A stretch of DNA of 64,000 nucleotides from Marinitoga aeolica (lineage in GTDB: Bacteria; Thermotogota; Thermotogae; Petrotogales; Petrotogaceae). Each line of letters begins with the position of its first letter. Position 1 is the stretch's first letter. The position numbers and the translations under genes were made by a program. The stretch lies in contig NZ_CP069362.1 in the NCBI RefSeq assembly GCF_029910535.1, forward strand, positions 372,001 to 436,000, in the 5' to 3' direction. Shown here one piece after another: positions 1 to 64,000 of this stretch. The notes under the pieces are model-generated. The model was not told where the DNA came from and made no database searches. It saw nothing but the letters and a program-made list of their open reading frames with translations.

Positions 1-40
1 TAAATAATCCAAAATTCTTAATGGATAATGAATGAATCAT
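1..40 (-). CDS. 5' end of an unknown gene running off the left edge
   Basis: On the minus strand an ATG at 40-38 is preceded by a clear ribosome binding site, GGAGG at 51-47 with a 6-nt spacer. The frame is open to the window edge and reads MIHSLSIKNFGLF. An opening of the form I-x-x-L-x-I-K-N-F is common in ABC/SMC-type ATPases such as RecN or RecF, but thirteen residues cannot establish that. It is divergent from the gene at 179. Only the start is supported; the product is unknown. Confidence 0.4.
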   Translation of the reverse strand, partial: MIHSLSIKNFGLF

Positions 41-119
41 ATGGCACCTCCATTTTTTCTTTCTATTTATATTTTACATCATTTTCTTTAAAAATAAAAA
101 TATAAAAATCAAAACTAAT

Positions 120-148
120 TTGACCAAATATTAGATATATGTTATAAT
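120..148 (+). promoter_or_regulatory. Sigma-A type promoter of the DUF402-like gene
   Basis: TTGACC at 120-125 and TATAAT at 143-148 are separated by exactly 17 nt. Both boxes are at or one base from consensus. The start codon of the next gene follows 30 nt after the -10 box. Confidence 0.75.
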
Positions 149-178
149 ATTTTTAATATAATGAAAAGGAGAAGAAAA

Positions 179-703
179 ATGAAACACTACAGATTTGATA
201 TGAAAATAAAAAAAGAATTTTTAAATTCCCCAACAAGAGAAGTTAAGGTTGACATTGAGAATATATATAAATTCAACAATTCTTTCGGTATAGAAAGAAA
301 TTGGATGATTTTAGATAAACATAATTCTATAAAAAAAATCAAAAGATTACTCCTTCCAGATAAAATGATTATGCTTACCTCATTTCTTACACATGATAAT
401 TCCATCATAAAAGATTATCTGATTTATATTGATTTTGGCAAATATTTAACAAATGGTAATATAATCGAATTCGAAGATTTAGAATTAGATATTATTATAA
501 AAAAGGATGGAAGTTTTGAAATAGATGATATTGATGAATTAATAGATGAATATGAAAAACATCATATAAAGAAAAACGAATTTTTTACTATATTAAAATA
601 CGAAACTAATCTCATAAACAAATTTGAAAAATTTAATCCTATAAATACTTTAATAGAAGAAACAAATGACATAGCATTAAAATGGCTGATAAATTTAGGA
701 TAA
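179..703 (+). CDS. DUF402-like protein
   Basis: A protein of 174 residues. The middle (YLIYIDFGKY through LELDIIIKKDGSFEIDDIDEL) resembles the DUF402 barrel family, which includes nucleoside di/triphosphatases and FomD-like hydrolases with acidic metal-binding residues. The strand, the acidic D-I/D-D run and the following E-rich helix fit, but the match is by eye. An in-frame ATG at 161 also exists. The ATG at 179 was chosen because AAGGAGAAG lies 6-8 nt before it, whereas the ATG at 161 has no binding site and would itself contain that motif. It has its own consensus promoter and is followed 65 nt later by the sugar transferase gene on the same strand. Confidence 0.55.
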   Translation: MKHYRFDMKIKKEFLNSPTREVKVDIENIYKFNNSFGIERNWMILDKHNSIKKIKRLLLPDKMIMLTSFLTHDNSIIKDYLIYIDFGKYLTNGNIIEFEDLELDIIIKKDGSFEIDDIDELIDEYEKHHIKKNEFFTILKYETNLINKFEKFNPINTLIEETNDIALKWLINLG

Positions 704-768
704 TAACAATTGATCATCAAATTATAAATTGAGAATAACTTTTTCATAAATTTTTACAGGGTGAAAAA

Positions 769-1629
769 ATGATAAAATATTTGGTTATCGGAAGAAAAGA
801 AGATTTTGAAGATATTACAAATGAAATCGAAAAGAAAGCAAAGGGTTATATTAGATTTGGGGACTTTTTAAATCCAAGTCCTGATGTTTTTTTAGAAAAA
901 ATAAAATATCATGATAGAGTCTTAATTGCCGATCCTGATCTAGAACATTATATATCCAAAGAATTAGAAAATTTAAAAAAGAATGGAATAATCATAGAAA
1001 TTTTACCAGAATTAGTTGAAAAGTACCTTCAAAGAATTCCCTTAAACGTTTTCAAAAAATTTGAGTATTATTATTCTGAATTCTTTTTGAAAAAAGACGA
1101 AAATCGTTTTTTTGATGTATTTTTAGCACTAATTTCGTTAATTTTGACCTCTCCCCTATTTTTAATAATATCAATACTAAATTACTTAATTATAGGAAAA
1201 CCTATTATATTTAAACAAATTAGAGTCGGAAAAAACAAAAAGAAATTTTTAATGTTTAAGTTCAGAACAATTCACAATGATAATATTCATTCTTTTGGAA
1301 AATTTTTAAGAAAAACAAGATTAGATGAAATTCCACAATTTATAAATGTGTTAATTGGTAACATGAATTTTATTGGACCAAGACCAGAAATGATTTCCTT
1401 TCATGAAATGTGCGAAGAAAATATAGAGTTTTATAATTACAGACTATATGTAAATCCTGGTATAACCGGTTGGGCTCAGGTAAAATTTAAATATACAACA
1501 TCATTAGAAGACTATAAAACAAAAACAGAATATGACCTATATTATGTAAAAAACAAAAGTTTTTTACTTGACTTAAAAATATTATTATTAACTTTTTTAG
1601 CAATTTTTAAAGATAATGGTTCATTGTGA
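769..1629 (+). CDS. Bacterial sugar transferase (initiating phosphoglycosyl transferase family)
   Basis: A protein of 286 residues. The C-terminal half, from about residue 115, is a PF02397 bacterial sugar transferase domain. A membrane segment near 120-140 (LALISLILTSPLFLIISIL) is followed by the family blocks FKQIRVGKNKKKFLMFKFRT, RKTRLDEIPQ, NFIGPRPE and NPGITGWAQVK. Such enzymes transfer a sugar-1-phosphate from a nucleotide sugar to undecaprenyl phosphate at the inner membrane face and start exopolysaccharide or glycan synthesis. The N-terminal 110 residues look like a soluble nucleotide-binding domain and lack the four extra membrane helices of WbaP-type members. The start is supported by AGGGTGA 6 nt upstream. 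No glycosyltransferase neighbours are visible, so the glycan is unknown. Confidence 0.88.
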   Translation: MIKYLVIGRKEDFEDITNEIEKKAKGYIRFGDFLNPSPDVFLEKIKYHDRVLIADPDLEHYISKELENLKKNGIIIEILPELVEKYLQRIPLNVFKKFEYYYSEFFLKKDENRFFDVFLALISLILTSPLFLIISILNYLIIGKPIIFKQIRVGKNKKKFLMFKFRTIHNDNIHSFGKFLRKTRLDEIPQFINVLIGNMNFIGPRPEMISFHEMCEENIEFYNYRLYVNPGITGWAQVKFKYTTSLEDYKTKTEYDLYYVKNKSFLLDLKILLLTFLAIFKDNGSL

Positions 1630-1631
1630 TA

Positions 1632-1660
1632 TTTACAAAATGTATTTTTTATGATATAAT
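1632..1660 (+). promoter_or_regulatory. Promoter of tRNA-Glu
   Basis: TTTACA at 1632-1637 and TATAAT at 1655-1660 have a 17-nt spacer. The tRNA begins 13 nt after the -10 box. Confidence 0.8.
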
Positions 1661-1672
1661 ATATATGCTTTT

Positions 1673-1747
1673 GGCCCCATAGGATAACGGCTAGTCCATC
1701 GGATTCTCAGTCCGAGAGTCGGGGTTCGATTCCCCGTGGGGCTACCA
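1673..1747 (+). tRNA. tRNA-Glu (anticodon CTC), CCA encoded
   Basis: A 75-nt cloverleaf. The acceptor stem GGCCCCA/TGGGGCT (1673-1679 with 1737-1743) has one G-T pair at its base and ends in discriminator A plus an encoded CCA. The anticodon stem TCGGA/TCCGA encloses the 7-nt loop TTCTCAG, so the anticodon is CTC, reading the glutamate codon GAG. The T arm contains GGTTCGATTCC. A promoter precedes it and a terminator follows, so it is a single-gene transcript. Confidence 0.95.
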
Positions 1748-1778
1748 GTGAATATGAATACAAGTATTTATTTTGCGA

Positions 1779-1805
1779 ACAGCCCTCATGATCGAGGGCT
1801 GTTTT
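1779..1805 (+). terminator. Intrinsic terminator after tRNA-Glu
   Basis: AACAGCCCTC pairs with GAGGGCTGTT around a 6-nt loop and is followed by a T run. On the minus strand there is no U-tract, so it acts on the plus strand. Confidence 0.88.
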
Positions 1806-1939
1806 TATAATATCTTATGTAATTCTGGACATTTTGATAAATCATCTGGACTTACAAATTCAAGATTCTTTTTTGTAGGTTTATTATTGGATTTATTTGC
1901 TGGTTAAGAAACCCTAAGGCTCCTTCGTTATTTATATAC

Positions 1940-2296
1940 TTATTTTATATACTTTTTTATAAATTCTTTTATAATCTTTTCTAATTTTTCTTTATCTTCA
2001 TCTAGCCACATGCTTGATCTTTTTACATACTTATAATAGTTCTTTCTGTGTTTCAAAAAGAACTTATCTGCATTAATAACATTTTGTATTATTTTTTTTA
2101 TTTCTTCATTTGGCAATGTATATTTTTCTAATTCATTTAAATTTTTAATAAATTCTTCCTTTCTATCTATAGCGATAGCAGCGTAATCTGGATCTTCTTT
2201 ATAATTTTTGATTGCAAACTCATATTGTTTAGCATAATGTTTTACTCTTCTTATAATTAAGTCCAATTTTTCTTTACTCACAGTCTTGGTTCCCAT
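1940..2296 (-). CDS. Hypothetical protein, small helical
   Basis: A basic, predominantly helical protein of 118 residues with no recognisable domain, signal peptide or membrane segment. The ATG at 2296 was chosen because GGGTGAAATT lies just before it; another in-frame ATG at 2308 lies deeper inside the upstream gene. The reading frame overlaps the end of the 171-residue gene upstream by 19 nt, so the two are translationally coupled and probably act together. Lysine and isoleucine dominate its composition, in keeping with the AT-rich host. The function is unknown. Confidence 0.6.
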   Translation of the reverse strand: MGTKTVSKEKLDLIIRRVKHYAKQYEFAIKNYKEDPDYAAIAIDRKEEFIKNLNELEKYTLPNEEIKKIIQNVINADKFFLKHRKNYYKYVKRSSMWLDEDKEKLEKIIKEFIKKYIK

Positions 2297-2793
2297 AATT
2301 TCACCCATTTTCTCTTTAGTCTTTTAATTCTTTTTTCATCAGCTAAAAAAATCGTTACGATATCATCATAATCTATATTTATAATAGTGACAACATTTCT
2401 TGAATTAAATTCATCAACATTATCTATATATTGAGACAATTCTTTTTGACTAAAAGTTCTTAAATAATGAATTTTTGTTTTATCATCTAAAATTATACCG
2501 TAAATATTACCTTCATCAATAGTATCTTTTAATAATTTGTCAAAATAATCTACGTTCTTAAATTTTACATCATCAGAAAAATATCTTTTCAAATAATACC
2601 ATTCTTTATTAGACACCAAATCACCTTTTTTAAATCCTGATTTTTCCGGAACATCAAAATCAATTTTTCTTTTTTTGGACCACCATTTTAGATTTAAAGT
2701 ATATTCTCTAAAACGTTTTGCTTCAATATCGGTTAATAATGTTTTAGTTTGTATTTTTTCCTTGATAATATTTTTTATTTTCTGCTCCCTCAT
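2278..2793 (-). CDS. Hypothetical protein
   Basis: A soluble protein of 171 residues with many charged and aromatic residues, including a WW pair near residue 37. No family motif was recognised. Its last codons overlap the start of the downstream unknown gene, so they form a two-gene unit. A TATAAT box lies about 25 nt before the start, but no convincing -35 box was found. The pair sits near tRNA-Glu and looks accessory, but there is no integrase, transposase or toxin-antitoxin signature to classify it. Confidence 0.6.
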   Translation of the reverse strand: MREQKIKNIIKEKIQTKTLLTDIEAKRFREYTLNLKWWSKKRKIDFDVPEKSGFKKGDLVSNKEWYYLKRYFSDDVKFKNVDYFDKLLKDTIDEGNIYGIILDDKTKIHYLRTFSQKELSQYIDNVDEFNSRNVVTIINIDYDDIVTIFLADEKRIKRLKRKWVKLWEPRL

Positions 2794-2942
2794 ATTATCG
2801 TCCTTTTTTCTTTTTTATCAATTATACCATAATCTTCTAAAATTTTTTCACCAATACTTCGTTTTCAAAATAGTCACACATGAGGAGAATGTTTGGAGGA
2901 GGTTGCTTATTTTTTAATATTTTTATTTTTAATTTTTACCAC

Positions 2943-3842
2943 TTATCTCATATTGCTTTCAAACATTTCAACTATTAATCTCCATAATTCAGCAGTTTTT
3001 GGAAAATAAAATCCACCTCCACCAAGTAATATTACTGGAAATCTATTCTTCTTTGCACATCTTCCTAAAACAACAGAAATAGACTCATAAAACCTTTCAC
3101 TTAAATCTATTGAAGACATTGGATCATATTTATAACCATCTACTCCCATTTGAATCATTAACATATCTGGTTTAAAACCTCTTATTTCATTTGGAATATT
3201 TGACAAAACTTTTTTCATTATTTCTTGCTCATTTTCACCTGGCATAATCGGAATATTTAGATTGGTTACTCTATTTTCAGAGGTGTATCCACTTAAATAA
3301 GGATATTGTGTTGAAGGGTCCTGATGTATTGAAATAGTATAAACAGAGTCATCATTTAAAAATGCTCTTTGCGTTCCATCACCATGATGCACATCCCAAT
3401 CAATTATCATAATTTTATTATATCCCTTTTTTTGAGCATATTTTGCTCCTATTACTACATCATTAAAAATGCAAAATCCTCTTGCTTCATTTTCAAATGC
3501 ATGATGCCATCCTCCACAAATATTAACTGAAATTTTTTCCTCTTCTGTTATAGAATCTATAGCTGCTAATGTTGAGCCAACAGATAATCGTGCAGGATTA
3601 TACATATTTTTTATTGGCGTTTCTGCGCTTCCACCCTTATTATTTTTTATACTTTCTATATAATCTTTTGTATGAAATAAAGCAATTTCTTCCTCTAATG
3701 CATATCGTGGTTCAATTATTTTATAATTCATATTAGATTTTAATAGTTCTTCTATTCCCATTTTGCATCTTACACTTCTTAAAGGATGACCATCTCCAAA
3801 ATCATATTCTAAAAGTTTATCTCCCCATATAATATTAACCAT
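2943..3842 (-). CDS. Histone deacetylase / acetylpolyamine amidohydrolase superfamily protein
   Basis: A protein of 299 residues with the HDAC (arginase-deacetylase) fold. The tandem histidines are H113-H114 (GGWHHAF). Zinc ligands are D150 and H152 (DWDVHHGDG), with the third ligand D235 in QMGVDGY. The family hydrolyses acetyl-lysine or acetyl-polyamine amides. The oxyanion-stabilising tyrosine of the GGGGY motif is replaced by F278 (GGGGFYF), so activity may be weak or altered. The ATG at 3842 was preferred to 3857 because GGGGGTGA precedes it at normal spacing. It lies directly downstream of the pyroglutamyl peptidase gene on the same strand, separated by about 16 nt from the chosen start, and is probably co-transcribed. 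Confidence 0.88.
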   Translation of the reverse strand: MVNIIWGDKLLEYDFGDGHPLRSVRCKMGIEELLKSNMNYKIIEPRYALEEEIALFHTKDYIESIKNNKGGSAETPIKNMYNPARLSVGSTLAAIDSITEEEKISVNICGGWHHAFENEARGFCIFNDVVIGAKYAQKKGYNKIMIIDWDVHHGDGTQRAFLNDDSVYTISIHQDPSTQYPYLSGYTSENRVTNLNIPIMPGENEQEIMKKVLSNIPNEIRGFKPDMLMIQMGVDGYKYDPMSSIDLSERFYESISVVLGRCAKKNRFPVILLGGGGFYFPKTAELWRLIVEMFESNMR

Positions 3843-3858
3843 AATTTTCACCCCCATT

Positions 3859-4473
3859 TCACTTTCTGTATTCTGTTATAGAAACTTCTATAGCTTTTTC
3901 TAATGCTTCTACTATGTTATCTAATGACATACTTGGCGTATTATTTTTTTCTAATACTTGTTCAGGTAAATAAGGAACATGAATAAACCCTCCTATTGCC
4001 TTTTTAAAATCCCGTTGTATATAATACATCAACCCATATAACAAATGATTACAAACAAATGTTCCAGCAGAATTAGAGATTTCTGCTGGTATTCCTATTT
4101 CTTTTATACCTTTAACTATCTTCTTTATTGGCAAATTAGAAAAATATGCATTTTCACCATCAAAAAATATTGGCTTATCTTCTGGTTTATTACCTTCATT
4201 ATCTTCTATTCTCGCATCATCAATGTTTATAGCTATTCTTTCAACAGATATTGCAGATCTTCCACCAGCCTGACCTGTGCATATAACTATCTCAGGTTGA
4301 ATTTCACACATTTTACTTCTTAATGTTTCAATAGATTTATAAAACACTGTAGGTATTTCTAATTTAATTATTTCTACATCCAGTATTTTATCCGGTAACC
4401 TTTTCACAGCTTCAAAGGATGGATTTATTTTTTCTTTCCCAAAAGGATCAAACCCTGTAATCAATACTCTCAT
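3859..4473 (-). CDS. pcp: Pyroglutamyl-peptidase I
   Basis: A cytoplasmic cysteine peptidase (family C15) of 204 residues that removes N-terminal pyroglutamate from peptides. It opens with MRVLITGFDPFG. The catalytic triad is visible: E78 in SVERIAIN, C141 in SAGTFVCNHLLYG and H165 in GGFIHVPYLPEQ. The length is normal for the family (about 200-215). It is the first gene of a probable two-gene unit with the HDAC-like gene. With the M19 dipeptidase at 5120 it suggests peptide scavenging, in keeping with the amino-acid fermentation genes further right. Confidence 0.95.
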   Translation of the reverse strand: MRVLITGFDPFGKEKINPSFEAVKRLPDKILDVEIIKLEIPTVFYKSIETLRSKMCEIQPEIVICTGQAGGRSAISVERIAINIDDARIEDNEGNKPEDKPIFFDGENAYFSNLPIKKIVKGIKEIGIPAEISNSAGTFVCNHLLYGLMYYIQRDFKKAIGGFIHVPYLPEQVLEKNNTPSMSLDNIVEALEKAIEVSITEYRK

Positions 4474-4552
4474 TTTCTCACCTGCCTTTTACATATATAT
4501 ACAGTATATTATAACATTAAAAAATAAACATTATTAAATAATATATGTACAT

Positions 4553-4596
4553 TTTTTCACTATAAGATGTTATATTTTTCACACAAAGATGTAATA
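4553..4596 (+). promoter_or_regulatory. Tandem 22-bp direct repeats upstream of osmC-like gene
   Basis: Two consecutive 22-nt units, 4553-4574 and 4575-4596, both start TTTTTCAC and agree at 18 of 22 positions (TATAAGATGTTATA and ACAAAGATGTAATA follow the common part). The period equals two helical turns, so one protein could bind both on the same face. A TATAAT box follows at 4606-4611. This looks like an activator or repressor site for the OsmC-like gene. Confidence 0.5.
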
Positions 4597-4654
4597 CAGG
4601 TATTGTATAATAAAAACGGATAAAAATTATCCATTTTAATCAGGAGGTGAAATT

Positions 4655-5095
4655 ATGGCATTTATGAACTTTAAAATTACTTCTGAAAGCGCCAGTCCTA
4701 CAAAAACAATAGTTAAAGCAAGAAATTTTGAAATCGTAATAGATGAACCAGAATCTTTAGGTGGAAAAGATGAAGGAGCAAATCCTGTTGAATTTTTATT
4801 AGCCGCCTTTGCAGGTTGCTTAAATGTTGTAGGTCATTTAGTAGCAAAAGAAATGGGGTTTGAACTTAAAAAGATGAAAATCAATATCGATGGAGATTTA
4901 AATCCAGCAAAATTTCTTGGAAAACCATCTGAAGATAGAACAGGTTACGTTCAAATTAATGTTTCATTTGATTTAGAAACTGATGTTGATGAAGAAACAT
5001 TAAAAGAATGGTTAAACCAAGTAGAACAAAGATGTCCAATTTCTGATAATCTCCAAAACCCTACACCAATTAATTTCAGTATTTCAAAGTTTTAA
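4655..5095 (+). CDS. OsmC family protein (peroxiredoxin-like)
   Basis: A cytoplasmic protein of 146 residues. OsmC/Ohr proteins reduce organic hydroperoxides using two cysteines. Both are present: C54 in FAGCLNVVGHL and C127 in EQRCPISDN, the family's paired positions. It is the short single-domain form. The start is supported by AGGAGGTGA. Expected role: peroxide defence in an anaerobe, although several members of this clade have other, unclear functions. It is a single-gene transcript with its own -10 box, an upstream tandem repeat and a terminator shared with the convergent dipeptidase gene. Confidence 0.9.
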   Translation: MAFMNFKITSESASPTKTIVKARNFEIVIDEPESLGGKDEGANPVEFLLAAFAGCLNVVGHLVAKEMGFELKKMKINIDGDLNPAKFLGKPSEDRTGYVQINVSFDLETDVDEETLKEWLNQVEQRCPISDNLQNPTPINFSISKF

Positions 5096-5097
5096 AA

Positions 5098-5124
5098 AAT
5101 AAAGGAGCCTTGTGCTCCTTTATT
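5098..5124. terminator. Bidirectional terminator between osmC-like and M19 genes
   Basis: AATAAAGGAGC pairs perfectly with GCTCCTTTATT (11 bp, 5-nt loop). Both sides are A/T rich, so it can serve both convergent genes. It overlaps the last codons of the minus-strand gene. Confidence 0.8.
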
Positions 5125-6088
5125 TTAAAACTTTTTTATATACTCTTAAGAAATTTTCTCCTAAAATCATATTTATTTCTTTTTCATTGTAACCATGTTT
5201 TTCCAAAGTTTCTATAAATATATTTAACTCGTGATGCCCACTTAATGAATCTTTATGAACGTCTCTAAACATATCACAAAAATCAAAACCTATTCCTACA
5301 TGTTCTACTCCTACTAATTTAGATATATAATTAACATGTTTTACTAACCCTTCTGCATTATTTTCTTTAGGATCATCACTTACAAAAGATCCACTAGCAT
5401 TTATACCTATAACTCCACCTGTTTCCGCTATAGCTTTTATTTGTTCATCAGTCAAATTTCTCATAGAGTGAAAAACATTTCTAACATTAGAGTGTGAAGC
5501 TATAATTGGTGAATTAGAAAATTTAATAACATCCCAAAAACCTTCATCATTTAAATGACTGACATCTATAATCATATGCAATTTTTCTATTTCTTTTAAT
5601 ACTTCAACACCAAAGGCTGTTAACCCACCTTTAGTTCCTTCTTCCATTTCAGAAAAATAACAACCATCCGCCACATAATTCCTTCTACTCCATACTAAGC
5701 CCGCAAACCTTACACCTAATTCATAAAAAACTTTTAAAAGATAAATATCATTTCCAATTGGTTCTAATCCTTCAAAAGATAACATAATTCCGATAATGTC
5801 ATTTTTCAATGCATATTCAATATCTTTTATGTTCTTACATAGCATTATTTTTTCGTTTGATTCTTCGATTTCATAATGCAAAGAACTAATTTGATCTAAT
5901 GCATTTCTTAATGCCATCTCCGGAATATATCTTTCTTCAATAAAAAGAGAAGAAACTATAATATTAAATCCACCTTCTTTGAATTTAGGATAATGATCCT
6001 CTAATATAACATTTTTCCTTCCTTTTTTTCTTTTTTCATATACATCTACTAACAAATCAAAATGCCCATCAATAATTACTTTATTCAT
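5120..6088 (-). CDS. Membrane dipeptidase-type peptidase (family M19)
   Basis: A protein of 322 residues resembling renal/membrane dipeptidase, a binuclear zinc TIM-barrel enzyme that cleaves dipeptides, including some with a D-residue. The first metal motif H9-x-D11 (IDGHFDLL) is at the N-terminus. Further blocks are SFEGLEP with the bridging glutamate, DVSHLNDEGFWDV and IIASHSNVR with histidines, and the C-terminal GIGFDFCD. No signal peptide is seen, so it is likely cytoplasmic. An upstream in-frame ATG exists at 6127. The ATG at 6088 is preceded by GGGAGTGA and yields the conserved start, so it was chosen. It is divergent from ldhA. Confidence 0.92.
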   Translation of the reverse strand: MNKVIIDGHFDLLVDVYEKRKKGRKNVILEDHYPKFKEGGFNIIVSSLFIEERYIPEMALRNALDQISSLHYEIEESNEKIMLCKNIKDIEYALKNDIIGIMLSFEGLEPIGNDIYLLKVFYELGVRFAGLVWSRRNYVADGCYFSEMEEGTKGGLTAFGVEVLKEIEKLHMIIDVSHLNDEGFWDVIKFSNSPIIASHSNVRNVFHSMRNLTDEQIKAIAETGGVIGINASGSFVSDDPKENNAEGLVKHVNYISKLVGVEHVGIGFDFCDMFRDVHKDSLSGHHELNIFIETLEKHGYNEKEINMILGENFLRVYKKVLK

Positions 6089-6248
6089 ATTATCACTCCC
6101 TAAATAACTGTCAACTAATTTTACCACATAATAAATTTTTTTAATTCCGATAAAAAAAGTCGTAATATTAATATAAGAATAGTGAAAAAAATATTAATTA
6201 TAATATATATGTATTCTTATTATACTAATTATAAGGGAGAGGGTTTAT

Positions 6249-7229
6249 ATGAAAATAGCTTTTTTTAGTACTAAAAAATATGATGTAGATTTTTTTAATC
6301 ATGCAAACAAAAAGTATAATTTTGATATTAGATATTTTGAAACTAAATTAAATGAAAAAACAGCTATTTTATCTAAGAAATTTGATGTAGTTTGTGCTTT
6401 TGTTAATGATAATTTAAACAGAAAGGTTTTAAAAACTTTAAATGATAACGGTATAAAATTAATTGCTTTAAGATCTGCAGGATTTAATCATGTGGATTTA
6501 GATACTGCAAAAGAATTTGGATTACGTGTAGTACATGTACCTAAATATTCTCCATATGCAGTAGCAGAACATACCGTTGCTTTAATTTTATCTTTAAACA
6601 GAAAAATTCATAAAGCGTATTTTAGAGTAAAGGAAAACAATTTCGCTTTAGATGGGTTGTTAGGTTTTGATTTACATGGAAAAACTATAGGATTAATAGG
6701 AACTGGAAAAATCGGAAGAATAGTTGCTAATATTTTAAAAGGTTTTGGAATGAACATTTTAGGATATGATAAATTTCCAAATGATGAATTCCAAGGCGAA
6801 TATGTTAATTTAGATATATTATTAAAAAAGTCTGATATAATATCATTGCATACACCTTTAAATAAGGAAACATATCACATTATAAACAAAAAAAGTATAT
6901 CTAAAATGAAAAATGGAGTTATGATTATTAATACAAGTAGAGGCGGTTTAATTGATACACAAGCTGTAATTGAAGGGTTAAAATCAAAAAAAATTGGTTA
7001 TTTGGGTTTAGATGTATATGAAGAAGAAGAAAATATTTTCTTTGAAGATTTATCAAGCGAAATAATAGATGATGATACTTTTGTTAGATTAACTTCTTTT
7101 CCAAATGTTTTAATTACTGGACATCAAGGATTCTTTACTTGTGAAGCTTTAACAAACATCGCTGAAACTACTTTAGAAAACATTTATAATTTCAAAAACA
7201 ATACTTTAAATAAAAATATTGTTGTATAA
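6249..7229 (+). CDS. ldhA: D-2-hydroxyacid dehydrogenase, probably D-lactate dehydrogenase
   Basis: A protein of 326 residues that reduces pyruvate to D-lactate with NADH, disposing of fermentative reducing power. The Rossmann motif GLIGTGKIGR is at about 148-157. Catalytic R231 (NTSRGGLID), the glutamate in DVYEEE (258-260) and H292 (TGHQGFFT) are present. The segment GFNHVDLDTAKEFGLRVVHVP is characteristic of the LdhA branch rather than phosphoglycerate or glyoxylate dehydrogenases. AAGGGAGAGGG precedes the start. The nitroreductase gene follows after 12 nt, forming a small redox operon. A weak TATACT box lies at 6221. Confidence 0.9.
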   Translation: MKIAFFSTKKYDVDFFNHANKKYNFDIRYFETKLNEKTAILSKKFDVVCAFVNDNLNRKVLKTLNDNGIKLIALRSAGFNHVDLDTAKEFGLRVVHVPKYSPYAVAEHTVALILSLNRKIHKAYFRVKENNFALDGLLGFDLHGKTIGLIGTGKIGRIVANILKGFGMNILGYDKFPNDEFQGEYVNLDILLKKSDIISLHTPLNKETYHIINKKSISKMKNGVMIINTSRGGLIDTQAVIEGLKSKKIGYLGLDVYEEEENIFFEDLSSEIIDDDTFVRLTSFPNVLITGHQGFFTCEALTNIAETTLENIYNFKNNTLNKNIVV

Positions 7230-7241
7230 TGGGGGGATTTT

Positions 7242-8030
7242 ATGAAAGATTATTTAGGAAAATATAATTTAATTTTATTTGAAAAAATCGATATTCCTAG
7301 AAAATATAAAATAAATATTAACCACAAAAAAAATGAATTTTTCTATAAAAATTTAAATAAAGAATTTGAAATTGAACTAGATATACATTATTCAGGAAAT
7401 AATGATAATAATTGTATTGCAATGTTTATTGATCCATTAGGAAATATAAGAAGAAAATTTTATAGCAAGGAGACACTATTGAAAGAAATAGAAGAATTTT
7501 TATATGATTTATTCGATATTGATAAAAACATCTATCTTAGAAAGGCATATAGAGCTTTATCAGAAAAAAAGATAGATAATAATTTGTTGGATTTATTAAT
7601 ATATTCCGCAAAACTCGCCCCATCATGTGCTAATAAACAACCTTGGAATTTTATTGTTGTTACAGAAAAAGATAAATTAACAAAATTAAAAGAAACATTG
7701 CCAGGAGGAAATTATTGGGCTAAAAATTCACCTGCAATTCTTGCAATATTTGCTAAAAAAGATGATGATTGCAATTTATCTGATAATAGAGAATATTATT
7801 TATTTGATACTGGTATGGCTGTCGCAAACATTTTAATCCAAGCAACAAAATTCGGTTTAATTGCTCACCCTATAGCTGGTTTTGATCCTATAACAGCAAA
7901 AAAAGTTTTAAATATTTCTGATGAATACACTTTAATAACTTTAATAATATTAGGCTATTATGGAGATATTTCATCTTTAAAAGAAAAACATCTAAATAAA
8001 GAACATAACTATAGAAATAGGAAGGAGTAA
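7242..8030 (+). CDS. Nitroreductase family protein with an N-terminal extension
   Basis: A protein of 262 residues. From about residue 100 it is an FMN-dependent nitroreductase-like domain: YRALSEKKID, SAKLAPSCANKQPWNFIVVT, LFDTGMAVANILIQATKFGLIAHPIAGF and IILGYYGD. Such enzymes use NAD(P)H to reduce nitro compounds, quinones or flavins. The first 100 residues do not resemble the domain; in related two-domain proteins this place holds a ferredoxin, but no cysteine cluster is seen here. It lies 12 nt after ldhA with a GGGGGG binding site, so co-transcription is likely. Its reading frame ends inside the shared terminator. Confidence 0.85.
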   Translation: MKDYLGKYNLILFEKIDIPRKYKININHKKNEFFYKNLNKEFEIELDIHYSGNNDNNCIAMFIDPLGNIRRKFYSKETLLKEIEEFLYDLFDIDKNIYLRKAYRALSEKKIDNNLLDLLIYSAKLAPSCANKQPWNFIVVTEKDKLTKLKETLPGGNYWAKNSPAILAIFAKKDDDCNLSDNREYYLFDTGMAVANILIQATKFGLIAHPIAGFDPITAKKVLNISDEYTLITLIILGYYGDISSLKEKHLNKEHNYRNRKE

Positions 8031-8041
8031 TCCTTCCTATT
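8016..8041. terminator. Bidirectional terminator overlapping two convergent stop codons
   Basis: AATAGGAAGGA pairs with TCCTTCCTATT around GTAA. It covers the stop codon of the nitroreductase gene and touches that of the alpha-mannosidase gene. There is essentially no other intergenic DNA. Confidence 0.65.
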
Positions 8042-11003
8042 ATTCAAAAACTATAGTATATATTTTAAACGGTTGAAATTCTACAGTCCCATTTATATCT
8101 TTTATTTTATTACCCAAAATATCTGTTAAATATGATTTAGTATAGTTAAACTTAACTTTCATATCTATTTTTCCTCTTTTACCTTCAACTTCTACTACTC
8201 TTAAAATTTTTCTATTTCCTTTTTTATAAAAAGCTATTACCTTTAAAGGAGAAACATCTAAAAATTCATTTGTTTTTACAATATCTTTTTTCAATATTCT
8301 TAATGGTTTATTTATTCTTTCAGCTTCCTCATATATCTCTTTAATATTATTTGAATGACTCATAATTGAATAAACAAACTCATGTTTTCCTTTATCAGCA
8401 ATTATATCTGGATATATTGGCCCATGTATTAGCGATAATCCAAATGTATTATTATCAATTGATGTACTATATAATTCATTATTTAATATTGCCACACCAA
8501 AATCTGGTTCTGAATAATCAAACCATCTATGCATATAAACTTCAAACATTGCTTGTTCATATGAAGTATTTTTGTGAACAGGTCTTGTGATATATCCACC
8601 CGAAATATCAAATCTCGCATATCTGGATAATATATCAATAGGAAATATAGCTTTAAGTAATTTCTTTCTTAAATGCCAGTCTATCTTTGTTTTTATATCT
8701 ATTCTTTTCATTCCTATTGATAAAGAAATGTATTGTTCTACTTTTGTTGTTTCATATTCATATAATACTTTAACAACCTTTCTTAATTCTCCATTTTCCA
8801 CCACAGATATATCTTTTGCTTTTAGTTTTTCTCCAAATTTTTTATAATTATAATCTATATCCCATGCACCCCATGCTAAAGGCACATCATCATATAATAT
8901 TAATAAATTCCCTTTGTCTTGAAATAAATTTCTACCTTTTCTTTTATCAAATACTTTTATTCCATCAGCAAATACTTCAACAAAATAGAATTCATTTTCC
9001 AATATATTATTATCCTCTAATGATGTATTTACAATCTTTGGATCACCTTTTCTTATAATTATATTAGAAAATTTTGGTAAAGAATCAATTTCATATATAT
9101 ATTTCCCATCATATGTTTTCTGAGCTATTAATTCGAATTTTTCTTTTGATTCAAAATATTTATCACTACTATAATTACTGAAGTTTATTAACGAATATTC
9201 CTCTGAATCATTCAAATTTTTATCTACACCTTCCCTACATTTTTCAATTTCTTCTTTTAATATTTTTTCCGCCTCATCATATACTTCTTTTATGGAAGAT
9301 CCAGGTATAATATCATGAAATTCCATTGTTAATAATTTCTCCCAACTTTCAGAAAAATCATAATCAATATTATTAGCAGCTAAAATATATTCTGTAAAAT
9401 ATAATTCATCTTCCAGGAGTTTATGAAACTTTTTCATGTTTAATTGTGTAAAATGTGTAGCTCTATGAAATTCAAAATATAATTCATTATCCCAAATAGG
9501 TATCTCTTTATCTTTTATTTTCTCATCCAATAATTCAAAAAATTGTCTAGCAGTCGTGGGAATTAATTTTGGTACATATGGAAGATTATTTGTAATTTCA
9601 AAATCCATCATATGATCTTCTGATGGACCACCGCCACCGTCTCCATAACCATATGTCAATAGCGTTCCGTCAAATATATCTCTATTTCTAAAATTTCTAA
9701 ATGTTTTTAAAGTGCATTCAGCATCAAGATGTCCATTATATCCATCTTTAGGATTATTAAAACTATGATATATCACTTTACTACCATCTATTCCGCGCCA
9801 ATAGCAAATATCATAAGGAAATTGATTTTTTTCATTCCATGTCAATTTTGTTGTAAAAAAATAATCTATTCCTGCCTGTTTTGCTATTTGTGGCAATATC
9901 CATGAAAACCCAAATACATCTGGTAACCAACAAACATTGGAATACCTTCCAAATTTTTCTTTAAAATATTTTTGCGCATAATAAAATTGCCTAATTAAAG
10001 ATTCTATTGAAGGTAATTTAGTATCTGATTCTATCCACATTCCCCCATTAGCATCCCATCTATTTTCTTCTTCTAATTTTTTTATCTCATTAAATAATTC
10101 CATGTTTTCTATATTTTTATACATTTGAGCACTTGATTGTGTAAAAGTAAAATAAGGATATTTTTTAGCCAATAATATAGCATTTGAAAAAGTTCTTACA
10201 ATTTTTCTCTTTGTTTCTTCTATTGGCCATAACCATGCATAATCTATATGTGCATGTCCTGTAACATACACTTTCCCAATTTTTGGATATTTTTCTTTTA
10301 ATTTTTCTAATTCTGTCTTTAAATATTCGAGAGCAGAAGAAACTTCTAATATTTTACCTGTGAATTTTTCAAATTGAGGTTTCGACCATATACTGGAAAG
10401 TCGTTTATATAGTTGAGGAGATCTTTCAATTGTAGAAAGATAATCAGAAGTTTTTCTAGGAATATCGATTAAATTATAAGTATTATCGATTAAACTAGAT
10501 AATTCATTAATCAAAGCAAAATTATCTGCATTTTCTATTATTTGACTTATCCCCATAAAATATCTTATTAATTTTCTCACATCAAAATTAATTTTTATAA
10601 AATTTGCTTTTTCAAAAATTGTTTTTCCTGTCGGAGAACCAAAAAGATTATACGGAACTGTTTCTGCTTCAAATATATGTTCTTCACCATCAGCAATTAT
10701 TGTCAAATCAATTTCCCTATGATACTCGTTGATTTCTCCATATGCTTTTCCATCTATTTTTATTAATGTTTCACCACCAAACCAAAACTCGCCATAATAA
10801 TCTTTAGGAATGTTAAATTTCTTTCTAAATTTAACAGGAAAGTTTTCTCTTTTCCATTCAAATCCAATATCAATATTTTTTAATTCACCATTTTGTTCAA
10901 ATTCCCAATTACTAATAGGAATAATATCTATATATTGATATGGATAAATATCTTCTATCATTTTGTTAATTCTCAATATTTCATGATTAACATTATGATA
11001 CAC
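8040..11003 (-). CDS. Alpha-mannosidase, glycoside hydrolase family 38
   Basis: A protein of 987 residues, the usual GH38 length. The N-terminal catalytic barrel carries the zinc motif H250-A-H252-I-D254 (TGHAHIDYAWLWP), NGGMWIESDTKLPS, and the nucleophile D362 in CWLPDVFGFSWILPQI. The beta-sandwich C-terminal half is typical of bacterial and archaeal members. It releases alpha-linked mannose from glycans or oligosaccharides. No signal peptide is visible, so it is cytoplasmic and would act on imported oligosaccharides. Translation probably starts at GTG 11003, since AGGGGG lies 8 nt upstream and no ATG in this frame is near. It follows the PfkB kinase gene after 11 nt in one operon. Confidence 0.93.
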   Translation of the reverse strand: MYHNVNHEILRINKMIEDIYPYQYIDIIPISNWEFEQNGELKNIDIGFEWKRENFPVKFRKKFNIPKDYYGEFWFGGETLIKIDGKAYGEINEYHREIDLTIIADGEEHIFEAETVPYNLFGSPTGKTIFEKANFIKINFDVRKLIRYFMGISQIIENADNFALINELSSLIDNTYNLIDIPRKTSDYLSTIERSPQLYKRLSSIWSKPQFEKFTGKILEVSSALEYLKTELEKLKEKYPKIGKVYVTGHAHIDYAWLWPIEETKRKIVRTFSNAILLAKKYPYFTFTQSSAQMYKNIENMELFNEIKKLEEENRWDANGGMWIESDTKLPSIESLIRQFYYAQKYFKEKFGRYSNVCWLPDVFGFSWILPQIAKQAGIDYFFTTKLTWNEKNQFPYDICYWRGIDGSKVIYHSFNNPKDGYNGHLDAECTLKTFRNFRNRDIFDGTLLTYGYGDGGGGPSEDHMMDFEITNNLPYVPKLIPTTARQFFELLDEKIKDKEIPIWDNELYFEFHRATHFTQLNMKKFHKLLEDELYFTEYILAANNIDYDFSESWEKLLTMEFHDIIPGSSIKEVYDEAEKILKEEIEKCREGVDKNLNDSEEYSLINFSNYSSDKYFESKEKFELIAQKTYDGKYIYEIDSLPKFSNIIIRKGDPKIVNTSLEDNNILENEFYFVEVFADGIKVFDKRKGRNLFQDKGNLLILYDDVPLAWGAWDIDYNYKKFGEKLKAKDISVVENGELRKVVKVLYEYETTKVEQYISLSIGMKRIDIKTKIDWHLRKKLLKAIFPIDILSRYARFDISGGYITRPVHKNTSYEQAMFEVYMHRWFDYSEPDFGVAILNNELYSTSIDNNTFGLSLIHGPIYPDIIADKGKHEFVYSIMSHSNNIKEIYEEAERINKPLRILKKDIVKTNEFLDVSPLKVIAFYKKGNRKILRVVEVEGKRGKIDMKVKFNYTKSYLTDILGNKIKDINGTVEFQPFKIYTIVFE

Positions 11004-11014
11004 ATTTATTCCCC

Positions 11015-11935
11015 CTATCCCAAAAATTTATCTATTTCAGATAATGCTGTTAATGCACCATTCTTAGTACATACTAATGCACCTATTTTATTAGCAAATT
11101 TCCCTATTTTAAAATAATCTTTTTCTCCTTGAGAAAGTTTATATAAAAACGAACCAACAAAAGCATCTCCTGCTCCTGTAGAATCTATGGACTTAACTTT
11201 AACACTATCTATTTTCTTTATACTTTCACCATCACTTAGCAATGAACCTTCTTTTCCAAGGGTTACAGCTATTATTTTAGCACCAATATCATGAATATAT
11301 TTTATCGATTCATAAATATCATTATTCCCAGAAATTAAAAACAATTCTTCCTCACTGAATTTTACAAAATCTGCATATCTAATCATTTGCTTACTCAATT
11401 CAATTAGCTTTCCTGTTTCTTTCCATAAATCTTCTCTATAGTTCATATCAAAAGATATAAATTTTTTATTTTCTTTTGCAAATTCAAAAATTTTAAAATA
11501 CGTTGTCTGCAATTCTCCACCTAAAAAAGCTGTTGCAGAACCAAAATGAAAAATGTCAAAATCATTTAATCTATCAAAATCAACATCTTCAGTTTTTAAA
11601 TTTTTATCTGCTCCTCTAAAAAATACAAAATCCCTTTCACCATCTTCCATTAAAGAAACAAAAGCCAGCGTAGTATTTAATTCATCATCATAACTTATTA
11701 AAGAGGTATCCACATTATATTTTTCTAATTTATCGACCAAATATTTCCCAAAAGGATCATTACCGACCTTCCCAACAAAAGCACTTTCACCACCTAATAA
11801 CGAAATTACTGCAGCAACATTAGCCGGAGCACCTCCAAATTTTTTCTCGAAAGTATTTCCTTCTGTAATACCTTTATTCTTATCAAGACATATAAAATCA
11901 ATTAAAATTTCTCCTACAGTCAATATTTTTTTCAT
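11015..11935 (-). CDS. PfkB family sugar kinase, fructokinase-like
   Basis: A protein of 306 residues of the ribokinase/PfkB family. The N-terminal sugar-binding block GGAPANVA (34-41), typical of fructokinases, and the C-terminal anion-hole motif DSTGAGDAF near 250 with its catalytic aspartate are both present. It phosphorylates a hexose with ATP, most likely fructose to fructose-6-phosphate; another sugar is possible because its only partner is alpha-mannosidase. The ATG at 11935 is preceded by GGGGGAATTAAT and was preferred to an ATG at 11953. It is the first gene of the operon, behind a three-half-site palindromic element. Confidence 0.88.
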   Translation of the reverse strand: MKKILTVGEILIDFICLDKNKGITEGNTFEKKFGGAPANVAAVISLLGGESAFVGKVGNDPFGKYLVDKLEKYNVDTSLISYDDELNTTLAFVSLMEDGERDFVFFRGADKNLKTEDVDFDRLNDFDIFHFGSATAFLGGELQTTYFKIFEFAKENKKFISFDMNYREDLWKETGKLIELSKQMIRYADFVKFSEEELFLISGNNDIYESIKYIHDIGAKIIAVTLGKEGSLLSDGESIKKIDSVKVKSIDSTGAGDAFVGSFLYKLSQGEKDYFKIGKFANKIGALVCTKNGALTALSEIDKFLG

Positions 11936-12003
11936 ATTAATTCCCCCATACATTTTAACATTAATTCTATTTTACTACATATTTCTTCATATTTTACAAA
12001 AAA

Positions 12004-12038
12004 ATTATACTGTCCAATATTATACTGAGCAGTATAAT
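12004..12038 (-). promoter_or_regulatory. Palindromic operator candidate of the kinase/mannosidase operon
   Basis: ATTATACTG at 12004-12012 is repeated at 12019-12027, where it forms a perfect inverted repeat with CAGTATAAT at 12030-12038 (2-nt centre). That gives three half-sites about 70-105 nt before the kinase start. The spacing suits a dimeric sugar-responsive repressor. No regulator gene is next to it. Confidence 0.5.
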
Positions 12039-12116
12039 GATTCGAAACATTAAAAAAGTTCACTTAAATCGTGGTTCTATTCCTTAGAGTTATATATTAA
12101 TCTCTTCAACAATCAA

Positions 12117-15100
12117 CTTCATATTCAAATATGGCCTATTAAAAACTAAAATCAACGCAGCAAAATTTAATGTAACTGTTGAATTTACATTCCAATATGG
12201 ATGATTAAAAACACAGAATCTTTTAACTGGTAGCGAGTTTATTTTTTCATTTACATTCCAATATGGATGATTAAAAACTCGGATTACAATATTATGACAT
12301 TTTTATTTGGTTCGATATTTACATTCCAATATGGATGATTAAAAACACAGTTTCAACAACAGAGGGCGGTGACCCTTCTACAATTTACATTCCAATATGG
12401 ATGATTAAAAACAAATCTTCGGAATTTGAAATTGGTGTGATTTTTGCAATTTACATTCCAATATGGATGATTAAAAACTTCATCTTATATCACGCTCCTT
12501 ATATAAAAATAATAATTTACATTCCAATATGGATGATTAAAAACATCATTTTTGACATACTTTTCATTTACAATTGTAATATTTACATTCCAATATGGAT
12601 GATTAAAAACAAAAAGAAAGAACTTAAAGGTATAACTGTAATACAAATTTACATTCCAATATGGATGATTAAAAACTGCTACCGTTGATGTTGCAATTGA
12701 TTTAGTTAAAGTATTTACATTCCAATATGGATGATTAAAAACTTCCAAGGGGTAGCAAATCAGCTATCCCTTTATTTGATTTACATTCCAATATGGATGA
12801 TTAAAAACCTTGGAATTCAAGAATTTTTATATCAGCTTGTTCGTTATTTACATTCCAATATGGATGATTAAAAACAAGACTTTTGAAGATATGCTATCTT
12901 TAATATACGAAAATTTACATTCCAATATGGATAATTAAAAACGTTCAGCCTCTAAAATAAAATCCTCACCTAACCATTCATTTACATTCCAATATGGATG
13001 ATTAAAAACACCAAAGAAAGCGTCGGAATGGTTTTATAGTTCAATATTTACATTCCAATATGGATGATTAAAAACAAAATGGAGAAGCTTACTTTCAAGA
13101 AATGCAAAACAATTTACATTCCAATATGGATGATTAAAAACTTCTATGGGAGGATTATCTGAAAACTATGACAAAGCATTTACATTCCAATATGGATGAT
13201 TAAAAACTTCTTCTACGTGTGAAAATGTTCCCCTATCCAAAACATTTACATTCCAATATGGATGATTAAAAACCTTGTATTTTGGTATTCTTTTTTTGCA
13301 AAAGAAAGATTTACATTCCAATATGGATGATTAAAAACATCGCCAATAGTCAAATCTGTTGTAAATCCAACGGCATTTACATTCCAATATGGATGATTAA
13401 AAACATATAATTTAGATTTTAATGCAAAATTAAATGCTTCATTTACATTCCAATATGGATGATTAAAAACAACGAGGTCGAGGACATGGAATGTATATGA
13501 CAACAAATTTACATTCCAATATGGATGATTAAAAACTTGATGTAATAAAAAAATTTAAAGATGAATTATTTAATTTACATTCCAATATGGATGATTAAAA
13601 ACCCCAATTTACAGTGAGTTATATTTCTTTAATTTGTCATTTACATTCCAATATGGATGATTAAAAACCTGGATAAAATTCCGCTTAAAGCTCCACCAAT
13701 AGCATTTACATTCCAATATGGATGATTAAAAACTTCATCTTATATCACGCTCCTTATATAAAAATAATAATTTACATTCCAATATGGATGATTAAAAACT
13801 ACAGTTAATAAAGTTCAAGAGTGGTTGAATAACGTATTTACATTCCAATATGGATGATTAAAAACTACGGTAATTACATCAAATAAATCAAGATTTAAAT
13901 CATTTACATTCCAATATGGATGATTAAAAACTTAGCTGGAAGATTATTAAAGACAGAAAAAGAAAAAATTTACATTCCAATATGGATGATTAAAAACAAA
14001 ATTAAATGAATTCAAAGAAAAAATAGAGTTATCATTTACATTCCAATATGGATGATTAAAAACGCCGTTTTCGTCTTTATAATCAGGGATACCACCTGCA
14101 TTTACATTCCAATATGGATGATTAAAAACTCTGGCATATCATCAAATTTTTCATCTTCTAAATCATTTACATTCCAATATGGATGATTAAAAACTCGATT
14201 GTTGAACCTGTTTGTTCCGCAACTGCTACATTTACATTCCAATATGGATGATTAAAAACGAAGACCAAAATATATGAATGGGTGATAACATGAGAATTTA
14301 CATTCCAATATGGATGATTAAAAACTATCTTGTAAAGTAGTTACAAGCGTTAATTCGGATATTTACATTCCAATATGGATGATTAAAAACGTAGCTCATA
14401 AAGCCCAAAGACTAAAATTAAACAATATTTACATTCCAATATGGATGATTAAAAACAAATTTTTCATCTTCTAAATCTGGTAATTCACCAAAATTTACAT
14501 TCCAATATGGATGATTAAAAACACGAATTTATTTACCAGTTAGCAACACCCGTTATTGATTTACATTCCAATATGGATGATTAAAAACTTCTTCTGAAAA
14601 TATAACATTCAATGGTTATCCGTAATTTACATTCCAATATGGATGATTAAAAACCTTGTTTATATTTTACTGCTAATGTATAATTTGTGTTATTTACATT
14701 CCAATATGGATGATTAAAAACCAAGAAGCATTGTCTTATCTTGCTATGAAATACGAATTTACATTCCAATATGGATGATTAAAAACTAAAGAATTCATTC
14801 TTTTTTCTGGATTTTCACTTAAATTTACATTCCAATATGGATGATTAAAAACCATTTTTGATATGTTATATTTATTTTGCAATGCACTATTTACATTCCA
14901 ATATGGATGATTAAAAACCCTGTTCCTGTATCGCTTGGTAATGAATGAGAATGAGATTTACATTCCAATATGGATGATTAAAAACGCTTCCAAATCCTTT
15001 TTCGCCTCTTTCGGTGTTTTTATTTACATTCCAATATGGATGATTAAAAACTGGAAATGTGATAAAAGATGTGAGTTATACAACAACATTTACATTCCAA

Positions 15101-18100
15101 TATGGATGATTAAAAACCAATCTTGAATTATTAAATGAATTAGCAAATATTTTATTTACATTCCAATATGGATGATTAAAAACTATACTGAACATGGAGA
15201 TAGAATGATAGGGACAGGATTTACATTCCAATATGGATGATTAAAAACTGCTTTTCCTAATGCTAAATAAAATAAAAGTCCTGTATTTACATTCCAATAT
15301 GGATGATTAAAAACATGGTGGGTCTGCAAAGATTAAAGCATTTTCAGGAATATTTACATTCCAATATGGATGATTAAAAACCAGAAAATTATGACGCTAA
15401 ATTTTATGGTATTGATTTATTTACATTCCAATATGGATGATTAAAAACACCGATTAAAAAATTTGAAGAGGTAAAAAAAGAATTATTTACATTCCAATAT
15501 GGATGATTAAAAACTTTATTTTTGGTTGGTTTGCTTGCTGGTTTGCTTGCATTTACATTCCAATATGGATGATTAAAAACATGAACCAGAAACAACCGAA
15601 ACGGAAATTAAATTCATTTACATTCCAATATGGATGATTAAAAACGACTACTTTTTAATAGAAAGTTATCCCGTTTATAATATTTACATTCCAATATGGA
15701 TGATTAAAAACTAAAATTTTTGCTAATATTTCAAGCACGATTAAAAAATTTACATTCCAATATGGATGATTAAAAACACAGGAAGAACCGCCACAAACTC
15801 AGAAGTAACATTAATTTACATTCCAATATGGATGATTAAAAACAATGTCATATCCCTCAAAACAAGGTAACGGTTTGCTATTTACATTCCAATATGGATG
15901 ATTAAAAACCTTGACCCATAACAAATGCAATTAAAGCCTTAGTCTATTTACATTCCAATATGGATGATTAAAAACCCCGTAAAATCTATAGTGCCAACTG
16001 CAACGATTTGATTTACATTCCAATATGGATGATTAAAAACCGAAACATTAAACGTTGAAGATTTTGAAAGTTATGAATTTACATTCCAATATGGATGATT
16101 AAAAACTTGCTACAAATAAACTGCCGAAAGCTCCTGCTAAACATTTACATTCCAATATGGATGATTAAAAACTTCAGAAATCCCGCAACTATACAATTGC
16201 TGTAATTATTTACATTCCAATATGGATGATTAAAAACTGTAAAATCATGTATATTTGCAAATCCATATTTCTCATTTACATTCCAATATGGATGATTAAA
16301 AACCGGAGTTGGATTAATGGCAACAATTAAAAAAAGCATATTTACATTCCAATATGGATGATTAAAAACTTAGTTGGTGCAAAATGTTATGTGAAAAGAA
16401 CAGATATTTACATTCCAATATGGATGATTAAAAACGACGTTTGTTAAAAGAATTAGAAAATAAAGGATTTTATTTACATTCCAATATGGATGATTAAAAA
16501 CAATGGAAACATATGTTTTAATGCAAGACCCGAAAACATTTACATTCCAATATGGATGATTAAAAACCTCAGTATAAGCTTTCCCATCTATCATAACATA
16601 TTTATTTACATTCCAATATGGATGATTAAAAACTCAATATAAATACAGATGTTGAAATGATAGAAGGAGATTTACATTCCAATATGGATGATTAAAAACG
16701 AAAAAAATGAAACCGCGCCAGAAAAAACAACTGAAATTTACATTCCAATATGGATGATTAAAAACTATTATTTCATCCGTGGCGTGATTAGTTAAAATAA
16801 CATTTACATTCCAATATGGATGATTAAAAACGTTTTAAAGCTTCATTTCTGTATTTTTCATAATTAATATTTACATTCCAATATGGATGATTAAAAACTT
16901 ATACAAGATACTTCAGAGGTGATGCAGATGAATATTTACATTCCAATATGGATGATTAAAAACATATTTAGCTTTTTGGTCTAACATTCCACCTACTTCA
17001 TTTACATTCCAATATGGATGATTAAAAACATGATGAATGAATTAATTAGTTTTTTTGTAGGTATATTTACATTCCAATATGGATGATTAAAAACTTCATC
17101 AGTGTATAAAATTAATTCTTTGAAGAAAAAATTTACATTCCAATATGGATGATTAAAAACTTTAAGCAACACAAATATAACCGATACAATTGATTGAATT
17201 TACATTCCAATATGGATGATTAAAAACAAGAAATTGTTGCAGAACAATATCCAAAATATGATGATTTACATTCCAATATGGATGATTAAAAACAAAATTA
17301 AACCTCTTAAATCGCTTTATTTTAAATTATTTACATTCCAATATGGATGATTAAAAACGTGAGAACTAATTTCTATCAATTTCTTTTCTAAGCCATTTAC
17401 ATTCCAATATGGATGATTAAAAACTGATAATGATTCAGTCCAATAAGCTATTACTCCTGTATTTACATTCCAATATGGATGATTAAAAACTTGAAGATGG
17501 CCAACCATAAAAAAACAAAACTTTTTTATTTACATTCCAATATGGATGATTAAAAACACGAAATTATTACAAGAACCGCAAGCGCTTTAGAAAATTTACA
17601 TTCCAATATGGATGATTAAAAACTTAAATAATTAGATAATAACGATGTTGCTATACCAAATTTACATTCCAATATGGATGATTAAAAACCCGCTTCAGGA
17701 TTAGCATTTTATCTTGCATTAGGTAATTTACATTCCAATATGGATGATTAAAAACAAAGAGGTGGTGTATTTTGGTATTTTCTTATGAGTATTTACATTC
17801 CAATATGGATGATTAAAAACTATGAATCCTCCTTCTCAAAATGAAGATGAAATATCATTTACATTCCAATATGGATGATTAAAAACTATTCCGTATTTGG
17901 TTTTTAATGCACTCGGTGGTATATTTACATTCCAATATGGATGATTAAAAACTTCAATATCCCCAGCATTTAATAATCCAGTTATACGATTTACATTCCA
18001 ATATGGATGATTAAAAACGAAAGCGGCATTATTCTGCCGCTTCTTCTGTGCTTTATTTACATTCCAATATGGATGATTAAAAACTTCAGTATTTTCCTCA

Positions 18101-20458
18101 AGTTTATCAAAAGAATTTAAATTTACATTCCAATATGGATGATTAAAAACATTTTCAAATTTTATTAGTTTTGCTTTTTTTACTGGATTTACATTCCAAT
18201 ATGGATGATTAAAAACTATTAATCTTGAAGAATTTTACGAAACTACAAACGAATTTACATTCCAATATGGATGATTAAAAACCCTTTTTTGATTTGGATA
18301 TAAGAAACTAATTATAATATTTACATTCCAATATGGATGATTAAAAACGGAAATAGCTGCACCTTCACCAACCCATGTTACGCTATTTACATTCCAATAT
18401 GGATGATTAAAAACCCTACATCTTTTGCATATCTTGAAATAATATTATCATTTACATTCCAATATGGATGATTAAAAACGAACAATTTGAGAATTGAAAA
18501 TTTTGAACGAATGTAATTTACATTCCAATATGGATGATTAAAAACATTTACAAAAAACTCGTTGAAGATTCATTAGTAAAGATTTACATTCCAATATGGA
18601 TGATTAAAAACGTGTCTAAACTTTCCACAGCAGTTTTAACGGCTGTTATTTACATTCCAATATGGATGATTAAAAACATAAACTACGCTATCATGTGAAT
18701 GTGATAATTCTAAATTTACATTCCAATATGGATGATTAAAAACAAAAAGAATAATAGCAAGAGAATATATGCGAAATTTATTTACATTCCAATATGGATG
18801 ATTAAAAACTCTGTATATTACCATTACGATTATATTTTAAAAATTCATTTACATTCCAATATGGATGATTAAAAACGGAGGTATGACTCTTATGGCTTTA
18901 ATTCCAATACAAATTTACATTCCAATATGGATGATTAAAAACTTTTCATTTTCTTCTCAATCATCTTATCAATTACTATTTACATTCCAATATGGATGAT
19001 TAAAAACATAGCCAATATTTTAATTTTACGATATAAATCATTATTTACATTCCAATATGGATGATTAAAAACTTATAAATTCTTGTTTTTTCTCATCTTC
19101 TTTTATAAAATTTACATTCCAATATGGATGATTAAAAACAACTGCTCCTAATAATTTTGTTATTGAAGAGTCATCATTTACATTCCAATATGGATGATTA
19201 AAAACTCTTTTATCAATCTCATCATTAATAAGCATTTTAAAATTTACATTCCAATATGGATGATTAAAAACCCAACAGGGAATATAAGTTTTCCATCTTT
19301 TTTATAATTTACATTCCAATATGGATGATTAAAAACAAATCAATATGATATAAAAGACAGTTTATTCTTTTCATTTACATTCCAATATGGATGATTAAAA
19401 ACTGGATTTTTTATTAAAAGAATTCCAGCTAATTTAAAATTTACATTCCAATATGGATGATTAAAAACCCTAATGCTTCATCAAATTTAAGCATATCTAA
19501 AAGATTTACATTCCAATATGGATGATTAAAAACTATAACAGGTTTAACCATTACAAATGGAACATTATTATTTACATTCCAATATGGATGATTAAAAACA
19601 TAAGTATTAACTTTTTTTCTTTTATCACCTTTTAAATTTACATTCCAATATGGATGATTAAAAACTTCATTATTAGAAGATTCGAGACACTTAATATACA
19701 TATTTACATTCCAATATGGATGATTAAAAACGCAGTAAATTCTTTTTCTGATATGTTGTATAATCTTATTTACATTCCAATATGGATGATTAAAAACTAT
19801 AAATTCTTTTTTCTTTTCGTCTTCTTTTATGAAATTTACATTCCAATATGGATGATTAAAAACTATGCAAAATCCAATGTTATTAGCTGGTATTGGATTA
19901 TTTACATTCCAATATGGATGATTAAAAACTTTACACCATATTTTATCGCCATTCTTAACTCATTAATTTACATTCCAATATGGATGATTAAAAACTCTTT
20001 TATTATTATCCAAAGTATAAACTAATCCATTATTTACATTCCAATATGGATGATTAAAAACTATAAGTTTTTGTGTTCGGTTCATTTTCAAAAATTTGAT
20101 TTACATTCCAATATGGATGATTAAAAACAGCGTTAGCTTTTTCAAGTAAAGCTTGAGCTTTTTCATTTACATTCCAATATGGATGATTAAAAACCTGCAA
20201 CAAAACAAATAACTTTTAGTGCCTTAACAGGATTTACATTCCAATATGGATGATTAAAAACCTATTATAGCCGTCTTCTTCAACAATTTTTTGAATATTT
20301 ACATTCCAATATGGATGATTAAAAACGTTACCACCAGTTTTAATTCTAATATATTTTATTTCATTTACATTCCAATATGGATGATTAAAAACTTGTACAT
20401 CTTCAATAATACCTGTTAAAGCATCTAAATTTACATTCCAATATGGATGATTAAAAAC
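12117..20458 (-). CRISPR. CRISPR array: 126 repeats plus one degenerate terminal repeat, type I-B
   Basis: A 30-nt repeat (plus-strand form begins ATTTACATTC and ends GATTAAAAAC) recurs from 12183 to 20458. Counting by hand gives 126 copies and 125 spacers of mostly 35-37 nt; 8246 nt divided by 125 units is 66.0, which agrees. Repeats are nearly invariant; one copy (12913-12942) has G to A at 12933. A decayed copy at 12117-12146 matches 23 of 30 positions and is followed by one more 36-nt spacer. The crRNA strand is taken as minus: the reverse complement begins GTTTTTAATC and ends GGAATGTAAAT, like known Tneap-type I-B repeats. The decayed repeat lies at the far end, and the cas genes and leader lie at the right end. 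Newest spacers should therefore be near 20458. Confidence 0.98.
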
Positions 20459-20633
20459 TCATTATATTTATAATATTTATTATTAGTACTTTTCAAATTC
20501 ATCAATCGTCTATATATATTTAGTTACTTGAAAAAATTCCTTTTAAATATATCAATATCATATACTATTTTATTCATGGTATATTAAAACTTTGTCGAAC
20601 ATATATATTCTTTTTAAAACTATACATCGACAA
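20459..20633 (-). promoter_or_regulatory. Probable CRISPR leader
   Basis: A 175-nt, very AT-rich, non-coding stretch between the last repeat and the cas2 stop codon. On the minus strand TTGAAA (20496-20491) and TATAAA (20472-20467) with an 18-nt spacer would start transcription at the edge of the first repeat. The location beside cas2 and the decayed repeat at the opposite end support leader identity. Confidence 0.6.
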
Positions 20634-20918
20634 TCATAAAAAATTTGAAGTTTTATCTTCTTCAACTCCCCAAAATTCCTTGTTTAACCATCTTTCATTA
20701 CGACTTTCAAAAACTATTATCGAATCTAAATCTTTTCTAATAATATTTTCTAATTCGTATCTTAATTTATATATTTCTGATTTCGTTAATTCTCCCTCAA
20801 AAACAGAATTTTGTATATGATATAAATACTTTTTGCAAATTTTAAATACCTTTGGTAAAATTTTTTCTCCAACACCATCTTCATCAAATTTGATATCATA
20901 AACTAATAATATATACAT
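20634..20918 (-). CDS. cas2: CRISPR-associated endonuclease Cas2
   Basis: A protein of 94 residues with the Cas2 ferredoxin-like fold. It opens MYILLVYDIKFDED, with the conserved aspartate at residue 8, followed by YLYHIQNSVFEGELT, the typical second block. Cas2 dimers bridge two Cas1 dimers to form the spacer integrase. The length is usual. It lies 6 nt after cas1 with a GGTGGTGAG binding site and is the last gene of the cas operon, 175 nt from the first repeat. Confidence 0.96.
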   Translation of the reverse strand: MYILLVYDIKFDEDGVGEKILPKVFKICKKYLYHIQNSVFEGELTKSEIYKLRYELENIIRKDLDSIIVFESRNERWLNKEFWGVEEDKTSNFL

Positions 20919-20924
20919 ATTTTC

Positions 20925-21908
20925 TCACCACCATAAAGTAAACCCTTCATAACTTTTTTCTTCTAATAAATGCTTTATTAACTTATAACATTCTAATCTT
21001 ATTAGATATCTATACGATACTTTTTTATGCAAGGTTTTGTGCATTATAGTTTTTTTTAATCTTTCGTCATACATTTCAAGTATTTTTTTTCTTGCTTTAT
21101 CTTTTAGATATAATCCATTTAAATCTTTTTCGAAATCTTTTTCAGTAATAATTTTTTTATTTAATAATAAAAATATCAATCTATCTCCTATTAACGGTTT
21201 AAATATTTCTGATATATCTAAACTTAATGAAAATCTTCTCTCTCCTGGCTCATGCAAATAACTTATGGAAGGGTTTAAATATGTTTTATAAATTTCAGAT
21301 ATTGTTGTTGTATATATTATCGAATTAATAAAAGATATTAGTGTATTAACAATATTTTCTGGCGGCCTTTTGGTTCTTTTTTCAAAAGAAAAATCAACTA
21401 TATTATCCCATGAAGAATAATAAACTTCTCTAATATTTCCTTCTATTCCCATCAATTGAGAAATATCCTTTTGTTCGCTTATTTTATTTCTTAAATAATT
21501 TATTTCATTAATATAAGTTTCAATATTTTCTTTTCTAGAATTATAGTATCTTAAATTTCTAAATATATTAAATGAAGCTGCTTCTATGATTTTTTTTGCT
21601 ATGTATAATCTTTTCTCATGGTTTAAATAATGTTCTACTTGCTTAACTAAAATATTTCCAGAAATTTTATTTTCTTTAGGAATATAAGTTCCTGAATAAT
21701 AACCATAATAATTATAAAAATGAACTAATATATTTTTTTGAGATAAAAAATTTAACAGCTTACTATTTAATGTAATCTCACCAAAAACATATATATCATC
21801 AACAACTTCTATAGGAATATAAGACTTCCCATTTTTATTTATTAGTATTAAACTATTATCCTTTCTTTGTAATGTCCCGCTTGAAAATATATATATAGTT
21901 TTCTTCAT
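20925..21908 (-). CDS. cas1: CRISPR-associated endonuclease Cas1 (type I-B)
   Basis: The spacer integrase, 327 residues. The N-terminal beta domain contains YIPIEVVDDIYVFGEITLNSKLLNFLSQKNILVHFYNYYGYYSG. The catalytic helical domain shows the metal ligands: the glutamate in GIEGNIREVYY, the histidine in SYLHEPGERRFSL, and the aspartate/glutamate in LDISEIFKPLIGDR. Together with Cas2 it inserts new spacers at the leader end. It starts 4 nt after the cas4 stop with only a weak binding site, suggesting translational coupling. Confidence 0.97.
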   Translation of the reverse strand: MKKTIYIFSSGTLQRKDNSLILINKNGKSYIPIEVVDDIYVFGEITLNSKLLNFLSQKNILVHFYNYYGYYSGTYIPKENKISGNILVKQVEHYLNHEKRLYIAKKIIEAASFNIFRNLRYYNSRKENIETYINEINYLRNKISEQKDISQLMGIEGNIREVYYSSWDNIVDFSFEKRTKRPPENIVNTLISFINSIIYTTTISEIYKTYLNPSISYLHEPGERRFSLSLDISEIFKPLIGDRLIFLLLNKKIITEKDFEKDLNGLYLKDKARKKILEMYDERLKKTIMHKTLHKKVSYRYLIRLECYKLIKHLLEEKSYEGFTLWW

Positions 21909-21911
21909 AAT

Positions 21912-22400
21912 TTATATATAGCAAAACTCACAAAATGCACATTTTTTACAAATACTAGTTTTTAAATTTTTTTCTGGTATCTTTTTAGAATTTTTTATTA
22001 TATTTATTTCATTAATAATTTTTTCTATAAATTTTTTATCTTTCTCTTCATACACAACTTTTATTCTTTTTCTTAAATTTGGATAATCTATAATTCCCTC
22101 TTTCACATCAACACCATACATATTTAAATAATATATATAATATTTCAATTGCCAAATACTAGCTTCTTCAAATGAACGTGATTTTTTTATCTCATGTATA
22201 ACTTTTTTATCTCTAATAAGGTCTATATTGATTTCATCATTTATCATAATATTTTTTTGAGAATTTTTATAATAATTCTCTTCTATATATTTTCCTATTT
22301 TTACATCTTCATTTTCATTCTCCAATGAAATTCCATGGGTATAAAACCACAATTTCCTTTTACAAATAAAATAATAATAAAATTCTACTCCTGAAATCAT
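21912..22400 (-). CDS. cas4: CRISPR-associated exonuclease Cas4
   Basis: A RecB-family nuclease of 162 residues with an iron-sulfur cluster; it trims prespacers and helps select those with the right PAM. One cysteine lies near the N-terminus (FICKRKLWFY) and three in the C-terminal CKKCAFCEFC cluster, which would hold the cluster. The central segment IDLIRDKKVIHEIKKSRSF and WQLKYYIYYLNMYGV matches the nuclease core. It lies 9 nt after cas3. Confidence 0.95.
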   Translation of the reverse strand: MISGVEFYYYFICKRKLWFYTHGISLENENEDVKIGKYIEENYYKNSQKNIMINDEINIDLIRDKKVIHEIKKSRSFEEASIWQLKYYIYYLNMYGVDVKEGIIDYPNLRKRIKVVYEEKDKKFIEKIINEINIIKNSKKIPEKNLKTSICKKCAFCEFCYI

Positions 22401-22408
22401 TTCTACTC

Positions 22409-24562
22409 CTAGAAAAAGTTATTAAACTCTTTATTTTCCTCTTTACTATATGTTATTCCTAATTCTTTTGAATACTCGCAATTATGAATAACCAACTTTT
22501 CATATTTATTAATTTTTATCTCTTTTATATTATTTAATTCATTGCATCGTATAGAAGCAGTATAATTTAAAATTTCATCTTTAATCTTATATTTCTCCTT
22601 TCTAGAAATATTTTTTTCATTATATTTTTTCAGTAGTTCATTTATATATTCTTCATTTTCATTATAAACATCTTTAGGAATAACTAATACAGAATCTATA
22701 TCTCTAAATATTTTTGATACTTCATTTTTTTCTAATTCATAAGGATTATATGTTTTCACAAATTCCATATTGTCTTTCAATTTATTATAATATACCGTGT
22801 TCTTTATATTTTCATAATCATATACTTCATCTATTATCCCCAACTTTTTCTCTTCTGATAAAGGGCCATTTATATTTAATAATGATTTTTTTGATAATTC
22901 AAAAATATCTTTATAAATAACCTTACCTACTCCAGAACAATTATCAGTAAACACATAAACATTATATCCATCTTTATCCCAAATTCTTCTTCTATATACT
23001 CTTCCCATTCTTTGAAATAATCCATTTATATCTGATAATTCAGTAAACAATATATCAAAATCTATATCTAATGAAGCTTCAACAATTTGAGTACTTATCC
23101 ATATGCCCTTTTTATTATAATTATTACCTAAATTAAATATTTCTTTCTCCTTATTTGATCTATCTTTTTTAATAAACTTTGAATGAAGTAAATTAACTTC
23201 ATCAAAATTAACTCCTAAATCTATTAGATCATTATATATCCTTTGTGCTTGATTTATTGTATTACATATAACTAAAATTCTATTTTTATTATATTTTTCT
23301 ATAATATATTTTGCCTCAATATTATCATCAATAACTTTCAAACTATGCCTTATATCATTATTAATAAATGGTTTTTCAGAGATAATAAAATTATTTATAC
23401 CAACATCTTTAAACTCTTTTAATAAAAATTTTGGAAAGGTTGCTGTTAAAATTGAAAATTTCCCTCCAAATTTTGTAATTATTTTTAAACCCAATATTAG
23501 GTAAGCAAGTAAGTCAGGCGAATACATTTGAATTTCATCAAGAATTATTTTTGAATAAGACATTGTTGCTACTTTAAGTTCAAACCCTTTATAGCCATAG
23601 ACAATATTAAATAATTGATCTAAAGTTGTTATCGTTAAGGGTAATGATAATTGTTTTGTTTTAGTAAAATAATAATCAACCTCTTCTATACTTTCTTCTC
23701 TTTTTAAATATTCAGAATAAGTATCCGAATGCAAAATACCAACATTTTCTGTATTTTTATCTTTTAATATTTTTTTAGTGATTCTATCATATATAGCATT
23801 AATGGCTACTTTTAAAGGCAAAGTATAAAATCCTTTATTATTTCCTATCCACAATAATCCTGCTTCAGTTTTCCCCATACCTGTTTGAGCTATTGCTATA
23901 ACATTATTATCTCTATTTTCGATCATATATTTTTGTAAATCATTCCACTGATATCCAAGCTTTTCCATATTGCTTAATAAAAAGTTATTTGAAATTTCTA
24001 CGGGTATATGAGCACTAGCTGCATAATCAATTTTATTTAATAATCCTTTTAATAAAACATAGTCTTTGAAGTGTTTGTTTTCTTTATATATTCTTTTCCT
24101 AAGAACAAAATATCTTGCACTAATTTTATTCAATTTTATTTCCTTACTTATTTTAGAATAATCAAAAAACTTTACTAAAGAATTTATTTCTGCTATTTTA
24201 TTATTAATCATATTTAAATCATAATTACTATAATCTCTTTCATGATGATATGCGATAATTTGATATAACAACTTTATCTCATCTTCTGTAAATTTCTTTT
24301 TTAATTCTCTTGGATTCAAAAATAATAAACTTAAAAGAGAATGAGGAATTTCATTATCATTCCTCTTTCCCTTTTTTAATTTTTCTTGAAAATCTGGATT
24401 TATTTTTCCTAAATCATGATATACACATGCATATTTTAACAAATCCCAATTAACAGGAATTTTTTCATTATATAATGCTTTTAAACTATTCAATTGTTCA
24501 ATTAAATTATCAGTATGTTCTTGTATTGTTTCTGGAGGATTGGATTTTGCTAAAAAAATCAT
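22409..24562 (-). CDS. cas3: CRISPR-associated helicase-nuclease Cas3
   Basis: A protein of 717 residues that degrades target DNA after Cascade binding. The N-terminal HD nuclease has H16, H49-D50 (CVYHDLGK), H73 and H106-H107. The superfamily 2 helicase follows: Walker A QTGMGKT at 226-232, DEIQ at 342-345 as the DEXH box, STQIVEASLDIDFD as motif V and QRMGRVYRRR as motif VI. Nuclease and helicase are fused in the order usual for type I-B. All key residues appear intact. GAGGTGA precedes the start and the gene is 10 nt after cas5. Confidence 0.97.
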   Translation of the reverse strand: MIFLAKSNPPETIQEHTDNLIEQLNSLKALYNEKIPVNWDLLKYACVYHDLGKINPDFQEKLKKGKRNDNEIPHSLLSLLFLNPRELKKKFTEDEIKLLYQIIAYHHERDYSNYDLNMINNKIAEINSLVKFFDYSKISKEIKLNKISARYFVLRKRIYKENKHFKDYVLLKGLLNKIDYAASAHIPVEISNNFLLSNMEKLGYQWNDLQKYMIENRDNNVIAIAQTGMGKTEAGLLWIGNNKGFYTLPLKVAINAIYDRITKKILKDKNTENVGILHSDTYSEYLKREESIEEVDYYFTKTKQLSLPLTITTLDQLFNIVYGYKGFELKVATMSYSKIILDEIQMYSPDLLAYLILGLKIITKFGGKFSILTATFPKFLLKEFKDVGINNFIISEKPFINNDIRHSLKVIDDNIEAKYIIEKYNKNRILVICNTINQAQRIYNDLIDLGVNFDEVNLLHSKFIKKDRSNKEKEIFNLGNNYNKKGIWISTQIVEASLDIDFDILFTELSDINGLFQRMGRVYRRRIWDKDGYNVYVFTDNCSGVGKVIYKDIFELSKKSLLNINGPLSEEKKLGIIDEVYDYENIKNTVYYNKLKDNMEFVKTYNPYELEKNEVSKIFRDIDSVLVIPKDVYNENEEYINELLKKYNEKNISRKEKYKIKDEILNYTASIRCNELNNIKEIKINKYEKLVIHNCEYSKELGITYSKEENKEFNNFF

Positions 24563-24571
24563 AAATTCACC

Positions 24572-26166
<1,595 letters not shown>

Positions 26167-26174
<8 letters not shown>

Positions 26175-27876
26175 TATTTTCATCCCCTTTCTTATATTCT
26201 CCAAATAATCCAGCTATATAGGCATATCCTACACTTTTGAAAATGTCGTTATTATCTAAGGCTTCTATAATTATTTTTGGAACTGGCTTATCAACATATA
26301 AATAACAATTCAATAATGTATCCATAAAGCTATCTTTATTATTTACTTTTAATGCATTTAATAACTTGTATGAAATACCAGAAAGTTTGTGTTCGCTACC
26401 TTTAGATAAATAATACTGTCTCATTAAATATCCATAATAATTAGCCTGTTTAACTTCACTTTCATTAAAATCTTTCATATCTTTCACCTCGCTTAAATAA
26501 TTTAAATTTATTTTAATTAAGTTATTTATAGTTCTTATTGAATAATATCCATTTGTTTTATCAGAAAGTTTTATTCTTAAAAGATCATTTATTAAATCAT
26601 ATAACTCTATATTATTTGTTATTCTAAAAATAGCCTCCTCATACAACATTACTTTATCTTTATAATCTCCTTTTTTAGTTGGATAATAGTAATTATTTAT
26701 TAATTCATTCAACAATTTTGATGACTCTTTTAACACTAATAAAATCTTTTTCGATAATATATTAAAATAATATTTTTCATTTTCCAACTTAACTATTTGA
26801 ATATCAGAATATTCATATTTTGTTGTTTTATTTAAGTTTTCATATATACTACTTAATAATGTTTTATATGAAAACATATATTTATCATATTCCTTAATTG
26901 AATCATTGTAGGTTTCCATCATTACTCTTTTGTTTATATTATAAATATCTTCAACTGAATGATTCAAATTAACAAAAAGCCCCTTATCATACACATAAGT
27001 AAATCCTGCTGGAATACATGAATAAACCAATTTACAAATCGGGCATATATATGTATCATTAATAAAATTCCATACATTAGACGGTTTTCTCGCATCATCA
27101 AAGCCAATATTTTTTAAAAAAGACATATTTGTTTCCAGTTTTTTCATTGGTCTATTACAAGAAAAACATGTGTATTTATATTTTTTTATTTCATCATTTT
27201 CTAATTTTAAATACTCTAAGAATGGTTCTAAAAAGTATTTTTTATAATCAACATACATATCTTTTTCTTTTGTTTGAGGATTTAAAAAACTCACTCCATC
27301 CCAAGCATTTCTAATAACAGAATACATAGCATTTTTTGCTGCAATATATTTCTTTGAAACAGGCTTTTCTAAGAAATCAAGAATATTTTTTAATATTAAT
27401 AAATTATCTCTTATTTCATCAGGGGTTGACAATTTACTCATCCTTTTTATTTTTTTTATTTCCTCCAAAAAATTAAAATTATTTATTTCTTTATATATTA
27501 AGTTATATGCACTTTTAAAACTGGCTTTTTTGAGATTATCTTTAAAAGACTTTATTATTTTATTTATTATTTCTATATCTTCTTTTGAAAACTGATTTTG
27601 TTCTATTTTTTGTTCTATTATTTCTTTATATGAAATCAATTGATGCCAATTTAAATTCTTATAGGTATTAATAAAATAATCAAAATATTTTTCTTCGAAG
27701 TTTTCAAAAGCTTCAATTTTAATTTCTATTTCATCATATTCCATATCTAGATTTTCTTCATATGTTCTATACCTAACATTATCTTCACCTAATATATTAA
27801 TCAATCCTACTATTCCGGCATTATATAACCAATCTGATAATCTTAAAGTTATATAATTTTCTTTCAATTTATCCAT
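26167..27876 (-). CDS. cas8b1: CRISPR-associated large subunit Cas8b1 (Cst1 family)
   Basis: The Cascade large subunit, 569 residues, which recognises the PAM and recruits Cas3. The opening LRLSDWLYNAGIVGLINILG is the signature of the Cst1 branch (Tneap subtype). A zinc-binding module is visible with C237-x2-C240 (CFSCNRP) and C278-x2-C281 (CPICKLVYSC). The remainder is poorly conserved, as expected for Cas8. A GGGGTGA site precedes the start. It sits between cas6 and cas7. Confidence 0.93.
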
Positions 27877-27886
27877 TTTATCACCC

Positions 27887-28591
27887 CTAAATTATATCTA
27901 CCATTCCAAACCCTGAACTTCTTTTACTACCAATCCCAGATTTATATACAAAGTCTAATATTTTTTTATCTCCATGTATTTTTAAAATACCTAAATTACT
28001 TTTAATTTTTTTACTATAATTTAATATTGTTGTTTTTTTAAAATCTAATACTTTAATATCTAATTCTCCATTTTCACTTTTGAACAATTTGCTATATTGA
28101 TATTTAATGTTATTTTTTAGAATATCTATAGCATTTTCCTCATCAAAATAATAATATTTATCTTTTTCTTTATTATGTTCTCTAATAACTATTGGAGATA
28201 ATGTTTTTATTATTATTTCATTTTTATATATATTTTTTTCTGGTAATTTAATAATATTATTTAATTTCAAAATATTATTTTTTATCGGAAATTCTTTGTA
28301 TTTCATATTAATAAAAGCATTGTAAAAATGTATTCCTGTTTTATAGGATGAGGTTGATAAAAACATTGATATATTTTCATTTTCAATTTTTATATTTTCT
28401 TCAAATTTACATTTCCCAAAATACACTGAAAATGTATAATCCTTTAATATGGGATCTTTATTTCTAAAGTACTCTTCAAATATGCTTTTATCATAGCTTT
28501 CCAGTGTTTTTTTTATAAAACTCATAAATATACGTCTATAGTCTTTAGGGATTTCATTTGATTTTAAATTGAAAATTAATTTTAATCTCAT
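27887..28591 (-). CDS. cas6: CRISPR repeat endoribonuclease Cas6
   Basis: A protein of 234 residues that cuts the pre-crRNA within each repeat. It opens with MRLKLIFNLKSNEIPKDYRRIFMSFIKKTLE and ends with the glycine-rich RNA-binding loop GIGSKRSSGFGMVDII that defines the family. Cleavage 8 nt from the repeat 3' end would leave a handle ending in GTAAAT, judged by analogy with other I-B systems. It is the first gene of the cas operon; GAGGTGA lies before the start. Upstream are a palindrome and an RNA-like promoter/terminator unit. Confidence 0.95.
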   Translation of the reverse strand: MRLKLIFNLKSNEIPKDYRRIFMSFIKKTLESYDKSIFEEYFRNKDPILKDYTFSVYFGKCKFEENIKIENENISMFLSTSSYKTGIHFYNAFINMKYKEFPIKNNILKLNNIIKLPEKNIYKNEIIIKTLSPIVIREHNKEKDKYYYFDEENAIDILKNNIKYQYSKLFKSENGELDIKVLDFKKTTILNYSKKIKSNLGILKIHGDKKILDFVYKSGIGSKRSSGFGMVDII

Positions 28592-28657
28592 AATTTCACC
28601 TCATTATCTCTGTATGGATTATTATTCTAATGAAAAATTTTTATCACTAATATTGAA

Positions 28658-28685
28658 AATTAATATATCACTTGATATATTAATT
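28658..28685. promoter_or_regulatory. 28-nt palindrome before cas6
   Basis: AATTAATATATCA and TGATATATTAATT form 13-bp arms around a CT centre. It lies about 70 nt before the cas6 start, just after the terminator of the upstream RNA. It is a candidate operator for a regulator of the cas operon, or a stem in the leader transcript. Confidence 0.5.
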
Positions 28686-28692
28686 AATAAAA

Positions 28693-28720
28693 ACAACGAG
28701 ACCTCTTTAGGCCTCGCTGT
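28693..28720 (-). terminator. Intrinsic terminator upstream of the cas operon
   Basis: On the minus strand ACAGCGAGGCCT pairs with AGGTCTCGTTGT (12 bp with two or three G-U pairs, AAAG loop), followed by TTTTATT. It lies about 100 nt before cas6. Confidence 0.75.
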
Positions 28721-28808
28721 CTATTTTTAATAATATTAAATTTTTATTGGTTTGTAGTTTTAGTTTTATAATATAATAAAACATAACCCATCCCCCATCA
28801 AGTTTCCT
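28693..28808 (-). ncRNA. Putative small RNA or attenuated leader upstream of the cas operon
   Basis: A consensus promoter (28843-28815) is followed about 90 nt later by an intrinsic terminator (28720-28693), which delimits a transcript of roughly 116 nt. It contains a 7-bp hairpin GTTTTAT/ATAAAAC and a 10-codon frame MGDGLCFIIL (28798-28766) with a weak binding site. No repeat-like sequence is clear. It could be a stand-alone RNA, a leader with attenuation for cas expression, or a decayed gene start. Confidence 0.5.
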
Positions 28809-28814
28809 ATTTCC

Positions 28815-28843
28815 ATTATAATAAAAAATTTCTAATTTGTCAA
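28815..28843 (-). promoter_or_regulatory. Perfect consensus sigma-A promoter upstream of the cas operon
   Basis: On the minus strand TTGACA (28843-28838) and TATAAT (28820-28815) are separated by 17 nt. Both boxes are exact consensus, which is rare even in AT-rich DNA. Confidence 0.85.
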
Positions 28844-28939
28844 GTTATTTTTTATTTTTTTAACATTAACTAATAATACTAAAATCTTCATCATAAATGT
28901 TTCATATATTTTTTAATAATAGAAAAAAAGAATTAATAT

Positions 28940-29503
28940 TCAGTAATTTTTAACTCTCCATTCTTCTTCTCCTTCTTTTTCTAATTTATATTCGTCTGGT
29001 AAGGTAAAATATCCTATAATCTTAAAAATCTCAGCTATAAAAATTAATAATAATCCCACTATAATTATTGAAAGAATTAAACCCCATTTTAGAAATTTTG
29101 CTGATTTATAAAAATAATCATTTCCAAAATAATCACCTAATAATGTGTAAGCCTTTATTTGATAAATTATTGGAAGTATTAAAGAAACTATAAAACCTAT
29201 AAACATCAAAAACATATTTGGAAATCGATGACCAGTTTCATAAAAAAATTCATCATTGTTAAACATCATATTTGGTGATGAGTAAAAAAATGATCCTGTA
29301 AATATTAAAAACCCTCCTATATAAATTATAAATATTATTATCCCTGGCCATAGAATATAGTTGAATATTCTTTTATCTTTTACTGTTTCGCTAATTTTAT
29401 ATATTCCTATAAGTTCTAATATAAAACCTATTAAACCAAAATGCCCAGCTAATTCTAAAATTGCTCCTACACCTGCCATTATTTTTGCGTTTTTTAAATT
29501 CAT
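28940..29503 (-). CDS. DUF996-like integral membrane protein
   Basis: A protein of 187 residues with about four hydrophobic segments: roughly 9-30, 48-70, 94-118 and 135-160. The N-terminal pattern, AKIMAGVGAILELAGHFGLIGFILELIGIYKISETVKDKRIFNYI, matches the DUF996 family of archaea and thermophilic bacteria. That family has no established function. GGAGGGATAGGT precedes the ATG. It lies upstream of the cas operon on the same strand but is separated from it by 348 nt holding a promoter and terminator, so it is not part of the operon. Confidence 0.7.
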   Translation of the reverse strand: MNLKNAKIMAGVGAILELAGHFGLIGFILELIGIYKISETVKDKRIFNYILWPGIIIFIIYIGGFLIFTGSFFYSSPNMMFNNDEFFYETGHRFPNMFLMFIGFIVSLILPIIYQIKAYTLLGDYFGNDYFYKSAKFLKWGLILSIIIVGLLLIFIAEIFKIIGYFTLPDEYKLEKEGEEEWRVKNY

Positions 29504-29640
29504 ACCTATCCCTCCTATATTATTAAAATTAACATTATTAATTAAATTTTATTATAAATAAAGATACAAATAACATGTCATATGATATCATATTTTTTAT
29601 GAAATTTCAATACTTGTGAAAAAATTTATTTTATAAAAAT

Positions 29641-29669
29641 ATTCCAGAACCCTTAAAGAGTTCTGGAAT
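29641..29669. terminator. Terminator at the end of the lysine operon
   Basis: ATTCCAGAAC pairs perfectly with GTTCTGGAAT around 9 nt. T runs follow on both strands. It lies about 70 nt beyond the thiolase stop codon. Confidence 0.85.
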
Positions 29670-29741
29670 ATTTTTAATTTTTTCTAATTTTAATTAATGA
29701 TTAAGTATTTAAATGCACTCAAAAAATATTATTTTTATGTG

Positions 29742-30947
29742 TTAAATGTTTTTAATAACAATAGCAGTACCCATACCTCCACCAATACATAATGATGCTA
29801 ATCCATATTCTAAATTTCTCTTTTTCATTTCATATAATAATGTTACTGTTATTCTGTTTCCTGATGCTCCTATTGGATGTCCTAATGCTATTGCTCCTCC
29901 ATTTACATTTGTCCTTTCCATAAACCATTCTTTTGTTACTCCATATTTTTCACTGAGTTCTTTTATTACTGCTATTGATTGTGCTGCAAATGCTTCGTTT
30001 AATTCTAATAGTTCCATTTGTTCTAATTTTATTCCTTTTTTTTCTACTAAGTTTGTTATCGCTGCTACTGGTCCTATTCCCATTATACTTGGATCTACTC
30101 CTCCTTGTTCATATGCTATTATTTCTGCTAATGGTTTTAGTCCATATTTTTTTACTGCACTTTCTGATGCAAGTATCATCGCACTTGCTCCATCGTTTAT
30201 CCCTGATGAGTTCCCTGCTGTTACTGTCCCATCTTTTTTGAATGCTGGTCTGAGTTTCGCTAATGTTTCTTTTGTTGTTCCAAATCTGGGATATTCGTCT
30301 GTGTCAAATATTTTTGTTTCTTTTCTTGTTTTTATTTCTATTGGTACTATTTCGTCTTTGAATTTCCCTTCTTTTATCGCTTTTTCTGCTCTTTGCTGAC
30401 TGATTGCTGCAAATTCATCTTGTTCTTCTCTTGTTAATCCATATTTTTCTACTAAGTTTTCTGCTGTTATTCCCATGTGATATTGATTGAATACGTCTGT
30501 TAATCCATCATATACCATGTGATCTATCATTTCTATATTTCCAAATTTTAGTCCAAATCTTGCTTTTGCTGGTAGTAACATCGGTGCGTTTGACATGCTT
30601 TCCATTCCTGCTGCTACTACTATTTCTGCATTTCCTAATTTTATTTCATTTGCTGCTAACATTATTGCTTTCATTCCACTTCCACATACCATATGTACTG
30701 TGTATGCTGGTTTTTCTACTGGTATTCCTGCATATATCGCTGCTTGTCTTGCTGGTCCCATTCCTTGTCCTGCCATTAATACGTTTCCTGCTACTGTGTG
30801 ATCTACTTGTTCTGGCGCTACTCCTGCTTGTTCTAATGCCGCTTTTATTGCTTCTGCTCCTAATTCTGCTGCTTTTTTATCTTTTAATGTCCCTCCAAAA
30901 CTTCCTATTGCTGTCCTTTTTGCTCCTACTATATATACTTTTTCCAT
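29742..30947 (-). CDS. thl: Acetyl-CoA acetyltransferase (thiolase)
   Basis: A protein of 401 residues that interconverts two acetyl-CoA and acetoacetyl-CoA. Catalytic C88 is in HMVCGSGMKAIM. Downstream blocks are NEAFAAQ, the histidine in GHPIGASG and the second cysteine in ASLCIGGGMGTA. The ATG at 30947 is preceded by AGGGGGAAAAGAA and gives the normal MEKVYIVGAKRTAIGSFGG opening; a longer frame upstream is not conserved in style. As the last gene of the lysine operon it would cleave the acetoacetyl-CoA made by AtoDA, and that from crotonyl-CoA oxidation, to acetyl-CoA. Confidence 0.95.
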   Translation of the reverse strand: MEKVYIVGAKRTAIGSFGGTLKDKKAAELGAEAIKAALEQAGVAPEQVDHTVAGNVLMAGQGMGPARQAAIYAGIPVEKPAYTVHMVCGSGMKAIMLAANEIKLGNAEIVVAAGMESMSNAPMLLPAKARFGLKFGNIEMIDHMVYDGLTDVFNQYHMGITAENLVEKYGLTREEQDEFAAISQQRAEKAIKEGKFKDEIVPIEIKTRKETKIFDTDEYPRFGTTKETLAKLRPAFKKDGTVTAGNSSGINDGASAMILASESAVKKYGLKPLAEIIAYEQGGVDPSIMGIGPVAAITNLVEKKGIKLEQMELLELNEAFAAQSIAVIKELSEKYGVTKEWFMERTNVNGGAIALGHPIGASGNRITVTLLYEMKKRNLEYGLASLCIGGGMGTAIVIKNI

Positions 30948-31110
30948 TTCTTTTCCCCCTTTGTTCCTTCTCTTATTTTTTTTCATACGTAATGCCCAAG
31001 ATCTGATAGTTCTCGATATATTATTGGAATTCAAAAATAAAACGAATGAAAACTCGAAGGTTGTTTGATCTTCATAAAAGAAAATTTATAAAAATAATGT
31101 GATGAACCAT

Positions 31111-31241
31111 TGAAAATTCCCGAGAAAATTCGAATGGAGCAGGTCAATTTTGCATGGATGCAAAATTGAGTGAAGCCGAACACGGATGTGAGTCTGACAC
31201 GACCTGCTAAAATGAGAATTTTCGAGGACTCAGAATTTTCA
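31111..31241. repeat. 131-nt structured inverted-repeat element between SDR and thiolase genes
   Basis: Nested complementary arms: TGAAAATTC (31111-31119) with GAATTTTCA (31233-31241); GAAAATTC (31124-31131) with GAATTTTC (31216-31223); AGCAGGTC (31138-31145) with GACCTGCT (31201-31208). Inside is an 11-bp palindrome CAATTTTGCAT/ATGCAAAATTG (31145-31168) and a short CCG/CGG hairpin. The core is richer in G+C than its surroundings. The 347-nt gap holding it has no gene. It could be a miniature mobile element or a structured RNA that sets thiolase expression. Confidence 0.7.
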
Positions 31242-31294
31242 CCTGGTGAAGAGCATTATTTTATAATTTTCTTTACTTTTTTGGACATCCATTT

Positions 31295-32032
31295 TTATAG
31301 TACTAATCCACCATCTACACTTATTACTTGTCCTGTTATGAAACTACTTTCATCACTTGCGAGGAATAATGCTGTGTTTGCTATTTCTTTTGCTTCTCCC
31401 ATTCTTTGTAATACTGTTTTGCTTTTTACTAATTCTATTACTTTTTCTGGTAAATCTTTTGTCATTGGTGTTTTTATGAATCCTGGTGCTATTGCATTTA
31501 CTCTTACTTGTGCTCCTTTTCTTGCAAATTCTTTCGCCCATGTTTTTGTCATTGCTATCACTCCACCTTTTGTTGCTGCATAATTTGTTTGTCCTATGTT
31601 TCCATATATCCCTACTACTGATGATATGTTTATTATTGATCCTTTTCCTGCTTTCATCATTTCTGGTCCAAATTGTTGGGTCATGTTAAATACTCCTTTT
31701 AAATTTACATCTATTACCATGTCCCAATCTTCTTCTGTCATTTTTTGTATTAATGCATCTCTTGTTATCCCTGCATTATTTACTAATACATCTACTTTTC
31801 CTTCTTCTGCTATTACTTTTTCTTTAAATTCTGCTATTGCTTTTCTATCTGTTACACTTAATTTATATCCTTTTACATTTTCATATTTGCTTTCTAATTC
31901 TTTTAATCCTTCTTCGTTTAAATCACATGCATATACTACTTTTGCTCCTTCTTCTGCAAATCTTTCTACCATCGCTCTTCCTAATCCCCTTGCTCCTCCT
32001 GTTACTATACATACTTTCCCTTCCATTCTCAT
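31295..32032 (-). CDS. Short-chain dehydrogenase, probably acetoacetyl-CoA reductase / 3-hydroxybutyryl-CoA dehydrogenase
   Basis: A classical SDR of 245 residues. The nucleotide site TGGARGLGR is at 11-19, NNAG at 85-88, and the catalytic S138, Y151 and K155 are in place. Overall it is FabG/PhaB-like. Its place in the lysine operon with a MaoC hydratase and thiolase argues for action on the CoA ester (R)-3-hydroxybutyryl-CoA/acetoacetyl-CoA rather than on ACP in fatty acid synthesis. That assignment is inference. The start codon overlaps the kamE stop as ATGA. An alternative ATG lies two codons downstream. Confidence 0.85.
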   Translation of the reverse strand: MRMEGKVCIVTGGARGLGRAMVERFAEEGAKVVYACDLNEEGLKELESKYENVKGYKLSVTDRKAIAEFKEKVIAEEGKVDVLVNNAGITRDALIQKMTEEDWDMVIDVNLKGVFNMTQQFGPEMMKAGKGSIINISSVVGIYGNIGQTNYAATKGGVIAMTKTWAKEFARKGAQVRVNAIAPGFIKTPMTKDLPEKVIELVKSKTVLQRMGEAKEIANTALFLASDESSFITGQVISVDGGLVL

Positions 32033-32844
32033 TCCTCTTTCCCTCCTGTTTTATTTTCTTCTTGCATTCTTCTATATAATTCTTGTGCAATATATGAAGC
32101 AACATCGTCTGCATAACTATTAGCACCAAATCCTGCATCATATCCTAATTCTTTTACTAATTCATGAGTGATCCTTGGACCGCCTGCAATTAATATTACT
32201 TTGTCTCTTATACCTTCTGCTTCTAATAGTTCTACTAATTCTGTAAGATTTTTTATATGAATATCTTTTTGAGTTACCGTTTGTGAAACGAGCAATGCAT
32301 CTGCATTAAATTCTATTGCTTTTGCTACGAATTCTTCATTTGGTACCTGACTTCCCATATTTAATGTTTCGAACATTTCATATCTTTCAAGTCCATAATG
32401 TCCTGCATATCCTTTCATGTTCATTATCGCATCTATACCAACAGTATGAGCATCTGTACCTGTACTTGCACCTATTACTCTTATTTTTCTTCCAATATTT
32501 TTCTTAATAAACTCATCTGTTTCTTCCATAGACCATGTTGTTGATTCTACTTTTGGCACATGAATAGCTGTATAGTCTACTGTATGCGTACAGCTACCAT
32601 AAGCTATGATAAATGTAAAACCTGTTGTTAATTCTTTATGATATACCACCATCGGTTCATCAAATCCCATTTTTTTCATTAATTGTTTTGCTGCTTCTAC
32701 TGCTTCATCACCATCTGGCACAGGCAATGTGAAACTCAATTGAGTTTTTCCATCATTCATTGTATCGCCATATGGTTTAATGGCTTTTAAATTTAATGTT
32801 TTATCAAAATCTTTTTTTTCTGTTGAATATAATCCTCCACTCAT
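32029..32844 (-). CDS. kamE: Lysine 5,6-aminomutase beta subunit
   Basis: A protein of 271 residues that binds adenosylcobalamin and pyridoxal phosphate and, with KamD, moves the terminal amino group of beta-lysine to C5, giving 3,5-diaminohexanoate. The cobalamin motif D131-x-H133-x2-G136 (TDAHTVGIDAIMN) and the PLP-binding lysine K144 are present, the same positions known for the clostridial enzyme. The start overlaps the kamD stop as ATGA. The fold after residue 120 is the Rossmann-like B12 domain. Confidence 0.96.
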   Translation of the reverse strand: MSGGLYSTEKKDFDKTLNLKAIKPYGDTMNDGKTQLSFTLPVPDGDEAVEAAKQLMKKMGFDEPMVVYHKELTTGFTFIIAYGSCTHTVDYTAIHVPKVESTTWSMEETDEFIKKNIGRKIRVIGASTGTDAHTVGIDAIMNMKGYAGHYGLERYEMFETLNMGSQVPNEEFVAKAIEFNADALLVSQTVTQKDIHIKNLTELVELLEAEGIRDKVILIAGGPRITHELVKELGYDAGFGANSYADDVASYIAQELYRRMQEENKTGGKEE

Positions 32845-34397
32845 GGTCTTTCAGCCTCCAACATCTTTTTAATAAATGGATTAAAGTAATTTTTACCTTT
32901 TTCAAATACACCATCTAACCCTTTTCCACCATCAATTGGTCTTTTTATATTTGCAAATGTCCCTTTTGATAAGGATACAAATAATCCATCATGAACCATT
33001 TTTTCTAATAATTCTATGGATTCATCTAATACCTGTTGTGCTCTTTTTTGAATTATTCCATCTTTTTTGAATTCTATTTCATCACCTATATTTTTTAAAT
33101 TATTAAAGATATATCTTGCATTTTCTATTGATAAGTATCTATCTGACATAAACGGAGTATGTATTGCTTCTGTAAGCATACCCAATAATTGTATTCCCTG
33201 ATGTGTCCAGATAGACACTACATTAAACAATGCATCCTGTACATGACCTTTAAATATATTTCCTGTCATATATTTGGTAGGCGGCATGTATTTTAATGGG
33301 GCTTTAGGGAATATTTCTCTTAACATTTGAGCTTGAGCTAATTCATATAGGAAACCATTGGTAAGATCTGGATTCATTTCAAATGCATGACCTAAACCCA
33401 TTTGCTCTTCAGGAATACCAGCCATTAATGCTAATTGCTCATTTATTAAATCAGAAGTAAGAACTGTATGCGCTTCTTCATATGCATCTGCTGTTGTTAA
33501 ATAATTATCTTCACCTGTATTAATAATAATGCCTGAGAATCCATTTATAACCCTTGAGAAATATTGGTCTATTATTGTTCTTTTCATATTTATATCTCTA
33601 AATAATATTCCATACAATGCATCATTAAGCATTACATCAAGTCTTTCCATAGCACCCATTGCTGATATTTCAGGCATACATAACCCTGATGCATAATTAA
33701 CCAATCTTATGTATCTTCCAACTTCTTCACCAACTTCATCTAATGCTTTTCTCATTATTCTAAAGTTTTCTTGTGTCGCCATTGTTCCGCCAAATCCTTC
33801 AGTGGTTGGACCGTATGGAACGTAATCTAATAAGCTTTGTCCTGTTGTTCTTATAACAGCTATAATATCTGCACCCTGTCTTGCAGCAGCTTGTGCTTGA
33901 ATAACATCTTCATATATATTACCTGTAGCAACTATTACATATAAATATGGTTGTGGCCCTTCACCTAATTTTTCTAAGTATTCATTTCTTTTTCTTCTAT
34001 TATCCTGAATTCTTTTTATCATACTATCCACAAAAGGAGTTAAGGCTTCTTGAACTTTTTCTATAGAATGAACTTTTATTTTTGATAAATCCATTTCTTC
34101 TTTAGCTATTTTTTCCGCAATTTCTTGTGGAGCTAATCCTGTTTCAATTATTGCATTTCCTAATAGGAATGCTGCTCCTTGTTCTAATAATCCTTTTTCT
34201 TTTATGTGATCAACTACTATATTTGGTAATGGTACTTCATTTTCATCTATTCCATCAATTCCTAATAATCTACATATAGTTCTTTCAACAGAGACTGTTG
34301 ATCTTTTATCCACAAAATTCTGTACATCTTCAGCTATTTTTTTCGCTAAACCTCTTGCGTATTCAACTTTTTTAAAATCTAAACCTAATTTACTCAT
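32841..34397 (-). CDS. kamD: Lysine 5,6-aminomutase alpha subunit
   Basis: A protein of 518 residues, the TIM-barrel partner of KamE in the adenosylcobalamin- and PLP-dependent aminomutase that acts on beta-lysine or D-lysine. It shows AAARQGADIIAVIRTTGQSLLDYVPYGPTTEGFGGT and a C-terminal KGTFANIKRPIDGGKGLDGVFEKGKNYFNPF, both typical of the subunit. The length matches known KamD proteins (about 515-520). The gene starts inside the kamC 3' end with an 8-nt overlap and overlaps kamE by 4 nt, which indicates coupled translation of the complex. Confidence 0.96.
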   Translation of the reverse strand: MSKLGLDFKKVEYARGLAKKIAEDVQNFVDKRSTVSVERTICRLLGIDGIDENEVPLPNIVVDHIKEKGLLEQGAAFLLGNAIIETGLAPQEIAEKIAKEEMDLSKIKVHSIEKVQEALTPFVDSMIKRIQDNRRKRNEYLEKLGEGPQPYLYVIVATGNIYEDVIQAQAAARQGADIIAVIRTTGQSLLDYVPYGPTTEGFGGTMATQENFRIMRKALDEVGEEVGRYIRLVNYASGLCMPEISAMGAMERLDVMLNDALYGILFRDINMKRTIIDQYFSRVINGFSGIIINTGEDNYLTTADAYEEAHTVLTSDLINEQLALMAGIPEEQMGLGHAFEMNPDLTNGFLYELAQAQMLREIFPKAPLKYMPPTKYMTGNIFKGHVQDALFNVVSIWTHQGIQLLGMLTEAIHTPFMSDRYLSIENARYIFNNLKNIGDEIEFKKDGIIQKRAQQVLDESIELLEKMVHDGLFVSLSKGTFANIKRPIDGGKGLDGVFEKGKNYFNPFIKKMLEAERP

Positions 34398-35739
34398 TAG
34401 AGTTTTCCTCCTTTTTTAACTTTTCTATTGTACCTATCAATTTATTATCTATGTTTAATAGTTTTGCTATTGTCAATGCTTCTTCTGGAACTATTTCTTT
34501 TTTATCTTCAATTAATGAATAATCTATAATTTCTGTTATATTTTCTGGTGATATTTTCTCTTTTAGTCGCTCTTTTTTTATACCTTTTATTCTTAATTTC
34601 CTTATTTTTTCATCTGCTACATTATTAAAATGCGTTGTTATTAAAGAAATGGAATTTAATTCATTAAGTATTGTAATTACAGCTTTTACTATTAATTTCC
34701 CTTCATGTGGATTTGTATTTCTTGCTAATTCATCAAGTAATATTAGTGCATTATCGTTATTTTTTAGATATTTCAATATATCATCTAACTTTATCATTTC
34801 TGCAGCGTATGATGATAATCCACTTAATGTTGATTGATAATCCCCAGAAATTAAGAATATCTTTTTTAAAACTTTTAATTTTGCCGATTTCGCTGGTACA
34901 TAAAAACCATATTGAAATAAGTATTGTGATAAGGCTAATGTCCTTAATACTACTGTTTTACCAGTCATATTTGCACCGGTAATTAATGTAACCCCTTCAA
35001 ATAATTCAATATCTACTGGTTGATATTGTTTATTTTCTTTTTCTAATCTATCTTTTATTACAGGATTAAATAATCCATGATAACTTATGTAATCGGAAAA
35101 TTCAGGTTTTGTAAAGCCGTATTCTATTGTTTGCTTTGCTTTTGCCAATACAAAATCTAACTCTGCTATATCTCTTAATGCATGCTCAAGATTATTTATA
35201 TATTTTTTTAACTTTTGAGTTAGTTTTTCTCTGATTTTTTCTTCTATCTCTGCTTCTTTTAGAAGTAATTCTTCTTTTTTTTCATCTGTTACTTTTTTTT
35301 TCTCTTTTCTTATTTTAGCTAACTCTTCTGAATATGAATCATATATATAGAATGTAGGTAATTTGTTATTATCTGGATCCAGTATTTCTATTACTTTTTC
35401 TAAAGAAGGTTGTTTTAAATAAGAAAAATGAATAATTTTTCTTATTTCTTCATAATATAATGAAAAATATTTTATTTCATAAAGTTCAATATCATCTAAT
35501 ATATATTCTCCTTTTAATTTCTCTATTGTATTCGTTATATCTTTTATGTACATTAAATTGTTTTTTATTTTTTCGATTTTTTCTTTTTGATACTGAATAG
35601 CTTCTATTGTTTCCTCTATTTTATTGAGCTCTTTAAAGATTTGATTTTCTTCTATAAAGAAAATCAGATTTTTTGCTTTTTTTTGACCTAATGGGGTTAT
35701 TATCTCTAATTTATTTAAAAGATAATTTATTTCAAACAT
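34390..35739 (-). CDS. kamC: MutS-like ATPase, probable lysine 5,6-aminomutase reactivase subunit KamC
   Basis: A protein of 449 residues. Residues 140-200 are strongly coiled coil, followed by a MutS-type ABC ATPase with Walker A GANMTGKT at 255-262 and Walker B ALILLDELARN, plus the HFNNVAD switch region. It lacks the mismatch-recognition domains of MutS. Such proteins sit in lysine-fermentation operons and are annotated as reactivase for the B12 enzyme, releasing damaged cofactor. Here it lies between kamB and kamD, overlapping both. The specific role is inferred from family and position. Confidence 0.85.
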   Translation of the reverse strand: MFEINYLLNKLEIITPLGQKKAKNLIFFIEENQIFKELNKIEETIEAIQYQKEKIEKIKNNLMYIKDITNTIEKLKGEYILDDIELYEIKYFSLYYEEIRKIIHFSYLKQPSLEKVIEILDPDNNKLPTFYIYDSYSEELAKIRKEKKKVTDEKKEELLLKEAEIEEKIREKLTQKLKKYINNLEHALRDIAELDFVLAKAKQTIEYGFTKPEFSDYISYHGLFNPVIKDRLEKENKQYQPVDIELFEGVTLITGANMTGKTVVLRTLALSQYLFQYGFYVPAKSAKLKVLKKIFLISGDYQSTLSGLSSYAAEMIKLDDILKYLKNNDNALILLDELARNTNPHEGKLIVKAVITILNELNSISLITTHFNNVADEKIRKLRIKGIKKERLKEKISPENITEIIDYSLIEDKKEIVPEEALTIAKLLNIDNKLIGTIEKLKKEENSNE

Positions 35740-36710
35740 AATTCATCTTCCCTTACGTTTAGTATAGGTATATCTATTACTTCTTTTAATCTCCTTTTTA
35801 TTTCATTTGAATTTAACATATATCCACGAGGTGAATATGGATTAATTGTTATAGCTATTAATTTCGTCTTTTTTAGAACCTTTATTGTTCCACCCTTTTT
35901 TGTGTAAAGATTAAAAGTCTCTGGAGATACAAAAATTTTTGTGAAATCTTTTACTATTATTTCAACATCTTTTAGTTTTTTTTGTTTGGTTAAATATTTT
36001 AAAAAACTTTCAGTTAAGGCTCCTGTTATATATATTTTTTTTCCATACTCTAATATATGTTTTTTCAAAGATTTAAAGGTTAATAATGATTTTATAGGTA
36101 ATTTTTCTATATTTTCTGATATAGAGTATATTCCGTCTTCTAAATCAAAAAGTTTTTCACTATTTTCATATTCTTTTAATTGTATTAAATTCACTATATG
36201 TTTTGTTTTCTTCACAAGTTCATTGATATTTATTGTCAAAGCTGCTCCTGTAGCTAAAATCATCGCATCAGTTATTACTGGAGAAGCGGGGCTTAACCTT
36301 GATAAAGCCCCGTCTATTAATACTATTTCTGTTCCAAAACCTTTTATCTTTTTTATTAATTCTTTTATTTTAACCGTTGATTGAGGTCCTGCTAATATTA
36401 CTTTTCCATTATCTAAAGCTTTTGCTATAACTATTCTACCTAATGATGTTCTCAATCCATCTTCCACAGATAATATTTCTGCTGTGAGCTTTTTTTGTTT
36501 ATAAAATTTTTCTGCTGTGGCAAATATGGTTCCTTCTTTTATTTTTATTTCAGGTTTTGGAGTTGTGGTTACCTGATCTATAGATTCGCCATCTATTCCT
36601 ATTGAGGTTATTCCTATTTTTTTATTTAATTTTTTTATAATGTAATTCAAGGTTTCTGTTTTTCCTGTGTTTTTTTCAAGACCAACTACAGATATGCTTT
36701 CAAAATTCAC
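35727..36710 (-). CDS. kamB: P-loop protein, probable lysine 5,6-aminomutase reactivase subunit KamB
   Basis: A protein of 327 residues with a Walker A motif near the N-terminus, GLEKNTGKTET (10-20), and VILAGPQSTVK and IVLIDGALSRLSPASP further on, suggesting an ATP- or GTP-dependent enzyme. It always travels with KamC in lysine-degradation clusters of other fermenters and is thought to reactivate the aminomutase. Catalytic details are not known. It overlaps kamC by 13 nt, and its ATG is 3 nt from the MaoC-type gene upstream. Confidence 0.8.
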   Translation of the reverse strand: MNFESISVVGLEKNTGKTETLNYIIKKLNKKIGITSIGIDGESIDQVTTTPKPEIKIKEGTIFATAEKFYKQKKLTAEILSVEDGLRTSLGRIVIAKALDNGKVILAGPQSTVKIKELIKKIKGFGTEIVLIDGALSRLSPASPVITDAMILATGAALTININELVKKTKHIVNLIQLKEYENSEKLFDLEDGIYSISENIEKLPIKSLLTFKSLKKHILEYGKKIYITGALTESFLKYLTKQKKLKDVEIIVKDFTKIFVSPETFNLYTKKGGTIKVLKKTKLIAITINPYSPRGYMLNSNEIKRRLKEVIDIPILNVREDELCLK

Positions 36711-36713
36711 TTT

Positions 36714-37124
36714 TTATTCTCCTTTAAATAATACTAATGCTTCTCCATCTACTGCTAATTTTCCATCTTCTTTTATTATTTGAGTAGTTAATACTAATCT
36801 TGATTTTTCTTCTATTTTTTCTTTTACTGTTATTTTAATTGTTATTTCTTCATCAAGATATATAGGTTTTAAGAACTTTGAATCTTGTTTCATATATATC
36901 GTTCCTGGCCCCGGAAATTCCATTCCCAAAACCGCTGATATTAAACCAACGCTCAATATACCATGTGCAATTCTTTTTTTAAATATTGTTTTTGATGCAA
37001 ATTCTTCATCTAAATGAACAGGATTTTTATCACCAGTTATTTCTGCAAATGTTTCTACCATATGCGCCGTAATTTTTCTTTTTACTTCATATGTTTGATT
37101 CAATTTTATATCTTCATACTTCAT
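36714..37124 (-). CDS. MaoC/PhaJ-like enoyl-CoA hydratase
   Basis: A single hot-dog domain of 136 residues with the (R)-specific hydratase motif [15 protein letters not shown] (catalytic D32 and H37) and RIAHGIL. Such enzymes hydrate crotonyl-CoA to (R)-3-hydroxybutyryl-CoA. In this operon it would connect crotonyl-CoA, the product of Kal, with the SDR dehydrogenase. The start overlaps the kamA stop as ATGA. Its presence is not usual in lysine operons that end in butyrate. Confidence 0.86.
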
Positions 37125-38413
37125 TTTTTCTCCTCCACTAAATGTTGGTATTTTTCCTTTAATTTTGCTCTTTCATGTCTTTCTAAATGATTGGGTTCTA
37201 ATGATATTCTATCTTTACTATCAAATAAACCTGCTACACCATACCATTTATATTTTTCTCTGTATTCTGTATCATCTACATCTGTTGTTGTGTCTTCTGG
37301 TTCATGATATGTTGTTATTACACCTTCATAATTTCTAAGTATTACTGTATGATCATTTCTTGCTAGTAAATAATTTGGCATTAATCTTATCTTTCCACCA
37401 CCACCAGGTGCATCTACAACAAATGATGGAACTGCAAAACCTGATGTGTGCCCAATTAATGATTCCATTATTTCTAAACCTTTTGATACTGATGTTCTGA
37501 AGTGTTCTATACCTTGAGATAGGTCACATTGATAGATATAATATGGTCTTACTCTTATTTTTACTAATTGATGCATTAATTCCATCATAATGTATTTACT
37601 ATCATTTACACCCCTTAGTAATACTGTTTGATTACCAAGCGGAATACCAGCATCTGCTAATTTTCTACATGCTTCTGCTGATTCTGGTGTAATTTCTTTT
37701 GGATGATTAAAATGTGTATTCAACCAAATTGGGTGATATTTTTTCAACATATTTACTAATTCATCTGTTATTATCTGTGGAAATACTACAGGTGTCCTTG
37801 TACCAATTCTAATAATTTCAACATGTGGAATCTTTCTTAATTCTTTAATTATATATTCAAGCATTGGAATACCAACCATTAATGCATCTCCACCGGATAA
37901 TAATACATCTCTAACTTGAGGTGTATTTCTAATATATTCCAATGCAGCATTTATATCATCCATACTTTTATGAGCATCAGTTTGACCAGCAAATCTTCTT
38001 CTTGTACAATGTCTACAATACATAGAGCACATATCTGTTATTAAGAACAAAACTCTATCAGGGTATCTATGAGTTAAACCTGGAGCAGGTGAATCTTCAT
38101 CTTCATGTAATGGATCAACCATATCCCAAACGCTTTTTACTAATTCTTTAGCTGTAGGAACTGCTTGCCTTCTTATTGGACATTTTGGATCATCTGGATC
38201 CATTAATGATGCATAATATGGTGTAATTGCCATCCTTAATGTTTTTAATGCATTTCTAACTCCCTCTTCTTCTTCCGGAGTTAAATTTATTACCTGTTTT
38301 AATGTGTCTACATCTGTGATTCTATTTCTCATTTGCCAATGCCAGTCATTCCATTGCTCTTCTGTTACATCTTTCCATAATGGTATTTCTGTATAATGTC
38401 TTCTTTTTTTCAT
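37121..38413 (-). CDS. kamA: L-lysine 2,3-aminomutase
   Basis: A radical SAM and PLP enzyme of 430 residues that converts L-lysine to L-beta-lysine, the first step of fermentation. The iron-sulfur motif is C129-x3-C133-x2-C136 ([15 protein letters not shown]). The radical SAM barrel includes [11 protein letters not shown] and [12 protein letters not shown]. The C-terminal [13 protein letters not shown] contains the likely PLP lysine. Length and N-terminal helical region match clostridial KamA. It is 18 nt after kdd. Confidence 0.97.
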
Positions 38414-38431
38414 CTTTTTTGTCCCCCCTGA

Positions 38432-39466
38432 TTATATATATAATTTTTCAAATAATTCTCTTATTTCTTTTGAATCTCTCAATATTTGAAGTGTCAAATC
38501 AGCATGACCTTTTGTGTATCCATTTCCAATCATCATATTAATATCTTTACCAACACCTTCTGCACCTAAAGCTGCCTTTGTAAATGATGTTGCCATTGAA
38601 AAGAAGTATACAGTTCCCTCATCTTTAGTAATTAGTATAGATGACATTTCAGTATCTGGAACATTTACATTATTAATTGTTACATCACAATATTTACCAT
38701 TAGTAACTTCCAATACTTTATGATATATATCAACTGGTTTTGTAGCATCTGCTACAATTACTTCATGAGCTAATTTCATATCTTTTATTCTTTTTGCATT
38801 TTCTTCAGAATATTCTACGACTATAACTTTGCCTTTATCGCCAGCATTTTTCATTGCCTGGTAGGAACATAAAACTCCTGATTTTCCTCCACCACCAATA
38901 ATACAAACTGTATCTCCTTCTTTTACTAATTTATTTACTTGAGCTGGAGCACCTGCTACATCAAGAGCTGCTAATGCTAATTTTTCGGGTATATCTTCTG
39001 GTAATTTTGCATATATACCTGTTTCAAATAATATTGCTTGACCATCTATATCAACCTGATCATTTTCTATGTTAATCTTTTTTATTTTTTCTATTTTTAA
39101 AGGAGTTAAAGATAAGGATACTAATGTAGCAATTTTATCTCCAACTTTTAATGTTTTATCGGGAAAATCTGGACCTATTTCTTTTACTGTACCTATAAGC
39201 ATTCCTCCAGATCCAGTTACAGGGTTTTGCATTTTACCCCTTTCATTTACTATATCAAGAATCATCTTTTCCATCTTTTTTACATCTTTATTGCATGCTT
39301 CTTTGATTTGAGTAAAACTTGCTGAATCAATATTTAAAGTTATTACATCAATCAGCAACTCATTTGAATATATCTCCATTGTATTATCAATTTTTTTTGC
39401 TGCTTGAGGTAATAATCCCTTTGGTTCTATTACCCTATGTGTTCCAAATGGACAACCTTTTTTCAT
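38432..39466 (-). CDS. kdd: L-erythro-3,5-diaminohexanoate dehydrogenase
   Basis: A protein of 344 residues that oxidatively deaminates 3,5-diaminohexanoate to 5-amino-3-oxohexanoate with NAD(P)+. It opens MKKGCPFGTHRVIEPKGLLPQAAKKID, the signature of the family, with GSGGMLIGTV and the Rossmann motif IIGGGGKSGVLCSYQAMK near 190. It resembles medium-chain dehydrogenases but lacks an evident catalytic zinc cluster. It lies between kce and kamA. Confidence 0.95.
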   Translation of the reverse strand: MKKGCPFGTHRVIEPKGLLPQAAKKIDNTMEIYSNELLIDVITLNIDSASFTQIKEACNKDVKKMEKMILDIVNERGKMQNPVTGSGGMLIGTVKEIGPDFPDKTLKVGDKIATLVSLSLTPLKIEKIKKINIENDQVDIDGQAILFETGIYAKLPEDIPEKLALAALDVAGAPAQVNKLVKEGDTVCIIGGGGKSGVLCSYQAMKNAGDKGKVIVVEYSEENAKRIKDMKLAHEVIVADATKPVDIYHKVLEVTNGKYCDVTINNVNVPDTEMSSILITKDEGTVYFFSMATSFTKAALGAEGVGKDINMMIGNGYTKGHADLTLQILRDSKEIRELFEKLYI

Positions 39467-39479
39467 CTTTTCCCCTCCA

Positions 39480-40298
39480 TTATTTCTTTTTTATGTTTAA
39501 TATTTCCCTTGCTTCATCTGGAGTTGCTATTTCTCTACCTAATTCTTTTGCTATTCTCACTATTCTCTCAACAAGTTGTGCATTTGATTTGGCCAATTCT
39601 CCTTTTTTATAATATATATTGTCTTCAAATCCAACTCTTACATGACCGCCCATTAATATTGCATGTACTGCTAATGGCAATTCATATCTTCCTATTCCTG
39701 CTACAGTCCATGTGCTACCTTGAGGTATATGATTTACTAAATATAACAAATCATCTATTCCGCCAGGAATTGCGCCAGGTACCCCCATAACAAAATCAAA
39801 ATGTATTGGTGTATCCAATAAATCCTTCTTTACCAATTTTAATGCGTTTGCAATATGTCCTCTCTCAAATACCTCTATTTCTGGCTTTATCCCTCTTTCT
39901 TTCATCTCTTTTGCAAACTTTTCTATATACTCTTCTGAATTTACAAATATATCACTACCAAAATTAGTAGTACCTGCTGATAATGTTGCCATTTCTGGAT
40001 TCAATTCCAATGGTTGCTTTCTTTGTTCAAAGGTATGATATACTGCTCCGCCTGTTGACGGTTGAAATATCAAATTGCATTTAGCTTCTATTTTTTCTTT
40101 TATTTCTTTATACACTTCATATGATTGTGTTGGTTTCCCATCTTTATCCCTTGCATGAACATGAGCAATAGATGCTCCTGCAAGATAACATTCGTATGCA
40201 GCTTCTGCTATTTCATCAGGCGTAATTGGTAGATTTGGTTGCTGTTCCCTTGTTACTTCCGCACCAGTTAATGCAACTGTGATAATTAATTTTTCCAT
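39480..40298 (-). CDS. kce: 3-keto-5-aminohexanoate cleavage enzyme (BKACE family)
   Basis: A zinc TIM-barrel enzyme of 272 residues that condenses 5-amino-3-oxohexanoate with acetyl-CoA and cleaves it to acetoacetate and 3-aminobutyryl-CoA. The ligands and catalytic residues are in place: E14 (TGAEVTREQ), H46 and H48 (IAHVHARD). Later blocks are MATLSAGTTNFGSDIF and GGHVRVGFEDN, with the C-terminal glutamate. Its ATG overlaps the kal stop by one nucleotide. Confidence 0.96.
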   Translation of the reverse strand: MEKLIITVALTGAEVTREQQPNLPITPDEIAEAAYECYLAGASIAHVHARDKDGKPTQSYEVYKEIKEKIEAKCNLIFQPSTGGAVYHTFEQRKQPLELNPEMATLSAGTTNFGSDIFVNSEEYIEKFAKEMKERGIKPEIEVFERGHIANALKLVKKDLLDTPIHFDFVMGVPGAIPGGIDDLLYLVNHIPQGSTWTVAGIGRYELPLAVHAILMGGHVRVGFEDNIYYKKGELAKSNAQLVERIVRIAKELGREIATPDEAREILNIKKK

Positions 40299-40693
40299 TA
40301 TTTTTTTCCCTTCCTTTGTTTATCTTTTGGAACAACACATGTTCCACTTGCTCTACATACAACTATTGGTTCTTCTAAATAATCTGCTGCAGAATCTGAT
40401 ATATCAGGTCTTGGAGCTATTACTTTTCTTGCTTCAAATACCATTTTTCTTGATGTATTTCCCACTTTTACAATTTCGCCTGTAGCTTCTATATAATCAC
40501 CAGCATATACTGGTGCCATAAATTCTATATCATCATATGCTTTAAATAACCCTTCATCGCCATCATGTCTGATCAATAATTCTGTTGCCACATCACCAAA
40601 TAGTTGTAAAATTTTTGCTCCGTCCACAAGATTTCCACCATAATGTGCATCATGCAAACTCATTCTTACTCTTATCATAACTTTTTCTCCCAT
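40298..40693 (-). CDS. kal: 3-aminobutyryl-CoA ammonia-lyase
   Basis: A hot-dog-fold enzyme of 131 residues that removes ammonia from L-3-aminobutyryl-CoA to give crotonyl-CoA. It contains [30 protein letters not shown] and a C-terminal block [17 protein letters not shown]. The family is small and is found almost only in lysine fermenters. GGGGGAAGAA precedes the start. It sits between atoA and kce. Confidence 0.93.
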
Positions 40694-40705
40694 ATTTCTT
40701 CCCCC

Positions 40706-41356
40706 TTAAATTTCCATTGTTTTCAAATTTTCTGGAATTATTAATTCTGCATCTGTTATTTCTTTTAATTCATCTAATGTTATATCTGGTGATATTTCTT
40801 TTAATAATAATCCTTCATCATTAGGCTCAATAACTGCAAACTCTGTAACTATTAAATCTATTCTTCTTGAAGAAGTTAAAGGCAAATTGCATTTTTTCAC
40901 TATTTTAGGTTTTCCTTTGGCTGTATGTGTCATAGCAACTATTACTTTTTTAGCACCAGTTACCAAATCCATTGCTCCACCCATTCCAGGAATTAATTTC
41001 CCAGGAACCATCCAGTTAGCTAAATGGCCTTCTTCATCAACTTGTAAACCACCCAATACTGTATAATCAAGATGACCTCCCCTTATTAAAGCAAATGAAA
41101 ATGCTGTATCAAAAACCATTGCTCCTGGTACTGTTTCTATAAATTTTCCACCTGCATTAGTTAAATCTGGATTGGATAATTCTTCTGGCACTTCAGATCC
41201 AATACCTAAAACACCATTTTCGCCATGAAAAAATATATTCATTTCTTTTGGCACATAATTAGCAACTAAAGTTGGAAGCCCAATTCCTAAATTTACAATG
41301 TTTCCTGGTTTAAACTCTTTTGCAACTCTTTTAGCAATTCTTTCTTTTGCATTCAT
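40706..41356 (-). CDS. atoA: Acetoacetate:butyrate/acetate CoA-transferase, beta subunit
   Basis: A protein of 216 residues. The catalytic glutamate E46 is in FHGENGVLGIG, and GGKFIETVPGAMVFDTAFSFALIRGGHLDYTVLGGLQVDEEGHLANW is the family core. With AtoD it moves CoA onto acetoacetate, making acetoacetyl-CoA for thiolase. The donor could be butyryl-CoA or acetyl-CoA. Its ATG overlaps the atoD stop by one nucleotide. Confidence 0.95.
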   Translation of the reverse strand: MNAKERIAKRVAKEFKPGNIVNLGIGLPTLVANYVPKEMNIFFHGENGVLGIGSEVPEELSNPDLTNAGGKFIETVPGAMVFDTAFSFALIRGGHLDYTVLGGLQVDEEGHLANWMVPGKLIPGMGGAMDLVTGAKKVIVAMTHTAKGKPKIVKKCNLPLTSSRRIDLIVTEFAVIEPNDEGLLLKEISPDITLDELKEITDAELIIPENLKTMEI

Positions 41357-42009
41357 TATTCTCTCCCCCTTACTACTACATAATCAACAAGTGCTCCTGG
41401 GAATTGCACTTGTTCTGGCGGTATTGAACCTGTTGGCACTAATTCATCTACTTCAACAATTACCAAATCAGCTGCCATAGCAATAATCGGATTAAAATTT
41501 TTAGCTGTATATGCAAATTGAAGATTACCAAGATGATCGGCCCTTTTTGCTTTAACTAATGCTACTTTTCCTCTAATAGCTTTTTCAAGTATATATTTTT
41601 TACCATCAATTTCTATAACTTGTTTCCCATCTTCAACAACTGTACCTATTCCTGTAGGAGTTAGAATTCCTCCTAATCCAACACCCCCAGCCCTTATTTG
41701 TTCAATTAATGTTCCTTGTGGAACTAATTCCACTTCTAATTCTTTTTCTATATATTGTCTTTGTGTTTCTTTATTTGTACCAATATGAGAGGTTATTACT
41801 TTTTTTGCAAGTTTATGATATATTAACCTCCCTATACCTTTATCTTCAAAAGAAGTATCATTACAAATAATGGTTAAATCCTTTTTGTTTTGTTTAATTA
41901 TTTCATCAATCAATGTTTCCGGCGTACCTACTGTCAAAAAGCCCCCTATCATAATGCTATCACCGTTGTTAACAAAAGAAATAGCCTCTTCGGCTTTTAC
42001 TATCTTCAT
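41356..42009 (-). CDS. atoD: Acetoacetate:butyrate/acetate CoA-transferase, alpha subunit
   Basis: A protein of 217 residues, the CoA-binding partner of AtoA. Family blocks are SIMIGGFLTVGTPETLIDEII, GRLIYHKLAKKVITSHIGTN, PQGTLIEQIRAGGVGLGGILTPTGIGT and ALVKAKRADHLGNLQF. It is the first gene of the 13-gene lysine operon. AAGGGGTGATTA precedes the start and two similar inverted repeats lie upstream. Confidence 0.95.
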   Translation of the reverse strand: MKIVKAEEAISFVNNGDSIMIGGFLTVGTPETLIDEIIKQNKKDLTIICNDTSFEDKGIGRLIYHKLAKKVITSHIGTNKETQRQYIEKELEVELVPQGTLIEQIRAGGVGLGGILTPTGIGTVVEDGKQVIEIDGKKYILEKAIRGKVALVKAKRADHLGNLQFAYTAKNFNPIIAMAADLVIVEVDELVPTGSIPPEQVQFPGALVDYVVVRGRE

Positions 42010-42029
42010 TTAATCACCCCTTAATTTCT

Positions 42030-42045
42030 ATGAAATTTATTTCAC
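42030..42045. promoter_or_regulatory. Inverted-repeat operator candidate 1, lysine operon
   Basis: ATGAAATTTATTTCAC contains TGAAAT/ATTTCA arms. It lies about 20 nt before atoD and matches a second site at 42138-42153 in 14 of 16 positions. Confidence 0.45.
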
Positions 42046-42137
42046 GAAAATTTTATCAATTTTTACATTAGAAAAAAAATCGTAAGAATTGTCGTTAATC
42101 TGATTTAAAAGTATTAATTACCTTTTAACTTTAAATA

Positions 42138-42153
42138 ATGAAATTTTTTTCAT
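42138..42153. promoter_or_regulatory. Inverted-repeat operator candidate 2, lysine operon
   Basis: ATGAAATTTTTTTCAT has perfect ATGAAA/TTTCAT arms. It lies 108 nt from site 1. The pair may bracket the operon promoter, which could not be assigned with confidence. Confidence 0.4.
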
Positions 42154-42171
42154 ATATACAATAATAAAAAA

Positions 42172-42189
42172 AAGAGCCTTGCGGCTCTT
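42172..42189 (-). terminator. Terminator after the RlmI-like gene
   Basis: AAGAGCC pairs with GGCTCTT around a 4-nt loop. On the minus strand eight T residues follow. It overlaps the stop codon at 42188. Confidence 0.85.
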
Positions 42190-43369
42190 ATCCTTTATAG
42201 CTTTCTATTTCAAACAAATAAAATTTCAAATACTCTGTTTCTAATATATTATATAATATCGGATGATCGGGAGATTGTGATCCTCTAAAAATTTGTTTTA
42301 AGAAAACTTTATTATCTTTAGCTGCATCAAATACTATTTTTTTAAATTCTTCATCATAAACTAATTGCGTACATGAAGCTGTTGCAAATAACCCTTTGTT
42401 TTTCGTTATCCTCATAGCTCTAAGATTTAATTCTTTATAACCTCTAATGGCATTTTTTATAGAACTTCTAGATTTTGCCAAAGATGGAGGATCTATTATT
42501 ACAAAATCAAAATATATATTTGCATCATCAAATTTTCTCAATTGATCAAAGGTATTTGTTTCAAATAATTCGTATTTATCCTTTGAAATATTATTAGCTT
42601 TTAATGTTTGTTCTAAAACATACAATGCTCTATCTGAATAATCTAAAAAGGTTACATATTTTGCTTCTCCCATCAAAGCATGAACACCAAAATTACCTGT
42701 ATACGCAAATCCATCCAACACTTTTTTATTTTTTGCCAACGATTTAACTTTCAAAGCATTGTATCTTTGGTCTAAGAAAAAACCTGTTTTTTGACCTTTT
42801 GTATCTGCAAAAAATTTTATTCCATTTATTTCAAAAGGTATTAATTCAGGTCCCTTTTTATATACCCAGTTTTCTAAATATTCAAACCCTTCTATTTTTG
42901 CATTTTTTTCATCATCTTTTTCAAATATACCTTTAGGGTCAAAAATTTCTATTAATGCATCTATTATATATTTTTTTAATTTATATACTCCAAGAGTATT
43001 TATCTGAATTACAAAAAAGTTTTCGAATTTATCTATTATTAATCCTGGAAAATAATCCCCTTCTCCAAAAATTAGTCTAAATGTTTTTCCATCACCAAAA
43101 AGCATTTTTCTATATTCATATGCATTTTTTATTTTATTTTTTATCCATTCATAATCTATGGTTTCATGTTTTTTTGTCAATAATCTAACCCTTATTTTTG
43201 AGTTATCATTAATATATCCTCTTCCTATAAATTTTTTATTATAAAAAACATCGACTATATCTCCATCTTCATATTCACCAATTATTTTATCTATTTCATT
43301 TTCATATATCCAACTATGACCGTTTAAAACTCTTGATTTTATATCTTTTTTTAAATATATATTCGCCAT
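42188..43369 (-). CDS. RlmI/RlmK-like 23S rRNA methyltransferase
   Basis: A protein of 393 residues. The N-terminal PUA-like domain (YLKKDIKSRVLNGHSWIYENEI) is followed by a SAM-dependent methyltransferase with KVLDGFAYTGNFGVHALMGEAKYVTFLDYS and the catalytic FVIIDPPSLAKSR. A cysteine in ATASCTQLV fits the 5-methylcytosine mechanism of RlmI, which methylates 23S rRNA. The exact rRNA position is not established here. The ATG at 43369 has AAGGAGAG upstream and was preferred to 43396. It is single-gene, closed by its own terminator. Confidence 0.88.
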   Translation of the reverse strand: MANIYLKKDIKSRVLNGHSWIYENEIDKIIGEYEDGDIVDVFYNKKFIGRGYINDNSKIRVRLLTKKHETIDYEWIKNKIKNAYEYRKMLFGDGKTFRLIFGEGDYFPGLIIDKFENFFVIQINTLGVYKLKKYIIDALIEIFDPKGIFEKDDEKNAKIEGFEYLENWVYKKGPELIPFEINGIKFFADTKGQKTGFFLDQRYNALKVKSLAKNKKVLDGFAYTGNFGVHALMGEAKYVTFLDYSDRALYVLEQTLKANNISKDKYELFETNTFDQLRKFDDANIYFDFVIIDPPSLAKSRSSIKNAIRGYKELNLRAMRITKNKGLFATASCTQLVYDEEFKKIVFDAAKDNKVFLKQIFRGSQSPDHPILYNILETEYLKFYLFEIESYKG

Positions 43370-43416
43370 CACATCTCTCCTTATTATCAAAATCAATATT
43401 ATTATACCACATAAAA

Positions 43417-43437
43417 AGCACCACTCAAGGTGGTGCT
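43417..43437 (-). terminator. Terminator after the exported beta-barrel-like gene
   Basis: AGCACCAC pairs perfectly with GTGGTGCT around TCAAG, followed on the minus strand by TTTTT. Confidence 0.88.
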
Positions 43438-43450
43438 CAAATTATAGATA

Positions 43451-44614
43451 TTAGAAACCGACACTCATATTTAGATTAATAGCTGTATTTCTTGCATTAA
43501 AAAGTTCATCAGTAGTTGGTGCTTGAGTGCTTAATGACATGTGAATTTCTGCTAAGTATATATTCACTCCTAATCCACCATTAAATGTCCAATATGATAT
43601 TGTATCATAATCTGTATTTATACTATGATTTTTTATTTCTGCCCAGAATGGTAATGCCCCCCATAATAATCTCTTTCCTGCTGCAACTCCCCATGTGAAA
43701 TCCTCTGTATTAGGAGCATACTCAATTGAAGGAACAAAATCTAATATTATTGGTAATGTAATGAAAAATGTCATTTTCCATGGTTTGAATTTAGACCATA
43801 CTCTTTCATTTGAAGCTTCCACCAAATTAAAAGATGAAAATTCTAAAGTTTCTTTGCTATATTCAACGTGGGCATATGCATCATATTTATAGATACCCAC
43901 TCCATCAGCTATTGGAATATCCTTAACACCAAACCCTATTGCTGGATAGTCTTTACCAGCCACAAAACCAACATCTAATGTAATAATACCATTATTCATT
44001 AATTTATCCATCAAAGTATCCATGTGATTAAATAATTCTCCCGGGCCATCATAAAGTAACGAATATGTATAGGGAAGATCATACATTTCATCGGGAAATG
44101 CCGTGATCAAAGTATAGTCAGCTCCATCATTTTTTCTTACTACATCATAAACAGGTAAAGAGCTTTTGATAGTACCTCCAAATGAAAAATCTTTCCCTTT
44201 TAATCCTATGTGTAATCCACCATTTACCCATAATGCATTTCTATAATCCAAGGTAGAAAATTTATGCCAATCAATATTAGAAATAGAAAGCTCAGGTGCT
44301 AATACAAATACCCCTAATTTTAGTTTTGCATACATATCAGCGTTTACATTTCTTGATAAAATGTTTGAATCATCAAGATTATAATAATTTCCTTCATTTC
44401 CTAACAAATTTAAATCAACAGCTTTTTCCAGAGTATCCAGACTTTCCTGTATTATTCCAGAATTTATTCCCCCACTTAATTCAATAATATTTCTTGCAGA
44501 CCATGAAATTAGTGCAGGATTTAATTTTCTATTCCATGGTGATAACGGATCAATTTGTGAAAAAGATAAAACAGTAAAACTTATTAACAATATCACTATA
44601 AGAATCTTTTTCAT
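43451..44614 (-). CDS. Exported beta-barrel-like protein, probably of the outer membrane (toga)
   Basis: A protein of 387 residues. Residues 1-20 (MKKILIVILLISFTVLSFSQ) form a signal peptide. The mature part shows alternating hydrophobic strands with many aromatic residues (for example GVFVLAPELSISN, LWVNGGLHIGLKG) and ends in a strand with C-terminal phenylalanine (NLNMSVGF), a hallmark of outer-membrane beta-barrels. The start NPALISWSARNIIELSGG resembles several Thermotogota envelope proteins of unknown role. No enzymatic motif is seen. It is transcribed alone with GAGGGGG as binding site and sits next to the RNase P RNA gene. Confidence 0.72.
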   Translation of the reverse strand: MKKILIVILLISFTVLSFSQIDPLSPWNRKLNPALISWSARNIIELSGGINSGIIQESLDTLEKAVDLNLLGNEGNYYNLDDSNILSRNVNADMYAKLKLGVFVLAPELSISNIDWHKFSTLDYRNALWVNGGLHIGLKGKDFSFGGTIKSSLPVYDVVRKNDGADYTLITAFPDEMYDLPYTYSLLYDGPGELFNHMDTLMDKLMNNGIITLDVGFVAGKDYPAIGFGVKDIPIADGVGIYKYDAYAHVEYSKETLEFSSFNLVEASNERVWSKFKPWKMTFFITLPIILDFVPSIEYAPNTEDFTWGVAAGKRLLWGALPFWAEIKNHSINTDYDTISYWTFNGGLGVNIYLAEIHMSLSTQAPTTDELFNARNTAINLNMSVGF

Positions 44615-44744
44615 AATACCCCCTCACTTTCATAAAATTTTAATTTTTATTCACTTATATATCGTCTAAAAATAAGAAAAATATTATGTTTTTCTTGTTA
44701 ATATTATACAACTTTCTATTAGTGAAATCAAGTTTTAAAAAAAT

Positions 44745-45064
44745 AAGTGGGGCTATAAGCCGGATTCTGTTAAATCGGTCATTTATCTAAGCGGTCTACC
44801 TGGAAGGGGCTAACAAGCATGCCGGGCAAGCTTACCCTTCCTATTTGACCTTGCTCAAGGTGGGGGTTACCAAGCCATCAGGTTACCCTGATGCTGGTGA
44901 GCTTTTACCTCACCGTTCCACCCTTGCCAATAATGGCGGTTTTCATTTCTATGGCCCTATTCCGAGGATCACTCCTCCCGGCAGTTAACCGGCACCTTGC
45001 CCTTAGAGTCCGGACTTTCCTCATGACGAATTGTGTTTCGCCACGCGACCGATCGCCCCACTTA
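44745..45064 (-). ncRNA. rnpB: RNase P RNA, bacterial class A-type
   Basis: The reverse complement starts with AAGTGGGGCGATCGGTCGCG and ends near GGGGCTATAGCC-like sequence pairing with it (AAGTGGGGC with GCCCCACTT, helix P1). Conserved blocks are visible: GAGGAAAGTCCGGACT near the 5' end and AGAATCCGGCTTAT near the 3' end, which form the P4 region, and GTTACCCTGATGG-like P-helix sequences. At about 320 nt and GC-rich, it stands out clearly from the AT-rich surroundings. The RNA cleaves the 5' leader of pre-tRNA. A TAGAAT box lies 10 nt upstream (45079-45074). Confidence 0.95.
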
Positions 45065-45090
45065 TCTCAGATAATTCTAAACCAAAATAA

Positions 45091-46005
45091 TTATCTATTA
45101 AGATAATTATATAATCTTCCTTGATATGTATTTCTATTTCTCATTTCCTTTTCCAATAAATTAATTATCTTTATTTTTGACATTCCCCAATTTCCATGTA
45201 GTACCCCTTCTTTAGGAGGATCAGCAGCGAGACGATGAATAACAATTTCTGGATCTAAATATTCTAAAAATAATATATTTCTCTCCATAAATTCTTCAAG
45301 TGACAATGGCTGAACTTCACCTTTCTTATACATTTGTCCTAAAATTGTATTTTCTGTAATATATAACGAATGTAATTTTACTCCGTCTATTTTTAAAGCA
45401 GATAATATTTTAGCTCCTTCTATAATGTCTTCTTCATTATCCCATGGCAAATCTATTATCATATGAGCAATTACTTCTATATCTCTTTTTTTAGCTCTAT
45501 TTACTGCATCTATAAATTCTGCTAATGTATGTCCTCTATTCAATATTTTCAATGTATTGTAATTAACACTTTGAAGTCCAAATTCAAGGTACACATCCAT
45601 TTTTTCTTTATATGATGCAATTAAATCTAATTTTTCATCTTCCACTGAATCTGGTCTTGTAGATATATCCAATATAATTATTCTATCATCAATTAGTGCT
45701 GAATCATATATTTTTTTTAATACATGAGGGGGGGCATAAGTATTAGTATTAGATTGAAAATAAGCCATAAATTTATTTGCTCTTCCTTTGTATCTTTCTA
45801 TCATAAATTTTATTTGTTCAGCTATAGGCGTTTTAGGAGATAATGATGCAAATCCACTTCCTGTTTCTTCACAGTAAATACATCCACCTGTTCCTCTTGC
45901 TCCTGTTTTATTAGGGCAAGTGAACCCTGCATTTATAGGCAAGCGTTGTACTCTTTCCCCATATCTTTTTTTCAAATAATCGCTTAATTTATTATATAAC
46001 AACAC
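45091..46005 (-). CDS. YhcC-family radical SAM protein
   Basis: A protein of 304 residues. The radical SAM cysteines are C30, C42 and C45 (GFTCPNKTGARGTGGCIYCEETG), spaced as in the TIGR01212/YhcC family, not the canonical CxxxCxxC. Further blocks are AYFQSNTNTYAP, DISTRPDSV, YLEFGLQSVN and AHMIIDLPWDNEEDI. The family resembles ELP3-like enzymes without the acetyltransferase domain; the substrate is unknown. The last residue overlaps the MTA/SAH deaminase ATG region by one base, so the two are in one operon. Confidence 0.92.
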   Translation of the reverse strand: MLLYNKLSDYLKKRYGERVQRLPINAGFTCPNKTGARGTGGCIYCEETGSGFASLSPKTPIAEQIKFMIERYKGRANKFMAYFQSNTNTYAPPHVLKKIYDSALIDDRIIILDISTRPDSVEDEKLDLIASYKEKMDVYLEFGLQSVNYNTLKILNRGHTLAEFIDAVNRAKKRDIEVIAHMIIDLPWDNEEDIIEGAKILSALKIDGVKLHSLYITENTILGQMYKKGEVQPLSLEEFMERNILFLEYLDPEIVIHRLAADPPKEGVLHGNWGMSKIKIINLLEKEMRNRNTYQGRLYNYLNR

Positions 46006-47276
46006 TAATCATTCTCCTTTTTATTTTTAAATTTTTCTTCAAGCTCAAAATATAATTTATGAAATTTTTCATAATAATCATTTTCTTTTAATTTTGGATA
46101 TTCTCCATTATAATATACCCACTCCCCACCTACCATTGTTGCATATACTTTATTTATAGGCGAATATACTATATGTGATTTTATTCTATTTAAATCATTC
46201 GGATAAAGCTCTATTGATTTCAAGTCTATAACTGCCAGATCTGCCATATAATCTTCTTCTAATCTACCTATTTTTTCATTTAAAGCATATCCTCCATTTT
46301 CCCAAACCATTCTTAATGATTCTTCAGTTTTAAATTTTTCAGGTCCATTCATTTTTTGTAATAATGTAGCTATCCTCATTTCTTCCCATAAATTTAAAGT
46401 ATTATTACTTGCTGCACCATCTGTTCCAAGAGTAATATTTACTTCATGATCTAACATTTTTAGTATAGGAGCTATACCATTCCCTAATTTCAAATTACTT
46501 GATGGATTATGAGAAACTGTGACTTCATTTTTTGCAAGTATTTTTATATCTTTTTCATCAACATGAACACAATGAGCAGCTATAACATTATTCTTAAATA
46601 ATCCTGTTTTTTCTATATCTTCAAAAGTATATAATTCTCTTTCATTTTTTGATTCATAAAGATGAATAGTAACAAAGGTATTATATTTTTTAGAAAGTTC
46701 TGCTATTTCTTCTAATTTATGCATAGGACATGTATATGGAGCATGTGGCCCAAATCCAACTTTTATATTATACTTATCATGATAATTTTCAAATAAGTAT
46801 ATTGTTTCATCAATTCTTTTTTTCCAACCTTCATCATTATCATATCCTAATCCTCTTGTTAAAAAAGCTCTAATTCCTGTATTTTTAACTGCTTCTGCAG
46901 TTCCTTTCATAAAAAGATACATATCTACTACCGTAGTTACTCCTTTAGATAACATCTCCAGAATAGAAATCAAAGAACCATAATAAGTGAGATCATCATT
47001 CAAAAGATCTTCTCGAGGAAACATTTCATTGAATAGCCAATCTTGTAATAATAAATCATCTCCAATTCCTCTAAATAGACTCATCGCTAAATGCGTATGG
47101 GTATTGATAAACCCTGGTATTATTAATTTGCCTGACATATCATAAATTTTTCCAGAAAAATTTTCTATTTCATCGTTGATCTCCATTATTTTCTCATCTT
47201 CAATTAAAATATCCATTTTTTTAATATCTGCATCAGCACTCATTAAAACATATCCGTTTTTTAAAAGTTTTTTCAT
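46005..47276 (-). CDS. mtaD: 5-methylthioadenosine / S-adenosylhomocysteine deaminase
   Basis: An amidohydrolase of 423 residues that deaminates adenosine in MTA or SAH, salvaging methylation by-products. The metal histidines H60 and H62 (INTHTHLAMSLFRG), LQDWLF, IAAHCVHVDEKD and GTDGAASNNTLNLWEEMRIATLLQK are present, matching the Thermotoga enzyme of this specificity. The ATG at 47276, with AGAGGTGA in front, was chosen over 47294. It lies upstream of and overlaps the radical SAM gene. A link with methyl transfer or SAM use is possible but is inferred. Confidence 0.9.
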   Translation of the reverse strand: MKKLLKNGYVLMSADADIKKMDILIEDEKIMEINDEIENFSGKIYDMSGKLIIPGFINTHTHLAMSLFRGIGDDLLLQDWLFNEMFPREDLLNDDLTYYGSLISILEMLSKGVTTVVDMYLFMKGTAEAVKNTGIRAFLTRGLGYDNDEGWKKRIDETIYLFENYHDKYNIKVGFGPHAPYTCPMHKLEEIAELSKKYNTFVTIHLYESKNERELYTFEDIEKTGLFKNNVIAAHCVHVDEKDIKILAKNEVTVSHNPSSNLKLGNGIAPILKMLDHEVNITLGTDGAASNNTLNLWEEMRIATLLQKMNGPEKFKTEESLRMVWENGGYALNEKIGRLEEDYMADLAVIDLKSIELYPNDLNRIKSHIVYSPINKVYATMVGGEWVYYNGEYPKLKENDYYEKFHKLYFELEEKFKNKKEND

Positions 47277-47332
47277 ATAATCACCTCTTCGCATTATTAT
47301 AACACCTTTATTTTAACTTTTTTTGATGATAT

Positions 47333-47360
47333 AATAAAATCCCCCAAAGGGGATTTTATT
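47333..47360. terminator. Terminator after the chemoreceptor gene
   Basis: AATAAAATCCCC pairs perfectly with GGGGATTTTATT around CAAA (12 bp). It lies between the chemoreceptor gene stop and the mtaD start. Confidence 0.8.
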
Positions 47361-47377
47361 AATTTTATCATAAATCA

Positions 47378-49582
47378 TTATATTTTAAATTGATTTAATT
47401 TTTCATTTAGTTGATCAACTAACTTTTCTAATTCTTCAGCTTTTTCATTTACATTTCCAATTTCTTTACTCTCTTCTTCTATTTCTTTTGTTATTTCTGT
47501 TATTTCATTTGATATTTCCAATATCATCTGCGCCGTTTTGTCACTTGCTGCTGCCATCTCTTCTGTTGATGCGCTTTGTTCTTCTGCACTTGCTGTTAAT
47601 CCTTCTATTCTTTGATTTATATTTTCTACCCTTTCCAATATCTTTTGGAATTTTTCTTTTATTTCATCTGCATTGCTTTCTACTTCGTTTATTACTTTCA
47701 CTGTATCTTCTGTTGCCTTATTTGCATTTTGAGCTCCTTCTTTGATTTCTGTTAATATTTGAGCTATTTGTTCCGTTGCTTTTTTACTTTCTTCTGCTAA
47801 CTTCCTTATTTCATCTGCTACTACTGCAAATCCTTTTCCTGCTTCTCCTGCTCTTGCTGCTTCTATCGCTGCATTTAATGCTAACAAATTTGTTTGTTCT
47901 GTTATATTTGTTATTGTTTCCACTATTTCTCCTATGTTCTTGGCTTTTTCTGCCAATACCTCTACCGTCTTTTCTGTTTCTTTTGATTTTTCTACTGCAC
48001 TTTCTATTATTTTTGTTATTTCTGTTATTGATTTTTCCCCTTCTTCTGTCAATTGTGTCGTTTCATTTACTTCTTGCGCTATTTCTACTGCATTTGCTGA
48101 TACACTTTGTGCTGCTGTGGATACTTCACTTACCCCTGATGTTAATTCTTCTGTTGTTGCTGCCGCGTTTTCTGCATTATCTTCTATTACTCTTGCTTTC
48201 TCTAATACATCTTCATTTGCTCCCATTGTTTTCTCTGAGATCGTTGTTAATATTTCTGACGAACTTTCTATCTTTTTACCTGCCTCTAATAACCATTTTA
48301 CTGTTTCGCTAAGATTATTTGCCATATTTCGTAATGAGTTTGCTATCATCGCTGTTTCATCTTTCCCTTTTGATTCAAACTTTACTGTGAAATCTCCTGT
48401 TGCAAATTTATCTACTTTTTTACTTAATTCTATTAATGGCTTTGATATCCTTTTTGAGAAGAATAATGATATTATTATTGATATTATTAATACTAATGAT
48501 GTTGTTATCATTAATATATTTCTTATCTTTTCTGCGGCTTTAAATGCCTCATTTATTGAAACTTCTGAAACGAATGCCCAATTTATTTCTGCAAATTTAA
48601 AAGGTGCATATGCCGCTAATACTTTTTCGCCTTTAAAATTTGTTGATATTTCCCAACCAGTCTTTCCGTTCAAAGCTTTGTCTACATAATCTGTTTCTAC
48701 TTTTTGTTTTAATATTGTTTCTTGATCTGGTAAATTACTTCTCATTATTTTATCTTGCCCTACAACATAGGTTATACCTGTTTTTCCCATTCCATTTTTA
48801 TCCTGTAATACTTTATCAAATGCTTCATTTATTATGTGAACAATTAGATACCCTATTTTCTCATCATTATATACTATACGTTTCCCAGCAAAAAATCCAT
48901 GCTCCTCATCACCAGCTGTATAATACTTTATATCTGAAAAATGAACATTATTATCGTCTTTTTCTTTTAAAATTTTATATAAATCACCCAAACTTGTATT
49001 TTTGTATTTACCTGTTTCTATATTTGTTCCAAAATCCTTATTCTTCTTGGTTGAATACATAACATATCCATCTGACGTTATATAAAAAACATCATAATAT
49101 ATCGGTTTTGTTAAAATTAGTTTTCTAAGTAAAGGATTTAGTTTTTCATGAATTGAATTATATTGATATAATTCATCCAGGGCATCTGGAGTAACTTTAC
49201 TTTGATCAAAATTATCATCGTAAAAAATATTATCCAGTTTTTCTCTATTTTTATATGGGTTATTATCATGATAAACTTCTTTTAAATATTCTAAATATTT
49301 ATCAAAACTACCCAAACTTTTTGAAAAGTCTTCTTCACCAAACATATTGTTTAAATTTTCTACTATCACAGGTAATTCAGAAAAATATTCTATATCCTTT
49401 TTTACATCTGAAAGAGTTTTTTCTAAAAATACTCTTTTTGAATCTCTTGCAACTATTAATTTATTTATAAAGCTTTCTTGGAGAGCTGTTTGTGATTGAT
49501 TAACACTTATTAAGAAAAAAATTGTAAACGATGAAAATAATAAAATAAATACTAAAGTTAGAATTTTCCCATTAATTTTCAT
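47378..49582 (-). CDS. Methyl-accepting chemotaxis protein (Cache-HAMP-MA)
   Basis: A chemoreceptor of 734 residues. TM1 is about residues 5-27 and TM2 about 354-378 ([20 protein letters not shown]). Between them is an extracytoplasmic domain of about 325 residues, probably a double Cache ligand sensor ([40 protein letters not shown]). A HAMP domain follows TM2, then a long coiled-coil signalling domain with the conserved hairpin [40 protein letters not shown]. It would report a small-molecule ligand to CheA/CheW. The ligand is not predictable here, and no che genes are nearby. Confidence 0.95.
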
Positions 49583-49613
49583 ATTTTCCCCTCCCTGAAA
49601 AATTCATTAAATT

Positions 49614-50360
49614 TTAATTTTCTATAAATTCTAAAATATTTGAAACATATTTATTCTTATATTTAGGTTCATTAAAAATTTCATGTTTAGCATATTTATG
49701 TTTTTGCAAAACTACTGTTCTGACTTTTTCTGCTAATTCATTACAATTTTCAACACTAATTACTTTATCTATTTCCCCATATTGAAGCAATACAGGTAAA
49801 TCTATATTCTCTGCTTCTAACAACGCTAATTCTGCTTCAGAAAACAATTGCTTGGCAGTTTTAAAAGCTATTTTATTATGTACCAAAGGGTCTTCAAGGT
49901 ATTCCTTTATTGCTTTATCATCGTGGCATAAGTCTTTTGGATCAATTCCGTTATTTATGGTTAATTTCCCAAATATACCAATTGTGTTTAAAAGTAATTT
50001 TTGAGCTGGTGCATATAATTTACCAACAGCAGGAGAAGATAATATTAGTTTTTCTGGTTTTTTATCTGAATACTCTGTATACCTTAAGGCTATTAACCCC
50101 CCCATACTATGACCAAACAATATAAACTTTTCAGGAGTTATTTCTTTTATATATTCATATATTTTATAAAAATCTTTTATATAACCTCTTTTTCCTTCTC
50201 CTAAACCATGTCCTGGTAGATCAAAGGTTATTACCTGATAATCTATATCTAACAATTTATCAATTAAAAACTTATATCTACCTGAATGTTCTCCGAGACC
50301 ATGAATAATAACAAAACTTTTTTTAGGATTTTCTATTTTTTTAAACCTTTTTAAAAACAT
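49614..50360 (-). CDS. Alpha/beta hydrolase, monoacylglycerol lipase-like
   Basis: A protein of 248 residues with the serine hydrolase fold. VIIHGLGEHSGRY forms the oxyanion region and the nucleophile is S85 in GHSMGG. The acid (Asp/Glu in QYGEIDKVIS) and histidine (KHEIFNEP) follow near the C-terminus. The pattern is that of monoacylglycerol lipase/lysophospholipase (PF12146), acting on a lipid ester in the cytoplasm. Substrate is inferred. It is 18 nt after rho on the same strand. Confidence 0.88.
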   Translation of the reverse strand: MFLKRFKKIENPKKSFVIIHGLGEHSGRYKFLIDKLLDIDYQVITFDLPGHGLGEGKRGYIKDFYKIYEYIKEITPEKFILFGHSMGGLIALRYTEYSDKKPEKLILSSPAVGKLYAPAQKLLLNTIGIFGKLTINNGIDPKDLCHDDKAIKEYLEDPLVHNKIAFKTAKQLFSEAELALLEAENIDLPVLLQYGEIDKVISVENCNELAEKVRTVVLQKHKYAKHEIFNEPKYKNKYVSNILEFIEN

Positions 50361-50378
50361 TATTCCCCCCCTTAATTA

Positions 50379-51692
50379 CTAATCTACAAATTTCTGTTTT
50401 TCAATTTCTTTAAATAATTTTTTGTTATTTTCATATTTTCTCATAAGTCTAAATATCTCCATTAACGCCTCTTCTGTAGATAAATTATTCAACCAATTTC
50501 TTAAAATCCATGAATATCTTAATTCATCCTTATTAAATAACAATTCTTCTTTTCTTGTACCTGATAATTTTACATCTATTGCAGGGAATATTCTCTTATT
50601 CGCAAGGTCTCTTGAGAGAATTAATTCCATATTCCCCGTTCCTTTAAATTCTTCAAATATTACTTCATCCATTTTTGAACCTGTTTCTATAAGTGCTGTA
50701 GCTAATATAGTTAAACTTCCACCTTCTCTTATTCTCCTTGCTGCACCAAAAAATTTCTTTGGAAAGGTTAATGCAGATGGATCAACACCACCACTTAATA
50801 GTTTTCCACTCGGTGGAACATATAAATTATAAGCACGAGCTAATCTGGTTAATGAATCCATAAGAATAATTACATCATGACCAAATTCAACAAGTCTTTT
50901 TGCCATGTTTAACGTCATTTCCGCTACTTTTATTTGATTATGAGGATCCATATCAAATGGGGCCGCTATAACTTCTGCATCCACAGTTTCTCTTATATCT
51001 GTAACTTCTTCTGGTCTTTCATCTATTAATAAAACTATTCTCTTAGTTTCAGGATTATTTTTTGCAATAGAATTTGCAATATCTTTCAATAATGTAGTTT
51101 TTCCAGCTTTCGGTGGAGCAACAACCAATCCTCTTTGACCTTTTCCAATTGGTGAAAATATATCTATTATTCTTGAACTAACTGGTGAATTTTCATATTC
51201 TAATTGAAGCCTTTCATTTGGATAAACTGGAGTAAGGTTTTCAAAAGAAATTCTATCTCTTGCCTGTTCTGGAGCTTGATAATTAACTGCCTCAACACGT
51301 AATAGTGCAAAAAATTTTTCTCCTTCTTTTGGTGGTCTCACCTGACCAGCAACTATATCTCCTGTGGAAAGATTGAATCTTCTAATTTGAGATTGTGAAA
51401 CATACACATCATCATTTCCATTTAATAATGAATTATGAGTATTTCTCAAAAATCCATAACCATCTGGAAGAATTTCTAATACTCCTTCATGAAAAAAATA
51501 TCCAAATGATTCTGTTTGTTTACTTAAAATTTTAAATTTTAGTTCATGATCCGTAAGAACAGAATAATTTTCAATTCCATATTTCCTTGCCAGATTATAC
51601 AATTGTCTTCTTGACATTTGATTTAATTTCCCCATATCGATCTCTACAGGAATTATTTCATCCTTTTTTATATCTCTATTATTTTCACTCAC
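50379..51692 (-). CDS. rho: Transcription termination factor Rho
   Basis: A hexameric RNA-dependent ATPase of 437 residues that releases RNA polymerase at Rho-dependent sites. The N-terminal helical region (MSRRQLYNLARKYGIENYSVLTDHELKFKIL) is followed by the RNA-binding domain GVLEILPDGYGFLRN and DVYVSQSQIRRFNLSTGD. The ATPase has Walker A PPKAGKTT (193-200), LIDERPEEVTDI and ILMDSLTRLARAYN, then GGVDPSALTFPKKFFGAARRIREGGSL. Length is near typical (about 420). It precedes the hydrolase and is separated from rplQ by about 200 nt with a terminator. Confidence 0.97.
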   Translation of the reverse strand: MSENNRDIKKDEIIPVEIDMGKLNQMSRRQLYNLARKYGIENYSVLTDHELKFKILSKQTESFGYFFHEGVLEILPDGYGFLRNTHNSLLNGNDDVYVSQSQIRRFNLSTGDIVAGQVRPPKEGEKFFALLRVEAVNYQAPEQARDRISFENLTPVYPNERLQLEYENSPVSSRIIDIFSPIGKGQRGLVVAPPKAGKTTLLKDIANSIAKNNPETKRIVLLIDERPEEVTDIRETVDAEVIAAPFDMDPHNQIKVAEMTLNMAKRLVEFGHDVIILMDSLTRLARAYNLYVPPSGKLLSGGVDPSALTFPKKFFGAARRIREGGSLTILATALIETGSKMDEVIFEEFKGTGNMELILSRDLANKRIFPAIDVKLSGTRKEELLFNKDELRYSWILRNWLNNLSTEEALMEIFRLMRKYENNKKLFKEIEKQKFVD

Positions 51693-51857
51693 ATTATCAC
51701 CTCTATGTATTAATATAAATTATATAAACTTGATATTTTTTATGTGTGGATTACATGATATTATTTCTAGGATAAGTTTATTAATTATTGCAGTTATTTT
51801 TGAAGCACAATAGAAGACATTATTTTGATATAAAAATATTATACCACATTTTTAATT

Positions 51858-51887
51858 AAAAAAACCCCGAAAACTCGGGGTTTTTTT
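51858..51887. terminator. Terminator of the ribosomal protein cluster
   Basis: AAACCCCGA pairs with TCGGGGTTT around AAAC, with A/T runs on both sides. It lies just past the rplQ stop codon. Confidence 0.92.
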
Positions 51888-51894
51888 ATATTTA

Positions 51895-52311
51895 TTAATT
51901 TTCTGAATTTTCCTCTTTCTTTTCTATATTCTCTACTAACTGTAATAATGATAACTCTGCTGCATCTCCTCTTCTGAAGCCTATTTTTAATATCCTTGTA
52001 TAACCACTTTTTCTATTTGCATCTATAAATACTTTAGCTACTTCGTCAACTATTTTATTTGTAAATCTTTTATCATTGAAATATCTGTTTATTTGTCTTC
52101 TTAAAGCAACGCTTCTATCTTTATTGTCAGTTTCTTTAGCTTCAATTGCTTTTGTTAATATTTTTTCAACCATAGGTTTTACTGCTTTTGCTTTTGCAGT
52201 AGTTGTTATAATGCTTCCATGTTCAAATACTTCTCTAGCTAAGTTTTTTAATAAAGCCTTCCTATGTGAAGCATATCTGCTTAATTTATTTATCTTTACT
52301 CTATGTCTCAT
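51895..52311 (-). CDS. rplQ: 50S ribosomal protein L17
   Basis: A protein of 138 residues near the peptide exit tunnel in the large subunit. It opens [52 protein letters not shown], the diagnostic block, and continues [14 protein letters not shown] Glu/Asn-rich tail of about 15 residues is longer than in E. coli. It is the last gene of the cluster, 5 nt after rpoA. Confidence 0.97.
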
Positions 52312-52316
52312 AATAC

Positions 52317-53372
52317 TTAGGCTCCTCCCTTCTGGATCTCATCATAATCCAATTGGAATTTTTCTTGTAATTCTTTTCGAATTTCATCCAATGATTTTTT
52401 ACCAAAATTCTTAATTTTCATTAATTCTTCTGGATCTTTTTTAAGAATATCTCTAACTGTATGTATTTTTTCTCTTTTTAAACAATTTTTAGCCCTTTTA
52501 CTTAAATCAAGCTCATCAATTTTTGTTTCTAATATTTCAATATTAATATTTTTAAATTCTTCTTCTACTTCAGGAGATGCTGGTTTTTCTTCTGATAAAA
52601 GGGGCTCCCCAGTTTCTATTACTGGTGGATTTTCCTCTAAACCAGCCAAATCTTCTCTCCAAGAAGCATATATAATATTAAAATGTTCTATTAATATTTT
52701 AGTTGCTTTAACTAAAGCTTCTTTTGGATCAATGGATTTCTTTGTCCAAACTTCTAAAATTAATTTATCATAGTCAGTTCTTTTTCCAACACGAACATTT
52801 TCTGTTAAATAATTAACTCTAATAACTGGACTATATACACCATCAATGTAAATATATTCTATATCTTTTGATAAATCCATTTCTGATGTTGAAACGAAGC
52901 CCTTTCCAATTGTTGCGTATAATTCCATTTCAAATTTCTTAGCTGCATTCATTGTTGCTATTTTTAAATCAGGGTTTGCAACTTCAATTCCAGCTGGAGT
53001 TATTATGTCTCCTGCTTTTATTTCAGCTGGCCCCATTTTATCTATTCTTAAAACAATTGGCTCTTTTAAATTATTAATATTATCAAAATCCAAAACTTTT
53101 AGTTCGACTTTTTTCAAATTAACTGTAATTTCCAAAATATCCTCTTGAACGCCTTCAATTACATCAAACTCATGCAATTTTCCAGGAATTCTAATACTGG
53201 TAATAGCTAATCCTGGTATTGAGGATAATAATACTCTTCTTAATGCGTTACCTATCGTAACTGCATATCCTCTTTCTAAAGGCGACAAGACAAACCTTCC
53301 ATATTTGTATTCCAATTCTTCTGATTCTTCCAAAGTTTCCAATATCATTTTTTCTGGTTTTACAAATTCCAT
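52317..53372 (-). CDS. rpoA: RNA polymerase alpha subunit
   Basis: A protein of 351 residues. The N-terminal assembly domain contains [30 protein letters not shown] and the dimer interface [11 protein letters not shown]. The C-terminal DNA/activator-binding domain ends [48 protein letters not shown]. An acidic linker of about 40 residues lies between. The order rpsM-rpsK-rpsD-rpoA-rplQ is the normal alpha operon. It follows rpsD after 92 nt, so a promoter or processing site may lie there. Confidence 0.98.
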
Positions 53373-53464
53373 TCATTACCCCCAATTTAGTTTTTCTAAA
53401 TTGGAGTGCACCCCCTTTCTTTTTGTTAGGCGCGTTTTTGCGATAATCAAAATAGTCATCAATA

Positions 53465-54094
53465 TTATTTTGAGTAAAGCTCGATAATAGCTTGTAAATC
53501 TACAGGTACTTCCATTTCATCTAAAGTAGGTAATCTTAAGAAAGAACCTTTAAATGCATTGTAGTCTACTTCTATCCAATCTAATCTTTTATTTGCTTTT
53601 TGAGCTAATTCTATTCCTTGTTTGATTGGTAAAATTGATCTGCTCTTTTCTTTCACTTCAATAACATCTCCTGGTTTTACCCTATATGAAGGTATATCTA
53701 CTTTTCTACCATTTACTAAGAAATGACCATGTCTTACTAATTGCCTTGCAGTTCTTCTATTTACTGCATATCCCATTTGATATACTACATTATCCAATCT
53801 TGTTTCCAAAATTCTCATTAAGTTTTCTCCTGTGTTACCTTCTTTTCTTGATGCTTCTTCAAAGTATCTTCTGAATTGTCTTTCTAATACACCATAAATT
53901 CTTTTTAATGCTTGTTTTGCCCTTAATTGTAATCCATATTGTGTAGGTTTTTTTGCTTGTTTTCCATGTTGTCCTGGAGCATATGGTCTTCTTGCAAGAG
54001 CACATTTATCTGTATAACATCTTTCACCTTTTAAATATAATTTAAATCCTTCTCTTCTACAAAGTTTACAAAGAGATCCTATATATCTTGCCAT
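53465..54094 (-). CDS. rpsD: 30S ribosomal protein S4
   Basis: A protein of 209 residues that nucleates small-subunit assembly. The N-terminal zinc-type motif [25 protein letters not shown] with four cysteines is followed by [39 protein letters not shown], and then the S4 RNA-binding core [31 protein letters not shown]. It is a C+ form, with zinc likely. It lies between rpsK and rpoA. Confidence 0.98.
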
Positions 54095-54115
54095 TACATT
54101 CCCTCCTCTTTGGCC

Positions 54116-54499
54116 TTACATTCCTTTTCTTTTCTTTGGTCTACAACCGTTATGAGGTATTGGAGTTTTATCTTTAATATTTTCAATTACCAAACCTGCA
54201 GCTTGTAAAGTTCTTATTGCTGATTCTCTTCCAGCGCCTGGACCTTTTACATAAACATCTAATCTTTTTACACCATATTTTAAAGCTTCTTTTGCAACTT
54301 TATCTGCTGCTAACTGTGAAGCATATGGTGTACCTTTTTTTGTTCCTGAAAAACCAGCTGTTCCTCCACTTGCCCAGAATAAAGCATTACCTGACGGATC
54401 AGTTAATGTGATAATTGTATTATTGAATGTGGATTGAATATGTACAACTGCTTTTTCAAGCGAAATCTTCTTTTTCTTTTGACTTGTTCTTCTAGCCAT
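54116..54499 (-). CDS. rpsK: 30S ribosomal protein S11
   Basis: A protein of 127 residues of the small-subunit platform. It shows [56 protein letters not shown] and the C-terminal [13 protein letters not shown], typical of the family. It follows rpsM after 15 nt and precedes rpsD by 21 nt. Confidence 0.98.
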
Positions 54500-54514
54500 A
54501 GCTAAACCTCCTTA

Positions 54515-54883
54515 TTACTTTTTCTTACCGATTTTTGAAGGTCTTGGACCTTTTCTTGTTCTTGCATTTGAATGTGTTTTTTGACCTCTAACTGGTAATC
54601 CATTCTTATGCCTATAACCTCTGTATGATCCAATTTCTATTAACCTTGCAATGCTCTTTTGAACTTCTTGTCTTAATTCACCTTCAACAAGATAATGTTC
54701 ATTGATATAGTGAGTTATTTTACTAATCTCATCATCTGATAATTCTTTTGCCCTTTTATCAGGGTCAATGCCTGTTGCTTCTAAAATTTCCATTGCTCTA
54801 TGTTTCCCAATACCGTAAATGTATGTAAGAGCAATGAATAACTTCTTGTTATTTGGTACTTCAACACCCAAAATACGTGGCAT
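54515..54883 (-). CDS. rpsM: 30S ribosomal protein S13
   Basis: A protein of 122 residues at the head of the small subunit, contacting the large subunit. Blocks: RILGVEVPNNKKLFIALTYIYGIGKHRAMEIL, IGSYRGYRHKNGLPVRGQKTHSNARTRKGP. The basic tail is complete. It follows rpmJ. Confidence 0.98.
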   Translation of the reverse strand: MPRILGVEVPNNKKLFIALTYIYGIGKHRAMEILEATGIDPDKRAKELSDDEISKITHYINEHYLVEGELRQEVQKSIARLIEIGSYRGYRHKNGLPVRGQKTHSNARTRKGPRPSKIGKKK

Positions 54884-54905
54884 TCAAATTTCCCTCCTTT
54901 AAAAA

Positions 54906-55022
54906 TTATCCTTGTCTTTGGTTATGCTTAGGATTTTTGGAACAAACTACCCATACTCTGCCTTTTCTTCTGATAACTCTACAATGTTCACATCTCTTTT
55001 TTACTGAGGCTCTTACTTTCAT
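54906..55022 (-). CDS. rpmJ: 50S ribosomal protein L36
   Basis: A protein of 38 residues: it opens [17 protein letters not shown] and ends [11 protein letters not shown]. The zinc ligands C11 and C14 and C27, with H33, give the CCCH type. It lies between infA and rpsM, its usual place. It starts 4 nt after the infA stop. Confidence 0.97.
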
Positions 55023-55026
55023 TCGC

Positions 55027-55278
55027 TCATTCCTCCTCGTTACTTGGATTTCTTTTGATTCTTTCTCTACGTATTATTCTACCTCTATTTAAATCATAAA
55101 TTGATACTTCAACTATTACTCTATCTCCAGGTACTAATCTTATAAAGTTCTTTCTCATTTTACCCGAAATATGAGCTAAAATCATATGTCCATTATCCAA
55201 TTCTACTCTGAATGTAGCATTTGGTAAAGACTCAACAATATGACCTTCCATTACAATAACATCATCTTTCTTTGCCAC
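55027..55278 (-). CDS. infA: Translation initiation factor IF-1
   Basis: An OB-fold protein of 83 residues that binds the A site of the 30S subunit during initiation. Blocks: [55 protein letters not shown]. The GTG at 55278 is taken as start because it yields the canonical MAKKD opening and has AGAGGTGA 5 nt upstream. Upstream in-frame GTG/ATG codons lie inside the binding site. It follows map after 17 nt. Confidence 0.93.
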
Positions 55279-55295
55279 GGTCATCACCTCTCGGG

Positions 55296-56048
55296 CTAAT
55301 CTAATATTGTTAATACTTCCGGACCATTCTTAGTTACTACAAATGTATTTTCGTAGTGTGCTGATAAAGAATTATCCGCTGTAACTGCTGTCCAGCCATC
55401 TTCTAACACTTCTACCTTCCAATCTCCCATGGAAACCATAGGTTCAACAGCAAAAGTCATTCTTTCCCTAATTAGGGGTCCTTTGCCTTTTTGACCATAG
55501 TTTGGTATCTGTGGATCTTCATGCAATTTTCTTCCAACACCATGTCCTACATATTCTTTAATAATAGAAAATCCATAAGATTCAACATAAGTTTGTATTG
55601 CATTACCAATATCACCAATTCGATTTCCCGGAACTGCTTGCTCAATACCTATCCAAAATGATTTTTCTGTAACTTCAACTAACTTTCTTACTTTTTCATT
55701 TGCCTCGCCTATTATGAATGTTCTTGCTGCATCCGCTATATATCCTTCCAAGGTTAATCCCATATCAATTGATACAATATCTCCATTTTTAAATACTTTT
55801 TCTCGAAGCGGAAATCCATGTACAATCTCTTCATTTACAGATATACAAGTTGCGTATGGAAATCCACCATATCCTTTGAATGTTGGAATAAATCCTTTTT
55901 CTTTCATATAGCTATTTACAAATCTTTCAACTTCATATGCATTTGACCCTTCGACAACCAAGTTTTTTATTTTTTCAAAGAGGATAGCGAGCTGCCTGCC
56001 AGCTCGCCTCATCTTATCAACTTCAGATTGTGTTTTTATTAAAATCAT
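55296..56048 (-). CDS. map: Methionine aminopeptidase, type I
   Basis: A metallopeptidase of 250 residues that removes the initiator methionine from nascent proteins. Metal ligands are in [20 protein letters not shown] (two aspartates), the histidine of [18 protein letters not shown], and the glutamates of [10 protein letters not shown] and [11 protein letters not shown]. It overlaps adk by 4 nt and belongs to the secY-adk-map-infA block. Confidence 0.97.
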
Positions 56049-56704
56049 ACTATCCCTTCCAATATATTAAACACTTCTTTTGTAACTATTTCTACCGTTC
56101 CACTACCGTTTACTGTAAAGAAATGATTATATTTTTTATAAAATTCTATTACAGGGTATGTTTTTTCCATATAAACTTTATATCTATCCCTTACTACATC
56201 TTCTTTATCATCATCACGTTGAATTAAATCCACACCACAAATATCACATTTATTTTCTACTTTAGGTTTTAAAGTAATTATGTTGTATATTTTTCCACAT
56301 TTTGGACATATCCTTCGTGAAGTAATCCTTTTTACAACTGTTTCTTCATCTACTTCAAGATAGATTATTCCAGTTATTGGATTATTCATATCTTTTAATA
56401 TTTTCTCCAACGATTCGGCTTGTGGAAGAGTTCTTGGATAGCCATCCAGAATAAATCCTTTTTCTACATCAGGTTTACTTAATCTATCTTTTATAACGTC
56501 TAACATAATTTCATCCGAAACCAGTTGCCCACTATCCAAAATAGATTTTACTCTTTTACCGAGTTCACTACCGGAAGCTACGGCATCTCTTAACATATCT
56601 CCAGTCGATATATGAGGAATATCATATTTTTTTGATACCTCTTTTGCTATTGTTCCCTTACCTGCTCCCGGAGGACCAAAAAACAATAAATTAAGTTTTG
56701 ACAT
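56045..56704 (-). CDS. adk: Adenylate kinase
   Basis: A protein of 219 residues that catalyses ATP + AMP to 2 ADP. The P-loop GPPGAGKGT is at 10-18, the AMP-binding block DIPHISTGDMLRDA follows, then GFILDGYPRTLPQAESL. The LID domain has four cysteines (CPKCG and CDICG, about 130-153), so it is the zinc-type adenylate kinase of Gram-positive bacteria and thermophiles. It is 2 nt after secY and overlaps map. Confidence 0.97.
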   Translation of the reverse strand: MSKLNLLFFGPPGAGKGTIAKEVSKKYDIPHISTGDMLRDAVASGSELGKRVKSILDSGQLVSDEIMLDVIKDRLSKPDVEKGFILDGYPRTLPQAESLEKILKDMNNPITGIIYLEVDEETVVKRITSRRICPKCGKIYNIITLKPKVENKCDICGVDLIQRDDDKEDVVRDRYKVYMEKTYPVIEFYKKYNHFFTVNGSGTVEIVTKEVFNILEGIV

Positions 56705-56706
56705 AA

Positions 56707-57984
56707 TTATCTCCTCCCGCGGAGTTTCCCTTTCTTCATGAAACCCTCATATTGTCTTGTAATCATATGAGCTTCAATTTGTTGCATAATATCTAATGAA
56801 ACACCAACTGCAATAAGTGCTGATGTACCACCAATCCAAATATTAACACCTGAAGTACTTCTTATTACATAAGGAATTAATGAAATTACTACTAAGAATA
56901 ATGCGCCAATAAATGTAACTCTCATCATAGTCTTTGTTATATAATCTGATGTTGGTTTACCCGGTCTTATACCAGGAATAAAACCACCATACTTTTTAAT
57001 ATTTTCTGAAATATCGTTTGGATCAATAACTACTGAATTATAGAAATAAGCAAAGAAGAATATTAATAATGCATAAATAATTAAATATATTGGTGTTCCA
57101 TATCCAAACCATCTACTAACCCATTGAGCACCTGTCGTCGTTGCTAACATTGAAGGTAATGTCATTATGGCTGAGGCAAAGATAATTGGTAAAACACCAC
57201 CGCCATTAACCTTTATAGGTATATATGTAGAAGCTCCACCGTAAATTTTATTTCCTACAACCCTTTTTGCATATTGTACATTAATTCTTCTTTCTGAGGT
57301 CTGTAAATAAACTGTACCAACTACTACTGCTATTGCAACAATAATCAATATTATCCATTCGAAAACGCTTAATCTACCAACTAAACCACTTGCTATATAT
57401 TGTGGGAATCTTGATACAATCCCTGCAAAAATCAATACAGAAATACCATTTCCAATACCTTTTTCTGTTATCATTTCACCTAACCATAATAAGAACATTG
57501 TTCCAGCAACTATAGAAGATGTTGATATTAATATGAAAATTAAGTAATTTAAATTAGGAGATCTGTAATTTGCAACTCCTAAAGATAAGAAAAATCCTTG
57601 AAGCAAAGCAAGACCTAAAGTAACCTGTCTCGTCAATCTTCCAAATTTTTTTCTGCCCTCTTCCCCTTCTTTTAACATTTCTTTCAAACTTGGTATTACT
57701 GATGCTAATAATTGTAGAATAATAGATGCATTAATATAAGGAGTTACACTTAAAACAAATATAGAAAATTGTTTTAAAGAACCTCCAGTAAATACATCAA
57801 AGAAACTTATTAATCCCTGCGTTGCTCCTCCTAAACCCGCAATAAAACTTTCCCACCTAGCTAAATCAATTCCAGGAATAGGGATATAGATACCTACTCT
57901 AAATGCAATTAAAGCTAACAATGTAAATATAATACGATCCCGGAGTTCCGGGATCTTCCACATATTCTTAAATGCTTCTTTCAT
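56707..57984 (-). CDS. secY: Preprotein translocase subunit SecY
   Basis: The channel subunit of the Sec translocon, 425 residues, about ten membrane helices. Landmarks: NMWKIPELRDRIIFTLLALIAFRVGIYIPIPGID at TM1, SIFVLSVTPYINASIILQLLASVIPSL in the plug/TM2 region, GIGNGISVLIFAGIVSRFP, and QYEGFMKKGKLRGRR at the cytoplasmic C-terminus. The start codon overlaps the rplO stop. Confidence 0.97.
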   Translation of the reverse strand: MKEAFKNMWKIPELRDRIIFTLLALIAFRVGIYIPIPGIDLARWESFIAGLGGATQGLISFFDVFTGGSLKQFSIFVLSVTPYINASIILQLLASVIPSLKEMLKEGEEGRKKFGRLTRQVTLGLALLQGFFLSLGVANYRSPNLNYLIFILISTSSIVAGTMFLLWLGEMITEKGIGNGISVLIFAGIVSRFPQYIASGLVGRLSVFEWIILIIVAIAVVVGTVYLQTSERRINVQYAKRVVGNKIYGGASTYIPIKVNGGGVLPIIFASAIMTLPSMLATTTGAQWVSRWFGYGTPIYLIIYALLIFFFAYFYNSVVIDPNDISENIKKYGGFIPGIRPGKPTSDYITKTMMRVTFIGALFLVVISLIPYVIRSTSGVNIWIGGTSALIAVGVSLDIMQQIEAHMITRQYEGFMKKGKLRGRR

Positions 57985-58439
57985 TATTGAATCACCTCGA
58001 CACTTCCGCCGGCTGATTCGATTTTTTCTTGTGCTTTTTTACTAAATGCATGTGCTTTAACTTTTAATGGTTTTGTTAGTTCACCATTTCCTAATACTTT
58101 TACACCATCTTTTATTTTCTTAATTATTTTCTTTTCCAATAATTTTTCTGGTGTTACTTCTTCATTAGCTTCAAATCTATTTTCTAATACAGAAATATTT
58201 ACTTCTGCATAGTCTTTTTTAAATGGTGCATTTGTGAATCCATATTTTGGGATTCTTCTGAATAAAGGTGTTTGACCACCTTCAAAACTTGGTCTTACTT
58301 TTCCTTTACCTCTTGATTTTTGACCTTTATGACCTTTTCCACCTGTTTTTCCTAACCCTGAGCTCCAACCTCTTCCGGTTCTCTTAGCAATTTTTCTTGA
58401 TCCTTCGGCGGGTTTTAAGTCTGATATTTTAAGAGACAT
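57984..58439 (-). CDS. rplO: 50S ribosomal protein L15
   Basis: A protein of 151 residues. It opens [68 protein letters not shown], the characteristic glycine-rich arm. The ATG at 58439 follows GAGGGGGTAGCAAAT; the frame extends further upstream but lacks a good start. It lies between rpmD and secY. Confidence 0.97.
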
Positions 58440-58452
58440 ATTTGCTACCCCC

Positions 58453-58638
58453 TCATTCTTCAATTTCTTCAACCTTCACGAGATGTTGTACTTTTGTTAT
58501 CATACCTCTTATTTCTGGTCTATCTTCTTTTATTACTTCATGATTTGGCTTTCTCAAACCTAAGGCATCTAAGGTGGCGAGTTGTCTATAATTTTTCCCC
58601 GCTCTTCCTCTTATAAGTTTTATTTTTAATTTAGCCAT
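58453..58638 (-). CDS. rpmD: 50S ribosomal protein L30
   Basis: A protein of 61 residues: [55 protein letters not shown]. The opening and the central GLRKPNHEV are diagnostic. It lies 5 nt after rpsE. Confidence 0.96.
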
Positions 58639-58643
58639 TTCTC

Positions 58644-59177
58644 TTATCCCTCCTTATGGGCACCTTGGAATACCTTTGTAACACTCAAGTCTCTGAGTTC
58701 TGCATATTCTTTTGGTGATTTTAATTCTTTTAATCCATTCAAAGTAGCTTTAGATAAGTTAATTGCCGTTGTTGAACCTAAAGCTTTTGAAAGGATATTA
58801 TGAACTCCTGCTAACTCAACAACAGCACGAACTGCTGCAGAAGCAATAATACCAGTACCTGGTCCTGCTGGTTTTAAAAGAACTTTTGAAGCATCTTGTC
58901 TTCCTAATACTTCATGAGGAATGGTTCCATTTTTTACAGGAACTTCTATCATATTTTTCTTTGCATTTTGAATTGCTTTTCTAATTGCTTGTGGAACTTC
59001 TCTTGCATTTCCACTTCCTACTCCAACTTTTCCATTTCTATTTCCTACTACAGCTACAACTCTAAATGAAATATTTTTTCCACCTGTTGTAACCTTGGTA
59101 ACTCTTCTAATTTCTATTATTCTTTCTTCAAATTCTTCAGCAGCTGCTGAAGCCATTAAATTTTTATCTAAGGCCAT
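58644..59177 (-). CDS. rpsE: 30S ribosomal protein S5
   Basis: A protein of 177 residues involved in decoding accuracy. Blocks: [52 protein letters not shown] in the RNA-binding domain, then [43 protein letters not shown]. It lies between rplR and rpmD. Confidence 0.98.
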
Positions 59178-59194
59178 TTCCTGTCTACACCTCC

Positions 59195-59557
59195 TTAAAA
59201 GTCAAGACCTGCTTCACGTGCAGCATCAGCTAATGCTTTTATTTTTCCATGATATTTGAAGCCGCCTCTATCAAATGATACTTTTGATACTCCTTTTTCT
59301 AAAGCTTTTTTGGCAATTAATTTTCCTACTTCTTTAGCAGCTTCAATATCCCATGTTTTTTCTAATTTAAAATCTTTATCTACAGTAGAAGCAGCTGCTA
59401 TTGTATGACCTTTTGTGTCATCTATAATTTGAACGTATATATGTTTATTGCTCTTGAAAACTGCCATTCTTGGTCTTTCAGGAGTTCCAAAAACTTTTCT
59501 TCTAACCCTTAAATGTCTTTTTCTTCTTAATTTTTTCTTTTGGATGGGTTTAATCAT
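59195..59557 (-). CDS. rplR: 50S ribosomal protein L18
   Basis: A 5S rRNA-binding protein of 120 residues. Blocks: [51 protein letters not shown] and [27 protein letters not shown]. It lies between rplF and rpsE. Confidence 0.97.
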
Positions 59558-59571
59558 CTGGTCAGCCTCCC

Positions 59572-60126
59572 TTAAACTTTCTTACCTTGTTTTCTGATAA
59601 TTACCTCACCAACATATTTAATACCTTTTCCTGAGTAAACATTTGGTTTTCTAAATCTTTTAATTTTTGCAGCAACTTCACCAACTAAATATTTATCTAT
59701 TCCTTTTACAATAACTTTGTTTGGTGCTGGTACTTCAATTGTTATTCCTTCAGGTGGAAGGTATTCAATTGGGTGAGAATATCCTAATTGTAATACTAAT
59801 TTAGAACCCTGCATTGCTGCTCTATAACCAATACCTAAAATTTCTAATTCTTTTGAAAATCCTTCTGTTACACCTTTGATCATATTTTTTATCAATGATG
59901 CATAAGTTCCTTGAAACATATTTATTCTTTTTGCATCACTTTTTCTTTTCATTGAAGTTTCATTTCCTTCAACTTTTATTTTATTATCTTCAATTACAAA
60001 TTTAACGTAAGGTAAATATTCTTGAGTCAATTCACCCTTTGGACCTTTAACTTTAATTAAATTATCGTTAATTGTCACTTCTACTCCATTTGGTATATCT
60101 ATTGGATTTTTTGATATACGTGACAT
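59572..60126 (-). CDS. rplF: 50S ribosomal protein L6
   Basis: A protein of 184 residues with two similar domains near the factor-binding site. Blocks: [54 protein letters not shown] and [20 protein letters not shown]-type C-terminus. It lies between rpsH and rplR. Confidence 0.97.
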
Positions 60127-60140
60127 TTATTCAGCACCTC

Positions 60141-60545
60141 CTACCAAACGTAACAAATTAATTCTCCACCGACTCCAAGTTCTCTTGCTTCTTTGTCGGT
60201 AAGAACACCTTTTGAAGTTGAAATTATTGATATACCCATTCCACCTTTTACTACTGGAATTTTATCTTTTGAAACATATATTCTTCTACCAGGTTTTGAA
60301 ACTCTAATAATACTATGTATAACGTGTTTTCTATTCTTTCTATCACCTTTATATTTCAATTGAATTTTTAATATTCCTTGTTTTCCATCTTCAATAAATT
60401 TGTAATCTGTAATATAACCTTCTCTTTTTAATATTTCAGCTATATTTCTTTTTAAATTTGATGCTGGAATTTCTACACTTTCTTTCATAACAAGATTTGC
60501 ATTTCTTATTCTTGTAAGCATATCTGCTACGGGATCACTCCACAT
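60141..60545 (-). CDS. rpsH: 30S ribosomal protein S8
   Basis: A protein of 134 residues that binds the central 16S domain. Blocks: [42 protein letters not shown], and the C-terminal [34 protein letters not shown]. It lies between rpsZ and rplF. Confidence 0.98.
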
Positions 60546-60558
60546 TAAGATTCCCTCC

Positions 60559-60744
60559 TTACCAACTTGCCTTTTTAACGCCTGGTAATTTTCCTTCCAA
60601 GGCTAATTTCCTGAAACATACTCTACATAAACCGAATTCTCTATATACAGCTCTAGGTCTTCCACAAACTATACATCTTGAATATTCTCTTGTTTTGTAT
60701 TTCTTTGGTTTTTTCCATCTAGCAACCATTGATTTTTTTGCCAT
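60559..60744 (-). CDS. rpsZ: 30S ribosomal protein S14, zinc-binding type Z
   Basis: A protein of 61 residues with the zinc ligands in [22 protein letters not shown] (two CxxC pairs). This is the short, zinc-containing form of S14. The opening [24 protein letters not shown] is typical. It lies between rplE and rpsH. Confidence 0.97.
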
Positions 60745-60758
60745 TATTTACCTCCTCC

Positions 60759-61313
60759 TTAATCTCTCTTGAAAGGGAAGCCCATTAATTGAAGGAGTTT
60801 TCTTGCTTCCTCATCTGTTTTTGCAGTAGTAACAATAGTAATATCCATACCCTGTACCCTTTTTACTTGATCAGGTTTTAATTCTGGAAATACTAACTGT
60901 TCTGTTAAACCAAATGTATAATTTCCTCTTCCATCAAAACTATTAGGATTCATACCTCTAAAATCTCTTAATTTTGGAAAGATTATGTTTATTAATTTAA
61001 ACAAGAAATTGTACATTTTTACGTTTCTCAATGTAACTTTTGCACCAATAGGCATTCCTTCTCTTAATTTAAAGTTAGCAACACTTTTCTTTGCTCTTGT
61101 AACTACAGCTTTTTGACCTGTAATCAATGATAATTCTTGAGCATGTTTTTCAACAACATCTGCATTCCTAGCGCCCTCGCCAATTCCCATATTTACAACT
61201 ATTTTAACGATTTTTGGAACTTCATGAATGTTTTTATATCCAAATTCTTTCATGAGGGCTGGAACTACTTCTTTTTCATATTCTTCTTTTAATGGAATGT
61301 ATTCATATCTCAT
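60759..61313 (-). CDS. rplE: 50S ribosomal protein L5
   Basis: A 5S rRNA-binding protein of 184 residues at the central protuberance. Blocks: [80 protein letters not shown] and [18 protein letters not shown] at the C-terminus. It lies between rplX and rpsZ. Confidence 0.98.
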
Positions 61314-61330
61314 AATCTATTCCTCCCTCA

Positions 61331-61648
61331 TTAAACCTTGTCTATAATTTCGTTACATTTTCTACAAATTCTTACCTTTCTACCTTCTTCTAAGAATCTG
61401 TATCCAACCCTTGTTGGTTTGCCACAGCTTGGACAAACAACCATAACTTTACTTGCATGAATAGGTGAAGGTTGTTCAATAATTCCACCTTCTCTTAATT
61501 GTTGAGTTGGTCTTTGATGCTTTTTTACTATATTTACGTTTTCAACAATAACTTTATTTAATTTAGGAATTACTCTTAATACTTTACCTTCTTTACCTTT
61601 ATCTTTTCCTGAAATAACTCTAACTAAATCTCCCTTTTTTACTTTCAT
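61331..61648 (-). CDS. rplX: 50S ribosomal protein L24
   Basis: A protein of 105 residues. The KOW motif is [38 protein letters not shown]. The C-terminal part [35 protein letters not shown] has two CxxC pairs, a zinc ribbon seen in many bacteria. It is an early assembly factor. It lies between rplN and rplE. Confidence 0.97.
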
Positions 61649-61657
61649 GCTCTCACC

Positions 61658-62026
61658 TCACCATACTTCTTGTGCAAGAGATGCTATTTTTGTATAACCG
61701 GCTTCTCTTACTTCTCTAGCAATTGGTCCGAACACACGTGTACCAACAGGCATATTATTTTTGTCAATTAATACTGCAGCATTTTCATCAAATCTTATGT
61801 GAGAACCATCTTTTCTTTTGATTTCTTTTTTTGTTCTAACAACAACAGCTTTTACTACCTGTCCTTTTTTTATGTCTGTGTGTGGAATCGCTTCTCTAAC
61901 AGAACAAACTACTACATCTCCAACTGTACCTACTGATTTGTGAAATCCACCTAAAACTCTTATTACTCTTAAAACTTTTGCTCCTGAGTTATCTGCTGCT
62001 CTTAAGTAACTTTCGGCTTGAATCAT
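61658..62026 (-). CDS. rplN: 50S ribosomal protein L14
   Basis: A protein of 122 residues at the subunit interface. Blocks: [74 protein letters not shown]. Its ATG overlaps the rpsQ stop by one nucleotide. Confidence 0.98.
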
Positions 62027-62328
62027 TATGCGTCACCCCCAACTTCTTCCACTGTTTCGGGTGTTTCATTATTTTTTTCCGCAAAAATATTCTTTTCAAC
62101 TATTCTAATGACTTTCCATGTTTTTGTTTTTGAGTATGGTTTTGTTTCTTCGATTTCTACAATATCCCCTACGCCACATTCATTATTTTCATCATGAGCA
62201 TGGAATTTTTTTGATTTTTTAACAAATTTCTTATATATAGGATGTTTTATTTTTCTTTCAACTTTGACAACAACAGTTTTATCCATTTTGTCGCTAACAA
62301 CTTCGCCTATTAACGTTTTTTTAGGCAT
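62026..62328 (-). CDS. rpsQ: 30S ribosomal protein S17
   Basis: A protein of 100 residues. Core: [75 protein letters not shown]. The acidic tail of about 20 residues (ending [10 protein letters not shown]) is an extension beyond the usual 84-residue protein, as also seen in related thermophiles. It lies between rpmC and rplN. Confidence 0.96.
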
Positions 62329-62334
62329 TACTCA

Positions 62335-62541
62335 TTACCTCCTTATACCCAATTCCCTTTGTCTGAGAATTGTTTTTATTCTTGCTATGTCTCTTCTTAC
62401 CATCTTTATGGAAGCAGTGTTTTTTATTTGACCTAATTCATGTTGAAATCTCATTTCAAATAATTTTTTCTTCGATTCTTCTAATTTTGCTTTTAATTCA
62501 TCATCTGTTAAGTTAATTAATTCTGCTACTTGTTTTTTCAT
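62335..62541 (-). CDS. rpmC: 50S ribosomal protein L29
   Basis: A protein of 68 residues of two helices near the tunnel exit: [58 protein letters not shown]. It overlaps the rplP stop by 4 nt. Confidence 0.97.
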
Positions 62542-62966
62542 TTTGCTTCCCCCCTTATATGGTACCTGGGTACGATTTTTGTTTTAATAGGTAATTTGGT
62601 TGCTGCGTATTCTAGTGCTTCTTTTGCTAATTCTTCGGAAGTTCCAGCAATTTCAAATAAAACTTTTCCAGGTTTTACTACTGCTGTCCATCCTTCTACA
62701 TCACCTTTACCTTTACCCATTCTTGTTCCGATTCCTTTTGAAGTTATTGGTTTGTCAGGGAATATTTTTATCCAAATTTTTCCATTTCTTTTTAATGTTC
62801 TAACCATTGCTAATCTACATGCTTCAATTTGTTGTGAAGTTATTAAAGCTGGTTCTAATGCTTTTAAACCCCATTCGCCAAAGTCAACTAATGTTCCACC
62901 TTTGGCATTACCTTTCATTTTACCTCTTTGGATCTTTCTATATTTATATCTTTTTGGCATTAACAT
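62538..62966 (-). CDS. rplP: 50S ribosomal protein L16
   Basis: A protein of 142 residues near the peptidyl transferase centre. It opens [54 protein letters not shown] and includes [32 protein letters not shown] precedes the ATG by about 10 nt. It lies between rpsC and rpmC. Confidence 0.98.
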
Positions 62967-62988
62967 TTACATCACGCCCTCCTTTAGT

Positions 62989-63627
62989 TCATAACTGAGT
63001 GTCGCCTTTATAAACCCATACTTTTATTCCAATTGTTCCAGACAATGTTTGTGCTTCAGCTGTTCCATAATCGATGTCTGATCTTAAGGTTTGTAAAGGT
63101 AATCTTCCTTCCATATACCATTCAGTTCTAGCAATTTCAGCACCGTTAAGTCTTCCTGAAACCATAATTTTAATTCCTTTTGCACCCTTCTTCAAAGCAG
63201 CTGATATAGCCCTTTTCATAGCTCTTTTATAAGAAGCTCTTTTTAATATTTGTGCTGAAATATTTTCAGCAATTAACAATGCATTTACTTGAGGGTTTCT
63301 AATTTCATCAATATTGATTCTTACGTTTCTATCGTTAACCATCTTTTCAATTTCTTTCTTTAATCCTTGAATCTCTACACCTTTTCTTCCAATAATTATT
63401 CCAACTCTTACTGCTTTTATTGTAATATTTATTTGTGTTGAGGATGGTCTTTCAATTAATATATCTCCAATTCCTGCTTCATAATATTTATTTTTTATAT
63501 AATCTCTGATTTTTAAATCTTCTTTTAAAAATTCTGCATAATTATCTTCACTAAACCAATTAGCTTTCCATGGTTTTGATATTCCTAACCTAAATCCATA
63601 TGGATGTACTTTTTGACCCACGGACAT
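62989..63627 (-). CDS. rpsC: 30S ribosomal protein S3
   Basis: A protein of 212 residues with KH and C-terminal domains, at the mRNA entry. Blocks: [59 protein letters not shown], and [52 protein letters not shown]. It lies between rplV and rplP, 6 nt after rplV. Confidence 0.98.
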
Positions 63628-63633
63628 TCCACC

Positions 63634-64000
63634 TCACTTCTGAGATTTTAACTCTTTTTCTTTTTCTCTGTCTCTAACTACAACAGTAATATGTGCCAAC
63701 CTTTTTTGTAAAATATCTGCTCTTCCTCTTCCTCTTGGCCATAATCTTTTCATTCTTGGACCATCATTTACATATACTTCAGCAACATATAAATCATCAG
63801 CATTTAAACCAAAGTTATTTTCAGCATTTGCAATTGCAGATACTAATATTTTATATGTTAATCTTGCAGCTTTTTTAGGACTAAACATTAATATCTGTAA
63901 AGCTTCATCTACATTTTTTCCTCTAATTGCATTAACAACTGATCTTGCTTTTTTAGGGGAAATTCTTAAGTATTTTGCTGTAGCTCTTGCTTCAATCTTT
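63634..64000 (-). CDS. rplV: 50S ribosomal protein L22, 5' end beyond the window
   Basis: The frame continues to the right edge and reads [36 protein letters not shown] before the internal methionine at 63888, so the gene is cut by the edge and not the shorter 84-residue version. The rest ([70 protein letters not shown]) is typical L22 of the tunnel wall. Probably only a few N-terminal codons are missing. Confidence 0.96.

Follow-up and report, generated by a model that had tools for sequence, protein, structure and literature searches.

A conserved, unannotated short gene upstream of cas6 in Marinitoga and a crRNA-like guide in two relatives

The cas locus and the segment before cas6

The window (the whole 64,000-nt stretch of the Marinitoga aeolica genome, G000, that was analysed) carries a type I-B operon, cas6-cas8-cas7-cas5-cas3-cas4-cas1-cas2, on the minus strand. 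The operon begins with cas6 (27887..28591; Pfam PF01881), reaches cas2 at 20634 and is preceded by a gene that encodes a DUF996 membrane protein. A CRISPR array on the same strand (12183..20458) holds 126 repeats and 125 spacers, and no spacer targets the region before cas6 by the seed and PAM rule. All repeat matches found in the genome at three or fewer mismatches (126/126) are copies within this array; the initial annotation had seen no clear repeat-like antitoxin sequence here. One array spacer (17095–17130) resembles Marinitoga camini virus 2 (86%), and its flank, CCG, fits a CC PAM. Elsewhere in the window, a class A RNase P RNA gene occupies 44740–45064.

A scan of the region before cas6 returned one promoter-like site that matches the sigma-70 consensus at 12 of 12 positions (TTGACA-17-TATAAT, 28815..28843, minus strand) and one terminator-like site. 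The initial annotation had described this promoter, followed by an intrinsic terminator and then by a 28-nt palindrome, and all three were recovered in that order. Perfect promoters of this kind are not rare in the genus, with 41 in the window genome and about 32–43 per Marinitoga genome. The terminator (28691..28722, minus strand) has a 14-pair stem and a U tract, its hairpin is predicted at −20.1 kcal/mol, and one such site was found against 0.3 in shuffled sequence; the predicted fold of this stretch is far more stable than that of shuffles (z = −4.6). As the terminator sequence is largely symmetric, a convergent transcript may be terminated here too.

The palindrome, AATTAATATATCA-AG-TGATATATTAATT (28658..28685, no strand assigned), belongs to a dispersed genomic family: none would be expected in the window by chance, and the window genome has 17 sites at three or fewer mismatches (control, 0), which led us to reject the idea of a cas-specific element. 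Copies lie 15–70 nt before the start codons of cas6, cstA and genes for an M20 peptidase, a HAMP/Cache receptor, an HD-domain protein and a beta-propeller-like protein; the remaining copies are intergenic, with no start codon close by. The palindrome is probably a DNA element of the operator or promoter kind; its right half, TGATATATT, is similar to an extended −10, and cas6 could be transcribed from it. The best promoter between terminator and cas6 scores at most 9/12 both in the window, where palindrome and cas6 are separated by only 67 nt, and in G004, where cas6 starts only about 30 nt past the palindrome. The dispersed palindrome, TTAATATATCA-NN-TGATATATTAA, was also seen close to cas6 outside the window genome: at a second CRISPR locus of G006 (L032) and in another genus (L063, L071).

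A short frame that runs into the terminator

Between promoter and terminator lies a mini-ORF (28707..28784, minus strand) that encodes MFYYIIKLKLQTNKNLILLKIDSEA and has its TAA stop inside the terminator loop. Just ahead of it, the G-rich motif GGGGGATGGG (28787..28796, minus strand) is its Shine–Dalgarno sequence, with a predicted pairing of −9.4 kcal/mol. The same arrangement, referred to here as the unit, occurs in six Marinitoga genomes, and the core of the motif, GGGATGG, is present in five of the six. Across these units the pairing ranges from −7.4 to −9.5 kcal/mol. An unusually strong Shine–Dalgarno sequence was considered and rejected, the pairing being ordinary beside a median of about −10.4 kcal/mol for 21 genes of the window.

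The initial annotation had instead pointed to a 10-codon frame, MGDGLCFIIL. That frame is present (28766..28798, minus strand) and starts 14 nt before the mini-ORF. It is probably not used: its Shine–Dalgarno pairing is poor (−4.2 kcal/mol), and it is shifted in the closest relative, G006, whereas the frame from ATG 28784 is conserved in position. In all six units the latter is the only one of the three frames that stays open as far as the terminator, and its stop lies +1 to +39 nt past the start of the stem, never earlier. The probability of such an open frame in shuffled sequence is 0.03–0.12 per unit, and the product over the three groups that cannot be aligned with one another (G000, G001 and G004) is about 4e-4; a product of 1.5e-6, obtained by taking five units as independent, is an overstatement.

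The encoded peptides vary. G000 and G006 share MFYYIIKLKLQTNKNLILLKIDSEA (both of the nucleotide differences within the frame are synonymous, and only two exist), and the corresponding peptides are MLYQYIKLKMYMMKKLILLKNRQRGLKWSRCLY in G002, MFNNKNRKMNMIIKKAQCYY in G001, MLIMVKRINKKSIDFLK in G004 and MLNNKNRKINIK in G005. As peptides differ between groups, it is unlikely that the unit serves to make the peptide. Rare-codon trapping was also rejected: codons 2–7 are all common in the window genome, and there are no consecutive rare codons.

Conservation within Marinitoga

Seven Marinitoga genomes were searched for a 12/12 promoter followed within 8–38 nt by GGGATGG. Five of the seven (G000, G001, G002, G004 and G005) have exactly one match, in each case at the unit, and controls had none, a result far beyond chance. 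Four of these five units stand before cas6; a sixth, in G006, also precedes cas6 and carries a variant of the motif. The fifth exact match is an orphan in G005, a genome without a Cas6 or Cas7 match, in which the unit is kept with no neighbouring cas operon. In every cas-linked case (5/5), the unit adjoins cas6 and is co-directional with it.

The segment 28860–28650 matches G006 at 93% and G002 (Marinitoga lauensis) at 79%. The sequence upstream of cas6 in G001 and G004 is mostly not confidently alignable; these genomes share the order TTGACA-17-TATAAT, G-rich stretch, ATG-TT, mini-ORF, terminator, palindrome. The promoter is a 12/12 match in all six units, with divergent 17-nt spacers. A strong terminator is likewise kept in all six, its stem differing in sequence in G001, G004 and G005, and the palindrome lies downstream of it every time (damaged in G006). 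Absence of the promoter and terminator from relatives, which the initial annotation had named as counting against its proposal, is not what we found: both are found again ahead of cas6 in five species of Marinitoga, and this fits its description of a compact unit that could be a small RNA or a leader keeping cas transcription low. On this basis, the unit is a conserved, unannotated short gene, for which a function can be proposed from its arrangement.

In 103 genomes of the class, the promoter and GGGATGG pattern had five further matches, four of which lead into long lipoprotein-like genes; for the fifth, in G095, no downstream frame of at least 30 amino acids was found. We rejected the presence of the unit in other Thermotogota genera, as the exact pattern precedes long genes in the four readable matches. 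In two further genomes of different genera (G018, L056; G011, L057), the non-coding region about 190 nt upstream of cas6 (start at 1501) is highly similar, whereas their Cas6 proteins share just 101 of 245 aligned positions; this upstream region contains a possible degenerate repeat (P = 0.05–0.13).

A crRNA-like guide in two relatives

Both G006 (L026) and G002 (L027) have, between palindrome and cas6 and antisense to cas6, a pair of degenerate repeats that flank a spacer of about 30 nt. The similarity of these degenerate repeats to the CRISPR repeat exceeds that of 300 out of 300 shuffles, and the degenerate repeat psiR1 of G006 carries the same GGACTATT variant as the array of that genome. 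Read in the crRNA sense, the seed of the spacer matches the cas6 promoter region next to a CCA PAM, at 10/10 positions in G002 and 8/10 in G006, with the protospacer at 1442–1477 in both loci and cas6 starting at 1501. Shuffled spacers reach a 10/10 seed with a CC PAM in 0.03–0.07% of trials. The guides of the two species differ, and their targets differ along with them: that of G002 overlaps the predicted cas6 promoter TTCAGA-17-TATTAT, and that of G006 overlaps a TATAAT. The G002 guide has a promoter-like sequence of its own (TTAATA-17-TATAAT with a TG, 10/12) and, if processed, is predicted to carry an 8-nt handle followed by TGTGTTAGTGT. By these matches, the guide of G002 and G006 would repress the cas6 promoter region as a CreR-like cas autorepressor.

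Neither the guide of these relatives nor its target is present in the window, and their cas6 promoter region is missing as well. Its best repeat match, at the position of the relatives' psiR1, is a possible decayed remnant of a CRISPR repeat (28638..28658, plus strand), with P = 0.01–0.04 against G002, G006 and its own repeat and 0.15 in a wider test. Solitary CRISPR repeats also occur outside arrays in G005 (L089, at 11187 and 3146) and G001 (L099, at 102); one of them precedes a truncated ribokinase-like gene in both genomes.

What the unit may do

We tentatively favour the reading that the unit is a Marinitoga-specific translated leader, or attenuator, that limits cas transcription. Transcription and translation of the unit, read-through from it and a part in cas regulation are all suggested by its layout, in which an ORF overlaps an intrinsic terminator and a co-directional operon follows. 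Polymerase would start from the consensus promoter (at about 28808) and produce an RNA of about 120 nt; ribosomes would start at AUG 28784 and translate the mini-ORF, which ends within the terminator hairpin. Were translation to keep pace, the ribosome would cover the terminator's 5′ arm, and polymerase could read on into cas6; were it to lag, the transcript would end at about 28690. Given that peptide conservation is absent, the act of translation, and not the peptide, would be what matters. In the two relatives with a guide, cas6 would in addition have its own promoter region, repressible by the CreR-like guide. The promoter segment of the relatives is gone from the window, where cas6 would therefore rely to a greater extent on read-through or a weak promoter located at the palindrome. 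In the read-through fold the G-rich stretch pairs with the 5′ UTR of cas6; this pairing was rejected, as a reading of the G002 and G006 sequences shows that neither keeps it.

The strong terminators and the orphan unit of G005 argue against a leader and are also points for a close rival, in which the unit makes a small RNA or small mRNA with a function of its own, the terminator shields cas6 from it, and cas6 uses its own promoter at or after the palindrome. This account is a real possibility, to which the promoter-like sequence just before cas6 in G002 lends weight, but the peptide is not conserved between groups, this account offers no obvious explanation for an ORF that runs into the terminator every time, and linkage to cas6 is strict apart from G005. 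It is very improbable that the unit is a remnant of an ancestral, superseded cas promoter region, its signals kept by chance or recency. The window has indeed lost the guide and target segment present in relatives; however, 12/12 promoters with divergent spacers and terminator stems that have been replaced yet still pair, over six species, argue for selection.

A further alternative is that the unit encodes a CreT-like RNA toxin of a CreTA module, or the relic of one, once repressed by a crRNA-like guide. A strong promoter, a mini-ORF with its AUG and a stem-loop adjoin type I-B cas genes, degenerate repeat–spacer–repeat sequences lie beside the unit in two relatives, and bacterial creT has been described as having a mini-ORF with a Shine–Dalgarno sequence (PMC10097628). 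A creA would be marked by one or two degenerate repeats beside a creT, and these are found in G002 and G006 only, not in the window. The spacers of these two guides have no PAM-flanked match to the creT-like promoter; over 600 bp in G002 and G006 their best PAM-flanked match is the cas6 leader, and no CC-PAM seed match elsewhere, including the unit, exceeds 5/10, so this guide is not a CreA for the unit. Nor is the unit a target of the CRISPR-array spacers of the window, G002 and G006, whose best match among many comparisons covers 8/10 seed positions. A search for a guide in the window, G001, G004 and G005 found none, which would leave an active toxin free of repression in these four genomes. 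CreTA is expected to have a strong translation start and a stable stem-loop; in the unit a stem-loop is present, and Shine–Dalgarno pairing is average for the window. The minor codons directly after the start that are expected of tRNA-sequestering CreTA types are absent. With no guide found that targets the unit, and with the unit kept in G005 without Cas6 and Cas7, membership in CreTA is unsupported and a toxin reading of the unit is unlikely. The guarding role that the initial annotation had raised is thus not upheld; its lead of a crRNA-like RNA held in part, as such a guide exists in two relatives but not in the window, and its target is not the unit.

Returning to the translated leader, its combination with the guide would give two layers of cas control within a few hundred base pairs, a translation-coupled attenuator and, in some species, guide-directed binding of Cascade at the cas6 promoter, with the second layer lost in the window species. 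We regard this combined scheme as somewhat doubtful. If it is true, natural variants separate the two layers. If translation of the mini-ORF gates cas expression, this would be the first attenuator of a CRISPR operon, as far as is known, and the genus would offer a natural comparison series for it (guide present, guide absent, cas absent). Even a modest reading provides a CreR-like guide in Thermotogota and a conserved short gene missed by annotation.

Comparison with known systems

In translated leader attenuators such as the trp or tna leaders, a mini-ORF overlaps an intrinsic terminator and a co-directional operon lies downstream. The Marinitoga unit resembles them in that its mini-ORF overlaps an intrinsic terminator before the co-directional cas operon, and differs in that no sensing codons are conserved across the mini-ORFs and no competing antiterminator fold was found; nor did the unit match any Rfam family above the gathering score. 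To our knowledge, such attenuators are not known for cas operons, and a full-text literature search of incomplete coverage found no report of a leader peptide or attenuation in them.

CreTA modules have a promoter, a mini-ORF and a stem-loop next to type I cas genes (PMC8501985, PMC9458426, PMC10097628), and the unit shares these parts near cas, with psiR-psiS-psiR close by in two relatives. Unlike them, it lacks consecutive rare codons, the guide of the relatives has no match to the creT-like promoter, and the unit persists in G005 without Cas6 or Cas7. CreR is a crRNA-resembling autorepressor of cas operons (review, PMC12737573). Whereas the window has no crRNA-like gene and at most a decayed repeat, G002 and G006 resemble CreR in both its arrangement and its target, with a repeat–spacer–repeat near cas6 and a seed that matches the cas6 promoter region beside a PAM.
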